From Lelliottia nimipressuralis (GTDB lineage: Bacteria > Pseudomonadota > Gammaproteobacteria > Enterobacterales > Enterobacteriaceae), in NCBI RefSeq assembly GCF_004402045.1, contig NZ_SOMG01000021.1, positions 248,001-312,000 of the forward strand: 64,000 nt of DNA, read 5' to 3'. Made by a program: the position numbers and the translations under genes. A model generated the notes under the pieces. The model worked only from the letters and a program-made list of their open reading frames with translations. It was not told the DNA's origin and did not search any database. This document shows, one piece after another, positions 1 through 64,000 of the stretch. Positions within the stretch are counted from its first letter, which is position 1. Every line of letters starts with the position of its first letter.

Positions 1-866
1 CTGGGTGAATCGGTAGACCGTCGGACTCTAAAAGACGTGGTTGAACTTTGGTTCAAGCTGCACGGCAAATCACTGACCGCCGGAGAGCCTGTTTACTACA
101 GAATGTTCCTCATTGATGCATGGGAAATACTCTCGCTACTGATCTCAGTTCGAAATTATTCATGCATTACCGTGATAAACGCCTGAAGGGTGAAATTTTT
201 TTATGAGAAATTATGGAAGAAAGGTGCCAGCCCGCTAACCATCAACCTTGGACAAAGTTATCTCAGCGGATTATTTAGCGAGTTGGCTCAACTCGGCTAT
301 TGCACGACACCAGACCCGCTGGAGAACGTGCGTAAGTTCACGATTGCAAAAATGGAATGGCTTGACTGACACATGAGCAAATCACTTAACTTTTGTACGA
401 CTGTAATCGCCCAAGACCCCTACTCACCCTCGTTGTTAAAATCTGCCTGAGCAAAGGGGAATGAGGGGTAAAGCCGTTAACCTGACCCGTTCTAAGGTTA
501 CAAAATACCGGATCGCTTTCATCAGAACCAAAGGTACTAAGAACCGCAGTATCCCACACAGCAAAGAGCTGTACGAGTAAATAATTGCTCTGGACGGCTT
601 TAGGTTCTTTATGGACTGCTATTTCCAGTATCTTTCCGTGACCGATTATTCTTCCTTGTGGGCAACTAACACAACTTCTGTGCCACTTTTCATCATTTCT
701 GATGGGAATATTCTTGTTCTGCTAAAAAACAGCAGGACACGACGACATCAAAATGACAATGCGTTATGCTCACTTAGTGCCTGATCACTTAGAAAAAGCA
801 CTTCGTTTCAATCCAATTGGAATATTAACGCTTTCTGATGCAATTAAAAGGTCAAACAATGGTTAA
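1..866 (+). pseudogene. Decayed P2-type phage integrase (tyrosine recombinase)
   Basis: Integrase-like peptides occur in order but in different reading frames. Residues resembling the N-terminal core-binding region (RTLKDVVELWFKLHGKSL) are at about 19-75. A stretch like GASPLTINLGQSYLSG lies near 220-275, ending at a stop near 369. NLTRSKVTKYRIAF and the following TKGTKNRSIP lie near 480-555. The C-terminal box DIKMTMRYAHL, with the nucleophile tyrosine context, is at about 745-780, ending at a TAA at 864-866. At least three frameshifts or stops separate these pieces. The first catalytic arginine region is unrecognisable, and the HxxR-type box near 665-690 reads LLCH where LRH is expected, so the enzyme must be dead. 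The 5' end lies outside the window. It marks the edge of an old integrated element; which phage is unknown. Confidence 0.8.
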
Positions 867-1581
867 GCTTTCTTTTCAATTTCCAATTTACGATTTTTCC
901 TTAACTTTTGAGATAATCAATACATTAATCATTCACAGTGAATCATCTATTGATAAAGGGATAAAAGAATATATGGAGAAAGGACCAGAGGAATATGTAA
1001 TCGATATATCACCAGATGAAGGATATTATAATTCAATAGATTACTACATGGGCCTTGATAGTTCATCTGTTGATCTTGATGAAATGTTTATAGAGTATTA
1101 CCCAAGCGTATTTCGCAGGTCAGTTTTTTTAACTATCTTTGGGATGTTTGAGCATGAAATTGAGAAATTCTGTAAAAACTTTGCGAATAAACATCTCATT
1201 CCAATAAACATTACAGATCTCAAGGGGAGTGGATTTGAACGAAGCCACCTTTTCATTCAGAAAATAGTGGGAATGGAGACTACAGTTCAGTATAATAATA
1301 TAAAAAAGATAACTAAGTTGAGAAACAGTTGTGCACACAATGATGCCAGATATGTAGAGAACGACGGACAAAATATCAAACTAATCACTGACCTAATGGA
1401 TGCACACCCGGACCTTTTCAAAAAAGACTTGAAACAAGTTCTATTCATGAGTGGCTCTTTATCTATGATTTTAGAATCTTTTAAAGAGTATCTTAATGAA
1501 GTGGAACAGGCATTAGAGAAGTATGAACAGCGCAGCTCTAGTGGCGACAAAGTGGCGGCAGCGGTTGGCATTACCCCGTAA
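859..1581 (+). CDS. Hypothetical protein with HEPN-like RX4H motif
   Basis: A 240-residue, AT-rich ORF whose codon use differs sharply from the neighbouring ars and ybj genes. I chose ATG 859 because AAGG lies seven bases upstream; an in-frame ATG at 838 has no such site. The start overlaps the tail of the integrase remnant by eight bases. The protein looks all-helical and carries RNSCAH (R155 to H160 from this start), the RX4-6H pattern of HEPN ribonucleases, followed by a helical C-terminus. HEPN proteins are often toxins or defence effectors, but no nucleotidyltransferase antitoxin or other defence gene is adjacent, so the role is unknown. The last 15 or so residues (SSSGDKVAAAVG...) are GC-rich and resemble integrase C-termini, suggesting a chimeric end. 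The HEPN call rests on one motif plus overall character. Confidence 0.6.
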   Translation: MVKLSFQFPIYDFSLTFEIINTLIIHSESSIDKGIKEYMEKGPEEYVIDISPDEGYYNSIDYYMGLDSSSVDLDEMFIEYYPSVFRRSVFLTIFGMFEHEIEKFCKNFANKHLIPINITDLKGSGFERSHLFIQKIVGMETTVQYNNIKKITKLRNSCAHNDARYVENDGQNIKLITDLMDAHPDLFKKDLKQVLFMSGSLSMILESFKEYLNEVEQALEKYEQRSSSGDKVAAAVGITP

Positions 1582-1642
1582 TCGTCCCCCCTTACCACCA
1601 ACCTAACTTATTGATTATCTTGCAAGTCATTGTTTTCACTAA

Positions 1643-1666
1643 CCCATTTACATAAATGGTTTTTTG
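1643..1666 (+). terminator. Possible terminator after the HEPN-like ORF
   Basis: CCATTTA and TAAATGG form a perfect 7-bp inverted repeat with a two-base spacer (1644-1659), followed by a run of T. The stem is AT-rich, so it would be a weak terminator; it could also be an operator-like palindrome. Confidence 0.4.
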
Positions 1667-1716
1667 TTGCCTGAAATTCCCCTCCCTCTAATCCCACCTT
1701 CTCTCTTACCATCAAA

Positions 1717-1740
1717 ACATATATGATTAAACATATATAA
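1717..1740 (+). promoter_or_regulatory. Likely ArsR operator/promoter of arsRBC
   Basis: ATATATG and CATATAT form a perfect 7-bp inverted repeat with a six-base spacer (1719-1738), 25 bases before the arsR start. An AT-rich dyad at this position is what ArsR-type repressors bind, so autoregulation by arsenite is expected. The site is assigned by symmetry and position only. Confidence 0.6.
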
Positions 1741-1763
1741 AAATCACACCAGCAGGAAACCCC

Positions 1764-2084
1764 ATGGTTCACCCGCTCCAACTCTTCAAAACCCTATCCG
1801 ACGAAACGCGGCTCGCCATCGTTATGCTGCTCCGCGAAGCGGGCGAGCTGTGCGTCTGCGATCTCAGCTCCGCGACCACCGAGTCGCAGCCTAAAGTCTC
1901 CCGCCATATGGCCCTGCTGCGCGAATCCGGGTTGGTTATCGATCGCCGTGAGGGGAAGTGGGTGTATTACCGTCTCTCTCCGAACATGCCTGCGTGGGCG
2001 GCAACCGTTATCGACAACAGCTGGAACTGCCTGCGGGACGAGACCCGTATGAAGCTGAAAAACCGACTTCCGGGCTCGTGCTAG
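1764..2084 (+). CDS. arsR: Arsenite-responsive repressor ArsR
   Basis: A 106-residue winged-helix repressor of the SmtB/ArsR family, a little shorter than E. coli ArsR (117). The metal-sensing motif ELCVCDL places C30 and C32 in the DNA-recognition region, where arsenite binding releases the DNA. The third cysteine found shortly after these in K-12 ArsR is replaced by serine here (DLSS instead of DLCM), which should leave a functional two-cysteine sensor. SQPKVSRHMALLRESGLV is the recognition helix region. It is the first gene of arsRBC, with a dyad operator immediately upstream and arsB 40 bases downstream. Confidence 0.95.
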   Translation: MVHPLQLFKTLSDETRLAIVMLLREAGELCVCDLSSATTESQPKVSRHMALLRESGLVIDRREGKWVYYRLSPNMPAWAATVIDNSWNCLRDETRMKLKNRLPGSC

Positions 2085-2124
2085 GAAAAACACATTCACA
2101 AAAACAGATATAACGGAGTAAACG

Positions 2125-3414
2125 ATGTTTCTGGCAGGGGCTATTTTTCTGTTTACGCTGGTACTGGTCATCTGGCAGCCCAGAGGGCTCAGTATCGGCT
2201 GGAGCGCCACCATCGGTGCCGTGCTGGCGCTGGCCAGCGGGGTGATCCACATTAACGATATACCTGTGGTGTGGAATATCGTCTGGAACGCCACGGCAAC
2301 GTTTATCGCCGTCATCATCATCAGCCTGCTGCTGGATGAGTCCGGCTTTTTCGAGTGGGCGGCGCTGCACGTTGCCCGCTGGGGAAACGGTCACGGGCGA
2401 TTGCTGTTTACTTATATCGTGCTGCTGGGCGCAGCCGTGGCGGCGCTGTTTGCCAATGACGGCGCGGCGCTGATCCTGACCCCTATCGTTATCGCCATGC
2501 TGCTGGCGCTGGGGTTCAGCAAGCAGGCCACGCTGGCGTTTGTGATGGCGGCAGGCTTTATCGCCGATACCGCCAGCCTGCCACTAATTGTCTCGAACCT
2601 GGTCAACATCGTATCGGCAGACTTCTTTAAGCTAGGGTTCAGCGAATACGCCTCGGTGATGATCCCGGTGGATATTGCCGCAATTGCCGCAACGCTGGCG
2701 ATGCTGCATCTCTTCTTCCGCAAGGAAATTCCCCCGGAATATGACCTGGCAAAACTCCGCGAGCCCGCGCGGGCCATTCACGACCTCCCGACGTTCAGAA
2801 CGGGCTGGATCGTCCTGCTGCTTCTGCTCGTCGGCTTCTTTGTGCTTGAACCTCTCGGCATTCCGGTCAGCGCCATTGCGACCGTCGGCGCGCTAATTTT
2901 ATTCGCTGTCGCAAAACGCGGACATGCGATAAACACCGGAAAAGTGCTGCGCGGCGCACCGTGGCAGATCGTTATCTTCTCGCTGGGGATGTATCTGGTG
3001 GTGTACGGCCTGCGCAATGCCGGGCTGACGGAATATCTCTCAGGCGTACTGAACAGCCTGGCCGGACACGGGCTGTGGGCTACCACGCTAGGTACCGGGT
3101 TCATCACCGCGTTCTTGTCATCCATAATGAACAATATGCCCACGGTGCTGATTGGCGCGCTCTCTATTGATGGCAGCACGGCAACAGGATTGATAAAGGA
3201 AGCGATGATTTACGCCAACGTGATTGGCTGCGATCTGGGGCCGAAAATCACGCCCATCGGTAGCCTTGCCACCCTGCTCTGGCTCCACGTGCTGGCGCAG
3301 AAAAACATGACGATTACCTGGGGCTACTATTTCCGGACGGGCATCATTATGACGCTGCCGGTCCTGTTTGTGACGCTCGCCGCGCTGGCGCTACGTCTCT
3401 CCTTCACACTGTAA
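2125..3414 (+). CDS. arsB: Arsenite/antimonite efflux permease ArsB
   Basis: A 429-residue inner-membrane carrier, the full length expected for ArsB, with hydrophobic segments along its whole length. It exports arsenite and antimonite, driven by the proton gradient when no ArsA ATPase is present. The family signatures are clear: [14 protein letters not shown] near the first third, and [17 protein letters not shown] and [22 protein letters not shown] near the C-terminus. It sits between arsR and arsC, 12 bases before arsC. No arsD or arsA is present, so this is the simple chromosomal three-gene form. Confidence 0.96.
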
Positions 3415-3426
3415 TGAGCCACTGAT

Positions 3427-3858
3427 ATGAGCCACATCACCATTTACCACAACCCGGCCTGCGGCACCTCGCGCAACACGCTGGAGATGATCCGCAACAG
3501 CGGCACGGAGACAGAGATCGTTCTTTATCTGGAAACGCCGCCGTCGCGCGATAAGCTGACCACACTGATTGCCGATATGGGCATTTCAGCGCGGGATCTG
3601 CTGCGTAAAAACGTGGAGCCCTATGAACAGCTCAGCCTTGCCAAAGATAACTTCACCGACGACCAGCTTATCGATTTTATGCTGCAATACCCGATCCTGA
3701 TTAACCGTCCGATTGTGGTGACTCCGCTGGGCACGCGCCTGTGCCGTCCGTCTGAAGTCGTCCTCGACATCCTGCCGGACGCGCAAAAAGGGGCTTTTGC
3801 CAAAGAGGATGGCGAAGCCGTTGTGGACGCCAGCGGGAAAAAAATCTCGCCAAAGTAA
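3427..3858 (+). CDS. arsC: Glutaredoxin-dependent arsenate reductase ArsC
   Basis: A 143-residue cytoplasmic enzyme that reduces arsenate to arsenite with glutathione and glutaredoxin, supplying the substrate of ArsB. The catalytic cysteine is C12 in YHNPACGTSRNT, the hallmark of the R773/E. coli ArsC type with a thioredoxin-like fold. The later segment NRPIVVTPLGTRLCRPSEVV contains conserved arginines that help bind the oxyanion. Length agrees with E. coli ArsC (about 141). It is the last gene of arsRBC; a hairpin without a strong U-tract follows at 3910-3936. Confidence 0.95.
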   Translation: MSHITIYHNPACGTSRNTLEMIRNSGTETEIVLYLETPPSRDKLTTLIADMGISARDLLRKNVEPYEQLSLAKDNFTDDQLIDFMLQYPILINRPIVVTPLGTRLCRPSEVVLDILPDAQKGAFAKEDGEAVVDASGKKISPK

Positions 3859-3909
3859 CCCATTGAAAATGTCACAGTAAAACCTGCCAACGACATCCCC
3901 CACCCGCCG

Positions 3910-3936
3910 GCCGGGTTGCATCAGCCGAAACCCGGC
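3910..3936 (+). terminator. Hairpin after arsC
   Basis: GCCGGGTT and AACCCGGC form a perfect 8-bp stem with an 11-base loop. Only a short TTTT lies a few bases further on, so this is a weak terminator or an mRNA-stabilising 3' stem. Confidence 0.4.
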
Positions 3937-3976
3937 ACATACTTTTGAGGGTTAAGTCTGGTGAGGGTATGCAGGT

Positions 3977-4747
3977 ATGGGTCTTAAAAACAAAACCGCC
4001 ATCATCTTCGGCGGCAGCGGCGCCATCGGCAGTTCAGTGGCACACGCTCTTGCGCGTGAGGGGGCGGATGTATACCTCGCTGCACGTGACCACGCCAGGC
4101 TGGAGCAGGTCGCCGGCAGCATTCGCGCCGAGGGAGGGTCTGCCAGCACGTTTGCTTTCGATGCGCTCGATGATGCCTCGCAGCTCCCGGACCTTGCCCG
4201 CATTGATATCGTCGTCAACGCCACGGGCTTTATGCACAATCAGGGCAAACGCCTTGAGGCGTTAACGCTCGACGAGTTCAGGCAAGGTTTCGATCCCTTC
4301 CTGGCCGCGTATTTTAACATTGCGAAAGCCGCGTCGCCCCGTATGGGCGGCGAGCGTGACGGGACCATAATTACCGTCGTCGCCCCCGCCGCCAACATGA
4401 TAATGGCGGGCCACCTCGGGCATATCGTCGGCTGCGCGGGAACGGAAGCCTTGACCCGAGCGCTTGCGGCTGAGCTGGGGACACAAAATATTCGCGTACT
4501 CTGCGTGCGTTCGCACGCGATAGCCGACGCGGTGAAGGCGGGTTCGTATGTGGGTGCCATTTTTGCCGAAAAGGCGCAGGTGATGGGGATTACGGTTGAG
4601 CAGTTTCTCAGTGGCGCAGCGCAAAGTACCCTGACGCATCGCCTGCCGACGCTGGCGCAGGTGGCAGACACCATTACGTTTCTGGCCTCAGATGCGGCAA
4701 GCGCCATGACGGGAACCACCGTCAATATGACCGCGGGCGCAACCTAG
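3977..4747 (+). CDS. SDR-family protein lacking the canonical catalytic residues
   Basis: A 256-residue Rossmann-fold protein of the short-chain dehydrogenase/reductase family. The cofactor loop GGSGAIG is near residue 12, an NNAG-like element (VVNATG) near 80, and the C-terminal SDR pattern ([25 protein letters not shown]) is well kept. The active site is not: aligned on the conserved EALTR stretch, the YxxxK positions read H149 and C153, and the expected serine is A136. It may therefore be a binding protein, a regulator or an enzyme with altered chemistry; it should not be called an oxidoreductase without testing. Its stop overlaps that of rcdA on the other strand by two bases. The ribosome site is weak. 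It is absent from this position in K-12 and may have come with the ars segment. Confidence 0.75.
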
Positions 4748-5295
4748 CAGCCGCCCTCGCCCGCAATCCTGCCCACCATCGCCCGGATCTCTTCGCGGGT
4801 TAAGGGCGCCCGGTCAGTAACGTAGTGCAGCGTCATCCCTTCAATAAAGGCATCCAGCGCGCGGGTGGTGACCGGGTCGAACCACTGCTCCAGCGTAGTC
4901 TGGCTCATCTTCATCCAGTCCTGCATCACCGTTTTGAGCGCCGCGCTGCGGTGCATAAAGGCGTAGAGCTGATACATCAGCGCCATGTTGTGCGGCGTGG
5001 TCACCTGCGAACTGTGGATCAGCGTGGTGATGGATTCGCACGCCATTTCCGGCCCGGTGACGCCAGCAAAGAAATCCCGGTACTGCTGCGACATCTGCCG
5101 GGTAAACCACGTGAAGGCCTCCTCCAGCAGCGGTTCCATGCCGTCGAAATAGTAGGTCATCGATCCCAGCGGCACGCCCGCGCAGGTGGCGATTTTACGG
5201 TGCGTGACGGCGTGAATACCGTGCTCGGCAATGGTATCGAGCGTTGCCTGCAGGATCTTCTCCCGGCGATGCGGATCGTTCGGTGGTCTGCTCAT
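4744..5295 (-). CDS. rcdA: TetR-family regulator, RcdA (YbjK)-like
   Basis: A 183-residue TetR-type regulator. The start at 5295 is preferred over an in-frame ATG at 5331 because GAGGAA precedes it. The N-terminal helix-turn-helix spans roughly residues 12-55 ([22 protein letters not shown]); the rest is the variable helical ligand domain. It is divergent from ybjJ, exactly as ybjK/rcdA is in E. coli, where RcdA affects stress and biofilm genes such as csgD. The assignment leans on synteny; sequence identity to K-12 RcdA was not checked. A TGTACA-AA-TGTACA element sits just upstream and is the likely operator for self-regulation and for ybjJ. Confidence 0.7.
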
Positions 5296-5314
5296 AAATT
5301 CCTCACGTGGTTTA

Positions 5315-5328
5315 TGTACAAATGTACA
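5315..5328. promoter_or_regulatory. Candidate operator between rcdA and ybjJ
   Basis: Two TGTACA hexamers, each palindromic, are separated by AA, 20 bases before the rcdA start and about 50 before ybjJ. A symmetrical site of this kind in a divergent gap is typical for TetR-family autoregulation. A further partial copy (TTGTAC) lies at about 5353. Confidence 0.5.
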
Positions 5329-5376
5329 CAAACTTGCTAGTGTTGTCGCTATTGTTGTACTTCTGGTGCTACCCCA

Positions 5377-6591
5377 ATGACGCTGACCTCTCCCCGTAAA
5401 GCCCTGCAGCTACGCCTGTGGGCGCTATTTATGTTCTTCTTTATTCCCGGCCTGCTGATGGCCTCCTGGGCCACGCGCACGCCCGCCATTCGCGATATTT
5501 TGTCCGTATCTACTGCTGAGATGGGCATCGTGCTGTTTGGCCTGTCGATAGGCTCGATGAGCGGCATCCTCTGCTCCGCGTGGCTGGTGAAGCGCTTCGG
5601 TACGCGAGCAGTGATCCGCACCACCATGTGCTTCGCGGTGGTCGGGATGTTCGTGCTGAGCGCCGCGCTGTGGTGTGCGTCGCCGGTTCTGTTTGCCCTG
5701 GGGCTGACGGTATTTGGCGGCAGCTTCGGCTCGGCGGAAGTTGCCATCAACGTTGAAGGGGCGGCGGTCGAGCGCGAGATGAACAAAACCGTGCTGCCAA
5801 TGATGCACGGCTTTTATAGCCTCGGCACGCTGGCCGGTGCCGGCGTGGGCATGGCGCTGACGGCCACTGGCGTGAGCGCGAATCTGCATATCCTGCTGGC
5901 GGCGCTGGTGTGCATCATTCCGATTCTGACCGGCATCCGGGCGATCCCGGACGGTACCGGCAAAAACTCCGCTGACGAACAGCATTCGGCCGAAAAAGGG
6001 CTGCCCTTCTACCGCGATTTTCAGCTGATGCTGATTGGCGTGGTGGTGCTGGCGATGGCGTTCGCGGAAGGGTCCGCCAACGACTGGCTGCCGCTGCTGA
6101 TGGTGGACGGTCACGGCTTTAGCCCGACCTCCGGCTCGCTGATTTACGCCGGGTTTACGCTGGGGATGACCGTAGGACGCTTCACCGGCGGCTGGTTTAT
6201 CGACCGCTACAGCCGCGTGGCGGTAGTGCGTGCCAGTGCCCTGCTCGGCGGCCTGGGCATCGCGATGATCATCTTTGTGGATGTGGACTGGATTGCCGGC
6301 GTCTCGGTGATCCTCTGGGGGCTGGGCGCGTCGCTCGGCTTCCCGCTGACCATTTCAGCCGCCAGCGACACCGGCCCGGATGCCCCGACGCGCGTCAGCG
6401 TGGTGGCGACCACGGGCTATCTCGCCTTCCTGGTCGGGCCGCCGCTGCTCGGCTTCCTCGGTGAGCACTACGGGCTGCGCAGCGCCATGCTGGTGGTATT
6501 AGGGTTGGTCATCATCGCGGCGCTGGTGGCGCGCGCGGTAGCAAAGCCGGAAACAAAACAAACGACACTGGAGAAGGGATATGAGCGTTAA
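5377..6591 (+). CDS. ybjJ: MFS transporter YbjJ
   Basis: A 404-residue major facilitator protein with about twelve hydrophobic segments. It begins near [27 protein letters not shown], characteristic of the YbjJ group (fucose-permease-like). The substrate is unknown. The gene is divergent from rcdA, so control by that regulator is plausible. Its 3' end overlaps the ybjI start by 11 bases, implying translational coupling, as in the K-12 pair. The ATG at 5377 has no strong ribosome site, so the exact start is slightly uncertain. Confidence 0.85.
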
Positions 6592-7393
6592 ACTGATCGC
6601 CGTCGACATGGATGGCACTTTTCTGAGCGATGCCAAGACCTATAATCGCCCGCGCTTTCTGGCGCAGTACGCCCGGATGAAGGCGCAAGGCATTCGCTTC
6701 GTGGTTGCCAGCGGTAACCAGTACTACCAGCTCATCTCCTTTTTCCCGGAGATTGCGCATGAAATTGCCTTCGTCGCCGAAAACGGCGGCTGGGTCGTGA
6801 GCGAAGGTGAAGACGTCTTTAACGGTGAACTGTCGAAAGCCCATTTCGCCACCGTCGCGAACGTGTTAAACGACGTGCCGGGTATTGAGATCATCGCCTG
6901 CGGCAAAAGCAGCGCATACACGCTGAAATGCTATGACGACGGCTTTAAAGATATCGCGGCGAAGTACTACCACCGCCTCGAAATGGTCAGCGATTTCGAC
7001 AACCTGAACGATATTTTCTTCAAGTTCGGGCTCAACGTGTCTGACGATGAAATTCCGCGTATTCAGGCGCTGCTGCATGAAAAACTGAGTGACATCATGG
7101 TGCCCGTCACCACCGGTCACGGCAGTATCGATCTGATTATCCCCGGCGTGCATAAAGCCAACGGTCTGCGGATCCTGCAAAAGCGCTGGGGCATAGACGA
7201 CAGCGAAGTGGTGGCCTTCGGGGACAGCGGCAACGACGTGGAGATGCTGCGTCAGTCCGGGTTCAGCTTTGCGATGGCGAATGCCAGACCGCATATTAAA
7301 GCGGTGGCGCGTTTTGAAGCGCCGCATAATAACGACGAAGGCGTACTGGATGTGATTGAGAAGGTGTTGAACGGGGAGGCACCGTTTAATTGA
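6581..7393 (+). CDS. ybjI: HAD phosphatase YbjI (Cof-type)
   Basis: A 270-residue haloacid-dehalogenase-superfamily phosphatase. Motif I is DMDGT with nucleophile D9; motif IV appears as [11 protein letters not shown] near residue 210; the cap domain lies between. E. coli YbjI dephosphorylates the riboflavin intermediate 5-amino-6-(5-phosphoribitylamino)uracil and flavin-like phosphates; the same role is inferred here. It overlaps the end of ybjJ, so the two are co-transcribed. The protein is a paralogue of YbiV at 29178-29993: both share [17 protein letters not shown]. In K-12 ybjH lies between this gene and mdfA; here only a 60-base gap remains. Confidence 0.9.
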
Positions 7394-7409
7394 CCGCGTG
7401 CGGTCTGGT

Positions 7410-7443
7410 GCCCTCACCCTGACCCTCTCCCACGGGGAGAGGG
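7410..7443. repeat. CCCTCTCCC/GGGAGAGGG hairpin repeat, copy 1
   Basis: A short palindrome with arms CCCTCTCC and GGAGAGGG lies between the convergent ends of ybjI and mdfA. A related copy is at 53155-53179. It is a dispersed enterobacterial hairpin, distinct from the REP elements, and could act as a bidirectional terminator. Confidence 0.6.
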
Positions 7444-7453
7444 AATAAACAGG

Positions 7454-8686
7454 TTAAGGTTGCAGGGCGTTCCCGACGCGTTTGTCTTTCAGGAACACCA
7501 CCATCAGTCCAACCCACAGCGCGCCGTTGGCGAGGTTAAACAGACTGAACAGACCGTTGCCGCCCATCGCGTAAGCATGTTTGCTCACCTCGATTCCGAC
7601 GGTAAAAATCAACATCTGCAGCATCCCCATCGCTGCTGACACCGTACCTTTGCTCATCTCGCTGGCAAACAGCGTCAGGCGCACCAGCCCGGCGTTCGCC
7701 ACGCCAATCCCGAAGGCGTAAATGCTCAACCCTGCCGTCATCCACAGATAAGCGTGAGATGACGCGACGGTTGCCACCGCAGCCAGAATCAGCCCTGCCG
7801 CAATCGGCCAGCCGCCCATGATAATCAGTGAACGCACGGTGCGTCGTGACGTCAAACGTGCCAGCACCAGGTTGCCGATAATCAACGCGCCAAAGATCGG
7901 CACCTGCAGCAGACCGTACTCATAGCTGCTGAGCTTTTCACCGCTGATGATAATGACCGGCGACTGCGCGATCCAGGCCAGCAGCGGCAGGCTAACGAAC
8001 CCGGTCGCCAGCGCGCCCGCAACAAAGCGGACATTCTTCAGCACTTCTTTGTAATCCCGCCCCAGCTCTTTCAGCGAGAGTTTCTCGCCGATGCGGGTGG
8101 CCGTTTCCGGCATCGCACGGTGCAGGCCAAAGAACGCGAAGGCGGCGAGAACCGCAAAGAGCACGAACATCCCTTCCCAGGGCGCAACATGGACCCACGC
8201 GGCCCCCACCAGCGGCCCGAGTAACGGGGCGATCAGCGCCACGTTCGCCATCAGCGCGGTAATTTTGATACACACCGCCTCTTCAAACGACTCCTGAATG
8301 GCGGCATACCCCACGGCACCGATAAAGCACAAGCTGACCCCCTGCAGGAAACGCAGCAGGGTGAATTGTTCAATGTTTTGCGCCAGCAGCGTGGCGAGAC
8401 AGGTCACGATGAACCACACCACGCCCGTCAGCATCACCGGACGACGGCCAATACGATCCGACAGCGGGCCTAACAGCCACTGCAAAAACATACCGCCTGC
8501 CAGATAGGCGGTCATGGAGGTCGGTACCCACTCGATTCCCGCGTTGTACTGCGCCACAACGGTCAGCATACCGGGCTGGATCATATCGTTGCCGATATAG
8601 GTTGAGAATTCGTAGAGCACCAGACACAGAGGGAAAAGCAACGCCTGACGACCCAGACGTGAACCAGAAGAAGAACGGTTTAACAT
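7454..8686 (-). CDS. mdfA: Multidrug efflux pump MdfA (Cmr)
   Basis: A 410-residue, 12-segment MFS drug/proton antiporter of exactly the E. coli length, with the two sequences nearly identical over long stretches. E26 and D34 in [10 protein letters not shown], the membrane acidic residues needed for cationic drug transport, are present. LLRFLQG with the conserved arginine near 112 and the MFS loop [13 protein letters not shown] are also present. It exports chloramphenicol, ethidium, quaternary compounds and others and contributes to alkaline pH tolerance. It is a single gene on the minus strand, convergent with ybjI and divergent from the PAP2 gene. Confidence 0.96.
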
Positions 8687-8791
8687 GCAATCTCTTTATA
8701 ATGACAAAATCGCGACGAGTTTAATGAAATGCCGCAGCCCGAGATAGTGAATTATCGAGGAGAAACAGAAATAAAGCACATATCGTCTTTG

Positions 8792-8824
8792 TTTAAGGTT
8801 TCCTTAAGTTGACAGATTTATGAT
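8792..8824 (+). promoter_or_regulatory. PmrA (BasR) box and promoter before the PAP2 gene
   Basis: TTTAAG-GTTTC-CTTAAG (8792-8808) matches the PmrA consensus YTTAAK-N5-YTTAAK exactly. A TATGAT -10 element follows at 8819-8824, so the box overlaps the -35 position as at known PmrA-activated promoters. It faces the PAP2 gene and ybjG. A partial PhoP-like half site (TGTTTA) overlaps it. Confidence 0.6.
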
Positions 8825-8854
8825 AGCCCGATTACTCGTCAACGACCCCAAATT

Positions 8855-9580
8855 ATGGCACTCACCTCCCGTTCAGAATTGTCTAACTTACAGACAAATA
8901 AGACAAAACGCCTTTACCGCTTACCGGCCCGCTTTTATGGTTATCAGCTTTTCGTGCTGATTGCCCTTGCCGTGGTGTTTACGTGGCTATCGCGCGATGA
9001 AGCGCTCGACAGGTGGGTAACCGGCTTTTGGTATGACGCGGCAACGCAAAGCTTCCCGCTGCAGAAAGACCACCTGCTTGATCTGCTGAACCATCGCCTG
9101 GCGAAGTACATCGCCATCGCCTTAGGTGCCGTGGCGCTGTTTTACGGTGCTTACAAGCGTAACGCAAGGCTGGTCACCGCGGCGCTGCTGATGGGCGTTG
9201 GCGCGCTGGTGGTGGGCATATTGAAAAGCGTGAGCCATCACAGCTGCCCGTGGGATCTGGTGGAATATGGCGGGAAAGCCATGTCTTATCCCCTGTTCAG
9301 TTCCGCCCCTGCAGACAGCGGCCCGGGGCGCTGTTTCCCCGGCGGTCATGCCTCCAGCGGCTTTATGGTGATGGGGCTGTTTTTTGCCTTCTGGCGCGAG
9401 CGTCCACGTCTCGCCTGGTGCTTCATCGCGCTGGGCGTGGTGTTAGGTCTGGTGATGGGTTACGGCCAGGTCATGCGCGGGGCACATTTTTTCTCTCACA
9501 ACCTGTGGGCTGGGTGGTGGGTCTGGTTTTCCCAGGTGGTGGTCTATGGCCTTATTTCCACCCGGTTTGCTAAAGAGTGA
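8855..9580 (+). CDS. PAP2-family membrane phosphatase
   Basis: A 241-residue membrane protein with the lipid-phosphatase signature in three parts. The first is K124-SVSHHSCPWD, in which CPW stands where RP is usual; the second is PGGHASSG (H165); the third is R208 to H215 in RGAHFFSHN. About six hydrophobic segments begin near residue 30. It probably removes phosphate from a lipid such as undecaprenyl diphosphate, phosphatidylglycerophosphate or lipid A; the exact substrate cannot be read from the sequence. No strong ribosome site precedes ATG 8855. It lies seven bases upstream of ybjG, a second PAP2 enzyme, so the two form an operon, preceded by a PmrA-type box. K-12 lacks this gene at this position. 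Confidence 0.8.
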   Translation: MALTSRSELSNLQTNKTKRLYRLPARFYGYQLFVLIALAVVFTWLSRDEALDRWVTGFWYDAATQSFPLQKDHLLDLLNHRLAKYIAIALGAVALFYGAYKRNARLVTAALLMGVGALVVGILKSVSHHSCPWDLVEYGGKAMSYPLFSSAPADSGPGRCFPGGHASSGFMVMGLFFAFWRERPRLAWCFIALGVVLGLVMGYGQVMRGAHFFSHNLWAGWWVWFSQVVVYGLISTRFAKE

Positions 9581-9587
9581 TAACGCT

Positions 9588-10196
9588 ATGTTAGAGAATC
9601 TGAATTATCAGCTGTTTTATCTGATCAACGCCACCCCGGCCTCGCCAGAGGCGATGATTGATTTCGCCACCTTTCTGGCAAAGGATCTGATCAGTATCGT
9701 GCCTGCGCTGGCAGCCATCCTCTGGCTATGGGGTCCCCGTAGCCAGGTAAAAGCGCAGCGCCAGTTGGTGATCAAAGTGGCAATGGCCCTGGGCGTGAGC
9801 ATTCTGGTCAGCTTCGCTCTGGGCCATGTGTTCCCACACCCCCGTCCTTTTGTTGCTCACGTGGGCTACACCTTCCTGCACCATGCGCCGGATGACTCGT
9901 TCCCGAGCGATCACGGTACGGTTATCTTCACCTTCGCGCTGGCTTTCCTGTTCTGGCATCGCCTGTGGTCGGGTGCGGTCCTGATGGCGGCGGCCCTGGC
10001 AATCGCCTGGTCTCGCATTTACCTGGGCGTCCACTGGCCGCTGGATATGGTGGGCGGTTTCCTGGTCGGGCTGATTGGCTGCGTGAGCGCGGCGATCCTG
10101 TGGAGTCTCTTCGGTGACGCGCTCTACCGCGGGCTCTCTTCACTCTATCGCGCCATTTTCGCTATCCCGATCCGCAAAGGCTGGATACGTGACTAA
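9588..10196 (+). CDS. ybjG: Undecaprenyl-diphosphatase YbjG (BcrC type)
   Basis: A 202-residue inner-membrane PAP2 enzyme that recycles undecaprenyl diphosphate to the monophosphate for cell-wall and surface-polymer synthesis. Visible motifs are FPHPRPF, PSDHGT and SRIYLGVHWPLD, the complete PAP2 catalytic set, with about five membrane spans. The start at MLENLNYQLF agrees with E. coli YbjG; an upstream in-frame ATG at 9546 overlaps the preceding gene and is rejected. It also gives bacitracin resistance in E. coli. It is the second gene of a two-gene unit and is followed by a strong terminator. Confidence 0.93.
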   Translation: MLENLNYQLFYLINATPASPEAMIDFATFLAKDLISIVPALAAILWLWGPRSQVKAQRQLVIKVAMALGVSILVSFALGHVFPHPRPFVAHVGYTFLHHAPDDSFPSDHGTVIFTFALAFLFWHRLWSGAVLMAAALAIAWSRIYLGVHWPLDMVGGFLVGLIGCVSAAILWSLFGDALYRGLSSLYRAIFAIPIRKGWIRD

Positions 10197-10218
10197 CCCC
10201 GACCTGACAGGTTACACT

Positions 10219-10251
10219 TGAACCCCCGCCCTGCGGGGGTTCACTTTTTTT
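10219..10251 (+). terminator. Rho-independent terminator after ybjG
   Basis: TGAACCCCCGC and GCGGGGGTTCA form a long GC-rich stem with a tiny loop, followed by a run of T. It ends the PAP2-ybjG operon just before deoR. Confidence 0.9.
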
Positions 10252-10264
10252 ATCCCGAGGAACT

Positions 10265-11023
10265 ATGGAAACACGTCGCGATGACCGCATTGCTCAGCTG
10301 CTACAGGCGCTGAAGCGCAGCGATAAGCTGCATCTTAAGGAAGCCGCCAACCTCCTCGGCGTCTCAGAGATGACCATTCGTCGGGATCTGAACAGCGAAA
10401 GCGCGCCCGTCGTGCTGCTGGGCGGGTATATTGTGCTTGAGCCGCGCAGCGCCAGCCATTATCTGATCAGTGACCAGAAGACGCGCCTGGTTGAAGAGAA
10501 GCGCAAAGCCGCACGGCTTGCGGCTTCACTGGTACAGCCGCACCAGACCCTGTTTTTTGACTGTGGTACCACCACGCCGTGGGTTATCGAAGCCATCGAC
10601 AGCAGCATTCCCTTTACCGCCGTGTGTTACTCCCTGAACACCTTTCTGGCGCTTCAGGAGAAACCCGAGTGCCGGGTGATCCTCTGCGGCGGTGAGTTTC
10701 ACGCCAGCAACGCGATCTTTAAGCCGCTTAACCTGCAGGACACGCTCAGCAATCTCTGCCCGGATATCGCGTTTTATTCCGCCGCGGGCGTGAACGTGCG
10801 CCAGGGGGCGACCTGCTTTAACCTGGAAGAGCTGCCGGTGAAGCACTGGGCGCTAAGCGCAGCGCAGTACCATGTGCTGGTGGTTGACCACAGCAAGTTT
10901 GGCAAGGTGCGTTCGGCGAGAATGGGTGAGCTGGCGCAGTTTGATGCCATCGTCAGCGATTGCCGTCCGGATGACGACATTGTGGCCCATGCGAAGGCGC
11001 AGCAGGTGAAGTTGATGTATTGA
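10265..11023 (+). CDS. deoR: Deoxyribose operon repressor DeoR
   Basis: A 252-residue repressor, the same length as E. coli DeoR. The N-terminal helix-turn-helix (LHLKEAANLLGVSEMTIRRDL, residues 22-41) binds DNA. The C-terminal sugar-phosphate sensor has the DeoR-family patterns FDCGTTT and NTFLAL. It represses the deoxynucleoside catabolism genes (deoCABD, nupG, tsx) until deoxyribose-5-phosphate binds. Position next to ybjG and dacC matches E. coli. The gene stands alone between a terminator and a BIME. Confidence 0.95.
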   Translation: METRRDDRIAQLLQALKRSDKLHLKEAANLLGVSEMTIRRDLNSESAPVVLLGGYIVLEPRSASHYLISDQKTRLVEEKRKAARLAASLVQPHQTLFFDCGTTTPWVIEAIDSSIPFTAVCYSLNTFLALQEKPECRVILCGGEFHASNAIFKPLNLQDTLSNLCPDIAFYSAAGVNVRQGATCFNLEELPVKHWALSAAQYHVLVVDHSKFGKVRSARMGELAQFDAIVSDCRPDDDIVAHAKAQQVKLMY

Positions 11024-11028
11024 GGTTA

Positions 11029-11104
11029 TGCCGGGTGGCGGCTTTGCCTTACCCGGCCTACAACGGCTCGAACGTAGGCCGGGTAAGCGCAGCGCCACCC
11101 GGCA
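11029..11104. repeat. BIME (paired REP elements) after deoR
   Basis: Two inverted REP units (TGCCGGGTGGCGGC... and ...GCGCCACCCGGCA) are separated by a short linker, between the convergent ends of deoR and dacC. The GCCGGGTGGCG / TACCCGG core is the enterobacterial REP consensus. Confidence 0.9.
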
Positions 11105-11110
11105 AAAAAC

Positions 11111-12316
11111 TTAGTTGAACCAGCTGCCAAACCACCCGTGGAATTTCATCATCACGAAGTCCCACATCCGGCTGAAGAAGCCGCCCTCTTCGACCGCTTC
11201 CATCACAATCAGCGGACGCTGTTCAATCGACTTCCCATTAAGCTGGAAATCAATTGTCCCGACCACCTGGCCTTTTTTCAGCGGCGCGGTGAGCTGCGGA
11301 TCGGTCAGGGTGTAGCTGGCCTTCAGGTTTTTCAGCTGGCCGCGCGGAATGGTCACTGACCCGCCTTCACCGGCGCCCAGATTCACTTCGCTCTTGTCAC
11401 CAAACCAGACGCGCTGGCTGACGAACGTGGCATCCGGTTTAATCGGCGTCACGGTTTCATAGAAGCGGAATCCCCAGGTCAGGAGCTTTTCTGATTCGTT
11501 AAAACGGATGCGGTCGGTTTTGGTCCCCAGCACCACCGAGATCAGGCGCATATCGCCCTGCGTCGCGGAAGCCACCAGGTTGTAACCCGCGCCGGCCGTG
11601 GTGCCGGTTTTCATCCCGTCCACATTGACGTTGCTGCTCCACAGCAGGCGGTTGCGGTTCGGCTGACGGATTTTATTGAAGGTAAACTCTTTCTCTTTGT
11701 GGATGGCGTATTCATCCGGTACGTCGTGGATCAGCGCTTTCCCCAGCAGCGCCATGTCGCGCGCGGTGCTGAACTGGCCCGGCGCATCCAGGCCGTGAAC
11801 GGTTTTAAAGGTGGTGTTGGTCAGGCCCAGCTTTTGCGCGTAGCCATTCATCAGGCCGATAAATGAATCCTGACTTCCCGCAACGTAATCCGCCAGCGCG
11901 ATACAGGCGTCGTTGCCGGACTGGATAATCACCCCTTTATTTAAATCCGATACGGAAACCTGATCGCCCGGCTTCAGGAACATCACCGATGACCCGCGCA
12001 GCGCCGGGTTGCCGGTCGCCCAGGCGTCCTTCCCGATGGTGACCATATCGTCAAGCTTGATCTTGCCCGCTTTTATCGCCTGGCCTACCACATAGCTGGT
12101 CATGATTTTGGTCAGGCTTGCCGGGTCGAGTTTCTCATCCGCGTTGCCTTCCGCCAGCACTTTACCGCTGGAGTAGTCCATCAGGATCCAGGCGCGCGCA
12201 TCCACAGGTGGCGCTTCTGGCGCAGCCTGCTCAGCCGCGTAGAGAGTTGGTGCAAACAGGAAAAGGAGCGCAGAGCCTGCCGCCAGGCTGCGCAGAGAAG
12301 TCATTTTTCGCGTCAT
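11111..12316 (-). CDS. dacC: D-alanyl-D-alanine carboxypeptidase DacC (PBP6)
   Basis: A 401-residue periplasmic penicillin-binding protein that trims the terminal D-Ala of peptidoglycan pentapeptides. The signal peptide ends at LYAA. The three active-site boxes are SLTK (serine nucleophile), SGN and KTGT. The C-terminal segment [21 protein letters not shown] is the amphipathic membrane anchor. I moved the start to 12316 because GGTGG precedes it and the upstream ATG (12337) has none. Length matches E. coli PBP6 (400). It is a single gene, convergent with deoR. Confidence 0.95.
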
Positions 12317-12557
12317 AAATGCCACCCGAGTGTCCATTCAAAAATTACGTCACATCACCGTGTCGCAAGAAGCGATGAGTAATAGCGCACTAAAACCGTT
12401 AAAGAAACCCAACCAGGGTAAAGTTATTAAAGTTTATGCAATAACATTCAGATACGCTTTGATTAAGACGATTTTTTTGTCTTCTGTTGCGTAATTGTTA
12501 GGTTTATCTCACCATGGCGAAAAGCTGATTCGGATTCACATCTCATCGGGAGTAAAT

Positions 12558-13184
12558 ATGATTACGCTGTGGGGCAGGAATAATTCGACCAACGTTAAGA
12601 AAGTACTCTGGACGCTGGAAGAGCTGGATTTACCGTTCAATCAAATCATGGCAGGCATGTCGTTTGGCGTGAATAAAGAGGCCGACTATCTGGCCATGAA
12701 CCCGAACGGGCTGGTGCCGCTGCTGCGCGATGATGAAACAGACGCCACGCTTTGGGAATCCAACACCATTGTTCGTTATCTGGCAGCCCAGTACGGACAA
12801 GGTCGTTTGTGGGTAGAAAACCCGGCCCGCCGCGCCCAGGGAGAAAAGTGGATGGACTGGGCGAACCAGACGCTTTCACCCACCCACCGCGTGATCCTGA
12901 TGGGGCTTATCCGCACGCCGGAAGCCGAACGTGACTATCCCGCCATTCATGCCGCGCAGGATGCCTGCGAAAATCTGTTTGCGATGATGGATGACGAGCT
13001 GGCGAAGCACGCCTGGTTCTCCGGTGACGCGTTCGGCACAGGCGATATCGCCGTTGCGCCGTTCGTCTGGAACCTGACCAACATGGGCCTGAAGTGGACG
13101 CCGCGCCCTCACCTTGAGCGCTGGCTTAAACAGCTGAGCGAGCGCCCGGCGTACCGTAACGTCGTGATGATCCCGGTCACCTGA
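12558..13184 (+). CDS. gstB: Glutathione S-transferase GstB
   Basis: A 208-residue GST (YliJ in E. coli, same length). The N-terminal thioredoxin-like domain starts [19 protein letters not shown] with the glutathione-binding ESNTIVRYL near residue 65. The helical C-terminal domain contains [18 protein letters not shown]. It conjugates glutathione to electrophiles; E. coli GstB acts on bromoacetate. ATG 12558 agrees with the family start; an upstream in-frame extension is not conserved. Its stop abuts the yliI stop on the opposite strand. Confidence 0.92.
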
Positions 13185-14303
13185 TCACGCGCCGGACGGG
13201 CTGACTTTTAACAGCTGCCCGTCCGTCTCATCGGTCAGGACGTACAGATAACCATCTGGCCCCACCCGCACATCACGAATACGTTTATCCCGGTCGCCCA
13301 GAATTCGCCCATCCTCCGTGACCTTGTTACCCTCCACGCTCAGCACGATAACGTCCTTCTCCTTCAGCGCGCCGATAAACAGCTTGTTTTTCCACTGCGG
13401 GAAAACGTCGCTGTGGTAAAACGCCATGCCGCTCACGGCGGGTGACACTTTCCAGACGAACAGCGGTTTTTCGGTTCCCTCAACGTGCTCACCTTTGGCT
13501 TCGGGAATTTTCAGACCGCTGTAATTAATGCCGTGCGTCGCCAGCGGCCAGCCGTAGTTTTTCCCTTTCTCCGGGATGTTGATCTCATCCCCGCCGCGCG
13601 GGCCGTGCTCGTTCAGCCACAGCGTGTCGCTCCAGGGGTTCATCGCCATTCCCTGCGGGTTGCGAATGCCGTAAGACCAGATTTCAGGCCGCGCGCCGGG
13701 AGTATGCACAAAGGGGTTATCCGGCGGCACTTTCCCGTCGTCGGTGAGGCGCACCACTTTGCCCTGTAATTTGTCCAGATCCTGGGCCGTCGAACGCTGG
13801 TTGTTTTCACCGAGTCCGATAAAGAGGTAGCCTTTGCCGTCGAACACCAGTCGCCCACCAAAATGGTTACCGGTCGAGAGTTTCGGCATCTGGCGGAACA
13901 CCACCTGGAAGGCTTCAATGCGCGTAAAATCGTCGCTTAAACGGCCATAGCCCACTGCCGTTCCGGCTTTGCCGTCATCCCCTGCTTCGGCATAGCTCAG
14001 CCAGATGCGGCGTGATTTTTCAAAATCCGGGGCGAGGACCACGTCCAGCAATCCTCCCTGACCGTTTGCCCAGACCTTCGGTACCCCGACGATAGGATCG
14101 GAAAGCCCTTTTCCGGCCTGCCAGCGTTTGAGCTGACCGCCCTTCAGGGTCACCAGCAGCCCTTGATTGTCCGGCAGGAACGCCAGGGACCAGGGATGAT
14201 CGAGTCTGTTTTGCAGCACCTCAACCTTGACCGCTTCTGGCGCAGCAATCAGCGAAAAGGGAAATAACAACGCAGGCAGGAAAATCAGCGAGGATCGATG
14301 CAT
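13185..14303 (-). CDS. yliI: Soluble aldose sugar dehydrogenase YliI (PQQ-dependent)
   Basis: A 372-residue periplasmic six-bladed beta-propeller enzyme of the soluble glucose dehydrogenase family. It oxidises aldoses when the cofactor PQQ is available. The signal peptide ends near FSLIAAPEA. Recognisable are NHFGGRLVFDGKGYLFIGLGE, SYGIRNPQGMAMNPWS and EHGPRGGDEIN, the conserved propeller and PQQ/calcium-binding regions. The start at 14303 has AAAGGAG upstream and matches E. coli YliI. Enterobacteria vary in making PQQ, so activity may depend on external cofactor. Confidence 0.92.
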   Translation of the reverse strand: MHRSSLIFLPALLFPFSLIAAPEAVKVEVLQNRLDHPWSLAFLPDNQGLLVTLKGGQLKRWQAGKGLSDPIVGVPKVWANGQGGLLDVVLAPDFEKSRRIWLSYAEAGDDGKAGTAVGYGRLSDDFTRIEAFQVVFRQMPKLSTGNHFGGRLVFDGKGYLFIGLGENNQRSTAQDLDKLQGKVVRLTDDGKVPPDNPFVHTPGARPEIWSYGIRNPQGMAMNPWSDTLWLNEHGPRGGDEINIPEKGKNYGWPLATHGINYSGLKIPEAKGEHVEGTEKPLFVWKVSPAVSGMAFYHSDVFPQWKNKLFIGALKEKDVIVLSVEGNKVTEDGRILGDRDKRIRDVRVGPDGYLYVLTDETDGQLLKVSPSGA

Positions 14304-14409
14304 AACGCGCTCCTTTATCGGCATATGGCATAAAGGTTAGCCACTGCGTCCGGAGGCGTTATCACTTTTACAAAAGCTTAATCAGAAGGGGGAGTTGCCT
14401 CCCCCGGAA

Positions 14410-14793
14410 TCAGTGCTGTTCAAGCTTCTCGTGCTCGTTCAGACACATGATGCATAGAGAGAGCGTGGTCAGGCAGTTTTCAAGCTTCTCCGCGTTAACA
14501 GCGATAAAATTCGGGCAGTCGTGGCGTCCATTCATCAAACATACCCCAGCGATGGAGAGCACTTCAGCGGCGCGGCGCAGTGCGATAAGCTCACTTTCGC
14601 CGTATTTCTCCTCAAGGGTCGGTGCTTTTTCACGCATGTAATTGCAAAGTTCAAACAGGTTATCACGCAGATGTTCGCTTTCGCTGACTGACATATACCC
14701 TTTTGCCTTCCTCAACTGCAGGTACGCGGCCAGGTCGATTCGGGCGTTGATCAGCTTGTTCAGCAGATCGCGTTTTAGTCTGTCAACGGTCAT
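14410..14793 (-). CDS. bssR: Biofilm regulator BssR
   Basis: A 127-residue small helical protein with the same length and the same central stretch (AYLQLRKAKGYMSVSES) as E. coli BssR (YliH). BssR represses biofilm formation through indole and catabolite-linked signalling in E. coli; its biochemical mechanism is unclear. The start at 14793 has an excellent AGGAGG site. A GTACA-TTTTT-TGTAC palindrome lies upstream and could be an operator. Confidence 0.9.
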   Translation of the reverse strand: MTVDRLKRDLLNKLINARIDLAAYLQLRKAKGYMSVSESEHLRDNLFELCNYMREKAPTLEEKYGESELIALRRAAEVLSIAGVCLMNGRHDCPNFIAVNAEKLENCLTTLSLCIMCLNEHEKLEQH

Positions 14794-14835
14794 GCTCTTT
14801 CCTCCTCTGTCAGCCATTGTGCATAGTCAGAATAA

Positions 14836-14850
14836 GTACATTTTTTGTAC
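14836..14850. promoter_or_regulatory. Palindrome upstream of bssR
   Basis: GTACA and TGTAC are separated by TTTTT, 43-57 bases before the bssR start and within the shared gap with rimO. The half-sites resemble those between rcdA and ybjJ but the spacing differs. A regulatory role is a guess. Confidence 0.35.
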
Positions 14851-15009
14851 AGTGTAATGCCTGAGATCAATTATTCTTAACTGATTAACATTATTTACAA
14901 TGTTACAACGTCTGCCCGGCGCATCCGCCTTGCAAAGAGTGTATAAATCCCCCGCGATACGCTGTAAAATCCCGCCCTGATAACTCCATAATTGATGAAT
15001 TTTTAACCT

Positions 15010-16335
15010 ATGAGCAATGTTACGCACCAGCCGAAAATCGGCTTCGTCTCCCTGGGCTGCCCGAAAAACCTGGTGGATTCAGAACGCATCCTGACCGAAC
15101 TGCGCACCGAGGGCTATGACGTGGTGCCAAGCTACGACAACGCCGATATGGTGATCGTTAACACCTGCGGGTTTATCGACAGCGCGGTTCAGGAGTCACT
15201 GGAAGCCATCGGTGAAGCCCTGACAGAAAACGGCAAAGTGATTGTTACCGGCTGTCTTGGCGCGAAAGAAGACCAGATCCGCGAAGTACACCCGAAGGTG
15301 CTGGAGATCACCGGCCCGCACAGCTACGAGCAGGTGCTGGAACATGTTCATCACTACGTGCCCAAACCAAAGCACAACCCGTTCCTGAGCCTCGTGCCGG
15401 AACAGGGCGTGAAGCTGACGCCGCGTCACTACGCTTACCTGAAAATTTCCGAAGGCTGCAACCATCGCTGCACCTTCTGCATCATCCCGTCCATGCGTGG
15501 CGATCTGGTAAGCCGTCCGATTGGCGAAGTGCTGGCGGAAGCGAAACGTCTGGCTGACGCGGGCGTGAAGGAGCTACTGGTCATCTCTCAGGATACCTCG
15601 GCTTACGGCGTGGACGTTAAACACCGCTCCGGTTTCCACAACGGCGAGCCGGTGAAAACCAGCATGGTGGGCCTGTGCGAGCAGCTGTCTAAACTCGGTA
15701 TCTGGACGCGTCTGCACTACGTCTATCCTTACCCGCACGTTGACGATGTAATCCCGCTGATGGCGGAAGGTAAAATCCTGCCGTATCTGGATATCCCGCT
15801 GCAGCACGCCAGCCCGCGTATCCTGAAGCTGATGAAACGCCCTGGCTCCGTTGACCGCCAGCTGGCGCGCATCAAGCAATGGCGTGAAATCTGCCCTGAC
15901 CTGACTCTGCGTTCCACCTTTATCGTCGGCTTCCCGGGTGAAACCGAAGAAGATTTCCAGATGCTGCTCGACTTCCTGAAAGAAGCGCGTCTGGACCGCG
16001 TCGGCTGCTTCAAGTACAGCCCGGTAGAAGGTGCAACCGCCAACGAGCTGGCGGAGCAGGTGCCGGAAGAGGTGAAAGAAGAGCGCTGGAACCGCTTCAT
16101 GCAGCTGCAACAGCAGATCTCTGCTGAACGCCTGCAGGAGAAAGTCGGCCGCGAGATCATGGTGATTGTGGACGAAGTTGACGAAGAAGGCGCGATTGGC
16201 CGCAGCATGGCGGATGCCCCTGAAATCGACGGCGCGGTGTACCTGAACGGCGAAACCAACGTTAAGCCGGGTGATATTATTCGCGTGAAAGTTGAAAACG
16301 CGGATGAGTATGACCTGTGGGGTAGCCGGGTTTAA
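15010..16335 (+). CDS. rimO: Ribosomal protein S12 methylthiotransferase RimO
   Basis: A 441-residue radical-SAM enzyme that adds a methylthio group to Asp89 of ribosomal protein S12. It has the methylthiotransferase layout: an N-terminal domain with three cysteines that bind one iron-sulfur cluster (SLGCPKN, VNTCGF, TGCLG), a radical-SAM CNHRCTFC motif near residue 153, and a C-terminal TRAM domain. Length equals E. coli RimO (YliG). It is monocistronic. In K-12 yliE and yliF lie between gsiD and rimO; here only a short gap with a REP separates them. Confidence 0.97.
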
Positions 16336-16353
16336 TCTCACTACACCTCATTT

Positions 16354-16386
16354 GTAGGCCGGGTAAGGCGTAGCCGCCACCCGGCA
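16354..16386. repeat. Single REP element after rimO
   Basis: One palindromic REP unit (GTAGGCCGGGTAAGGCG... to GCCACCCGGCA) sits in the 63-base gap between the convergent ends of rimO and gsiD, where K-12 has yliE-yliF. Confidence 0.85.
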
Positions 16387-16398
16387 CATTCCCCTGCA

Positions 16399-17310
16399 CT
16401 ATCCCTTAATCCTCGGATCCAGCGCGTCGCGCAGTCCATCCCCCAGCAGGTTAAACGCCAGCACGGTCAGGAAAATCGCCAGACTCGGGAAGAGCGCCAC
16501 GTGCGGCGCAATCACCATATCCGCCCTCGCCTCGTTCAGCATCGCCCCCCATTCCGGTGTTGGTGGCTGCGCGCCTAGTCCCAGAAATGACAGGCTGGCC
16601 GCCGAGATTATCGAAACACCAATACGCATGGTGAAATAGACCACGATGGACGACACCGTACCCGGCAGAATATGGCTGAACAGGATTGTGGCGTCGCTGG
16701 CGCCCATACTGCGGGCAGATTCGATAAAGGTTTGCTGCTTCAGCACCAGCGTGTTGCCGCGTACCAGACGCGCAAACGCCGGAATCGAAAAGACCGCCAC
16801 CGCGATGATGACGTTCGCCATGCCGCTGCCCATTATTGCCACCACCGCAATCGCCAGCAGAATGCCGGGAAAGGCAAACAGCACGTCGCAGATGCGCATG
16901 ATAATGCGGTCCCACCAGCCTTCGTAATACCCGGCAACCAGACCCAGCACGGTACCGATGGCCGCGCCGATCAGCACCGCGAAAACCCCGGCGGCAAGGG
17001 AGATCTGCGCCCCAACCAGCACGCGGCTGAAGATATCGCGCCCGAGGGAGTCCACGCCGAACCAGTGCAGCATCGAGGGTCCGTCGTTCAGACGGTCGTA
17101 GTCAAAATAGTTTTCCGCATCAAACGGCGCTACCCACGGCGCAACGATCGCCAGTGCGATCAGCAGCAGCACAAACAGCCCCGCCGTCATCGCGACCGGC
17201 TGACGGCGAAAACGCCGCCAGAATTCAGACCACGGCGTGCGGATATGTTCCGGTTTGAGCCCCGGCATAGCGTTTAAAACGGCCTGACGTCGCCAGTTCA
17301 ACAATCGCAT
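16399..17310 (-). CDS. gsiD: Glutathione ABC transporter permease GsiD
   Basis: A 303-residue inner-membrane permease of the oligopeptide/nickel type. The EAA-type loop appears as [23 protein letters not shown], and the C-terminal signature [18 protein letters not shown] is typical of DppC/OppC-like subunits. It pairs with GsiC to form the channel for glutathione import. It is the last gene of iaaA-gsiABCD, one base after gsiC. Confidence 0.95.
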
Positions 17311-17311
17311 C

Positions 17312-18232
17312 TTACTTATACCTGATGGCCGGGTTAATGGCGGCGTAAAGCACGTCCACCACTAAGTTGATAAGAATAAACTCCAGCGAGAAAAGCAGGA
17401 CTTCCGCCTGAATGACCGGGTAGTCGCGCATCTCGACGGAATCGACCAGCAGGCGTCCCAGCCCCGGCCAGTTGAAGACCTTTTCCACGACGATAGAGCC
17501 ACCCAGCAGGAAGCCAAACTGCAGCCCCATCATTGTCACCACCGGGATCATCGCATTGCGAAACCCGTGTTTCAGAATGACCCACTTCTCGCTGACCCCT
17601 TTCGCCCGCGCGGTGCGAATATAATCCTCGCTCAGCACGTCAACGAACGAGGCGCGGGTGAAGCGGGCCATCACCGCCGAAACGGCAGCCCCCAGCGTCA
17701 TCGAAGGCAGAATGTAATGCTTCCAGGTATCGGCCCCGACGGTTGGCAGCCAGCCCAGTTCGACGGAGAAGATCTGCATCAGCAGCATCCCCAGCGCGAA
17801 CGCCGGGAAAGAGATACCGGTCACCGCCAGCGCCATACCGAGCTTGTCCGGCCAGCGGTTGCGCCAGACGGCTGCGACAATCCCGGCGCCAAGCCCAAAC
17901 ACGACCGCCCAGCTCATACTGGCAATCGTCAACCAAAACGTTGGCATAAAGCGGCTGGCAATCTCCTCCGACACCGGGCGACGTGACACCATGGAGATAC
18001 CAAAGTCACCCTGCAAAACGTTGCAAATATAATGGAGGAACTGGATATACAGCGGCTGGTCGAGGCCAAGCTGTTTACGTACCAGGTCAATGACGGTGGC
18101 GTCCGCTTCTGGTCCTGCAATCAGACGCGCCGGATCGCCTGGCAGCATATGGACAAACAAAAACACCAGGACCGCCACAATCAGCAGCGTCGGGATAAGC
18201 CCCAGCAGGCGTTTACAAACATAATTCAGCAT
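17312..18232 (-). CDS. gsiC: Glutathione ABC transporter permease GsiC
   Basis: A 306-residue DppB-like permease with hydrophobic spans from residue 9 onward. It has the coupling loop [28 protein letters not shown], which contacts the ATPase GsiA. The DppB-family start ([35 protein letters not shown]) is intact. It sits directly after gsiB and before gsiD in the operon. Confidence 0.95.
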
Positions 18233-18237
18233 GAGGT

Positions 18238-19776
18238 TTATTTTAAATCCGCATCGTCAAAACTAAAGCCGGTGTCCGGCATGATGTAAAACCCGGTCAA
18301 CGCTTTGTTATGGGCTGACACCAGTTTCTCCACCACCAGCGGCACCCACGGTGACTCTTTCCAGATAATGTCCTGAGCGTCTTTGTAGAGGCGTGCCTTC
18401 TCTTCCGATTTGGTGGTTTTCAGCGCATCGGCCAGGTCTTTGTCCACCTGCGGGTTACTGTAGAATGCGGTATTGAACAGGGTTGGCGGCCAGTTCTGCG
18501 AGGCAAACAGCGGCGACAGCGCCCAGTCGGCTTCGCCGGTGGAGGCCGACCAGCCGGTGTAGAACATCCGCACGCCGCTCTCTTTCTGCCCTTTCCCTTC
18601 CACTTCTGCCGCACGTTGCCCGGCATCCATCGCGGTGACCTGCGCCTTAATACCCACCTGCGCCAGCTGCTGCTGGGTGAACTGCAGCACCTTCTGCGCA
18701 GTACTGTGATTATGCGACGACCACAGCGTGGTGCTAAACCCGTTCGGGAAGCCTGCCTCTTTCAGCAGCTCGCGCGCTTTGGCCGGATCGTACGGCCACG
18801 GCTGATAGCTCTGGGCATACGCGATAGCCGGCGGCAGCACGCCGGTGGCCGGAGTGGCATAGCCTGCGAAGGCCACTTTCACCAGCGCCTGGCGGTTAAT
18901 GGCGTAGTTGATGGCCTCACGCACCTTCGGGTTATCAAACGGCTTTTGCGTAACGTTCATGCTGATGTAGCGCTGCATGATCGACGGGCTGGCGACCAGC
19001 TCCAGCTTGCTGTTTTTCTGCAGAATCGCGGCCTGCTCATACGGGATCGGGAAGGCAAACTGCGCTTCGCCGGTTTGCAGCATCGCCGCGCGGGTGTTGT
19101 TATCCACCACCGGACGCCAGGTGATGGTGTCCAGCTTCGGCAGCCCCTGCTGCCAGTAGCCGCTGAATTTCTTCACCTTCACAAAGTCGGTCTGATTCCA
19201 GGTCACCAGTTCATACGGGCCGGTACCCACCGGGTGGAAACCAATCTCTTTACCGTATTTTTTCAGCGCGGCAGGAGAAATCATCGCCGTTGCCGGATGC
19301 GCCAGAATATTGATAAACGCGGAGAACGGCTCTTTCAGGGTGATTTTTACCGTCGTCGGGTCAACCACCTCGGTGCTGGCGATGTTTTTATACAGGTTAT
19401 AGCGCTTGAGGCTATTTTCCGGATTGCTGGCGCGATCGAGGTTAACCTTCACCGCTTCCGCGTTGAAATCGGTACCGTCCTGGAACTTCACGCCGGTTCT
19501 GAGCTTAATGGTATACACCAGCCCGTCGTCGGAGACGGTGTATCCCTCCGCCAGCACATTTTTCAGCTTCATCTCTTTATCCAGGCCAAAAAGCCCCTGG
19601 TAGAAAGATTTCGCCACCGCCTGCGACAGCGTGTCGTTGGCGTCATACGGATCGAGCGTGGTGAAATTAGAGCCGACGGCGACCACCACATCTTTGGCAG
19701 CGAACGCGGGGGCAGCGGCCAGGGCTGCCGTCACGCTCGCGGCTAACAACCATCTACGCGCTACAAATGTAACCAT
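18238..19776 (-). CDS. gsiB: Glutathione-binding periplasmic protein GsiB
   Basis: A 512-residue solute-binding protein of the peptide-binding class, delivering glutathione to GsiCD. The signal peptide (ending AAPAFA) is followed by the mature start [22 protein letters not shown]. The family pattern [19 protein letters not shown] occurs near residue 190. Length matches E. coli GsiB (YliB). It is five bases upstream of gsiC and 23 after gsiA. Confidence 0.95.
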
Positions 19777-19799
19777 TGTGTTCTCCTGCCTGTTGTAAG

Positions 19800-21671
19800 T
19801 TATAGCCGCGAAAAGGCGTTGTCCTGACGCGGAGGCGCCACAAAATGCCCCGGCCCGACCTCGCGCAGCGTGACACGCTCCACGGCCTCGCCGCGTTTAC
19901 GAATATTGCTCGGCATTTCATCCTGCAGCAGCACGCGCTGGCCGTGACGATGCGCCGGATCGGCAACCGGAACCGCCGCAATAAGCTTGCGGGTGTACGG
20001 ATGCTGTGGGTTCTCAAACACCGCTCTTCGCGGCCCGATCTCCACGATCTGCCCCATGAACATCACCGCCACGCGATGGCTGATGCGCTCGACCACCGCC
20101 ATATCGTGCGAGATAAACAGAAAAGCGATGCCCATATCCCGCTGTAAATCGAGCAATAAGTTGATGATTTGCGCCCGGATAGAGACATCCAGCGCCGAAA
20201 CGGATTCATCGGCGATCACCACTTTCGGGTTCAGCGCCAGCGCGCGGGCGATGCAGATACGCTGCCGCTGTCCGCCGGAAAACTCGTGCGGATAACGCCA
20301 TGCGTGCTCCGGCTTCAGGCCAACGCGCTCCAGCAGCCAGGCCACGCGACGCTGTGCCGCCTCGCCGTCGAGCAGGTTATGTACCCGCAGCGGCTCCATG
20401 ATCGAGTACCCCACCGTATGGCGCGGGTCGAGGGAGGCATACGGATCCTGAAAAATAAACTGAATATCCCGCCGCACCGCCTGCAGCTTGCTGTCCGGAA
20501 GGGTATCAATGCGTTCACCGTTAAAGGTAATACTGCCTTCCTGTGATTCCACCAGACGGAGCAACGCGCGCCCGGTGGTGGACTTACCGCAGCCGGACTC
20601 CCCCACCAGCGCCAGCGTTTCGCCCGGCCATAAATCAAAACTGACGTTCTCCACCGCATGCACTTCGCGCTTCACGCGATTCAACACGCCGCTGCGCAGC
20701 GGGAAACGGGTGACCAGATCGCGCACTTCCAGAATGGGCTTACCCGGCACCACGGTGTCCTGCTCGCGTTCGTCCTCCTCCTGCCCCGTCGCATCAAGAG
20801 AAATCAGCGGGAAGCGGCGCGGCAAATCACGGCCGTTCATGGCCCCAAGACGCGGGACCGCCGCCAGCAGTGCTTTGGTATAAGGATGGATGGGCGCGTG
20901 AAAAATCTGCTCAACCGGGCCGGTTTCCACCGCGTTGCCCTTGTGCATGACCAGCACGCGATCGGCGATATCGGCGACCACGCCCATATCGTGGGTGATG
21001 AATATCACCCCCATCTCCATCTCCTGCTGCAGCACTTTGATGAGCTGCAGGATTTGCGCCTGAATCGTCACGTCCAGCGCCGTCGTCGGTTCATCGGCGA
21101 TCAGCACCGCCGGACGGCAGGAGAGCGCCATGGCAATCATCACCCGCTGGCGCATGCCGCCGGAAAGCTGATGCGGGTAGCGCCCAAGAATGGCCTGCGC
21201 TTCCGGAATGCGCACCAGCTCCAGCATCCGTCTGGCTTCACTGAGCGCCTCATCGCCGCTCAGCCCCTGATGCAGGCGGATGGACTCGGCAATTTGTTCC
21301 CCCACCGGGAACACCGGATTCAGGGACGTCATCGGTTCCTGGAAGATCATGGCAATATCCGCCCCGCGAACGCCCTGCATCTGCGAGCCGCTCAGCTCAT
21401 TTAAATCAATGACCTGACGGTTGCGGCGGCGCAGGAGCATTTTTTCGCTGCTGATTTGCCCGCCCGTCTGCTCCAGCAGGCGCATCAGCGCCAGCGCGGT
21501 AACCGATTTACCGGAGCCAGACTCGCCAACAATCGCCAGCGTCTCGCCGCGCCTGAGCGAGAACGATAAATTCTGTACTGCGGGGATGAACTGCCGCTCT
21601 TCCTGAAACGCAATATTCAGTTGATGGACAGCCAGCACCTCGCGGTTGTCCAGCTCTTCACTGTGCGGCAC
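19800..21671 (-). CDS. gsiA: Glutathione ABC transporter ATPase GsiA
   Basis: A 623-residue double ATPase. Each half has Walker A (GESGSGKS near residue 55, GESGCGKS near 355), a signature (LSGGMRQR and FSGGQRQR) and Walker B (ADEPTTALD and ADESVSALD). It powers glutathione import through GsiC/GsiD. The second Walker B carries DES, usual for GsiA. It lies 11 bases after iaaA, consistent with one transcript. Confidence 0.95.
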
Positions 21672-21682
21672 GCGTTGCCCCC

Positions 21683-22621
21683 TTATTCACGATAGATCCC
21701 CGTGCTCGGCTCATCGCCGGCATATCCCCAGGCGCGATACATCCCTTCGCTGTTAAACGGCAGGGCCACGTTGCCCTCGCGATCCACCGCAATGAGTCCG
21801 CCGACGCCGCCCAGGGCAGGCAGTTTCTCCATCACCACCCGCTCGCAGGCTTCACTGAGGCTCAAACCGCCGTAGTCCATCAGCGCGGTGATGTCATAGG
21901 CCGCGAGGGTGCGAATAAACACTTCCCCGGTGCCGGTACACGACACCGCCGCCGTCGCGTTATTGGCATAACATCCGGCCCCCGGCAGCGGGCTGTCGCC
22001 GACGCGTCCGGGCAGCTTGTTGGTCATGCCGCCCGTTGACGTCGCCGCCGCAAGGTTGCCTGCTTTATCGAGCGCCACCGCGCCGACCGTGCCCATTTTG
22101 GTGGTTTCATCCAGCGGCGCGCTGTGGTCAAGCTGCGTCATGCCCGCCGAACGGGCCTCCAGCAGCTGCTGGTAGCGCTCTTCCGTGGAAAAAAGATCGG
22201 GGGATACCGATTCCATCCCGTGTTCGAAGGCGAACCGCTCTGCGCCAGCGCCCGTGAGCAGCACGTGCGGGCTCTCTTCCATTACCAGACGCGCCGCCAG
22301 CACAGGATTACGCAGGCGACTAACGCCCGCCACGGCCCCCGCTTTCAGGGTGATACCGTCCATCACGCAGGCATCCAGCTCGTGCGTTTCATCCCGGGTA
22401 AAGACCGAACCGATCCCCGCATTAAATAACGGACACTCTTCCAGCAGCCGCACCGCCTCGGTAACCACATCCAGCGCGCTTTCGCCCGCCTCCAGCATTT
22501 TCTGGCCCGTTTCGACAATGGCGTACAGCGCGTCAATGTAACGCTTTTCCTGCTCGGGACTGAGCTGTGCTCGGGTGATTGCCCCGGCGCCACCATGAAT
22601 AGCGATTACCGCATTAACCAT
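21683..22621 (-). CDS. iaaA: Isoaspartyl peptidase / L-asparaginase IaaA
   Basis: An Ntn-hydrolase of about 312 residues that self-cleaves before the catalytic threonine in [11 protein letters not shown] (near residue 178). It hydrolyses isoaspartyl dipeptides and, weakly, asparagine. The conserved elements [41 protein letters not shown] and CTGTGE are present. Start codons at 22630 (GTG), 22627 and 22621 are possible; I chose 22621 because it begins the conserved sequence and has GGGTG upstream. It heads the gsi operon. Confidence 0.93.
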
Positions 22622-22809
22622 TCGCATCACCCGTTAGCCTGATTTGCGGCTTTTTCTATAAATATCATTATCGTCGATGAAACTTCAGATGATTTTTGAA
22701 TATAGAAAGACGCAACTGTGATGTAAAGCGTACACCCATCGGGTCATACAGTTAGCCGCACTTTTCTGCCATAATGAGCGCTTTCGTTGTTACTGTGCAG
22801 GAGCCCACC

Positions 22810-24042
22810 ATGGATTTTACCGCCGGACTGATGCCGCTTGAGACGGCACTCACGCAGATGCTTGACCGACTTTCTCCGCTGCAGGACGTTGAGACGCTGC
22901 CCCTCGTGCGCTGTTTTGGGCGTATTGCCGCGCGCGATATCGTCTCTCCGCTTAACGTGCCGGGATTCGATAACTCAGCGATGGACGGTTATGCGGTGCG
23001 ACTGGCGGATCTCCAGACGGGTAACGCCCTGCCTGTGGCAGGTAAAGCCTTTGCCGGTCAGCCGTTTAGCGGTGAATGGCCTGCGAGCACCTGCGTGCGT
23101 ATCATGACCGGCGCGCCGGTTCCGGCTGGCTGCGACGCCGTAGTAATGCAGGAAGAGACCGAACAGACCGACGACGGCGTGCGTTTTACCGCGAACGTTA
23201 AAGCGGGCCAGAACATCCGCCGCACGGGCGAAGATATCACGCTTGGCGCAACGGTCTTTGCCGCCGGACAGAAGCTGACGGTAGGTGAACTGCCCGTGCT
23301 GGCCTCCCTCGGCATCGCTGAAATCGACGTTATCCGTAAGGTGCGCGTCGCCGTTTTCTCCACCGGCGACGAACTGCAGCTTCCAGGGCAGCCGCTGCAG
23401 GACGGCCAGATTTACGACACCAACCGCCTGGCGGTACACCTGATGCTGGAGCAGCTGGGCTGCGACGTGATTAACCTCGGCATCATTCCTGACGATCCGG
23501 AAAAACTGCGCGCCGCGTTTATCGAGGCGGATAAGGCTGCAGACGTGGTCATCAGCTCGGGTGGCGTATCGGTTGGCGAAGCGGATTACACCAAAACCAT
23601 TCTTGAAGAGCTGGGCGAAATCGCCTTCTGGAAGCTGGCTATCAAGCCGGGCAAACCGTTCGCCTTTGGTAAGCTCACGCACAGCTGGTTCTGCGGCCTG
23701 CCGGGTAACCCGGTCTCTGCGGCACTCACCTTCTACCAGCTGGTGATCCCGCTGCTGGCGAAGCTTTCCGGCAACCGTGCCAGCCCGCTACCGGAACGCC
23801 AGCGCGTGCGTGCCGCCACGCGCCTGAAAAAATCACCGGGCCGTATTGATTTCCAGCGCGGCATTCTGGCGCGCAACGCGGACGGTGAGCTCGAAGTGAG
23901 CACCACCGGGCATCAGGGCTCACATATTTTCAGCTCCTTCAGCCAGGGCAACTGCTTTATCGTGCTGGAGCGCGAGCGCGGCAACGTGGAAGCGGGCGAA
24001 TGGGTTGACATCGAGCGCTTTAACCACCTGTTCGGAGGCTGA
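22810..24042 (+). CDS. moeA: Molybdopterin molybdenumtransferase MoeA
   Basis: A 410-residue cytoplasmic enzyme that inserts molybdate into adenylated molybdopterin in the last step of Moco synthesis. The conserved [12 protein letters not shown] appears near residue 55, [15 protein letters not shown] and RRTGEDI mid-protein, and the catalytic domain motif [13 protein letters not shown] with LPGNPVSA follows. The start at 22810 matches E. coli MoeA; 12 further upstream residues in frame are not conserved. Divergent from iaaA; moeB starts one base after its stop. Confidence 0.95.
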
Positions 24043-24043
24043 C

Positions 24044-24796
24044 ATGACGGTGGAGCTGAGCGACCAGGAGATGATGCGCTACAACCGCCAGATTGTGCTG
24101 CGCGGGTTTGACTTCGAGGGCCAGGAAGCGCTTAAGGCAGCGAGCGTGCTGGTCGTCGGCCTGGGCGGTCTGGGCTGCGCCGCCGCGCAGTACCTCGCTG
24201 CGGCGGGCGTGGGCAGGATGACGCTGCTGGATTTTGATACCGTGTCGGTGTCTAACCTGCAGCGCCAGACGCTGCACAGCGACGCGACGGTTGGCCAGCC
24301 GAAGGTGGACTCTGCCCGCGCGGCGCTGGCCCGCATCAACCCTAATTGTGAATTCACCCTGATTGACGCGATGCTGGATGACGACGCGCTGTTCGCGCAG
24401 ATTGCCCTGCACGATCTGGTGCTCGACTGCACCGACAACGTGGCTATCCGCAATCAGCTAAACGCGGGCTGTTTTGCCCATAAAACGCCGCTGGTTTCCG
24501 GGGCGGCGATCCGCATGGAGGGGCAAATTAGCGTCTTCACGTACGCTGAGGGTGAACCCTGCTACCGCTGCCTGAGCCGTCTGTTTGGCGAAAATGCGCT
24601 GACCTGCGTCGAGGCAGGCGTGATGGCGCCATTGGTCGGCGTGATTGGCTCACTGCAGGCGATGGAAGCGATCAAGGTTCTGGCACATTACGGTACGCCA
24701 GCGGCGGGGAAAATCGTGATGTACGACGCGATGACCTGCCAGTTCCGCGAGATGAAGCTGATGCGTAATCCGGGATGTGAGGTTTGCAGCCAGTAA
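24044..24796 (+). CDS. moeB: Molybdopterin-synthase adenylyltransferase MoeB
   Basis: A 250-residue E1-like enzyme that adenylates the C-terminus of MoaD so it can receive sulfur for molybdopterin. The nucleotide loop GLGGLGCAAAQYLAAAG is near residue 38, the catalytic region LDCTDNVAIR near 130, and two CxxC zinc pairs are visible (CYRC, and CEVC at the C-terminus). A ribosome site lies within the end of moeA (GGAGG), so the two are coupled. A BIME follows. Confidence 0.95.
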   Translation: MTVELSDQEMMRYNRQIVLRGFDFEGQEALKAASVLVVGLGGLGCAAAQYLAAAGVGRMTLLDFDTVSVSNLQRQTLHSDATVGQPKVDSARAALARINPNCEFTLIDAMLDDDALFAQIALHDLVLDCTDNVAIRNQLNAGCFAHKTPLVSGAAIRMEGQISVFTYAEGEPCYRCLSRLFGENALTCVEAGVMAPLVGVIGSLQAMEAIKVLAHYGTPAAGKIVMYDAMTCQFREMKLMRNPGCEVCSQ

Positions 24797-24800
24797 AAAA

Positions 24801-24876
24801 GTCGGGTGGCGGCTTCGCCTTACCCGACCTACAGCGGCTCGAACGTAGGCCGGGTAAGCGTCAGCGCCACCCGGCA
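24801..24876. repeat. BIME after moeB
   Basis: Two inverted REP units (GTCGGGTGGCGGC... and ...GCGCCACCCGGCA) sit between the convergent ends of moeB and fsaA. One arm has TCGGG in place of CCGGG. Confidence 0.9.
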
Positions 24877-24882
24877 ACAGCA

Positions 24883-25545
24883 TCAGATAGACGTCCGTCC
24901 AAACGCCCCCTGCCAGTCCTGCTCAAACTTCACAATCGCCGCATCCACGGCGGGTGATGTAATAAACTGCTGCGCCACGTCCAGCGGCAGCGTAATAGAC
25001 TCACAGCCTGCCAGCAGGCAGTCCAGCGCCTGACGCGGGGTTTTAAAACTCGCGGCCAGCACTTTTGACTGCGGGGCATGCAGCGTCAGCAGCTGCTGTA
25101 ATTCCACTACGGTCTGGATCCCGTCCCCGCCCTGCGCGTCCACGCGGTTAACGTATGGGGCAACATACTCTGCGCCCGCCAGCGCCGACAGCATCCCCTG
25201 GGCTGCGCCATACACTGCCGTGCCCAGCGTCGGGATCCCTTCTGCTTTCAGCATCTTGATTGCCGCCAGCCCTTCTGCGCTCACCGGCACTTTCACCACC
25301 AGATCGTTAATGATGGCGCGCAGCTTACGCGCATCTTCCACCATACCTTCCGCGGTAGTCGCCATCACCTGAGCGAACAGACGGCCTTTGCCGCCCAGCG
25401 CGTCGTGCAACGCCGGCAGCAGCTCGTCCAGCGGCGTTTTACCAGCCGCCACAATGCTTGGGTTGGTAGTCACGCCTGCCAGCGGAAAAATACGCGCCAG
25501 CTTTTTGACTGCCGCAACGTCAGATGTGTCGAGATAAAGTTCCAT
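24883..25545 (-). CDS. fsaA: Fructose-6-phosphate aldolase FsaA
   Basis: A 220-residue class I aldolase of the transaldolase family, the same length as E. coli FsaA. It cleaves fructose-6-phosphate or the 1-deoxy sugar phosphate into glyceraldehyde-3-phosphate and dihydroxyacetone or hydroxyacetone. The Schiff-base lysine is in VVKVPV near residue 85; TTNPSI and the C-terminal DWQGAFGR are intact. The start at 25545 has GAGGGTG upstream. It is divergent from ybiY-ybiW, and a shared FNR-like site lies in the 128-base gap, which supports joint anaerobic sugar metabolism. Confidence 0.94.
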
Positions 25546-25603
25546 GATGTCACCCTCAAAATTAGCCTGCACTTACCCTATCACGACAAAACCTGCTCAA
25601 GAG

Positions 25604-25617
25604 TTGACCTGCATCAA
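25604..25617. promoter_or_regulatory. FNR-like box between fsaA and ybiY
   Basis: TTGAC-CTGC-ATCAA differs from the FNR consensus TTGAT-N4-ATCAA by one base. It sits about 57 bases before ybiY and 59 before fsaA. Anaerobic activation would suit the oxygen-sensitive glycyl radical enzyme downstream. Confidence 0.5.
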
Positions 25618-25673
25618 GATAACTTTCATTAGAAAGTAATTTAATCTTCATATGCAAGATGAGAGGCGAAATC

Positions 25674-26573
25674 ATGATCTTCAATATTCAGCGTTACTCT
25701 ACCCACGATGGCCCCGGTATTCGTACCGTGGTGTTCCTGAAAGGCTGCTCGCTGGGCTGTCGCTGGTGCCAGAACCCGGAAAGCCGCTCCCGCAGCCGGG
25801 ACGTGCTGTTTGATGCGCGTCTGTGCCTGGACGGCTGCGACTTGTGCCAGCAGGCGGCACCGGGCTGTATCGAACGCGCGCTGAACGGGCTGGTCATTCA
25901 CCGTGAGAAGCTTGATGACGCCACGCTCAACGCCCTCACCGACTGCTGCCCGACGCAGGCGCTCACCGTCTGCGGTGAAGCGCAGCAGGTGGAAGACATT
26001 ATGGCAACCGTGCTGCGCGACAAGCCCTTTTACGATCGCAGCGGCGGCGGGATCACCCTCTCGGGTGGCGAGCCCTTTATGAACCCGGAGCTTGCACATG
26101 CCCTGTTTAAAGCCAGTCATGAGCAAGGTATCCATACCGCGGTTGAAACCTGTCTTCACGTCCCGTGGCGCTATATCGAGCCCTCTTTACCGTACGTCGA
26201 CCTGTTCCTCGCCGACCTGAAGCACGTGGACGGTGAGGTGTTCAAGCAGTGGACGGACGGTTCGGCTAAGCGGATCCTGGACAACCTGAAACGCCTTGCC
26301 GCGGTCGGGAAAAAAATCACCATCCGCGTGCCGCTGATCCAGGGCTTTAACGCCGATGAAGCGTCCGTAACCGCCATTACCAATTTCGCTGCCGACGAAC
26401 TCGGCGTCGACGATATTCATTTTCTGCCATACCACACGCTGGGCATGAACAAGTACACCCTGCTCGGCCAACCCTACTCTGCCCCTGACAAACCGCTGGA
26501 TAACCCTGCCCTGCTGGACTTCGCGCAGCAGTACGCCTGCCAGAAAGGGTTAACTGCGACCTTACGAGGATAA
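25674..26573 (+). CDS. ybiY: Glycyl-radical-enzyme activating enzyme YbiY
   Basis: A 299-residue radical-SAM protein that generates the glycyl radical on its partner YbiW. The SAM cluster motif is CSLGCRWC (near residue 30). A cysteine-rich insert (CLDGCDLC and CCPTQAL) probably holds extra iron-sulfur clusters, usual for activases other than PflA. The start at 25674 agrees with YbiY; a possible GTG/ATG 15 bases upstream is less conserved. It ends four bases before ybiW, so the two are one operon. Confidence 0.93.
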
Positions 26574-26577
26574 ACTT

Positions 26578-29010
26578 ATGACAACCCTGAATCTCAACAC
26601 CCTCAGCGAGCGCATTAAAGCGCACAAAACGGCCCTCGTACATATCGTCAAGCCGCCGGTCTGTACCGAGCGCGCGCAGCATTACACCGAAATGTATCAG
26701 CAGCACATGGACAAACCGATCCCGGTGCGTCGTGCCCTGGCGCTGGCGCACCACCTGGCTGAGCGTACCATCTGGATCAAACACGATGAGCTCATCATCG
26801 GTAACCAGGCAAGCGAAGTGCGCGCCGCGCCAATCTTCCCGGAATACACCGTCTCCTGGATTGAGAAAGAGATCGACGATCTGGCCGACCGTCCGGGCGC
26901 GGGTTTTGCGGTGAGCGAAGAGAATAAGCGCGTTCTGCATGCGATTTGCCCGTGGTGGCGCGGCCAGACGGTACAGGATCGCTGCTACGGCATGTTCACC
27001 GACGAGCAGAAAGGCCTGCTGGAAACCGGCATTATCAAAGCCGAAGGCAATATGACCTCCGGCGATGCGCACCTGGCAGTTAACTTCCCGCTGGTGCTGG
27101 AGAAAGGTCTCGACGGCCTGCGCGCCAAGGTGGCCGAACGCCGCTCGCGCATCAACCTGACGGTGCTGGAAGACCTGCACGGCGACCAGTTCCTGAAAGC
27201 AATTGATATCGTGCTGGACGCGGTGAGCCTGCACATCAAACGCTTTGCCGACCTGGCGCGTGAAATGGCCTCCACCGAAACCCGCGAAAGCCGTCGCGAC
27301 GAACTGCTGGCCATGGCGGAAAACTGCGACGTGATTGCCCATGAGCCGCCAAAAACCTTCTGGCAGGCGTTGCAGCTGTGCTACTTCATCCAGCTGATCC
27401 TGCAGATTGAGTCCAACGGCCACTCTGTGTCGTTTGCCCGGATGGACCAGTATCTCTATCCGTTCTACCGCCGCGACGTGGAGCTGAACCAGAGCCTCGA
27501 CCGCGAGCACGCCATCGAGCTGCTGCACAGCTGCTGGCTGAAGCTGCTGGAAGTAAACAAGATCCGCTCCGGCTCGCACTCAAAAGCCTCTGCCGGTAGC
27601 CCGCTGTACCAGAACGTGACCATCGGCGGCCAGAAGCTGGTGAACGGTGAGGCGATGGACGCGGTGAACCCGCTTTCCTATGCCATTCTGGAATCCTGCG
27701 GCCGCCTGCGCTCCACCCAGCCGAACCTGAGCGTGCGTTACCATGCGGGCATGAGCAACGACTTCCTCGACGCCTGCGTGCAGGTGATCCGCTGCGGCTT
27801 TGGGATGCCGGCGTTTAACAATGATGAAATCGTGATCCCGGAATTCATCAAGCTTGGCATCGAGAAAGAAGACGCCTATGACTATGCCGCCATCGGCTGC
27901 ATTGAAACCGCCGTCGGCGGCAAGTGGGGCTATCGCTGCACCGGCATGAGTTTTATCAACTTCGCCCGCGTGATGCTGGCCGCGCTGGAAGGCGGCCGCG
28001 ACGCCACCAGCGGCAAGGTGTTCCTGCCGCAGGAGAAAGCGCTCTCTGCCGGTAACTTCGATAACTTTGAAGAGGTGATGGCTGCCTGGGATACCCAGAT
28101 CCGTTACTACACCCGTAAATCCATCGAGATCGAGTACGTGGTGGATACCATGCTGGAAGAGAACGTCCACGATATTCTCTGCTCGGCGCTGGTGGACGAC
28201 TGCATCGAACGCGCGAAAAGCATCAAACAGGGCGGCGCGAAGTATGACTGGGTCTCCGGCCTGCAGGTGGGGATCGCCAACCTTGGCAACAGCCTGGCGG
28301 CGGTGAAAAAACTGGTGTTCGATCAGGGTGTAATCGGTCAGCAGCAGCTGGCGGCCGCGCTGGCGGATGACTTCGACGGCTTGACCCATGAGCAGCTGCG
28401 TCAGCGCCTGATTAACGGCGCGCCGAAGTACGGCAACGACGACGATAGCGTGGACATGCTGCTGACGCGTGCCTATCAGACCTACATTGAAGAGCTGAAG
28501 CAGTACCACAACCCGCGCTACGGCCGCGGCCCGATTGGCGGTAACTACTACGCCGGGACATCCTCAATCTCTGCAAACGTGCCATTTGGTGCGGCGACGA
28601 TGGCTACCCCGGACGGACGCAAAGCGCACACCCCGCTGGCAGAAGGCGCAAGCCCGGCGTCCGGTACGGACCATCTCGGCCCGACGGCGGTGATCGGCTC
28701 CGTGGGTAAACTGCCTACCGAGGCGATTCTGGGCGGCGTGCTGCTTAACCAGAAGCTGAACCCGTCGACGCTGGAAAACGACAGCGATCGCCAGAAGCTG
28801 ATGGTGCTGCTGCGCACCTTCTTCGAGGTGCATAAAGGCTGGCATATTCAGTACAACATTGTTTCTCGCGAAACCCTGCTCGAGGCGAAGAAACACCCGG
28901 ACCAGTATCGTGACCTGGTCGTGCGCGTCGCGGGCTACTCGGCGTTCTTCACCGCCCTGTCGCCGGATGCGCAGGACGATATTATTGCGCGTACAGAGCA
29001 TACGCTGTAA
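26578..29010 (+). CDS. ybiW: Glycyl radical enzyme YbiW
   Basis: An 810-residue pyruvate-formate-lyase-like enzyme with the two diagnostic sites. A catalytic cysteine lies in AAIGCIETAVGG (near residue 440), and the glycyl radical loop is VRVAGYSAFF near the C-terminus. It is not a classical PFL, because a single cysteine rather than the CC pair is present. From memory, YbiW-type enzymes have been linked to 1,5-anhydroglucitol-6-phosphate breakdown, whose 1-deoxyfructose product FsaA could cleave; this fits the neighbouring fsaA but remains inference here. It is activated by YbiY. Confidence 0.9.
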   Translation: MTTLNLNTLSERIKAHKTALVHIVKPPVCTERAQHYTEMYQQHMDKPIPVRRALALAHHLAERTIWIKHDELIIGNQASEVRAAPIFPEYTVSWIEKEIDDLADRPGAGFAVSEENKRVLHAICPWWRGQTVQDRCYGMFTDEQKGLLETGIIKAEGNMTSGDAHLAVNFPLVLEKGLDGLRAKVAERRSRINLTVLEDLHGDQFLKAIDIVLDAVSLHIKRFADLAREMASTETRESRRDELLAMAENCDVIAHEPPKTFWQALQLCYFIQLILQIESNGHSVSFARMDQYLYPFYRRDVELNQSLDREHAIELLHSCWLKLLEVNKIRSGSHSKASAGSPLYQNVTIGGQKLVNGEAMDAVNPLSYAILESCGRLRSTQPNLSVRYHAGMSNDFLDACVQVIRCGFGMPAFNNDEIVIPEFIKLGIEKEDAYDYAAIGCIETAVGGKWGYRCTGMSFINFARVMLAALEGGRDATSGKVFLPQEKALSAGNFDNFEEVMAAWDTQIRYYTRKSIEIEYVVDTMLEENVHDILCSALVDDCIERAKSIKQGGAKYDWVSGLQVGIANLGNSLAAVKKLVFDQGVIGQQQLAAALADDFDGLTHEQLRQRLINGAPKYGNDDDSVDMLLTRAYQTYIEELKQYHNPRYGRGPIGGNYYAGTSSISANVPFGAATMATPDGRKAHTPLAEGASPASGTDHLGPTAVIGSVGKLPTEAILGGVLLNQKLNPSTLENDSDRQKLMVLLRTFFEVHKGWHIQYNIVSRETLLEAKKHPDQYRDLVVRVAGYSAFFTALSPDAQDDIIARTEHTL

Positions 29011-29015
29011 AAAAA

Positions 29016-29089
29016 TGCCCGGTGGCGCTGCGCTTACCGGGCCTACTCCTCCCTCCGTAGGCCGGGTAAGGCGAAGCCGCCACCCGGCT
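29016..29089. repeat. BIME after ybiW
   Basis: Two inverted REP units (TGCCCGGTGGCGC... and ...AGCCGCCACCCGGC) lie just after the ybiW stop and before the ybiV promoter region. Both show the normal core. Confidence 0.88.
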
Positions 29090-29177
29090 TTCTGACTTTC
29101 ATTCGAAATTAAATTTGTGCTCCCCGTCACCTTGTTATTAGAATGTTTCAAAACGCAGTGACCCAGGAGCGCAATGT

Positions 29178-29993
29178 ATGACCGTAAAAGTTATCGTCAC
29201 CGATATGGACGGAACTTTCCTTGATGATGCCAAGCAGTACGATCGGGACCGCTTTCAGGCACAGTTTGAGCAGCTTAAAGCCCGTAATATTGAATTCGTT
29301 GTCGCCAGCGGCAACCAGTATTATCAGCTCATCTCCTTCTTCCCGGAGCTGAAAGAGCAAATCTCCTTCGTGGCGGAAAACGGCGCGCTGGTGTTCGATC
29401 ACGGCGAGCAAATTTTCCACGGCGAGCTGACCCGCCATGAATCGCAAATCGTCATTGGCGAACTGCTGAAAGACAAAGGGCTGAACTTTGTGGCCTGCGG
29501 ACTGGAGAGCGCCTACGTCAGCGATAAAGCGCCGGACGCGTTCGTGGCGCTCATGTCCAAACACTATCACCGCTTAAAACGCATCAGCGATTATCACGAC
29601 ATCGACGACGTGCTGTTTAAGTTCTCCCTGAACCTGCCGGACAGCGATATCCCGAACCTGATCGACAAACTGCACGTGTCGCTCGACGGCATCATGAAGC
29701 CGGTCACCAGCGGCTTCGGCTTTGTCGATTTGATCATCCCTGGCCTGCACAAAGCCAACGGCATCAGCCGGTTGCTGAAGCGCTGGAATGTTTCCCCGCA
29801 GGCGTGCGTGGGTATTGGTGACAGCGGCAATGACGCAGAGATGCTGAAGCTGGTGAAATACTCGTTTGCGATGGGCAACGCGGCAGATAGCATCAAAGAG
29901 ATCGCCCGCTACAGCACCGACGACAACAATCATCAGGGCGCGCTGAACGTCATTCAGGCCGTGCTCGACGCCCATTCCCCGTTCGACGCGTAA
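29178..29993 (+). CDS. ybiV: HAD sugar phosphatase YbiV
   Basis: A 271-residue Cof-type haloacid-dehalogenase phosphatase. DMDGT (nucleophile aspartate D9), the cap region and [10 protein letters not shown] (near residue 215) are present. E. coli YbiV dephosphorylates sugar phosphates such as ribose-5-phosphate and small metabolites. Start ATG 29178 has CAGGAG upstream. It is a paralogue of ybjI in this window. A strong hairpin follows. It lies close to the sugar genes but has its own promoter gap. Confidence 0.92.
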
Positions 29994-30003
29994 TCCTTTC
30001 CTC

Positions 30004-30035
30004 GCCGGAGCCTCGCTCCGGCTCTTCTCTTCTTT
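30004..30035 (+). terminator. Terminator after ybiV
   Basis: GCCGGAG and CTCCGGC form a 7-bp stem around CCTCG, followed by a pyrimidine-rich, T-containing stretch. Reasonable rho-independent terminator. Confidence 0.7.
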
Positions 30036-30054
30036 TCCATCCTGTGGCGCACGT

Positions 30055-30113
30055 CAAGTTTTTAAACTTGCATTAACTTATTTTTAACTTAAAGTATCAC
30101 TTGTAGATACTTT
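30055..30113. promoter_or_regulatory. Two perfect palindromes upstream of ybiU
   Basis: CAAGTTT and AAACTTG flank TT (30055-30070), and AAAGTATC and GATACTTT flank seven bases (30091-30113). They lie 30-88 bases before the ybiU start and look like operators; neither is assigned to a known regulator. Confidence 0.45.
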
Positions 30114-30142
30114 TACTTTCGAATGAAAGATGCGAGGCAGTT

Positions 30143-31399
30143 ATGACCTTTACCAGTGAAACCTTGCCGGCGGATCACAAAGCGGCAATCCGTCAGTTAA
30201 AACGTGAGTTACGCGCGCAGATCGGCGACGTGCAGGCGGTGTTCAATAAGCTCAGCGATAAAATCGCCACCCGCGTGGCGGAGATCAATGCCCTTAAAAA
30301 TAAAGGCGAATCCGTCTGGCCGGTGATTCCGTTTGCCGATGTGAAAAACGGCACCATTACCGACGCACAGCGCGAAGCGGTAAAACGCCGCGGCTGCGCG
30401 GTGATTAAAGGTCATTTCCCGCGCGAGCAGGCCCTGGCGTGGGATCAGTCGATGCTCGACTACCTCGATCTCAACAAGTTTGACGAGGTGTATAAAGGTC
30501 CGGGCGATAACTTCTTCGGTACCTTAACCGCCTCCCGCCCGGAGATTTACCCGATCTACTGGTCACAGGCGCAAATGCAGGCGCGCCAGAGTGAAGAGAT
30601 GGCGCAGGTGCAGTCGTTCCTGAACCGTTTATGGACATTCGAGAGTAACGGTAAGCAGTGGTTCAATCCGGATGTGAGCGTGATTTATCCGGATCGTATC
30701 CGCCGCCGTCCGCCAGGAACCACCTCGAAAGGACTGGGTGCGCATACCGACTCCGGCGCGCTGGAGCGCTGGCTCCTGCCGGCCTACCAGCAGGTCTTTG
30801 CCCGCGTGTTTGACGGCAACGTCGAAAAATACGACCCGTGGAACGCCGCGCACCGCACTGAAGTGGAAGAGTACACCGTGGATAACACCACCAAATGCTC
30901 CGTGTTCCGCACCTTCCAGGGCTGGACGGCGCTGTCTGATATGATCCCAGGCCAGGGGCTGCTGCACGTGGTGCCCATCCCGGAGGCGATGGCCTACATT
31001 CTGCTGCGCCCCCTGCTGGATGACGTGCCGGAAGACGAGCTGTGCGGCGTGGCACCGGGGCGCGTGCTGCCGGTTTCCGAGAAGTGGCACCCGCTGCTCA
31101 TCGAAGCATTAAGCAGCATTCCGGCGCTGGACGCGGGTGATTCGGTGTGGTGGCACTGCGATGTAATCCACTCCGTTGCACCGGTTGAGAACCAGCAGGG
31201 CTGGGGTAACGTGATGTACATTCCTGCCGCGCCGATGTGCGAGAAAAACCTCGCCTACGCGAAGAAGGTCAAGGAAGCGCTGGAAACCGGCGCATCGCCG
31301 GGGGATTTCCCACGCGAAGATTATGAAAAGAGCTGGCAGGACCGCTTTACCGTGGCCGACCTGAACATCCACGGCAAGCGCGCGCTGGGCATGGTCTAA
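30143..31399 (+). CDS. ybiU: YbiU, DUF1479-family 2-oxoglutarate/iron oxygenase-like protein
   Basis: A 418-residue protein with a double-stranded beta-helix iron site. HTD in LGAHTDSGALERW and a later HSVAPVENQQGWGN supply the expected HxD...H facial triad. The family is conserved, but its substrate is not known to me. GAGG precedes ATG 30143. Two palindromes lie upstream, so it is likely under a dedicated regulator. Its stop overlaps the stop of the LacI-family gene on the other strand by two bases. E. coli has the same gene next to ybiV. Confidence 0.88.
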   Translation: MTFTSETLPADHKAAIRQLKRELRAQIGDVQAVFNKLSDKIATRVAEINALKNKGESVWPVIPFADVKNGTITDAQREAVKRRGCAVIKGHFPREQALAWDQSMLDYLDLNKFDEVYKGPGDNFFGTLTASRPEIYPIYWSQAQMQARQSEEMAQVQSFLNRLWTFESNGKQWFNPDVSVIYPDRIRRRPPGTTSKGLGAHTDSGALERWLLPAYQQVFARVFDGNVEKYDPWNAAHRTEVEEYTVDNTTKCSVFRTFQGWTALSDMIPGQGLLHVVPIPEAMAYILLRPLLDDVPEDELCGVAPGRVLPVSEKWHPLLIEALSSIPALDAGDSVWWHCDVIHSVAPVENQQGWGNVMYIPAAPMCEKNLAYAKKVKEALETGASPGDFPREDYEKSWQDRFTVADLNIHGKRALGMV

Positions 31400-32469
31400 C
31401 TGTCATACAACCCTTCCCGCTCAACGGCGGTGCGTCGTTTCCCCTGACGTATCCGCCGGACCGATTCCCGCACGGCCAGCGTGCCGTTAAGCAGCAACGT
31501 TCCCACCGGCGCGTCCGGGCGCATCAGCCGGTGCTGAAGCATATGCACCGCTTCCGTTCCCAGCTCATCGCGCGGGACATGCACCGCCGTTAATGGCACA
31601 TCCTGAATCGCTGCCAGGTTAAAACCGTCGATGCTCATCACCGAGATATCCTGCGGTACGCGCAGACCGTGATGTTGTAATGCGCTAATGGTGCCCGCCG
31701 CCATAAAGTCGCCGCCGACCAGAAACGCGGTCGGCAAATCTTTCCCCTGCATTTCACTGAGCCAGCTGCTGACCACATGTTCCGTTTCGCGTGCGCTGAA
31801 GCTCGGCACCACCAGCAGATCGCGTTTATCGTTGAACGTCAGGTTGTGGGATTGCCACGCATCGCGGATCCCCGACAGGCGCTGCTCCATGGTGTAGCGT
31901 CGCAGGCAAAGCACCGTAATGACCTCGCGGTGCCCCATCTCAAACAGGTATTCTGCCGCCCGCTCGCCAATGGCGCGATGATCCGGCGAGACGGCCGGCA
32001 GGCGCATATGGCGGTCACGGCAGTTAATCAGCATGCAGGGTTTGCCCACATCCACCGCCAGATCGTGGATATGGGGATCGTCGATACCGAGCAGAATCGC
32101 TGCCTGCGTATCCGGCTCGTTCATGCGTGCCAGAAAAAGCTGGGCGTCGCTGTCGTTCTCTTCCAGCGCGCAGTAGCGTAACCGCACTTCGTGGGACGCC
32201 AGCCCTTTACCCACGCTCTGGATCACGCGGTAGTAAAAGATGTCCGATCGCTCATCAAATGCCCGCTGCGGCGCAAAGACAACGAGGCTGTTAAGCAGCA
32301 ATCGTCCTGCCGCCAAACCGTCCATCACCCCCAGCTCCCGCGCGCACGCCAGCACCTTTGCGCGCGCTTTTTCACTGGTGTTCGCTTTACCCGCCAGAAC
32401 CCGCGACACGGTGCTGATGGAGAGCTGCGTTCGGGTGGCAATTTCAGTGATTTTTAGCCTTTTGTCCAT
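31396..32469 (-). CDS. LacI-family transcriptional repressor
   Basis: A 357-residue repressor with the N-terminal LacI helix-turn-helix ITEIATRTQLSISTVSRVLAGK (residues 7-28) and hinge, followed by a periplasmic-binding-like sugar domain. I set the start at 32469 because that methionine directly precedes the DNA-binding domain; upstream in-frame starts lack it. The effector sugar is unknown. It is divergent from the MFS and GH31 genes and is probably their repressor. Absent from K-12 between ybiU and ybiT, so part of an inserted cassette. Confidence 0.88.
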   Translation of the reverse strand: MDKRLKITEIATRTQLSISTVSRVLAGKANTSEKARAKVLACARELGVMDGLAAGRLLLNSLVVFAPQRAFDERSDIFYYRVIQSVGKGLASHEVRLRYCALEENDSDAQLFLARMNEPDTQAAILLGIDDPHIHDLAVDVGKPCMLINCRDRHMRLPAVSPDHRAIGERAAEYLFEMGHREVITVLCLRRYTMEQRLSGIRDAWQSHNLTFNDKRDLLVVPSFSARETEHVVSSWLSEMQGKDLPTAFLVGGDFMAAGTISALQHHGLRVPQDISVMSIDGFNLAAIQDVPLTAVHVPRDELGTEAVHMLQHRLMRPDAPVGTLLLNGTLAVRESVRRIRQGKRRTAVEREGLYDS

Positions 32470-32650
32470 TTTGTGATCTGGCTCCATTTGCGAAATGAAA
32501 ATTTTTTCATAGCGTATCTGCCAGGCAATAACTGACATAAAAGCCATCATGCCAGAGGGATAAGGTCATTTATGAGAAATTTTGCACAAAATCCACTATT
32601 GCCCACTCATTTTCTCCCTTAAGGTGAACTTGTCACACAACTTCCATACT

Positions 32651-32665
32651 AGTTGTATAGCAACT
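32651..32665. promoter_or_regulatory. Candidate LacI-type operator
   Basis: AGTTG and CAACT form an inverted repeat around TATAG in the divergent gap between the LacI-family gene and the MFS gene. It lacks the central CG common to many LacI-family sites, so this is tentative. Confidence 0.35.
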
Positions 32666-32757
32666 TAAGCATTCTAAACGGATAGAAATCAAAGGCATAA
32701 AAATCTGTGTGACACCTGAACCTCCGTCCCCTTAGCGTCCGTCTTGTGGAGAGTAAA

Positions 32758-34059
32758 ATGAGTCAGGACATCAATAATACCGTTGCGACAAGCAAGACCC
32801 GTCGCGTCATCAAGAACCTGCGCTGGTACGTGCTGGTGCTGTTCTTACTTGGCGTCACCGTTAACTACATCACCCGAAATTCACTCGGGATCCTCGCCCC
32901 CGAACTGAAAGAGAGCCTCGGGATCACCACCGAGCAGTACTCCTGGATCGTCGGCGCCTTCCAGATCGCCTACACCATTTTCCAGCCCCTGTGCGGCTGG
33001 CTGATTGACGTGATTGGTCTGAAGATTGGCTTTATGGTCTGCGCCGGGCTCTGGGCGCTGATGTGTATTTTCCACGCGGGTGCCGGAAGCTGGCTGCACC
33101 TCGCTATTCTGCGCTTCTTTATGGGCGCGTCTGAGGCCGCCGCCACACCGGCGAACGCCAAAACGATTGGCGAATGGTTCCCGAAATCAGAGCGTCCTGT
33201 TGCCGCCGGTTGGGCGGGCGTGGGCTTCTCCATCGGTGCGATGCTGGCCCCGCCTATTATCTACTTCGCGCACGCGTCGTTTGGCTGGCAGGGCGCGTTT
33301 ATGTTCACCGGCGTTCTGGCCCTGCTGTGGGTGATCCTGTGGTGGGCGTTCTACCACAATCCGGAGCAACACCCGAACCTGGGTAAAGATGAGCTGGCGT
33401 TTATCAAGCAGGATAACGAACCGCCTGCGGTGAAACTGCCCTTCCTGACCGCGCTGAAAACCGTGTCGAAAAACAAACGTTTCTACGGTATCGCCATCCC
33501 GGCCTTTATGGCGGAACCGGCCTGGGCGGTGTTGAGCTTCTGGGTGCCGCTGTATCTCGCCAAAGAGCACGGTATGGATCTGAAGCAAATTGCGATGTTT
33601 GCCTGGCTGCCGTTCCTCGCCGCCGATCTTGGTAGCGTCGCGAGTGGCTACCTCACCCGTCTCTATACCCGCTGGTTCGGCTGCTCCCGCGTGAACTCGG
33701 TGGTGGCAAGCTCCGTGACCGGCGCGTTCCTGATGATCTCTCTGGGCATCGTGGCCATTACCCGCGACCCGTATATCACCATCGTGCTGATCTCCATCGG
33801 CGGTTTCGGGCACCAGATTATCTCCTGCATGCTGAGCGCCCTGGTCGTGGAGTCGTTCGATAAAGGCCAGATGGCGACGGTCAACGGCATGCGCGGCTCG
33901 GCGGCGTGGATCGCCAGCTTCCTGTTCTCTCTGTTAATCGGCGTGACCGCCGACAAAATCGGCTTTAACCCGCTCTTTATTGCCATGGGCTTCTTTGACC
34001 TGATTGGCGCTGTCTTCCTGGTAGCATTTATTGCTGAACGTCGCGCCAAGCGCGCCTGA
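32758..34059 (+). CDS. MFS sugar/organic-anion symporter (ACS family)
   Basis: A 433-residue transporter with about twelve spans, similar in layout to hexuronate and other anion:cation symporters (for example GASEAAATPANAKTIGEWFPKSERPVAAGW). The likely cargo is the substrate or product of the adjacent glycosidase. The start at 32758 has GGAG upstream. It is 17 bases before the GH31 gene, so the two form an operon controlled by the LacI-family repressor. It has no counterpart at this site in K-12. Confidence 0.85.
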   Translation: MSQDINNTVATSKTRRVIKNLRWYVLVLFLLGVTVNYITRNSLGILAPELKESLGITTEQYSWIVGAFQIAYTIFQPLCGWLIDVIGLKIGFMVCAGLWALMCIFHAGAGSWLHLAILRFFMGASEAAATPANAKTIGEWFPKSERPVAAGWAGVGFSIGAMLAPPIIYFAHASFGWQGAFMFTGVLALLWVILWWAFYHNPEQHPNLGKDELAFIKQDNEPPAVKLPFLTALKTVSKNKRFYGIAIPAFMAEPAWAVLSFWVPLYLAKEHGMDLKQIAMFAWLPFLAADLGSVASGYLTRLYTRWFGCSRVNSVVASSVTGAFLMISLGIVAITRDPYITIVLISIGGFGHQIISCMLSALVVESFDKGQMATVNGMRGSAAWIASFLFSLLIGVTADKIGFNPLFIAMGFFDLIGAVFLVAFIAERRAKRA

Positions 34060-34076
34060 TAGTGGATGTATTGCAT

Positions 34077-36440
34077 ATGAAAACCCTGAAAAACTGGACC
34101 CTTGATACGCAGTCGGCGAACCATCTGGAACTGCTGGTCGATAACCAGCACCGCCTGTGCCTGTACGTGCTGGAAGAGAACCTGTTCCGCGTGCTGATCA
34201 AACGCAAAGGCGAGCTGGCGCTGGACCGCACCTGGAGCATCGCCCCGGAAAAAGACGTGCCGTGGGAAGGTCGCCATCGTGACGATTTAAGCGGTTTCAC
34301 CTGCCCAGCATGGACGCTGGTGCAGCAGGACGGCACGTTAACCGTGGCAACCGAACAGCTGCGCGTCACCGTGCACCAGCCGCTGTGGCTGGAGTGGCAC
34401 TACCGCAATGACGCGGGCGAGTGGCAGCCGCTGGTCAACGACCGTCCGACCAGCGCTTATCTGCTCAACGCCCACGGTGACGGCGTGGCGCACTACCTGA
34501 GCCGTCGCAAGGACGAGCGTTTTTACGGTCTGGGTGAAAAAGCGGGCGATCTGCAGCGCAACGGTAAACGCTACGAGATGCGTAACCTCGATGCGATGGG
34601 CTATAACGCCGCCAGCACCGATCCGCTGTACAAGCATATTCCGTTCACCCTCACCCGCCGCGACGACGTGAGCTACGGGCTGTTCTACGACAACCTGAGC
34701 AGCTGCTGGCTGGATCTGGGCAACGAGATAGACAATTACCACACCGCCTACCGCCGCTGGCAGGCGGAAGCGGGCGATATCGATTATTACATCTTTACCG
34801 GCAAACGCGTGCTGGACGTCACCAAAGCCTTCGTCCGCCTGACCGGAAAAACGCTGTTCGGGCCAAAATGGAGCCTGGGCTACAGCGGCTCGACTATGCA
34901 TTACACCGACGCGCCGGACGCACAAAACCAGCTGATGAACTTCATCCGCCTGTGCGAAGAACACGCCATTCCGTGTGACTCGTTCCAGCTCTCTTCTGGC
35001 TATACCTCGATCAACGGCAAGCGCTACGTCTTTAACTGGAACCATGACAAAGTGCCGCAGCCGAAGGTGATGAGTCAGGCGTTCCACGACGCGGGGCTGC
35101 GACTTGCGGCAAACATCAAGCCGTGCCTGCTGCAGGATCATCCCCGCTATAACGAAGTGGCGGAGAGCGGCCTGTTCATTCGCGATTCAGAAACCGATGC
35201 ACCAGAACGTTCCAGCTTCTGGGATGACGAAGGATCGCACCTTGACTTTACCAACCCGCAGACGGTGCAGTGGTGGCAGAACGGCGTCACCACGCAGCTG
35301 CTGGAGATGGGCATCGATTCCACCTGGAACGACAACAACGAATATGAAGTGTGGGACGGGGAAGCCCGCTGTCACGGCTTTGGCAAGGAGATCGCTATCA
35401 AGCATATTCGCCCGGTGATGCCGCTGCTGATGATGCGCGCCTCGCTGGAAGCGCAGCAGCGCTTTGCCCCGGAGAAGCGTCCGTATCTGATCTCCCGCTC
35501 CGGCTGCGCCGGGATGCAGCGCTACGTTCAGACCTGGAGCGGCGACAACCGCACCAACTGGCAGACCCTGCGCTATAACATCCGCATGGGGCTGGGGATG
35601 AGCTTATCCGGTTTGTTTAACGTCGGGCATGACGTCGGCGGGTTCTCCGGAGATAAGCCGGACGCCGAGCTGTTCGTGCGCTGGGTGCAAAACGGCGTGA
35701 TGCATCCGCGCTTTACCATTCACTCATGGAATGATGATTGCACGGTGAACGAGCCGTGGATGTATCCGGGCGTAACCCCTGCTATTCGCGGTGCAATTGA
35801 GCTGCGCTACCGCCTGCTGCCGTATCTCTACACCCTGCTCTGGCAGGCGCACGCCGACGACGAACCGATGCTGCGCCCGACCTTCCTCGACCACGAGCAC
35901 GATGCGCAGACATTCGAAGAGTGTGATGACTTCCTGCTGGGTCGTGACCTGCTGGTCGCAAGCGTGGTCGAGGCCGGACAGCGCGAGCGTCGCCTCTGGT
36001 TGCCGGATAACGAAACCGGCTGGTACGATTTTTACACCCACGAATGGTTCGCTGGCGGGCAATCGATCGTCCTCGACGCGCCGCTGGAAAAACTGCCTCT
36101 GCTGGTGCGCGCCGGTGCCGGTCTGCCGTTCAGCGAACGCATCACCCACGTATCCGCAGAAAAAGACGACACCCGTGAGCTGAAGCTGTTCCCGGTAAAA
36201 GGCGTCGGAACAACCTCTGGCATGCTGTTTGAAGATGACGGCGAAAGCTGGGGCTACCAGAACGGCAATGCGCTGTGGGTGGAATGGGAAATGGTGTGCG
36301 ACGGGGCAACCATTAACCTGAAGGTGAACGCGCGCGGGGATTATCGTCCGGCGTGGAAAGCGCTGAAGGTGTCGTTACCGGCGGGGGAAAAACGCAAGCT
36401 GCTGGTGAATGGGGTTGAAGGGGAAGAGTGGATGCTCTGA
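34077..36440 (+). CDS. Glycoside hydrolase family 31 (alpha-glucosidase/alpha-xylosidase type)
   Basis: A 787-residue enzyme, with no signal peptide, probably cytoplasmic. The GH31 nucleophile is D419 in STWNDNNEYEVWDG and the acid/base is D490 in WSGDNRTNW; the surrounding family pattern MGLGMSLSGLFNVGHDVGGFSGDKPDAELFVRW is intact. It would cleave an alpha-linked glucoside or xyloside brought in by the adjacent MFS carrier. The exact specificity is not visible. An upstream in-frame GTG at 34062 is possible. Followed by a BIME. Confidence 0.88.
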   Translation: MKTLKNWTLDTQSANHLELLVDNQHRLCLYVLEENLFRVLIKRKGELALDRTWSIAPEKDVPWEGRHRDDLSGFTCPAWTLVQQDGTLTVATEQLRVTVHQPLWLEWHYRNDAGEWQPLVNDRPTSAYLLNAHGDGVAHYLSRRKDERFYGLGEKAGDLQRNGKRYEMRNLDAMGYNAASTDPLYKHIPFTLTRRDDVSYGLFYDNLSSCWLDLGNEIDNYHTAYRRWQAEAGDIDYYIFTGKRVLDVTKAFVRLTGKTLFGPKWSLGYSGSTMHYTDAPDAQNQLMNFIRLCEEHAIPCDSFQLSSGYTSINGKRYVFNWNHDKVPQPKVMSQAFHDAGLRLAANIKPCLLQDHPRYNEVAESGLFIRDSETDAPERSSFWDDEGSHLDFTNPQTVQWWQNGVTTQLLEMGIDSTWNDNNEYEVWDGEARCHGFGKEIAIKHIRPVMPLLMMRASLEAQQRFAPEKRPYLISRSGCAGMQRYVQTWSGDNRTNWQTLRYNIRMGLGMSLSGLFNVGHDVGGFSGDKPDAELFVRWVQNGVMHPRFTIHSWNDDCTVNEPWMYPGVTPAIRGAIELRYRLLPYLYTLLWQAHADDEPMLRPTFLDHEHDAQTFEECDDFLLGRDLLVASVVEAGQRERRLWLPDNETGWYDFYTHEWFAGGQSIVLDAPLEKLPLLVRAGAGLPFSERITHVSAEKDDTRELKLFPVKGVGTTSGMLFEDDGESWGYQNGNALWVEWEMVCDGATINLKVNARGDYRPAWKALKVSLPAGEKRKLLVNGVEGEEWML

Positions 36441-36444
36441 ACAT

Positions 36445-36519
36445 TGCCGGGTGGCGGCTTCGCCTTACCCGGCCTACAAACTGACCCGTAGGCCCGGTAA
36501 GCGCTAGCGCCACCGGGCA
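36445..36519. repeat. BIME after the GH31 gene
   Basis: Two inverted REP units (TGCCGGGTGGCGGC... and ...GCGCCACCGGGCA) lie between the convergent ends of the GH31 gene and ybiT, at the right boundary of the inserted cassette. The second arm has CACCGGG in place of CACCCGG. Confidence 0.88.
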
Positions 36520-36525
36520 AGGTTT

Positions 36526-38121
36526 TTAGCCTTCGATCCCTTTACTGCGCAGGTAATCTTCGTAGTTACCGGTGAAGTCCACCACGCGCTCTGGCGTAAT
36601 TTCGATCACGCGGGTTGCCAGCGAGCTGACAAACTCACGGTCGTGAGAGACGAAGATCAGCGTGCCCTGGTACATCTCCAGCGCCATGTTCAGCGATTCG
36701 ATAGATTCCATATCCAGGTGGTTGGTCGGTTCGTCCATCACCAGAATGTTGGGTTTTTCCATCATCAGCTTGCCGAACAGCATACGGCCTTTCTCACCAC
36801 CGGAGAGCACTTTAGCAGGCTTTTTGATGTCGTCCTGGCTGAACAGCAGACGTCCGAGAATGCTGCGCACCGCCTGCTCGTCGTCGCCTTCCTGCTTCCA
36901 CTGGCTCATCCAGTCGAACACCGTCAGGTCGTTTTCGAACTCATACTCGTGATCCTGCGCGTAGTAACCGATTTGCGCGTTTTCAGACCACTTCACGGTG
37001 CCGTGGTCCGGCTGCAGTTCGCCGACCAGGGTTTTCAGCATGGTGGATTTACCCACGCCGTTGGCACCCAGAATGGCAATCTTCTCTCCGACTTCCAACA
37101 GCAGGTTGAATTTTTTAAACAGCGGGCCGTTTTCAAAACCTTTTGCCAGGGCTTCCACTTCCAGCGCGTTACGGAACAGTTTTTTGTCCTGCTCGAAGCG
37201 GATGAACGGGTTCTGACGGCTGGAGGCTTTGACTTCGTCGAGCTTGATCTTGTCAATCTGACGGGCGCGCGAGGTCGCCTGACGTGATTTAGAGGCGTTG
37301 GCGCTGAAGCGGCTGACGAAGGATTGCAGGTCAGCAATCTGCGCTTTCTTCTTGGCGTTGTCGGCCAGCAGACGCTCGCGCGCCTGGGTGGCCGCCGTCA
37401 TGTATTCGTCGTAGTTGCCCGGGTACACGCGCAGCTCGCCGTAGTCCAGATCCGCCATGTGCGTACAGACCATGTTCAGGAAGTGACGGTCGTGCGAGAT
37501 GATGATCATGGTGCTGTCGCGGTCGTTCAGCGTCTGCTCCAGCCAGCGGATGGTGTCGATGTCCAGGTTGTTCGTCGGTTCATCGAGCAGCAGAATGTCC
37601 GGGTTAGAGAACAGCGCCTGAGCCAGCAGCACACGCAGCTTCCAGCCTGGCGCGACTTCGCTCATCGGGCCGTAATGCTGTTCAACAGGAATACCCACGC
37701 CCAGCAGCAGCTCACCCGCACGAGATTCAGCAGAGTAACCGTCCATCTCACCGTACAGCACTTCAAGATCGGCCACTTTGTAGCCATCTTCTTCGCTCAT
37801 TTCAGCCAGGGCGTAAATACGATCGCGCTCCTGCTTCACTTCCCACAGCTCTCCGTGTCCCATGATCACCGTATCAAGCACGGTGAACTCTTCGAAGGCG
37901 AACTGATCCTGACGCAGCTTACCGATGCGCTCGTTAGGATCGAGCGATACGTTGCCAAGAGTCGGCTCTAAATCGCTGCCGAGGATCTTCATAAAGGTGG
38001 ATTTACCGCTACCGTTGGCACCAATCAGGCCGTAACGGTTGCCGCCGCCAAATTTGACGGAAATGTTTTCGAACAGCGGCTTACTGCCAAACTGCATAGT
38101 GACGTTGCTGGTAACTAACAC
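36526..38121 (-). CDS. ybiT: ABC-F ATPase YbiT
   Basis: A 531-residue soluble protein with two ABC domains and no membrane part, essentially the E. coli YbiT length (530). Walker A motifs are GANGSGKS (near 36) and GANGVGKS (near 353). Walker B pairs are [11 protein letters not shown] and [11 protein letters not shown], joined by a charged linker around residues 240-310. ABC-F proteins act on the ribosome and modulate translation; the exact role of YbiT is not settled. It is on its own transcript, convergent with GH31. Confidence 0.94.
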
Positions 38122-38272
38122 GGGGAGATTCCTGCGAAAAATGTGATAAACACGGCATTATGCCACAATTCCGAATTGAGATCCCGTGTTGCGGCTCTCC
38201 ACTAAACTTTAACAAAATCGAAAAAAGTGTGATTTCGTACACATCTGAATTCCCTGTTAGCGGGAATGCACA

Positions 38273-38278
38273 TATAAT
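38273..38278 (+). promoter_or_regulatory. Candidate -10 element for ldtB
   Basis: TATAAT lies 67 bases before the ldtB start. A weak -35 is near 38250. Upstream, TGTGA-N6-ACACA at 38228-38243 is one base from a CRP consensus, but no evidence of CRP control was seen. Confidence 0.45.
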
Positions 38279-38344
38279 GCGCTCCCATCACAGATTCAGA
38301 CTTATTCAACTAATCGCCAGAGTGGCTCAGATACCTCGCATAAC

Positions 38345-39265
38345 ATGAACATGAAATTAACAACGCTTTTTGCGGCGGCGTTAGCCGTAGTAGGTTTTTG
38401 TAAGACCGCGTCTGCGGTGACTTATCCGCTGCCAACAGACGGTAGCCGTCTGGTGGGTCAAAACCAGGTGGTAACAGTTCCTGAAGGTAACTCTCAGCCA
38501 CTCGAGTATTTCGCTGCGCAGTACCAGCTGGGCCTGTCTAACATGCTGGAAGCGAACCCGGGTGTTGACCCGTATCTGCCGAAAGCGGGTACCGTGCTGA
38601 ATATTCCTCAGCAGCTAATCCTGCCAGATACCGTTCACGAAGGTATCGTGATTAACAGCGCGGAAATGCGTCTGTATTACTATCCGAAAGGCACCAACAC
38701 CGTTATCGTGCTGCCAATTGGTATCGGCCAGTTGGGTAAAGACACCCCAATGAACTGGACGACCAAAGTTGAGCGTAAGAAAGCGGGTCCTACCTGGACG
38801 CCGACTGCCAAAATGCACGCGGAATACATTGCCGCGGGTGAACCGCTGCCAGCCGTTGTTCCGGCAGGCCCGGATAACCCAATGGGTCTGTACGCGCTGT
38901 ACATTGGCCGTCTGTATGCTATTCACGGCACCAACGCTAACTTCGGTATCGGCCTGCGCGTAAGCCACGGCTGCGTGCGTCTGCGTAACGACGACATCAA
39001 GTTCCTGTTCGAAAACGTGCCGGTCGGTACGCGTGTGCAGTTCATCAACGAACCGGTGAAGGCGACGTCTGAGCCAGACGGCAGCCGTTACATCGAAGTG
39101 CACAACCCGCTGTCCACCAGCGAAGACCAGATCAACAACAACGAAATCGTGCCGGTTACGCTGAACAGCGCGGTGCAGTCGGTGACCTCTCAGCCTGACG
39201 TAGAAACGGCGATTGTTGATCAGGCCGTTCAGAACCGCTCCGGTATGCCAGTGCGTTTGAACTGA
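38345..39265 (+). CDS. ldtB: L,D-transpeptidase LdtB (YbiS)
   Basis: A 306-residue periplasmic transpeptidase that attaches Braun lipoprotein to peptidoglycan and can form 3-3 cross-links. The signal peptide ends ASA. A LysM-like region follows near residues 43-88. The YkuD catalytic motif is [20 protein letters not shown] with nucleophile C210. The match to E. coli YbiS is very close, including the start MNMKL. It has its own terminator at 39289-39320. Confidence 0.95.
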
Positions 39266-39288
39266 TCAATCAGAATCATTAAAGTATC

Positions 39289-39320
39289 TAATAAGACCCC
39301 GAATCATCGGGGTCTTATTA
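39289..39320. terminator. Terminator after ldtB
   Basis: AATAAGACCCCG and CGGGGTCTTATT form a perfect 12-bp stem around AATCAT, with A and T runs that make it usable in both directions. Confidence 0.9.
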
Positions 39321-39508
39321 CTCCGCAATATCCACCACGCTCCTCTTTTCTGAACAGCAATTATTGCCGTAAGTCCCATTCTTGCCATTTTCTGCTAAGT
39401 CAGCGGGGTTACATCTGATCCTCTAAGTGTTATGATGCGCCTACTTATAAAATCAGTTTTATCTGTATTTATAGGGTCTTTTTTATTTCCTGGAGCACAT
39501 TTAGTTCG

Positions 39509-40318
39509 ATGATCAGCATTAACTTAACAACAACAAAATCGCGCCTTTATCTCTGTTCGCAAACAGTGTGGTCACTGGCGAACCAGAGTAAGAAGGTCGA
39601 TCAAATTGTTGTGTGGGTCTCCAGCACACCTTATCTCAGTGACGAAGGCATCACTGAAGAACCTGAATGGGCGCAGAAAATTCGCCAGACGGGTACAAAC
39701 CTGGTTTTTAAATGGGTTAAAAACACCGGGCCTTATCGTAAATTATTTCCGGCGCTACAAGCAGCAACCGAAGACGATATTCTGATTTATGCCGACGATG
39801 ACGCTATTTATAACGAAGTTTGGGCAGAAACCCTGCTGGATGATTTTTACCGCCACAATCAGGAATATGTCGTTGCTGCACGCGTGCGTGAAACAGTAAA
39901 GAAGAAGAAAGAACTCCTTGATACCTATCGTAATTTTCCGCTTATAACCGTGCCGAGAGTTGTTGAGCAAAACTATATCATCACTGGCCTTGGTGGCGTT
40001 GTGCTCAAGAAAAGTATGATCCCGGAATATTTCCATTTTAACGAAGATTTTATTAAGGTCTGTCCTCGCGCGGATGATATTTGGATCAGTAAACTGATTC
40101 AGCTAACCAAAACACCAGTCTATGTTTCTGCGCAAAGTATTCGTTTTGTTCATGAAATAATCCATGATTATGGATTATCACGCGACAATACCAGCAAAAT
40201 AAAACGTTCCTGGCTTCAAAAAATCCGTTTTACTTTTAAGCCTGGTCAAATCCAGCATCTGTGTCAGAACGATCTTTACATAAAAGACACGGACAGCTAT
40301 TTCGAGTCATGCGCCTGA
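39509..40318 (+). CDS. Solitary glycosyltransferase-like protein (GT-A type)
   Basis: A 269-residue protein starting ISINLTTTKSRLYLCSQTVWSL, the N-terminal pattern of GT-A glycosyltransferases. It has a DDD (D96-D98, YADDDA) metal/nucleotide-sugar motif and a later charged C-terminal half. It may transfer a sugar to a surface polymer. Codon use is clearly more AT-rich than neighbouring genes, suggesting transfer. It stands alone, with a promoter-like AT-rich stretch upstream, and is convergent with the GntR gene. The family could not be named further. The ribosome site is weak (GGAG about 15 bases away), so the start is uncertain. Confidence 0.7.
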   Translation: MISINLTTTKSRLYLCSQTVWSLANQSKKVDQIVVWVSSTPYLSDEGITEEPEWAQKIRQTGTNLVFKWVKNTGPYRKLFPALQAATEDDILIYADDDAIYNEVWAETLLDDFYRHNQEYVVAARVRETVKKKKELLDTYRNFPLITVPRVVEQNYIITGLGGVVLKKSMIPEYFHFNEDFIKVCPRADDIWISKLIQLTKTPVYVSAQSIRFVHEIIHDYGLSRDNTSKIKRSWLQKIRFTFKPGQIQHLCQNDLYIKDTDSYFESCA

Positions 40319-40326
40319 AAGTCTGA

Positions 40327-41043
40327 TTATCCGTTATTCACGATCACGATCCCGCCGTGGTCGTATCGATAGTGACAGTGGGCATACTCCAGCGGTGTGC
40401 CATCCTCAAGATAAATCACCTGCTCCACTTCCAGTACCGGATCGGTCTGCTCGCAGACAAGATGTTGTCTGTCCAGCTCGCTCGGTTTTAGCGCCCGCAC
40501 CACCCGATACGACCCCATAATTTTCAGCCCCAGCGTCTCCTGAACGTATTGGAACACCGAACCTTCAAGATGGCTTTTCGTCAGGCCGGGCACCAGATTC
40601 ATCGGCATTACAGTGGAATCCAGCGACATAGGTTCGCCGTTGAGCAAACGCAGACGGATAAAGTCATACACGGGCGCATCGGCGTTAATCATCAGCGACG
40701 CCTGTTCTTTCTCGTTCGAGAAGCGCAGTTCGAAATGCACCACCTGGCTGGTCACCTTACCCAGGTGTTCCCAGGTTTTGGTTGCGCCAAAGTAGTCGCT
40801 GCCGGAAAGATCCCACTGCGAGAGCTGGAGGAAATTTTTACGGATGAACGTTCCCTGCCCTTGACGGGTGTAGACCAGCCCTTCGACAATCAGCTGGCGC
40901 ATGGCCTGCTGAATGGTCATCCGGCTGGAGTTGAACTCCGCTGCCAGCGCAAACTGGTCCGGCAGTGGTTCATTGGCGGCGTACTGCTGGCTGATGATGC
41001 GTTTCTTAATTTCCCGCGCTATGGTGATGTACTTCGCCGCCAT
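40327..41043 (-). CDS. GntR/HutC-family regulator of beta-glucoside operon
   Basis: A 238-residue regulator with an N-terminal winged helix (DQFALAAEFNSSRMTIQQAMRQL, residues 29-51) and a C-terminal UTRA ligand domain, the HutC subgroup layout. Such proteins sense a phosphorylated sugar. It is the last gene of the operon GH1-EIIC-gntR, so it is autoregulated, and the twin palindromes at 43820-43859 are its probable operator. Confidence 0.88.
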   Translation of the reverse strand: MAAKYITIAREIKKRIISQQYAANEPLPDQFALAAEFNSSRMTIQQAMRQLIVEGLVYTRQGQGTFIRKNFLQLSQWDLSGSDYFGATKTWEHLGKVTSQVVHFELRFSNEKEQASLMINADAPVYDFIRLRLLNGEPMSLDSTVMPMNLVPGLTKSHLEGSVFQYVQETLGLKIMGSYRVVRALKPSELDRQHLVCEQTDPVLEVEQVIYLEDGTPLEYAHCHYRYDHGGIVIVNNG

Positions 41044-41058
41044 CGTCCTTCCTTTCAG

Positions 41059-42381
41059 TTAGTTTTCTATCCCGCTGTTTTTTAATGCCACTCTCTCGGC
41101 AATCTTGAGGAAAGGCAGGTAGAAGAATACACCAAATACGATGATTGCCAACTGCACCACCACCGCCCGCCAGTCCCCCGCCGTCGCCAGCCAGGCGCTC
41201 AGGATCGGGGGCGTTGTCCACGGGATCATCACCACGCAGCGCGACATTAACCCCAGCGTGGTACAGAGCCAGGCGAAGTAAATACCAATGGCGGGCAGCA
41301 GCACGAACGGGATCATCAGCGGCAGGTTAAACACAATCGGCAGACCGAAGATCACCGGCTCGTTGATGTTGAACAAACCAGGCGCCAGCGACAGACGCGC
41401 CACCTGCTTCGCCGACTTTTGTCGGGAGAAGATAAAGATGGCGATCAGCAGCGAGATGGTGCTGCCCGTGCCGCCCACCATGCCAAACGTCGGCACGAAG
41501 ATGTTGTTGATGATATGCGGGATAGGCTGGCCGTTGGCAAAGGCCAGCATGTTTTCATTGGTGTTAATCAGCAGGAACGGCTCCAGCACCACGCTGTTCA
41601 CCACCGACTGATGAATCCCTAGCGTGAAAAGGAAATTACCGAAGCTGTAGATAAAAATCGTCCCCGGCAGGCTGGTGTTGATCAGCCGCAGGGGCTGCTG
41701 GATAAAGGTCGTAATGAGATGGATCAGATCCGTATGCAGCACGTTTGCCAGTATGGCCGCCAGCACCGCAAACAGGGAGAGCGTGAGAATGGTCGGGATC
41801 AGCGCGGTAAAGGATTTGCTCACCGCTGGCGGCACGTTTTCACCGAGCGAAATGTGCAGCCTCTTCAGCCGCGAAATGGCGATAAACACTTCCGTGGAGA
41901 GCAGGCCAATCAGCACGCCGGCAAAAATCCCGGTGGAGCCGATATTGGCGAACGTCAGCACCTGGGTGACGTTCACCGTGGTATCGCTGCCGACGGGCGT
42001 AATCTGCAAGCGCATCGGCATCATGATAATAAAGCTGCTGACGGCGATAACCACTGCCGAGACCGGATTGTCGAAATCTTTGTTGCGCGCCAGCGACCAG
42101 GCAATCATCGGCGCCAGCAGCAGCGCGGCGATGTTCAGCGTACCGTTGATAATCGCCTCACCCCACACCTTGAAGTGCGCCAGCGTGTCACCGTGAAAAA
42201 TCCACGGAAACACCACGTTGTTCACCAGCACCGCCAGACCAGCGAGGATGAAAATGGGCATCACCGTGGCGAAGGCGTCGCGCAGGGAACGCAGGTGCAC
42301 CTGGTTTGCCAGGCGCGCCGAGAACTCTACAAATTTGTCGACAAAGGACTGCATATGCGGTGTTATTTTTGTTTCAGACAT
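41059..42381 (-). CDS. PTS EIIC component, lactose/cellobiose family
   Basis: A 440-residue inner-membrane permease with about ten spans and the GFGGTGST-like region (MVGGTGSTISLLIAIF) of the EIIC family of CelB/ChbC-like systems. It imports and, with EIIA/EIIB, phosphorylates a beta-glucoside. No EIIA or EIIB gene lies nearby, so the complex must borrow them (for example chb-type components elsewhere). It is the middle gene of the operon, 51 bases after GH1 and 15 before gntR. Not at this locus in K-12. Confidence 0.88.
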   Translation of the reverse strand: MSETKITPHMQSFVDKFVEFSARLANQVHLRSLRDAFATVMPIFILAGLAVLVNNVVFPWIFHGDTLAHFKVWGEAIINGTLNIAALLLAPMIAWSLARNKDFDNPVSAVVIAVSSFIIMMPMRLQITPVGSDTTVNVTQVLTFANIGSTGIFAGVLIGLLSTEVFIAISRLKRLHISLGENVPPAVSKSFTALIPTILTLSLFAVLAAILANVLHTDLIHLITTFIQQPLRLINTSLPGTIFIYSFGNFLFTLGIHQSVVNSVVLEPFLLINTNENMLAFANGQPIPHIINNIFVPTFGMVGGTGSTISLLIAIFIFSRQKSAKQVARLSLAPGLFNINEPVIFGLPIVFNLPLMIPFVLLPAIGIYFAWLCTTLGLMSRCVVMIPWTTPPILSAWLATAGDWRAVVVQLAIIVFGVFFYLPFLKIAERVALKNSGIEN

Positions 42382-42432
42382 AGCGGATAGTTCCCATCAA
42401 TCAGTCACAAAAACGGCCCGGCAGCGTACGGC

Positions 42433-43809
42433 TTACATCTCGCGTCCGTTGGTATGGATAACCTGTTTTAACCACGCGTAGCTCTTCTTCGGCACGCGTT
42501 TCAGGTCTTTCAGGTCATGGTTTTCACGGTTGACATAGACCACGCCGTAGCGCTTACGCATATCGCCCTGGGAGCTGAGAATGTCGATCAAGCCCCAGCC
42601 GAGGTAGCCGATCACCTCAGCCCCGTCTTCGAACATCGCCGCTTTCATCGCCTCGATGTGCGCCCGGTGGTAGTCGATACGGTAGGTATCCTCTATCGGG
42701 TTTACGCCGTCCCAGGACTCAATCACCCCAATACCGTTTTCGATCGGGAATACCGGCAGGCGCCAGTCGTTGGCGTAGCGGGTAATGATGGTGCGAAAGC
42801 CCAGCGGATCGATCTGCCAGTTCCACTCGGTGGCTTGCAGGTACGGGTTGTTTTTTTCACCGTGCAGCAGGTAGTAGTTAACCGGGGTATCTTCCGGGAT
42901 CGCATCGCTGTCCAGCGTTTTACTGGCGTAATAGCTGAAGGCCATATAGTCGTTTTTGGTGCGCGCAAACAGAGCTAAATCTTCGGCGCGATAGATATCG
43001 CCAAAGCCTTCCTGCTCCACCACCGCCATCACCGCCGGGCTGTAGCCCTGACCGGCAAAGACGCGCAGCAGGTTCTGGTTGAGGAACTCGTCGTACTGCT
43101 GGGCACAGAAGATATCGCGCGGTTTGCAGGTGGCCGGGTAAATCAGCTGGTGCGCCAGCATACCGCCCATCAGCTGGCCCGGTTTGGTCTGGTGCAGGTA
43201 CTCGGTGAGCGCCATGTGCGCCACCATGGTGTGATGCTGTAACTCGTACAACTCGCGCAGGGTTTTCTCACCTTTCATGTAGCCGGAAATGCGGAATGCT
43301 TCCGGCATATGGAAGATGTTCTGCTCGTTAAAGGTCAGCCAGTACTTCACGCGGTCGCCAAAGCAGTCGATCATCTTTTTGCCGTAGCGGATAAAGGCGT
43401 CCATTACCCGGCGGTCATTGAAGCCGTTGTACTCCTGCGCCAGCGCCAGCGGCATATCGAAGTGGTAGAGGCAGATCATCGGCTCGATGCCGCGAGCGAT
43501 CAGATCGTCGATAAAACGGTCATAAAACGCGATGCCTTCGTCGTTAAACTCGCCGTCACCCTGCGGGCAGACGCGGCTCCATGAGATCTGGAAGCGGTAG
43601 CAGTTCATGCCCAGATCCTGCATCAGGTCGAAATCTTCCCGGTAGCGGTGGTAGGAGTCTGTCGCGACTTTCCAGTCGGAGATGTTCTCCCCGGCTTCCC
43701 GAATGTCATACACCGACATCCCCTTCCCACCCTCATTCCAGGCACCTTCCGTCTGCATGCTGGACACCGAGTTGCCCCATAAAAAGTTGGCCGGCAGCTG
43801 ATTGTTCAT
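42433..43809 (-). CDS. 6-phospho-beta-glucosidase (GH1)
   Basis: A 458-residue glycoside hydrolase family 1 enzyme. The acid/base is in TFNEQN (WLTFNEQNIF) and the nucleophile in PIENGIG. The N-terminus FLWGNSVSSMQTEGAWNEGGKG is the GH1 signature. It hydrolyses the phosphorylated beta-glucoside delivered by the EIIC. The first gene of the operon; a ribosome site GGGAGA precedes ATG 43809, and the twin palindromes lie 11-50 bases upstream. Substrate preference (cellobiose, arbutin, others) is not visible. Confidence 0.9.
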   Translation of the reverse strand: MNNQLPANFLWGNSVSSMQTEGAWNEGGKGMSVYDIREAGENISDWKVATDSYHRYREDFDLMQDLGMNCYRFQISWSRVCPQGDGEFNDEGIAFYDRFIDDLIARGIEPMICLYHFDMPLALAQEYNGFNDRRVMDAFIRYGKKMIDCFGDRVKYWLTFNEQNIFHMPEAFRISGYMKGEKTLRELYELQHHTMVAHMALTEYLHQTKPGQLMGGMLAHQLIYPATCKPRDIFCAQQYDEFLNQNLLRVFAGQGYSPAVMAVVEQEGFGDIYRAEDLALFARTKNDYMAFSYYASKTLDSDAIPEDTPVNYYLLHGEKNNPYLQATEWNWQIDPLGFRTIITRYANDWRLPVFPIENGIGVIESWDGVNPIEDTYRIDYHRAHIEAMKAAMFEDGAEVIGYLGWGLIDILSSQGDMRKRYGVVYVNRENHDLKDLKRVPKKSYAWLKQVIHTNGREM

Positions 43810-43819
43810 GTTCTCTCCC

Positions 43820-43859
43820 TATATGACTAGTCATTTAAAATTTCATGACTAGTCATATA
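43820..43859. promoter_or_regulatory. Twin palindromic operator of the beta-glucoside operon
   Basis: Two copies of the perfect 12-bp palindrome ATGACTAGTCAT (43823-43834 and 43845-43856) sit 22 bp apart centre to centre, about two helical turns. They form a larger 15-bp inverted repeat (arms TATATGACTAGTCAT and its complement, spacer ten). It is immediately before the GH1 gene. Most likely bound by the GntR regulator encoded at the end of the operon. Confidence 0.75.
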
Positions 43860-43913
43860 AGCGAAGATGAAAGGTCGATCAAAGAGGAGGATCGTTTTTT
43901 GTGAGCAATGCGG

Positions 43914-43948
43914 AAAAAAAGCCCCGGTAAGCGATGCGCTACCGGGGC
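43914..43948 (-). terminator. Terminator of the aldo-keto reductase gene
   Basis: Read on the minus strand, GCCCCGGTA pairs with TACCGGGGC across a short hairpin and is followed by seven T. It directly follows the AKR stop and insulates the GH1 promoter. Confidence 0.85.
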
Positions 43949-43956
43949 AAGGAAGG

Positions 43957-44997
43957 TTATTGTTGCGCGAGCTGATTGCGGCGATATTCCCCCTGCCGCT
44001 CCAGCATCCAGCCGGGATATTCGCGCGGCAGCGCGCTGACCGCATCAAGCTGTTTTAGCTCGTCTTCGCTTAAGCGGATCCCGGTCGCGGCGATATTGTC
44101 ATCCAGCTGATCGACACGCTTGGCACCGATGATGACGCTGGTCACCGCTTTCTGGTGCAGCAGCCACGCCAGCGCGATTTGCGCCACGGAAACGCCTTTA
44201 CGCTCGGCAATGATGCGCATCACATCCACGCAGTCGAAGGCACGTTCTTTATCCACCGGCGGGAAGTCAAACTCCAGACGACGACCACCGGCTTCACTCT
44301 GCCCGTCGCGGCCATATTTTCCGCTCAGCAGGCCACCCGCCAGCGGGCTCCAGACCATCAGCCCGACGCCTTCGTTCTGCATCATCGGCACCAGTTCGCG
44401 CTCCAGATCGCGTCCGGCGATGGTGTAATACGCCTGGAGTGATGCGAAACGCGCAAGGCCGAGACGTTCAGAAATACCGAGCGCTTTGGTGATTTGCCAC
44501 GCCGCCCAGTTTGAAACGCCGATATAGCGCACGTGGCCGTGCTGCACCAGGTTATCAAGGGCGTATAGCATCTCTTCAATCGGCGTTGCGGGGTCGAAGC
44601 CGTGCAGCTGATAGAGATCGATATGATCGAGCTGCAGGCGGCGCAGGCTCTCCTTCACGCTGCTAATGATGTGATAGCGCGAGCTGCCGCGCGAATTCAC
44701 CCCTGCCGTTCCCGTTTCGCCGAACACTTTGGTGGCAACCACCACATTCTCACGCGGGATTTTCAGGTTTTTCAGCGCCTGCCCGGTGATCTCTTCCGAG
44801 CGGCCTTCAGAGTAGACGTCGGCGGTATCGATGAAGTTGATGCCCGCGTCCAGCGCGCGGCCCACCAGCTGCTCGGCTTCATTTTGCTGGAGCTGGCCAA
44901 TCTTGCCCCACATGCCGCCTTCACCACCGAACGTCATGGTGCCGAGGCAGAGTTCAGAAACAAACAGTCCGGTATTGCCCAGTTTTTGATAACGCAT
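43957..44997 (-). CDS. Aldo-keto reductase
   Basis: A 346-residue NADPH-dependent reductase of the AKR superfamily. The catalytic tetrad is recognisable: D and Y in FIDTADVYSEG, K in ATKVFG and H in YQLHGFD. The C-terminal cofactor region SVIIGAKRVDQLDDNI is present. It probably reduces or oxidises carbonyl compounds such as sugars or aldehydes; the substrate is not known. AGGAA precedes ATG 44997. It follows the efflux operon on the same strand with a 104-base gap. Confidence 0.87.
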   Translation of the reverse strand: MRYQKLGNTGLFVSELCLGTMTFGGEGGMWGKIGQLQQNEAEQLVGRALDAGINFIDTADVYSEGRSEEITGQALKNLKIPRENVVVATKVFGETGTAGVNSRGSSRYHIISSVKESLRRLQLDHIDLYQLHGFDPATPIEEMLYALDNLVQHGHVRYIGVSNWAAWQITKALGISERLGLARFASLQAYYTIAGRDLERELVPMMQNEGVGLMVWSPLAGGLLSGKYGRDGQSEAGGRRLEFDFPPVDKERAFDCVDVMRIIAERKGVSVAQIALAWLLHQKAVTSVIIGAKRVDQLDDNIAATGIRLSEDELKQLDAVSALPREYPGWMLERQGEYRRNQLAQQ

Positions 44998-45101
44998 AAG
45001 TGATTCCTCGCATGTCGATTGGGTACCCGATAGTTATACCCGCCCCGCGCCCATCGCGAATGTGGCGTTCCTGTCCGTTTCTTGCCCAATCCTCTGAAAG
45101 T

Positions 45102-46628
45102 TTATCCGCGCGGGGCGTCGCCAAAGACGCTGTAGTCCGGCAACTGCACCTGCTGATACGGCTCCCAGCCACCGCCAAGCGCCTTGTAGAGCGCGACCAG
45201 ATCGAGCGCGCTTTGCACCTGAGCCTGGGCGCGCTGCTGCTGGGCCTGCGCCAGTTGCCGCTGCGCGTCCAGCACGTCGATAAAGCTGGCGATGCCCTGC
45301 CGGTAGCTGTCGCTCGCCAGGTCAAACGCGTTTTGCAGCGCGTTGATGGTTTTCGCCAGCCCCGCTTCACGCTGCTGGTCGGTGCGATAGCTCACCAGCG
45401 CGTTTTCGACATCACCGAGCGCTGTCAGCACCGTCTGGCGATAGTCCAGCACCGCCACCCCCTGCTGCGCACGCGCGACCTTCACGCTGGAGACCAGCCT
45501 GCCCCCCTGGAAGATAGGGATAGAGACCTGCGGGCCAAAGCTATAGAAATGGCTGCTCCAGTCGGTGAGCCAGTTGGTTTCGCTGTTTCGCAGGCCAAAC
45601 TGTCCGGAAAGGGTAAAACTCGGGAACAGCTCCGCCACCGAAACGCCGATTTGCGCCGTGGCGGCATGAAGATTCGCCTCTGCTTCGCGCACGTCCGGGC
45701 GGCGTCGCGCCAGCGTCGACGGAATGCCCGTTTGCACGATATCCGGCAGGTCTGGCATCGGCTGCACGCTTTGCAATTCCGCATCCAGCGCGCCGGGAGG
45801 CTTGCCGAGCAGGATCGCCAGGCCGTTCATCGCCTGCCGCTCCTGCGCCTGATACTGCGGCAGCTGTGCTTCAAGATTCCCCAGCTGCGCCCGGGCATTT
45901 TCCACATCCATCTGCGGAGACAGCCCGCCGCGCTGGCGGCTTTCGGTCAGATCCAGCGTCTGCTGGGCGCTTTTTATCTGGGTATTCAGCGTGGCGATAA
46001 TGCTCTGCGCCCCGCGCAGCTGCAGCCAGGCGCGCGCCACTTCCGCTTCCAGCGACACCAGCGCGTCGTTACGCTGCTCTATCGCCGCCTTCTGCTGCGC
46101 TTCTGCCGCCTCCACCTGCCGGCGCACCTTGCCCCACAGGTCAATTTCCCACTGGGCGTCAAAGCTGCCCTGGTAGAGGTTGATCGGCTGCGTCAGCGGG
46201 CCTAACGCGCCCCGCAGTTCAGGGTCGACATTATCAAGCTGGTCATACACGCCGTGGGATTTCAGCTCCCCTTCCAGGCCGAGCTGCTGGCGCGTCGCCT
46301 GCAAATTGCCGTTCACCGACGGGTAAAACGCCCCGCCCGCCTGGTTAATCTGTTCGCGCGCTCCCGCGATGCGCAGCACCGTCTGCTGCAGCGTCAGGTT
46401 TCCGGCGATGGCGCGTTCAACCAGGCTGTCGAGCTGCGGGGAGCCGAATGTTTTCCACCAGCGCGGGTTAGTCGCGGCGGAGGTGGTTTGCGATTTCACC
46501 GCGCTGTCGCCCTTATCGTTCCAGTGCGTGACGGCAGGTGGCGCGGGCTGCTGATAATCCGGCCCGACGGCGCAGCCCGCCAGTAGCATCATTATCATCA
46601 GAGGGTGTAAACGTCTGTGTATCATCAA
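45102..46628 (-). CDS. Outer-membrane efflux lipoprotein (OprM/NodT type)
   Basis: A 508-residue TolC-like protein. The N-terminal signal ends at the lipobox LLAGC, so it is lipid-anchored, unlike TolC itself. Two repeated efflux domains follow with long coiled-coil-rich regions rich in alanine and glutamine. It would form the outer channel of the EmrAB-type pump encoded directly upstream. Its start overlaps the EmrB-type stop by four bases, indicating translational coupling. Confidence 0.88.
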   Translation of the reverse strand: MMIHRRLHPLMIMMLLAGCAVGPDYQQPAPPAVTHWNDKGDSAVKSQTTSAATNPRWWKTFGSPQLDSLVERAIAGNLTLQQTVLRIAGAREQINQAGGAFYPSVNGNLQATRQQLGLEGELKSHGVYDQLDNVDPELRGALGPLTQPINLYQGSFDAQWEIDLWGKVRRQVEAAEAQQKAAIEQRNDALVSLEAEVARAWLQLRGAQSIIATLNTQIKSAQQTLDLTESRQRGGLSPQMDVENARAQLGNLEAQLPQYQAQERQAMNGLAILLGKPPGALDAELQSVQPMPDLPDIVQTGIPSTLARRRPDVREAEANLHAATAQIGVSVAELFPSFTLSGQFGLRNSETNWLTDWSSHFYSFGPQVSIPIFQGGRLVSSVKVARAQQGVAVLDYRQTVLTALGDVENALVSYRTDQQREAGLAKTINALQNAFDLASDSYRQGIASFIDVLDAQRQLAQAQQQRAQAQVQSALDLVALYKALGGGWEPYQQVQLPDYSVFGDAPRG

Positions 46629-48196
46629 TGTGCTCCTGCACTCCCCTCGCTCTTAACCGGCGAGAGCAACAAACAAAACGGAATCAATAACAAGGCCACC
46701 GCGCTCAGAATGGTGAAGACGTCGATGTAGGCCAGAAAGCGCGACTGCTCAATCATGGTCTGGTACATGCGCCCGGTGGCAATCCCGGTTGGGTCCCCCA
46801 CCTGGGTGGTGAAGTTCTGGATTGCCTGGGCGCTTTCGCGTATCGCCTGCTGGAATTGCTCGTTAAACGGCGAGGCGTGGTACGCAAGGTGCGCGCTGTG
46901 CGCCTGCGAGCGCTCGGTGATGGCCGCCGTCGACAGCGATATCCCAACCGAGCCCGCGACGTTGCGGAACATGGTAAATAACGCTGCGGCATCGGCGTTC
47001 AGCCGCCTTGGAATCGAAATAAAGGCAATGGTAGTCAGCGGCACAAACAGGAACCCGAGACCTATCGACTGGGCGCTGCGGAACAGCACCAGGGTTTCGA
47101 AATCAATATCCGGGGTGAGCGTGCGCGACCAGAAGAACGACACCGCCAGACAGGTAAAGCCAAAGGCAATAATCCAGCGCGTCTGCACCACCGGCATCAG
47201 CTTCAATACCAGCGGGATCGTTAAGACGATCAGCACCGCCCCGGGCGACAGCACCAGCCCGGACCAGGTGGCGGTATAACCCAGGTCCTGCTGCGCCAGC
47301 TGCGGGATCACCACCGAGCTGCCGTACAAAATCATCGCCATTCCTGCCATTAACAGGCTGGAGACGGAGAAGTTGCGGTCTTTCATGCAGTGCAGATCCA
47401 CCACCGGCTTTTTGGCATACACCAGCCAGTAGATGGCGCCGATAATGCCGACAAGCGTCAACACGGCGAAAGTGCGGGTAAAGTTCGAGTTAAACCAGTC
47501 TTCGTCTTCTCCCCGGTCGAGCATCACCTGCAGGCAGCCCAGCCCCAACGCGATCAGGCCGATCCCGGTCCAGTCGATGGTCAATTTCTCTTTTGATTTG
47601 CTCTCCCACGGCGGATCTTCCAGCAGCTGGTAAATCGCCAGCACCGTGACAATTCCTACCGGGATATTGATAAAGAACACCCAGCGCCACGAGTAGTTAT
47701 CGGTGATCCAGCCCCCCAGCGTCGGGCCGAGGACCGGCGCAACGATGATCGCAATGGAGGAAAGCCCAAACGCTTTGCCACGATCCTCGGGTTTGAAGTA
47801 GTCGAGCAGCACCGACTGCTGCGTGGGCTGGAGTCCACCGCCAAAAAAGCCCTGCATCACGCGGAACAGGATGATCTGCCACAGCTCGGTGGCGATCCCG
47901 CACAGGAACGAGCAGACGGTGAACATGACGATGCAAATCAGGAAGAACTGCTTGCGCCCAAACACTCGGCTCAGAAATGCTGAGATGGGCAGTACAATGC
48001 CGTTCGCGACCAGATAGCTGGTTAATACCCAGGTGGATTCGTCATAGCTGGACGAGAGCGAACCCGCCACGTGGGGCAACGCCACGTTGACGATGGTGGT
48101 GTCCAGAATTTCCATGAACACCGCCAGGGTGACGACAATCGCCACCGCCCACGGATTACTGGCGGGTTTCCAGCTGTCGTGGCTGTGATCGGTCAT
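46625..48196 (-). CDS. EmrB/QacA-type drug efflux MFS (DHA2)
   Basis: A 523-residue, 14-span multidrug transporter of the DHA2 family. The start region NPWAVAIVVTLAVFMEILDTTIVNVALPHVAG and the motif GPTLGGWITDNYSWRWVFFINIPVG are typical of EmrB. It pumps hydrophobic compounds with the adaptor encoded by the preceding gene and the outer-membrane lipoprotein. The substrate range is unknown. Four-base overlaps join it to both neighbours. The system is additional to the core emrAB, which is not in this region. Confidence 0.9.
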   Translation of the reverse strand: MTDHSHDSWKPASNPWAVAIVVTLAVFMEILDTTIVNVALPHVAGSLSSSYDESTWVLTSYLVANGIVLPISAFLSRVFGRKQFFLICIVMFTVCSFLCGIATELWQIILFRVMQGFFGGGLQPTQQSVLLDYFKPEDRGKAFGLSSIAIIVAPVLGPTLGGWITDNYSWRWVFFINIPVGIVTVLAIYQLLEDPPWESKSKEKLTIDWTGIGLIALGLGCLQVMLDRGEDEDWFNSNFTRTFAVLTLVGIIGAIYWLVYAKKPVVDLHCMKDRNFSVSSLLMAGMAMILYGSSVVIPQLAQQDLGYTATWSGLVLSPGAVLIVLTIPLVLKLMPVVQTRWIIAFGFTCLAVSFFWSRTLTPDIDFETLVLFRSAQSIGLGFLFVPLTTIAFISIPRRLNADAAALFTMFRNVAGSVGISLSTAAITERSQAHSAHLAYHASPFNEQFQQAIRESAQAIQNFTTQVGDPTGIATGRMYQTMIEQSRFLAYIDVFTILSAVALLLIPFCLLLSPVKSEGSAGAH

Positions 48197-49287
48197 TCCA
48201 CCGTCACCTTCGGTGCAACCGACAGCCCAAGCGGCAGCGGTTTGTTCGGATCGAGGCCTTTATCAATCACGATTTTGACCGGCACGCGCTGCACAATTTT
48301 AACGAAGTTGCCGGTGGCATTTTCTGCCGGGAAGGCGGAGAAACGCGAGCCGCTGCCCTGCTGAATACTGTCTACGTGGCCCTCAAGCTCCATATCCGGC
48401 CACGCGTCAACGGACACGGTGACCTTATCACCCGGCTTCATGCGCTCGAGCTGCGACTCTTTAAAGTTCGCCACCACCCACACGTTCGGGGAAACCAGCG
48501 AGAATAGCGCCGTTCCCGCCTGCACCAGCGTACCGGGCTGAACGTTGCGTTTAGTGACAACGCCGTCGAACGGGGCGCGAACTTCGGTATAGGAGAGGTT
48601 CAGATTTGCCGTTTCCAGCTGGGCTTTAGCCTGATCGACCTGACGCTCGCGCGCTTCAACGTTGGTTTCCTGCTGACGGATTTGCAGCTGTACCTGCTCC
48701 GCCACTTCCAGCTGCGCCTGGGCGCTGGCCAGCCCTGCCTGTGCGCTACGCAACTGAGCGTTCGCGGAATCAATACTCTGCTGAGTGGTTGCGCGAGGGT
48801 CCACACCGCGCTGGCGACGATACTCAGCCTGCGCGTTCGCCAGATCGGCCTGCGCTTTCAGCACCTGCGCTTTGGCTTCGTCACGCTGCGCGGGATACTG
48901 AACTTTTGAGAGCGCGAGCTGCGCCTGGGCCTGGTGCAGCTGCGCGATGGCCAGCCCAAGCTGGGCCTGAGCCTGATCGCGCTGTGCGGTGGTATCGCGC
49001 GGATCGATGACCACCAGCAGATCGCCCTTTTTCACGCGCTGGTTATCGCGCACGCGCAGCTCGGTGACATAGCCTGCCGTTTTGGGGGCAATCGTCACCA
49101 CGTCGCCGTCGGTAAAGGCGTCGTCAGTCGTCTCTTCGTTACGGGTTAAAAACCACCAGACGAGCGCCACGACGACCATTACCACCACGACAATGCCGAG
49201 GATAATTAACGGTTTTTTGCCCGGGCGCTTACGCTCATTATTGTTTTTGACCTGCTCGTCAGCAGGCGGATTTTGATCTTCAGCCAT
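48193..49287 (-). CDS. EmrA/HlyD-type periplasmic adaptor
   Basis: A 364-residue membrane-fusion protein. A single transmembrane helix lies at about residues 26-48 (LIILGIVVVVMVVVALVWWF), followed by a lipoyl-like segment (VTIAPKTAGYVTELRVRDNQRVKKGDLL), a long alpha-helical hairpin and the beta-barrel. It bridges the MFS pump to the outer-membrane channel. First gene of the three-gene operon, 101 bases after ybiR on the same strand. Confidence 0.9.
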   Translation of the reverse strand: MAEDQNPPADEQVKNNNERKRPGKKPLIILGIVVVVMVVVALVWWFLTRNEETTDDAFTDGDVVTIAPKTAGYVTELRVRDNQRVKKGDLLVVIDPRDTTAQRDQAQAQLGLAIAQLHQAQAQLALSKVQYPAQRDEAKAQVLKAQADLANAQAEYRRQRGVDPRATTQQSIDSANAQLRSAQAGLASAQAQLEVAEQVQLQIRQQETNVEARERQVDQAKAQLETANLNLSYTEVRAPFDGVVTKRNVQPGTLVQAGTALFSLVSPNVWVVANFKESQLERMKPGDKVTVSVDAWPDMELEGHVDSIQQGSGSRFSAFPAENATGNFVKIVQRVPVKIVIDKGLDPNKPLPLGLSVAPKVTVE

Positions 49288-49388
49288 AGGTCAGCAACGG
49301 TCCTGTCAGTGAGCGGCATCACACAATGCCGTTCACTAAAGCTAGGACGTTGCTATACGTTTGCCAGGAAAAACTGACAAATTGCGCA

Positions 49389-50498
49389 CTATATGAGAAG
49401 GAATATTCCGAAACCGATCGCCGCGGCCCATATCAGCATCGGGATCGACCAGAGATGGAAGCGCCACCAGATACGACGGTCGTTAGCCATCCGCAGGGCA
49501 ATCAGGTTGGCCAGCGAACCGGGCAGCAGCCCAAACCCGCCAATGTTAACGGCCCAGGCCAGCAGGGTGTCCGGCGGAACATAGTTGAGCAGCAGAATAG
49601 TGGAAGGCACGTTGCTGATAAACTGCGACAGGCCAATTGCCGTCAGCCATAATCCCGGCTGAGACAGCGTACTGACGCTGTGCAGAACGTTTTGCAGCAC
49701 CGGAAGCTGGATAAGGAGATGCACATCAATAAACATCGCCATAAAGACCAGCAAAAGCGTCCAGTCCACGCTCACCAGCACGCGGCGCGCCAGCAAGACA
49801 AACCCCGCAGCAACGAGCAGGACGCCCGCCAGTTCGTACTTCAGCTCCAGCGCGAACAGAAAGACAATGTATAACCCAAGACAGCTCCAGACCAAACGCG
49901 GCTGCCACTGCGGGCCGGTTGTTCCGCTGTGGTATTGCAGTTTTTTATCCGGAAACGCAAACCAGCAAACTGCCAGCAGCGACAGCATCATCGCCAGCGC
50001 CAGCGGGGCCATCTGCCAGGTGAACGCGGCGAACGACAGCCCGGAACGTCCCCAGAGAAGGATGTTTTGCGGGTTGCCGATAGGCGTTAACAACGAGCCT
50101 GCGTTGACGGCCAGCGCTTCAAAGATAATCAACCGGCTTACCGGGATCTCGCAAAGCTTACGCAGCGTCAGCGTGAGGGGCACGATGATAAACAGCGCCA
50201 CATCGTTGGTCAGAAACGTCGACAGCACCGCGGCGGAGAAAACCATAAACAGGGACAGCCTGCGCTCGGTGGCAAAGCGGCGCACCATTTTACGTCCCAG
50301 CACGTCGAAATAGCCGCTCAGCTCGACCCCTTTGGTGAGCATCATTAAACCGCTCAGGGTAATAATGGTGCGCCAGTCAATTGCGGCAGGCCAGGCGCGT
50401 GGCGCGAATGGCACAAAGAGGCTTAACCCTGCGCCAGTGAGTAATAAGAGATGGAAGAAACGATCGCGTGCCAGGGCCTGCAGTCCAGGGATTTTCAT
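49389..50498 (-). CDS. ybiR: YbiR, putative ArsB/NhaD-type ion permease
   Basis: A 369-residue inner-membrane protein with about ten spans and the family hallmark [17 protein letters not shown] (near residue 114) and [16 protein letters not shown]. The substrate is unknown. Its ATG overlaps the mntR stop by four bases, so it is translated with mntR as in E. coli. Confidence 0.9.
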
Positions 50499-50968
50499 TC
50501 AGCGGAGGAACCATATTTAAGCGTAAATTCACGAAACTTCACCAGCGTCTCTTCGCTAACGTGGTGCTCCATTCCTTCCGCATCCCGGCGGGCAATCTCC
50601 GGGCTGACGCCCAGCACCAGTAAAAAATTCTCGACAAGCTGATGGCGCTCGCGGCTCTCCTGCGCGAGTTTCTCCCCTTCCGGCGTCAGAAAAACACCGC
50701 GCCAGGGGATCATTTCAATTAAGCCCACGGAGGCCAGACGTTTTAACATTTTAGCGACAGTAGGCTGCGAAACCCCCAGTCTGGCGGCCATATCGACCTG
50801 GCGCGCTTCACCAACCTCACGGATCAGATCGGAAATGAGTTCAACATAGTCATCAATCAGTTCACGCCGATGCGCTTCACGGACCTGGCGAAAACCTTCG
50901 ACATGTTCTTCAACATTCACCAGTTGCGTCGTTTTCCTCATTGTCGGATTACCTGCGCGACGGTTCAT
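50495..50968 (-). CDS. mntR: Manganese-responsive regulator MntR
   Basis: A 157-residue DtxR-family repressor, nearly identical to E. coli MntR (155). The winged helix ([22 protein letters not shown]) recognises the MntR box, and manganese ligands lie in the helical domain (around [10 protein letters not shown]). With manganese it represses mntH and mntS. Upstream is the gap with the MntR box shared with mntS. Start MNRRAGNPT matches. Confidence 0.95.
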
Positions 50969-51073
50969 TGTACTTCCTCAGTGGGGTGACGCTTCCAGCG
51001 CCCGGTTTCGAGAGCGCACATTGTAAACCATAGCTCTGCAAGCACAAAAAATTAACGAAATAGCCATAGCTAT

Positions 51074-51098
51074 ACAATATAGCCTGTGCTATATCTGT
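51074..51098. promoter_or_regulatory. MntR box upstream of mntS
   Basis: ATATAGC and GCTATAT (51077-51083 and 51088-51094) flank CTGT, matching the MntR operator pattern. It lies in the gap between mntR and mntS, 54 bases before the mntS start. It explains repression of mntS in high manganese. Confidence 0.85.
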
Positions 51099-51151
51099 AT
51101 GTAATGCAGTCACCCTTCACGGATCGAAGGGATCAAAAATCAGGAGGTCTT

Positions 51152-51280
51152 ATGAACGAATTCAAGAGGTGTATGACCGTGTTTACCCACTCTCCCTTTA
51201 AAGTGCGCTTGATGCTGTTGAACATGCTGTGCGATATGTTTAACAACAAACCGCATCAGGACGACAAACCTTCCCACTAA
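51152..51280 (+). CDS. mntS: Small manganese-related protein MntS
   Basis: A 42-residue protein identical in layout to E. coli MntS: MNEFKRCMTVFTHSPFKVR..., with a strong AGGAGG site before ATG 51152. MntS raises available manganese, probably by inhibiting the exporter MntP. In E. coli the sRNA RybA overlaps this gene; I did not confirm it here. The promoter carries a clear MntR box. A short GCGGCG...CGCCGC hairpin (51281-51300) follows its stop. Confidence 0.93.
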   Translation: MNEFKRCMTVFTHSPFKVRLMLLNMLCDMFNNKPHQDDKPSH

Positions 51281-51562
51281 GCGGCGTTGCGGTACGCCGC
51301 GTCATTTTCCCGTCATAATCCCGCTGTAAACTGGCCTCCAGCCGCCTTATTCCCGATCTTTTTTACGGATTTGCAGTCCCCTTCGCAAAACATCTGCTTA
51401 GCAACTGTTGATATTATTTAGCGCTCGCACTATCTTCTTGCAGCCCTGCACAATTTGCGGCTCGCTGAAGCGGACCCTATTCCCTCTCCACGCACTGTCA
51501 GGCAGGTTATGACCCTTGACGCCAGGGTGAGCACATGGCGTTTTCATCCATGATAGTGACCT

Positions 51563-53146
51563 ATGAATGTAACCCTGATAGATACCGTTGTGACCCGCAG
51601 CCGGGCCTTAAGCCCGTGGACGGGTTTTTACTTTTTACAGTCATTACTGATTAACTTTGCGCTGGGTTATCCCTTTAGTCTGCTCTACGCGGTGGCTTTC
51701 ACCTGCGTTCTGCATGTGCTGTGGCGAGCCGCACCGCGCGTGCAAAAAACGTTTATCGGGATCTGTTCGCTGGTCGCTGCACTCTATTTCCCGTTTGGTC
51801 AGGCTTACGGCGCGCCAAACTTTAATACCCTGCTGGCGCTGCACTCTACCAATATGGAAGAGTCGACGGAGATCCTGACTATTTTCCCGTGGTACAGCTA
51901 CGTGGTAGGGCTCTTTATCTTCGCGTTGGGCGTTATCGCCATCCGCCGTCAGCCGGGCGAGAAAAAATCCTGGGGTAAGATCGAAATACTCTGTCTGGTG
52001 TTCAGCATTGCCGTGGCGTTTGTCGCCCCTATCCAGAATATTCCCTGGGACGGTAAGCTAAGGCTCATCAATATCGGCTATCCGGTTTTCCGCTTTGTGA
52101 AAGACGTCGTTGTAAATAATAAAGAGGTTCTCGACGAACAGGCGCGCATGGCTGAGCTTTCCAATATGAAAGACACCTGGAACGTGCTGGCCGTGAAGCC
52201 GAAATATCACACCTATGTAGTGGTGATTGGCGAAAGCGCACGTCGCGATGCCATGGGGGCGTTTGGAGGACACTGGGATAACACACCCTTTGCGAACACG
52301 GTCAAAGGCACCCTGTTTACCGATTATGTTGCGGCCAGCGGCTCGACGCAGAAATCGCTTGGCCTGACGCTCAACCGCGTGGTGGATGGCAAACCGCAGT
52401 ATCAGGATAATTTTGTGACCCTGGCAAACCGCGCGGGTTATCAGACCTGGTGGTTCTCCAATCAGGGGCAGATTGGCGAATACGATACGGCCATCGCCAG
52501 CATCGCCAAGCGTGCTGACGAAGTGCAGTTCCTGAAGAACGGCGACTTTGAAGCCGACAAAAACACCAAAGACGAAGCGCTGCTGAAAATGACGGCACAG
52601 GTCTTCGCCACCCCGCGCACCCAGCCTCAGCTCATCGTCCTGCACCTGATGGGGTCACACCCGCAAGCCTGCGATCGAACTGGCGGAAAGTACGCGGAGT
52701 TTGTGCAGTCTAAAGAGACCTCGTGCTATCTCTACACCATGACGCAAACCGACGACCTGCTCAGCAAGCTGTACGAGCAGCTACGCAATACGGGCGACAG
52801 CTTCTCCATGGTCTATTTCTCGGATCACGGACTGGCGTTTAAAGAGCGTGGTAAAGAGGTGCAGTATCTGGCGCACGATGACAAGTTCCAGCAGAACTTC
52901 CAGGTGCCGTTTATGGTGCTGTCGAGTGACGATAAAACGCATCGCATCATTAAAGCGCGTCGTTCAGCTAATGATTTCCTGCAGTTCTTCTCGCAGTGGA
53001 CGGGGATTAAGGCCGAGCAGATAAAAAGTGCTTACCCGTTTGTCTCAAACAAAAAAGCTTCCCCAGTGTACGTTACCAACTTCAAGTTACAGAAAGTTGA
53101 CTACAACCATCTGGGTACGGATATTTTTGATATTAAGAGCAAGTAG
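51563..53146 (+). CDS. opgE: Phosphoethanolamine transferase OpgE (YbiP)
   Basis: A 527-residue inner-membrane enzyme, E. coli length. It has N-terminal hydrophobic spans (to about residue 150) followed by a periplasmic sulfatase-like domain. The nucleophile region VVIGESARRDAMG is followed by a conserved TEYVAASGSTQKS-like element and YFSDHGLAF, with metal-binding residues. It adds phosphoethanolamine to osmoregulated periplasmic glucans. Start ATG 51563 lacks a strong ribosome site. Followed by a hairpin repeat and the ompX terminator. Confidence 0.92.
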   Translation: MNVTLIDTVVTRSRALSPWTGFYFLQSLLINFALGYPFSLLYAVAFTCVLHVLWRAAPRVQKTFIGICSLVAALYFPFGQAYGAPNFNTLLALHSTNMEESTEILTIFPWYSYVVGLFIFALGVIAIRRQPGEKKSWGKIEILCLVFSIAVAFVAPIQNIPWDGKLRLINIGYPVFRFVKDVVVNNKEVLDEQARMAELSNMKDTWNVLAVKPKYHTYVVVIGESARRDAMGAFGGHWDNTPFANTVKGTLFTDYVAASGSTQKSLGLTLNRVVDGKPQYQDNFVTLANRAGYQTWWFSNQGQIGEYDTAIASIAKRADEVQFLKNGDFEADKNTKDEALLKMTAQVFATPRTQPQLIVLHLMGSHPQACDRTGGKYAEFVQSKETSCYLYTMTQTDDLLSKLYEQLRNTGDSFSMVYFSDHGLAFKERGKEVQYLAHDDKFQQNFQVPFMVLSSDDKTHRIIKARRSANDFLQFFSQWTGIKAEQIKSAYPFVSNKKASPVYVTNFKLQKVDYNHLGTDIFDIKSK

Positions 53147-53154
53147 CGGCCTGA

Positions 53155-53179
53155 TGCCCTCTCCCACAGGGAGGGGGCA
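53155..53179. repeat. CCCTCTCCC/GGGAGGGGG hairpin repeat, copy 2
   Basis: TGCCCTCTCCC and GGGAGGGGGCA form a near-perfect palindrome, nine bases after the opgE stop. Related to the hairpin at 7410-7443. It may end opgE transcription. Confidence 0.6.
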
Positions 53180-53187
53180 CAAAACAC

Positions 53188-53222
53188 AAAAAAAATCCGC
53201 CACATTGGGCGGATTTTTTATT
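53188..53222. terminator. Bidirectional terminator between opgE and ompX
   Basis: AATCCGCC and GGCGGATT pair around ACATTG with A and T runs on both sides. It follows the ompX stop on the minus strand and can also serve opgE. Confidence 0.9.
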
Positions 53223-53237
53223 AGCTCACCGGAGTGA

Positions 53238-53756
53238 TTAGAAGCGGTAACCTACGCCCGCGATCCAGGTGCCAACGTCAACGTTGCGGATACGGCTCTG
53301 CTCATAGGAGAAGTCCAGAGCAACGTCCTGGATTGGGTTGAACTGCAGGCCTGCGCCATAGGAGAAGCCATAGTCGCTGTTGCTTGCAGTACGGTTCAGA
53401 CCCTGGTTTTCGGTCTGCTGGAATTTACCGTAGCCAACACCTACAACACCGTAGATGCTTGCCCAGTCATTCAGACGGTAAGCTGGACCAGCAGTGATAC
53501 CGTAGTACTGGCCTTTGTTGTATGCGCCGTTTTCAGAACGATCTTTCTCGGTGTAGGTGAAAGAACCGATCACGCCCAGTGGGTTGTTATCCTGCTCGTA
53601 GCGATACTTCAGGTTGAAACCGTTAGCTTTGTTCATCACGCCCTGATAGTCGCTCTGAGCGTAACCACCAGTAACAGTAGAAGTAGCAGCTACAGCGGTA
53701 CCTGCGGAAACAGCCAGTACAGCGGCCAGTGCTGAAAGACATGCAATTTTTTTCAT
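53238..53756 (-). CDS. ompX: Outer membrane protein OmpX
   Basis: A 172-residue outer-membrane eight-stranded beta-barrel (E. coli 171). The signal peptide ends AVAA, and mature ATSTVTGGYAQSDYQG begins the barrel. The C-terminal WIAGVGYRF ends in the aromatic residue needed for assembly. It helps adhesion and stress resistance. The start at 53756 has GAGGTGG upstream. E. coli ompX mRNA is a target of sRNAs such as MicA and CyaR at this leader. A 350-base promoter region follows toward rhtA. Confidence 0.96.
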   Translation of the reverse strand: MKKIACLSALAAVLAVSAGTAVAATSTVTGGYAQSDYQGVMNKANGFNLKYRYEQDNNPLGVIGSFTYTEKDRSENGAYNKGQYYGITAGPAYRLNDWASIYGVVGVGYGKFQQTENQGLNRTASNSDYGFSYGAGLQFNPIQDVALDFSYEQSRIRNVDVGTWIAGVGYRF

Positions 53757-54110
53757 AACCACCTCAAATGTGCTTCAAGTAAGTCCGTAAGTTTTAAATA
53801 TATCAAAAAAATTTGCGAAACTCTTTGTGATTCGTGATGTCTAATGAAACCTTTCCTGTAACAGAACGTTTCCAGCCTAAGCTATCTCTTTCAAATCACA
53901 TGCAATTTTCACTACTAAATGCGCATAGTGCGCGTACGCGCCGTTACATTCATCCAGATTATTCCTAATCTATCAGGCGATAAATCCACCAGCGCTTAAC
54001 CATTTTACGGATTTCACGTGGTTTTTTTTCAACAGCGCCTCAACCGTTGCCGCTTATTTCCTTTACACTGCAACCTTTACCTCATTTGACATAAGCTGAC
54101 AGGAGAAAGG
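53757..54110. other. Intergenic region between ompX and rhtA
   Basis: A 354-base divergent gap with AT-rich stretches next to ompX and a GAGAAAGG ribosome site just before rhtA. It should hold the ompX and rhtA promoters; I saw no RNA gene or strong dyad operator. Confidence 0.6.
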
Positions 54111-54998
54111 ATGCCTGGGTTATCCCGCACGTCGTCGGTCTGGTTACCGGTAGCCGTCATACTCATTGCCATGTTGTCCATTCAAAGCGGCGCTTCGCTT
54201 GCAAAATCGCTTTTTCCGCTGGTTGGCGCGCCTGGGGTCACCGCCCTGCGAATCGTTCTGGGCACGGCGATACTGGTGGTCATTTTCAAACCCTGGCGTC
54301 TGCGCTTCAAAAAAGAGCAGCGTTTGCCTCTGCTGTTTTATGGACTGTCCCTCGGGGCGATGAACTATCTGTTCTACCTTTCTATCCAGACGATACCGCT
54401 GGGGATTGCCGTCGCGCTGGAGTTTACCGGTCCGCTGGCCGTGGCGCTTTTCTCCTCACGACGTCCGGTTGATTTCATCTGGGTCGTATTAGCCGTGCTG
54501 GGCTTATGGTTCTTGCTCCCGTTGGGCCAGAGTGTCGCTGAGATTGATATGACGGGCGCAGCGCTGGCACTGGGTGCAGGTGCCTGCTGGGCTATCTATA
54601 TATTAACGGGCCAGCGCGCAGGGGAAGAGCATGGACCGGCGACAGTCGCGTTGGGTTCACTCATCGCCGCTATCGTCTTTGTGCCCATCGGCATGGCGCA
54701 GGCGACGGAATCTATCTGGCAATGGTCCGTCATGCCCATCGGGCTGGCGGTCGCGATTCTCTCTACCGCACTCCCCTATTCTCTGGAGATGATTGCCCTC
54801 ACGCGTCTGCCGACACGCATTTTTGGCACACTGATGAGCATGGAGCCTGCGCTTGCCGCGATTTCCGGGATGGTCTTTCTCGGCGAAACCCTGACATTGA
54901 CCCAGACGCTGGCGCTCTGCTCAATTATCGCGGCATCAATGGGCTCAACGCTCACCATGCGATCTGAACCTAAAGTTGAGAAGGTTGATATCAACTAA
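54111..54998 (+). CDS. rhtA: Threonine/homoserine exporter RhtA
   Basis: A 295-residue DMT-superfamily exporter with ten hydrophobic spans (two EamA-type halves), same length as E. coli RhtA (YbiF). It exports threonine, homoserine and related amino acids. The segment VALEFTGPLAVALFSSRRPVDF is typical. RBS AGGAGAAAGG precedes ATG 54111. Confidence 0.94.
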   Translation: MPGLSRTSSVWLPVAVILIAMLSIQSGASLAKSLFPLVGAPGVTALRIVLGTAILVVIFKPWRLRFKKEQRLPLLFYGLSLGAMNYLFYLSIQTIPLGIAVALEFTGPLAVALFSSRRPVDFIWVVLAVLGLWFLLPLGQSVAEIDMTGAALALGAGACWAIYILTGQRAGEEHGPATVALGSLIAAIVFVPIGMAQATESIWQWSVMPIGLAVAILSTALPYSLEMIALTRLPTRIFGTLMSMEPALAAISGMVFLGETLTLTQTLALCSIIAASMGSTLTMRSEPKVEKVDIN

Positions 54999-55130
54999 GG
55001 CCATATATTCTGCATGGCTTCCATGCCATGCAGAATAAAGGCCAGAAAGTGGTACATTATAATTTCTTACATACTTTGTCATATTAGCGAAATATCCCCC
55101 CGCATTGACTTCCCCGTTCAGAAATTAAGA

Positions 55131-55144
55131 TTGATCTGCATCAA
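55131..55144. promoter_or_regulatory. Perfect FNR consensus upstream of dps
   Basis: TTGAT-CTGC-ATCAA matches the FNR consensus exactly, about 155 bases before dps and 105 before its -10 element. Position is far for a classical activator, so repression, or an FNR/CRP-like use, is possible. Confidence 0.5.
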
Positions 55145-55241
55145 TTTTCAAAATAACCATTCATTTCAATAGATTAAATTCTCAACCTCCTTTTCGCTAT
55201 TAAACCGATAGGTACAGCCAGACCGCAGACAAAAAATCCGG

Positions 55242-55252
55242 TGCTATACTTA
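55242..55252 (+). promoter_or_regulatory. Extended -10 (sigma-S type) promoter of dps
   Basis: TGCTATACTTA agrees with the sigma-S-favoured extended -10 KCTATACTTA, 46 bases before the dps start. It fits the stationary-phase induction known for dps. Confidence 0.75.
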
Positions 55253-55276
55253 GTTCCGTAATTACCTGGGACATAA

Positions 55277-55801
<525 letters not shown>

Positions 55802-55821
55802 TTCATACGAATGTTCTATCA

Positions 55822-55845
55822 AACCCTCGCCCTCCGGTGAGGGTT
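55822..55845 (+). terminator. Terminator after dps
   Basis: CCCTC and GAGGG pair around a ten-base loop (ACCCTC...GAGGGT) followed by TTTTG. A moderate rho-independent terminator. Confidence 0.6.
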
Positions 55846-55992
55846 TTGCACATCTATGGTGCACAGTTTTTGTCTGCACACCTGCAAAAGTGAACGAAAT
55901 GTAATAATCACTTCACACAACCGTTAACGGAAGATTGTTTTTTCGTCAGAATTTACGCTAAATATCTCCCCGTCAGTTGAGCCAAACGAAGC

Positions 55993-56021
55993 GCACCAAA
56001 ACAGTGCCCCACTTTGGTGCA
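55993..56021. promoter_or_regulatory. NtrC binding sites upstream of glnH
   Basis: GCACCAAAACAGTGC (55993-56007) and TGCCCCACTTTGGTGCA (56005-56021) match the NtrC pattern GCAC-N7-GTGC and TGCACCA-N3-TGGTGCA. A third, weaker copy (TGCCCCATTTATTGTGCA) is at 56034-56051. They precede the sigma-54-like promoter. Confidence 0.7.
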
Positions 56022-56091
56022 ATAAAACCTCATTGCCCCATTTATTGTGCAATGCATGACATCATCCCCTTTGCAAAACAATAGCTTGTAA

Positions 56092-56907
<816 letters not shown>

Positions 56908-56991
56908 TAAGACGTAAAAATGACGTTCACTCGGGGGCGACCTTTCGCCCCTGATATTTTTGAAACACGGTAACAGTAACAGGAAATTATC

Positions 56992-57651
56992 ATGCAGTTT
57001 GACTGGAGCGCCATCTGGCCTGCCATTCCACTCTTGCTTGAAGGCGCTAAAATGACCCTGTGGATTTCGGTCCTGGGTCTGGTTGGTGGGTTGATTATCG
57101 GTCTTGTCGCCGGTTTCGCCCGCACCTACGGCGGCTGGATCGCAAACCACATCGCACTGGTTTTCATCGAAGTGATCCGCGGCACTCCTATTGTCGTGCA
57201 GGTCATGTTCATCTACTTCGCCCTGCCAATGGCATTCAATGACCTGCGCATCGACCCGTTCAGCGCAGCCGTCGTCACCATTATGATCAACTCAGGCGCC
57301 TATATTGCGGAAATCACCCGCGGTGCGGTGCTGTCGATTCATAAAGGTTTCAGCGAAGCCGGTCTGGCGTTAGGCCTTTCTCGTCGCGAAACGATCCGCC
57401 ACGTTATTCTGCCGCTGGCGCTGCGTCGCATGCTGCCACCGCTCGGTAACCAGTGGATCATCAGCATTAAAGATACGTCGCTGTTCATCGTTATCGGCGT
57501 GGCTGAGCTGACCCGTCAGGGGCAGGAGATCATTGCTGGCAACTTCCGCGCGCTGGAAATCTGGAGTGCGGTGGCCGTTGTCTACCTGATTATTACTCTG
57601 GTTCTGAGCTTCGTTCTGCGTCGTCTTGAAAGAAGGATGAAAATCCTGTGA
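56992..57651 (+). CDS. glnP: Glutamine ABC permease GlnP
   Basis: A 219-residue inner-membrane permease of the polar amino acid family, same length as E. coli GlnP. The EAA loop [24 protein letters not shown] (near residue 127) contacts GlnQ. It forms a homodimer channel. It ends with a four-base overlap with glnQ. Confidence 0.95.
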
Positions 57652-58370
57652 TTGAATTTAAAAACGTTTCCAAGCACTTTGGCCCAACCCAGGTGCTGCA
57701 CAATATTGATTTGAACATTAAGCAGGGTGAAGTGGTGGTCATCATTGGGCCGTCCGGCTCCGGTAAATCCACCCTGTTGCGCTGCATTAACAAGCTGGAA
57801 GAGATAACCAGCGGCGATTTGATCGTCGATGGCCTGAAGGTAAATGATCCGAAAGTGGATGAGCGCCTGATTCGTCAGGAAGCGGGCATGGTATTCCAGC
57901 AGTTCTACCTCTTCCCGCACCTGACGGCACTGGAAAACGTGATGTTTGGCCCGCTGCGCGTGCGCGGTGCCAGCAAGGCGGCAGCGGAAGTGCTGGCGAA
58001 AGATCTGCTGGCGAAAGTGGGCCTCGCCGAGCGTTCGCATCATTACCCATCCGAGCTGTCCGGTGGTCAACAGCAGCGCGTGGCGATTGCCCGCGCGCTG
58101 GCGGTCAAACCGAAAATGATGCTGTTTGATGAGCCAACCTCTGCACTCGACCCGGAGCTGCGCCACGAGGTGCTGAAAGTCATGCAGGATCTGGCAGAAG
58201 AAGGGATGACGATGGTTATCGTGACCCACGAAATCGGCTTTGCTGAGAAAGTGGCTTCCCGCCTGATCTTTATTGATAAAGGCCGTATCGCCGAAGACGG
58301 TAACCCGCAGGAATTAATTGCGAATCCGCCGAGCCAGCGCTTGCAGGAGTTCCTGCAGCACGTCTCCTGA
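57648..58370 (+). CDS. glnQ: Glutamine ABC transporter ATPase GlnQ
   Basis: A 240-residue ATPase of E. coli length. Walker A is GPSGSGKS (near residue 34), signature LSGGQQQR (near 137), Walker [11 protein letters not shown] and the H-loop VTHE. It energises glutamine import. Starts with GTG or TTG at the GlnP overlap (TGATTGAATTT); the protein begins M(I)[11 protein letters not shown] terminator follows. Confidence 0.95.
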
Positions 58371-58384
58371 TCCATCGCTTCACG

Positions 58385-58411
58385 CTAAGCCGGGCATGCC
58401 CGGCTTTTTTA
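58385..58411 (+). terminator. Terminator of glnHPQ
   Basis: AAGCCGGGC and GCCCGGCTT form a 9-bp stem around AT or ATG, followed by T6. Confidence 0.9.
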
Positions 58412-58494
58412 CGCCAGATTGTTCCCAAAAATCCCCCTCCTCGCCCCGACTTCTATACTTATCATTTTGTTCGACATTTTCACCGGAGGACGCC

Positions 58495-60708
58495 GTGCCG
58501 TGGATCCTGTTGCTGTTGATTAGCCTGTTTAGTGCGCCATCGTTCGCCGTCGCGATCCCCGGCGTTACCACCGGAACGACTGCGACGAAGAGCAGCACGC
58601 CGCCACCGGAGCCCGATGTCGAACAGAAAAAAGCCGCCTACAGCGCCCTTGCCGATGTCCTGGAGAACGACACCTCCCGGCAGGAGCTCATCGGCCAGCT
58701 GCGAAAAGCCGCCGCCACACCGCCGCAGGAGCCGGTGCCCACTCTCACTCCTGCGCAGGTTGAGGAGCAAAAAACGGTGCTCGAAAACGTCACCGACGTC
58801 AGCCGCCACTATGGTGAAGCGCTCTCCTCGCGCTTTGCGCAGCTCTATCGCAACCTGATTGGCTCACCGCATAAGGCATTTAACCCTCAAACATTTACCG
58901 CCGCCGCCACGCAGTTCCTGATGCTGGCGGGTGCAGTATTTCTTTTTTACTGGCTGGTGCGTCTGTGCGCGTGGCCGCTGTACCGCAAAATGGGGCAATG
59001 GGGACGCAGGAAGAATCAGCAGAAAAGCAGCTGGCTACACCTGCCGTTGATGATCGCCTCAGCATTTATCATCGATTTACTGCTGCTGGCGTTGACGCTG
59101 TTTTTAGGCCAGATGCTGGCCGACAGGCTGAATGCAGGCAACAGAACCATCGCCTTCCAGCAATCGCTTTTCCTGAATGCCTTTGCGCTGATTGAGTTCT
59201 TCAAGGCGCTGCTGCGGTTACTCTTTTGTCCACACGTCCCGGCGTTGCGTCCTTTCTCCATACGGGATGAGAGCGCAAAATACTGGGCACTGCGTCTGAG
59301 CGTGCTCAGCGGGCTGATTGGCTACGGTCTGCTGGTGGCGGTGCCGATCATTTCCAACCAGGTGAACGTCCAGTTTGGCGCCCTGGCAAACGTGATTATC
59401 ATGATCTGCATTACCGTCTGGTCGCTGTATCTTATCTTCCACAATAAAAAAACCATTACCCAAAGCCTGCTGAATCTGGCCGACCGCTCCCTCTCGTTCT
59501 TTAGCCTCTTTATTCGCGCGTTCGCCCTGGTGTGGCACTGGCTGGCAAGCGCTTACTTCATCGTACTATGCTTCTTCTCGTTGTTTGACCCGGGAAATAG
59601 CCTGAAATTTATGATGGGGGCGACGTTCAAAAGCCTGGCCATTATCGGTATCGCGGCCTTTGTGTCGGGGCTGCTGTCTCGCTGGATCTCGAAAACCATC
59701 ACCCTGTCGCCGCAGGTGCAGCGTAGCTACCCTGAACTGCAAAAACGGGTCAACGGCTGGATGTCAGTATCGCTTAAGGTGGCGCGCATTCTCACCGTCT
59801 GCGTGGCGATTATGCTACTCCTGAATGCGTGGAGCCTGTTTGATTTCTGGAACTGGCTGCATAACGGCGCAGGCGAAAAGACCGTCGATATTTTAATTCG
59901 CATTGCCCTGATCCTGTTCTTCTCCGCCGTCGGCTGGACGCTGCTGGCGAGTCTTATCGAGAACCGTCTGGTATCGGATATTCACGGCAGACCGCTGCCC
60001 AGCGCCCGCGCCCGTACGTTACTGACCCTGTTCCGCAACGCGCTGGCGGTGATTATCAGCACCATTACCATCATGATTGTGCTGTCGGAAATCGGGGTGA
60101 ATATCGCCCCGCTGCTGGCGGGTGCTGGTGCGCTGGGTCTGGCAATCTCCTTCGGTTCGCAAACGCTGGTGAAGGATATTATTACCGGCATCTTTATCCA
60201 GTTTGAGAACGGGATGAACACGGGGGATCTGGTCACGATTGGGCCGTTAACCGGCACGGTAGAGCGGATGTCCATTCGTTCTGTCGGCGTGCGCCAGGAC
60301 ACCGGGGCGTACCATATTATTCCCTGGTCTTCGATCACCACCTTCGCCAACTTTGTGCGCGGTATTGGCTCCGTCGTGGCGAACTACGATGTGGATCGTC
60401 ATGAGGATGCAGACAAAGCGAAGCAGGCGCTGCAAGATGCGGTAGAAGAGCTAATGCAGATGGATGATATTCGCGGGCTGGTGATTGGAGAACCGTCGTT
60501 TGCCGGCATTGTCGGGCTGACGAACACGGCATTTACCCTGCGCGTGTCGTTCACCACGCAGCCGCTGAAGCAGTGGACGGTGCGTTTTGCCCTCGACAGC
60601 ATGGTGAAAAAGCACTTTGATCTGGCGAACGTGCGGATGCCGGTGCAGACGTATCAGGTGTTGCCGCCGCCCGCCTCGCCGCTCCCTCCGCAGGAGCCGA
60701 CGCTGTAA
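58495..60708 (+). CDS. ybiO: Mechanosensitive channel YbiO (MscS family)
   Basis: A 737-residue inner-membrane protein of the MscS family with a large N-terminal part. The signal-like start VPWILLLLISLFSAPSFAVAIPG is followed by a periplasmic region (to about residue 140), then many spans. The pore region APLLAGAGALGLAISFGSQTLVKDIITG is the TM3 signature. It opens on membrane tension to release solutes. I chose the GTG at 58495 because GGAGGA precedes it and the sequence from there matches E. coli YbiO (741). In-frame codons reaching upstream to 58318 overlap glnQ and its terminator and are not part of the gene. Confidence 0.93.
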   Translation: MPWILLLLISLFSAPSFAVAIPGVTTGTTATKSSTPPPEPDVEQKKAAYSALADVLENDTSRQELIGQLRKAAATPPQEPVPTLTPAQVEEQKTVLENVTDVSRHYGEALSSRFAQLYRNLIGSPHKAFNPQTFTAAATQFLMLAGAVFLFYWLVRLCAWPLYRKMGQWGRRKNQQKSSWLHLPLMIASAFIIDLLLLALTLFLGQMLADRLNAGNRTIAFQQSLFLNAFALIEFFKALLRLLFCPHVPALRPFSIRDESAKYWALRLSVLSGLIGYGLLVAVPIISNQVNVQFGALANVIIMICITVWSLYLIFHNKKTITQSLLNLADRSLSFFSLFIRAFALVWHWLASAYFIVLCFFSLFDPGNSLKFMMGATFKSLAIIGIAAFVSGLLSRWISKTITLSPQVQRSYPELQKRVNGWMSVSLKVARILTVCVAIMLLLNAWSLFDFWNWLHNGAGEKTVDILIRIALILFFSAVGWTLLASLIENRLVSDIHGRPLPSARARTLLTLFRNALAVIISTITIMIVLSEIGVNIAPLLAGAGALGLAISFGSQTLVKDIITGIFIQFENGMNTGDLVTIGPLTGTVERMSIRSVGVRQDTGAYHIIPWSSITTFANFVRGIGSVVANYDVDRHEDADKAKQALQDAVEELMQMDDIRGLVIGEPSFAGIVGLTNTAFTLRVSFTTQPLKQWTVRFALDSMVKKHFDLANVRMPVQTYQVLPPPASPLPPQEPTL

Positions 60709-60712
60709 CCGA

Positions 60713-60745
60713 GCCGGGTGGCGGCTTCGCCTTACCCGGCCTACG
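60713..60745. repeat. REP element between ybiO and rlmF
   Basis: One REP unit (GCCGGGTGGCGGCTTCGCC to TACCCGGCCTAC) lies between the convergent ends of ybiO and rlmF. Its core agrees with the other REP copies here. Confidence 0.85.
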
Positions 60746-60753
60746 ACGGAGTG

Positions 60754-61665
60754 CTATTTGCGACGTTTGTTATCGTCCATAAACGACCATGCGATAAAGC
60801 GGCTCTGTTTCTGGCCTTGCGCCATCTCTTTTTTCACCACTTTAACGGCACCCGCTTCGGTCAGGGCGCGGTAGAGTGGCGGCAGGTTATCCCCCCGGGA
60901 AACCAGCGTTGTGAACCATTTCACCTGGCGGCCAAACTGCTTGCTTTCCGCAATCATGCGCAGGATAAACGCCACTTCGCCCCCTTCACACCAGAGCTCC
61001 TGCTGCTGTCCGCCGAAGTTCAGCGCGGCGTCTTCAGCCTGACCCAGATTGCGACGCTTGCGCTCGCTGCCCGCGCGGGCCGCTGCCGCCGAATCATGGA
61101 ACGGCGGATTGCACATCGTCGCGTCATAACTTTCGTTTTTGTGAATAATGCCGTTGAAAATCGAGGCCGCATCTTTCTGACGGCGCAGGCGAATCGCGCG
61201 GCTTAATCCAGGGTTTGCGCTGATAATCGCCTGGGCGCTGGCAAAGGCCTCGTCACCGATTTCGCTTCCGGTGAAGCGCCAGTGGTATTCATGCGCGCCG
61301 ATTAGCGGGTAAATCAGGTTCGCCCCGGTACCGATATCCAGCACGGAGGCTTGCTGGGGAACCGCTCCGTCACGATCGTCTGCGAGGAGATCGGCAAGAT
61401 GATGGACGTAATCAGCGCGGCCCGGCACGGGCGGGCAGAGAAAGCCTTCCGGAATATCCCAGTGAGCCACACCGTAAAAATGCGCCAGCAGAGCTTTGTT
61501 CAGCATTTTAACTGCCTGCGGGTCAGCAAAGTTGACCGACGGTTCACCCGCTGGGGTCTGGACAATGTAATCCTGCAGCGCAGGGCAGCTCAGGCATAAC
61601 GCATTCATGTCGTAGCGGCTGCGGTGGCGATTTCGCGGGTGCAATCCCGGCTTTTGGGAAGTCAT
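60754..61665 (-). CDS. rlmF: 23S rRNA adenine-1618 N6-methyltransferase RlmF
   Basis: A 303-residue SAM-dependent methyltransferase that modifies A1618 of 23S rRNA (E. coli YbiN, 308). The SAM loop is [16 protein letters not shown] (near residue 108) and the catalytic motif is NPPFHDS (near 185). N-terminal basic residues (RNRHRSRYD) may help RNA binding. Divergent from mcbA. Confidence 0.94.
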
Positions 61666-61908
61666 GGCATTCTCCTTTAAACAGCGGCGTAAGATACCCT
61701 TTGCTGGCCCAACGGTAAATCTTTCTCTGCGAAGCTCAAAAAATCACCATAAATCAAACACCTTTATGTCTATGATCTGTCAGCGAATTGTCAATTAACA
61801 TCGTTCAAAAAATAAGCAGATCATCATCAAATATTTGCGCTAAGTCACACTCGTCGGGCTTCTAAACTTAAAGGGAATCACCTGTTGTTTCCTCATGAGG
61901 ATGTGATT

Positions 61909-62175
61909 ATGAAAAAGTATCTGACCCTTGCTGTTCTCGCCGGCGTCCTGGCGGCCGCGTCATTCTCTGCCATGGCCGTTCAGTCCCTTAACCAGAGTAC
62001 CGATACCAGCCAGCTGCGACCCGCGGGCACCGTCTCGGTAAGCCGTGCAAGTAACCTTGACGATCTGCAGGATAAACTGGCCGAAAAAGCCCGCCAGGAA
62101 GGTGCAAAAGGATTCGTGGTGAACTCCGCTGGCGGAGATAACCATATGTACGGTACAGCGACCATCTATAAATAA
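61909..62175 (+). CDS. mcbA: McbA, YhcN-like (DUF1471) secreted protein
   Basis: An 88-residue periplasmic protein with a signal peptide (MKKYLTLAVLAGVLAAASFSAMA) and one DUF1471 domain (LRPAGTVSVSRASNLDDLQDKLAEKA). McbA affects colanic acid and biofilm in E. coli. The start at 61909 is the conserved one. It is divergent from rlmF. In K-12, fiu and ybiX follow; here ybiI follows after 122 bases. Confidence 0.92.
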   Translation: MKKYLTLAVLAGVLAAASFSAMAVQSLNQSTDTSQLRPAGTVSVSRASNLDDLQDKLAEKARQEGAKGFVVNSAGGDNHMYGTATIYK

Positions 62176-62297
62176 CCTGCCTGTTCTATCAGACTGCATC
62201 TGCCCAACGGATGCAGTTCTCTTCCCACCTCGCCTTGACTGTTCATTTTTTGACCCCATAGTGAAATGTATAACTTAATCAAGTGATGGAGGACATC

Positions 62298-62564
62298 ATG
62301 GCTTCCGGTTGGGCAAATGACGATGCCGTCAACGAACAGATCAACAGTACGATTGAAGATGCGGTTGCACGCGCTCGCGGTGAAATCCCGCGCGGGGAAA
62401 GCTTATCTGAATGCGAAGAATGTGGGGAACCTATTCCGGAGGCGCGCAGAAAAGCCATCCTCGGCGTACGGCTTTGCATAACCTGTCAGCAGGATAAAGA
62501 TTCAAAAAATTTATCACACTCAGGATATAATCGCAGAGGATCGAAAGACAGCCAGTTACGTTGA
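62298..62564 (+). CDS. ybiI: YbiI, DksA/TraR-type zinc-finger protein
   Basis: An 88-residue protein with a DksA-like C4 zinc finger (CEECGEPIPEARRKAI...CITC) near residues 35-58 and an N-terminal helix ASGWANDDAVNEQIN. It lacks DksA's long coiled coil, so a role in RNA-polymerase control is uncertain. Same length as E. coli YbiI. The start at 62298 is the conserved one. An in-frame ATG 15 bases upstream is not conserved. Between mcbA and ybiJ. Confidence 0.93.
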   Translation: MASGWANDDAVNEQINSTIEDAVARARGEIPRGESLSECEECGEPIPEARRKAILGVRLCITCQQDKDSKNLSHSGYNRRGSKDSQLR

Positions 62565-62849
62565 CCTTCCTTTACGTAAGCTAACCGCGTAACTGCGTTG
62601 CTTTACGCTCACGATTTTTAGCCACACGCGTAGCAAAACGTGCCGTTGATCTCGCTTCTGTAAAGCGCATCAACAAGAAGTGTAAAGCGATGCTCTGAAT
62701 TTATTAATATTCAATAAGTTATTTGTCATTCAATTTTTTTGAGCAACCACGTCAATTCTCTTCGATTTTATCTTCCGCAGAAAAACGTGATACTTATCAC
62801 ATCGACGGAACATCGTCCCCTTAACAGAATAACCTGCGAGAGATTAATT

Positions 62850-63110
62850 ATGAAAACCATCAAATATGCTGTTGCTGCTGTTGCCCTGTCCGCTCTGTCT
62901 TTCGGCGCTTTCGCTGCAGAGCCTGTTTCATCTGCTCAGGCGCAAAATATGAATAAAATCGGTGTGGTAAGTGCAGAAGGCGCGACCACGCTGGACGGTC
63001 TGGAAGCCAAACTGGCTGAGAAAGCCGCAGCTGCCGGTGCAAGCGGGTACAGCATCACCTCCGCGAACACCAATAACAAGCTGAGCGGTACTGCGGTTAT
63101 CTACAAATAA
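62850..63110 (+). CDS. ybiJ: YbiJ, YhcN-like (DUF1471) secreted protein
   Basis: An 86-residue periplasmic protein, same length as E. coli YbiJ, with signal peptide ending AFA and one DUF1471 domain (NKIGVVSAEGATTLDGLEAKLAEKA). Paralogue of McbA, sharing the SGTAVIYK/GTATIYK C-terminus. Function unknown, perhaps stress-related. The start at 62850 is the conserved one. A strong terminator follows. Confidence 0.92.
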   Translation: MKTIKYAVAAVALSALSFGAFAAEPVSSAQAQNMNKIGVVSAEGATTLDGLEAKLAEKAAAAGASGYSITSANTNNKLSGTAVIYK

Positions 63111-63194
63111 TCGACCGAATGAATGCTGTACCCTCGCCATACCCTCTGGTGAGCTGCTCCAACCCTCATTGACCCTGTTGTTGTTACCCTTGCT

Positions 63195-63225
63195 TGCCCG
63201 TCCGCCACTGGACGGGCTTTTTTTT
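63195..63225 (+). terminator. Terminator after ybiJ
   Basis: GCCCGTCC and GGACGGGC pair around GCCACT, followed by T8. Lies between the convergent ends of ybiJ and ybiB. Confidence 0.92.
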
Positions 63226-63227
63226 AA

Positions 63228-64000
63228 TTAAAAAGCATCATTAACGCGTTTCAACCCGGCTTCCACCGAGTCAACTTCGCCTGTGGCGAGCAAACAGCAG
63301 GCCATCTGGAGTTTGATCGAATGTGGAACAGGCACATTCCCGGCAAGGCACTGCTCAATCCAGTGTGCCGTCGTATGCGGATCTTTTGCCTCAGGCAATA
63401 TCACACCGGTATTCTCTTCCCCACGTTCCTGAAGGACGCGCGTACCCGCAGAATCAATCAGCATCACCTGAGGGCAGCGCTGCGGGTTAGCATAAACCTC
63501 GCCTTCCGTGCCGTGCATCAGCAATGCTCTGCCGCCGATGTCGTCAAAAAATTGCCCCACGCGCGCCACGTATTCCGGGTGCGAGACGCTGGAAAGACGC
63601 AGGGCATTATCTTCGCCAAACGGTGTTGCCAGCTTCGCCAGGGTATGCGCACTGTTACGCACGCCCATGCGCCAGCGCATATCAAGCTGCTTTTCGAGCG
63701 GCGGACACAGCGCCTTGACCGGAATATAGACCGGCTGGTGCCCGTCCAGCTTCGCCTGCGCCTGTCCGGCATGCAGCGTTGGCTCAATGCCCAGCAGCTC
63801 GAAGATAGTTTCCGTCAGCACGCGCGTGGGATCTTCACTTACACCGTGCACCACCACCGGGAAACCCAGCTTGTGTAATAAGATAGCGAGCAGCGGGGTT
63901 AAATTTGCCTGCTTACGCGCACCGTTATAGCTAGGGATAACGATCGGCATCGGTTTTGCCACCGGTGGCGTTAAGCGCAGCATTTGCACCTGCATGGCTT
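63228..64000 (-). CDS. ybiB: YbiB (TrpD2-like), 3' part, cut by window end
   Basis: About 255 C-terminal residues of the roughly 320-residue YbiB, a relative of anthranilate phosphoribosyltransferase (TrpD) that E. coli uses as a nucleic-acid-binding protein. Conserved segments are PIVIPSYNGARKQANLTPLLA, MRWRMGVRNSAHTLAKL and GRALLMHGTEGEVYANPQRCP. The gene starts beyond base 64000. Convergent with ybiJ. Confidence 0.92.
   Translation of the reverse strand, partial: AMQVQMLRLTPPVAKPMPIVIPSYNGARKQANLTPLLAILLHKLGFPVVVHGVSEDPTRVLTETIFELLGIEPTLHAGQAQAKLDGHQPVYIPVKALCPPLEKQLDMRWRMGVRNSAHTLAKLATPFGEDNALRLSSVSHPEYVARVGQFFDDIGGRALLMHGTEGEVYANPQRCPQVMLIDSAGTRVLQERGEENTGVILPEAKDPHTTAHWIEQCLAGNVPVPHSIKLQMACCLLATGEVDSVEAGLKRVNDAF

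Follow-up and report, generated by a model that had tools for sequence, protein, structure and literature searches.

A HEPN-family gene behind the integrase of a ruined P2-type prophage, probably a stand-alone anti-phage effector

The window analysed here, a stretch of 64,000 nucleotides of Lelliottia nimipressuralis DNA, carries near its left end a gene whose product is best read as belonging to a new family of a known kind of predicted RNase effector, the HEPN proteins. We consider it probable that this protein is a stand-alone predicted HEPN RNase that serves as anti-phage cargo of P2-family temperate phages, phage-plasmids, plasmids and defence islands. The anti-phage role is predicted from guilt by association, and the protein most likely would act by killing or stalling infected cells before rival phages multiply. 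This reading draws on the sequence family, an invariant RX4H motif, a predicted HEPN-like fold, a position between integrase (int) and attachment site (att) in intact relatives, and an ORF that stays open in a ruined prophage. The features concerned, in window coordinates, are as follows.

1..865, + strand: decayed P2-type tyrosine integrase with Int_N matches, beginning about 150 bp left of the window; its frame ends inside the first HEPN codons.
859..1581, + strand: HEPN-family protein gene, 240 aa (phrog_21382 family), in an ORF open from 838.
1321..1338, + strand: predicted RNase motif RX4H, R155-N-S-C-A-H160; R155, N156 and H160 are invariant in aligned relatives.
1540..1578, + strand: former integrase 3' tail, now the last 13 HEPN residues (SGDKVAAAVGITP), matching the C-terminus of the S40 integrase at 100% over 13 aa; similar DNA lies 3' of the HEPN stop in loci L038, L043 and L044.
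1642..1668, + strand: terminator-like hairpin overlapping att, strong in two intact prophages and weakened here.
1655..1675, + strand: attR, the second copy of the rybB 3' end (2 mismatches to the pattern); the first copy, C16:244864-244884, lies left of the window.

The reading frame is open from 838 to 1581 on the + strand (247 aa in the ORF list), as the first-pass annotation of this DNA had stated. Its start at 838 is the less likely one: ATG 859, giving 240 aa, is favoured, because the closest relatives begin MVK... and a Shine-Dalgarno-like AAAAGG precedes this ATG, and the numbering of R155 and H160 used in that annotation fits 859. The description as an AT-rich gene for 240 residues with an RNSCAH motif agrees with our data, since GC is 0.35 (versus 0.54-0.66 in sliding windows from 1751 to 8000), 240 residues follow from 859, and the motif, the sole RX4H of the protein, lies at codons 1321-1338. 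In 20,000 composition shuffles of the protein, RX4H arises in 14% and R[NDH]X3H in 1.9%, so the motif by itself proves little. We nevertheless accept it as real, and with it the earlier assignment to the HEPN signature, because R155, N156 and H160 are conserved across the aligned relatives, unchanged in 18/18 and in 25/25 members at identities down to ~20%.

The 25-member alignment consists of the window protein and 24 of 34 related loci; omitted were L004-L008, L053 and L054, which share contigs with other loci, the cut locus L009, and the presumed near duplicates L033 and L035. The 18-member alignment leaves aside the truncated Photobacterium relative L028 and some plasmid rows (Leptospira and others), and L010 and L011 stand outside both. 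Invariant positions are R86, S88, E98, R155, N156, H160 and L201 in the smaller alignment, and R86, R87, L91, T92, E98, E127, R155, N156, H160 and L201 in the larger one. All 25 members match phrog_21382, a phage family with no function assigned (best 5.5e-160), the window protein itself at 1.3e-8 over residues 1-195. It reaches no curated Pfam cut-off, and NCBIfam holds no relevant model for it.

The gene is rare. Searches with tblastn matched 95 plasmid records at E 1e-5 and 129 at 0.01; among INPHARED phages there was no match at 1e-5 and one at E 0.1. Of 5426 E. coli genomes, 25 have the full gene in the 60-80% identity band (75.4% for the row listed), and these copies are 99.3-100% alike. 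Overlapping scans of viral contigs gave 6, 21 and 5 loci, and genome contigs gave none in a first scan and two later. Whole-genome scans, with the own genome counted, found it in 2/61 genomes of the genus and 2/394 of the order, and the profile at 1e-6 in 4/398 of the phylum.

An AlphaFold2 model of the window protein built from 25 sequences reached a pLDDT of 85.6 and a pTM of 0.80. It has long helices at 14-41, 73-111, 143-160 (with H160 at its end) and 200-227 and strands at 44-51 and 56-63, with low confidence at residues 1-8 and 231-240. Fourteen of the best 17 VIA-align rows against the PDB are HEPN-fold entries, rows 1-12 among them (HEPN/MNT-type toxins and YutE, which we take to be a HEPN protein), at Z 7.2-8.3, where a Z of ~8 is common for helical models by VIA's own yardstick and thus suggestive only. 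Rows 13-15 are unrelated proteins (Z 6.5-6.8, the best of them 6.8), and rows 16 and 17 are YggD/MtlR and AF_0298 (Z 6.1 and 6.0), the former counted as HEPN-fold following the consulted part of PMC3710099. The best PDB row in Foldseek is a HEPN/MNT entry at E 0.12, with none below 0.1, and a search of BFVD gave at best an uncharacterised myovirus protein (E 1.8e-3). A PDB sequence search returned no relative, only five chance matches at E 0.24 or worse; a model of the distant member L046, made from the single sequence without an alignment, was unusable (pLDDT 39). The fold search that the first-pass annotation had proposed thus ended in a predicted HEPN-like fold (pLDDT 85.6; Z up to 8.3) whose scores alone are suggestive, and our HEPN-like reading leans on motif conservation as much as on them. 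The annotation had named a missing HEPN fold together with an unconserved RX4H pair as evidence against itself; what we found was a predicted HEPN-like fold and a pair conserved in the aligned homologues.

Profile comparisons point to two HEPN groups. At E 0.01, the PADLOC model RTasHEPN is matched by 15/25 members and AbiD by 4/25, and the window protein matches RTasHEPN at E 0.038. With hhalign, the family scored 92.7% over 89 columns to two proteins found with the RTasHEPN model, and 64.7% over 32 columns around the motif to Abi_2 proteins, the latter versus 0.2-0.3% for single-sequence controls (shuffled, integrase, KAP). The two RTasHEPN proteins match their own model weakly (4.5e-6 and 3.0e-4), and are therefore not a fair sample of it; one of the two, L084, coincides in position with L068, a locus of the RiboL set. 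For RiboL-PSP, hhalign gave 0.3%, the Pfam model was weakly matched by 6/25 members, and the motif was present in only 2/6 recovered ORFs. Usable ORFs for these sets came from 6/14 RiboL-PSP, 5/8 Abi_2 and 2/4 RTasHEPN loci.

The weak AbiD/Abi_2 similarity around the motif raises the alternative of an AbiF-like toxin restrained by a neighbouring non-coding RNA in a type III-like manner, and an RNA antitoxin has a precedent in prophage AbiF (PMC12373285, in the part consulted). We regard this as unlikely. The window protein scores 14.9 bits against Abi_2 (PF07751), below the Pfam cut-off of 25.6. Rfam yielded no match at gathering score in window 1-6000 and only tRNA and RybB in 11 loci (Rfam 15, which may not hold abiF-type RNA), and phages with the int-HEPN arrangement have almost no intergenic space. 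A predicted RNase acting alone stays our preferred reading.

Judged from its sequence, the region around the gene is what remains, over 4.8 kb, of a P2-type prophage that sits at the end of the rybB sRNA gene. RybB (RF00110) lies left of the window at 14799-14877 of L012, the locus in whose numbering the left flank is given here. A 21-bp stretch of the rybB 3' end at L012 14864-14884 is repeated with two mismatches at 19655-19675 (window 1655-1675); the att pattern is present twice in L012, with 0 expected in shuffles. Besides this repeat, the signs of a P2-type prophage are a P2-type int (tblastn with intact P2-type integrases, E 2e-51, L012 17862-18845) and remnants at about L012 15270-15960 that match an E. 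coli P2-family prophage in its CII-region and CI proteins, the CI match being partial. The order between the att repeats is CII/CI remnants, KAP NTPase gene, broken integrase, HEPN gene; since only those genes are present, the stretch is a P2-type prophage without structural genes. The first-pass suggestion of mobile-element cargo thereby gains a named element. Table 2 of PMC3032704, a source consulted in part, lists rybB among the P2 sites of the E. coli strains W, B and Crooks, and one P2 prophage at rybB carries retron Ec86.

Several further observations concern the ends of this prophage. The terminator-like hairpin folds at -9.4 kcal/mol in both L001 and L016 (z -2.65 and -2.84) versus -4.0 in the window (z -0.81), and a terminator scan of the window locus did not pick it up. 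A weak copy of the integrase-tail DNA (3 mismatches in 23) lies just inside attL at L012 14934-14956, by chance or as the trace of an older prophage; it was rejected as attL, the att core being the rybB 3' end. We also rejected an att core inside the HEPN gene, which a 36-40 bp match in ~1,090 E. coli genomes lacking the full gene had brought up, because the core lies 75-95 bp to the right of it, at the rybB 3' end, and the 39 bp are old integrase tail. Between attR and an rcdA/ybjJ-like pair, window 1764-3858 holds ORFs resembling arsR-arsB-arsC; E. coli L001 has rcdA directly 3' of the prophage.

The earlier placement of the ORF at the edge of a dead integrase proved right: the remnant spans 1-865 and overlaps the first HEPN codons. 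Over the 999 bases aligned to L001, the integrase carries 13 frameshifting indels and 4 in-register stops, and against S40 it carries 11 and 5; the same aligner reports 3 frameshifting indels between the intact integrases S40 and L001, whose ends differ. The HEPN ORF, by comparison, has no frameshifting indel or stop against L001 in 723 bases, and against L036 it has a single-base deletion and a single-base insertion that cancel out, and again no stop. Even decay would predict roughly 7 to 12 disabling changes in it. The gene may therefore either have been retained for a time after the death of the phage or have been refreshed by recombination. Compared with the E. coli copy, differences by codon position number 36/23/118, mostly at third positions, with dN 0.16 and dS saturated. 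The gene may be silent in this genome, because promoter-like matches around the genes are below chance (8 versus a shuffle mean of 15.2), CI is matched only in part and the hairpin at the terminator is weaker than in intact prophages.

The dead prophage has two open cargo genes, a KAP NTPase gene before int and the HEPN gene after it. The former (483 aa, L012 16316-17767) encodes a KAP P-loop NTPase (PF07693, 1.6e-38; PADLOC candidate PDC-S20, 1.2e-85) and occupies the slot between CI and int. The claim that no partner is adjacent is thus true inside the window, but this gene ends 233 bp to its left. In E. coli the CI-int slot holds a KAP gene in L089 (32% over 275 columns to the one here), in L091 a KAP gene that an IS seems to interrupt, and in L087, L088 and L090 DUF4041. 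KAP and HEPN, the two genes still open, and KAP recurring in this slot in L089 and L091, might be taken as one two-part defence system split by int. Such a system is improbable: HEPN goes with a different CI-int gene in L001 and with just a small ORF at that place in L017, and the KAP gene of L089 is accompanied by a 270-bp ORF in place of HEPN.

Intact phages place the HEPN gene between int and att. E. coli YZLc4-1 (L001) and DSM 103246 (L017; HEPN protein WP_000238244.1) both have CI, then a further gene, then int and HEPN, the CI-int gene of L017 being that small ORF, and in L001 HEPN is followed by an att-like stretch and then rcdA. In L017 (8797-11189), a truncated TonB-receptor gene and ptsG, instead of rcdA, come after the int-HEPN end, so the right flank of this prophage was rearranged or the prophage inserted elsewhere. 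The same int type lies directly upstream of HEPN in 4 of 11 further loci with called neighbours (L036, L038, L043 and L044, the last with int in two ORFs), whose HEPNs are 75-43% identical to that of the window. Gaps between int and HEPN in intact phages are ~10-60 bp, and HEPN diverges more than int in 6/6 pairs compared (for example, int 73% and HEPN 46%).

The ends of the integrases tell how this arrangement may have arisen. The HEPN-less S40 integrase ends in PLATLPSGDKVAAAVGITP. L001 and L017 have another int end, and there, as in the window, the HEPN protein itself finishes with SGDKVAAAVGITP; in L038, L043 and L044 HEPN stops before DNA resembling the old integrase tail. From this comparison, HEPN was inserted near the int end, and one branch reads on into the old tail of int. 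The tail-like DNA behind the HEPN stop in L038, L043 and L044 looks kept as if it were an integrase arm-binding site.

Other genes are found at the same place. Among the 5426 E. coli genomes, int is present in 1125, HEPN in 25 and the 270-bp (89-aa) ORF in 208. In a spread sample of 40 rows for the int-att slot, int itself lies over the tail in 32; the other eight have HEPN (1), the 270-bp ORF (6), or a Panacea-domain gene with a 251-aa gene (1). These last two fillings come from rybB prophages of E. coli (L086, L087-L092); no Pfam family was found for the 89-aa ORF, and the Panacea-domain and 251-aa genes, seen in AST205, are possibly a toxin-antitoxin pair. We tentatively propose, as something possible but short of probable, that int-att is a cargo slot of the P2 family in which HEPN, the 270-bp ORF and the Panacea pair displace or take over the int 3' tail, share the att-overlapping terminator and are made only with int in lysogeny, HEPN being a new one-gene abortive-infection system. 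In open-licence PMC texts, among which most subscription papers are missing, no description of the HEPN family or of this slot was found.

A gene close behind int that ends before the same terminator-like hairpin might also encode an RNase that regulates the phage's own int or lysogeny transcript rather than acting on intruders. This we hold to be highly improbable, as relatives occur on phage-plasmids and in defence islands with no adjacent P2-type int, and 25 E. coli genomes carry the full HEPN gene versus 1125 with int. We thus return to action against intruders as the preferred role.

Relatives of the gene are also found on phage-plasmids, on plasmids and in defence islands, with Qat, Dsr1 and AbiJ as neighbours. 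One adjoins AbiJ (L024), one lies between QatABC and Mrr-type/SIR2-like genes (L097), and one sits beside an LA2681 HEPN and Dsr1 (L058). Others are behind a SprT/YgjP protease, ~4 kb from type I RM genes (L020), near an HNH gene and a DUF4062 gene (L098), behind finQ in two similar plasmid loci (L022, L023), behind a TPR gene (L021) and behind Ogr (L048). A 'nucleotidyltransferase' lies 2.5 kb from the relative on the other strand in L021, and a group II intron RT 4.4 kb away in L027; no reverse transcriptase is directly beside any relative examined. L099 (G105 C5) has its relative in a run of small same-strand ORFs that gives the impression of an integron cassette array, and another HEPN-like protein, found with the RTasHEPN model, ~66 kb away. 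In Pantoea and in SSU5/pHCM2-like replicons no recognised partner stands beside the relative, and, judged by annotation, a number of plasmid and phage-plasmid neighbourhoods are free of defence genes.

Upstream of the relative in four loci (L025, L029, L030 and L031), which we take to be SSU5/pHCM2-like phage-plasmids, lie a tRNA-Asn and a tract of 1-2 kb in which no genes are annotated. The tRNA just upstream suggested tRNA as the HEPN target, an idea that we rejected; the tract is not tied to HEPN, because 752 plasmid records match part of it and only 72 match at least 80% of the tract plus HEPN.

The neighbourhood comparison, which the first-pass annotation had recommended, therefore places the gene behind P2-type int or in other mobile and defence settings. 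No partner is common to all of them (hypothetical neighbours were profile-searched in part), though int recurs among P2-type phages and finQ in the similar plasmid loci L022 and L023. Such a pattern suits an effector that is self-sufficient and moves between mobile elements. The annotation had left the choice between a stand-alone effector and one half of a lost pair. HEPN/MNT toxins carry an RX4HXY tyrosine that is AMPylated by the MNT antitoxin. They are the closest solved folds, which would suit the toxin half of a HEPN/MNT-like toxin-antitoxin pair that has lost its antitoxin, yet the residue at H+2 is D, N or G in 18/18 members and D or N in 25/25, never Y. Upstream neighbours vary (int, RepB, SprT/YgjP protease, TPR, FinQ, AbiJ, small ORFs or unannotated DNA), and the int-HEPN gap of ~10-60 bp is too short for another gene. 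No MNT antitoxin gene was found at the window locus or in int-HEPN phages, where att follows HEPN. Because neighbours vary, the gap is too short and the tyrosine targeted by MNT is absent, we favour the stand-alone effector and consider a lost pair very unlikely.

How the stand-alone protein would work we infer from HEPN biology (PMC3710099, and PMC11087260 for Tha, each as far as consulted), from which dimerisation, catalysis, trigger and abortive outcome are all taken. The protein would dimerise, with the two R155/H160 sites forming one metal-independent RNA-cutting cleft. It would be made from a lysogenic transcript running repressor-cargo-int-HEPN and ending at the att-overlapping terminator, and would stay quiet in the healthy lysogen until a product of the infecting phage switched it on. 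Once active, it would cut RNA, the cell would stall, and the intruder would not multiply. If this is true, a function is given to the uncharacterised phage family phrog_21382 of P2-type prophages, SSU5/pHCM2-like phage-plasmids, plasmids and defence islands, and the int-att cargo site is worth adding to defence screens of P2-like phages. The locus also presents a dead prophage whose two cargo genes are still open while the integrase between them decays.

Comparison with known systems sets the gene among several of related design. In the consulted parts of PMC9519451 and PMC9122126, accessory defence genes stand at fixed places of P2-like prophages, and P2-related phages of Vibrionaceae are described as having a hotspot at CI-int; the positions named there are endonuclease-portal (tin/old), fun and CI-int, not int-att. 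DefensePredictor validated four HEPN-domain systems (PMC13092281, consulted in part), 6/21 systems in the part of PMC9519451 consulted have HEPN-like similarity, and PD-T7-4 is said to overlap an integrase gene. Compared by description alone, the phrog_21382 HEPN family could be among the HEPN systems of DefensePredictor or PMC9519451, or be PD-T7-4.

Like HEPN/MNT toxins (MntA-HepT, SO_3166), the closest solved folds at Z 7.2-8.3, the window protein carries RX4H, but it has neither an MNT partner at its locus nor the RX4HXY tyrosine. RTasHEPN (PADLOC PDLC03820, listed under DRT) is linked to it by a model that most members match. With AbiF/AbiD (Abi_2) it shares RX4H near the C-terminal part, the one-gene Abi format, occurrence on prophages and a weak profile match, whereas the protein falls below the Pfam cut-off and no companion RNA was matched in Rfam. 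The staphylococcal protein Tha has no detectable sequence relation to it (hhalign 0.1%; hmmsearch to Tha-1 below zero), is 301 aa long, is encoded between the repressor gene and int, has a tail protein as its trigger, and is accompanied by ith, an inhibitor gene that overlaps it in antisense, a point on which only ORF lists were compared for the window HEPN. Yet Tha resembles it in plan: in S. aureus prophages it is a single gene of the lysogeny module next to int, encoding a HEPN protein with R265NSIMH270, an RNase that inhibits host and phage replication when activated (PMC11087260, in the part consulted).
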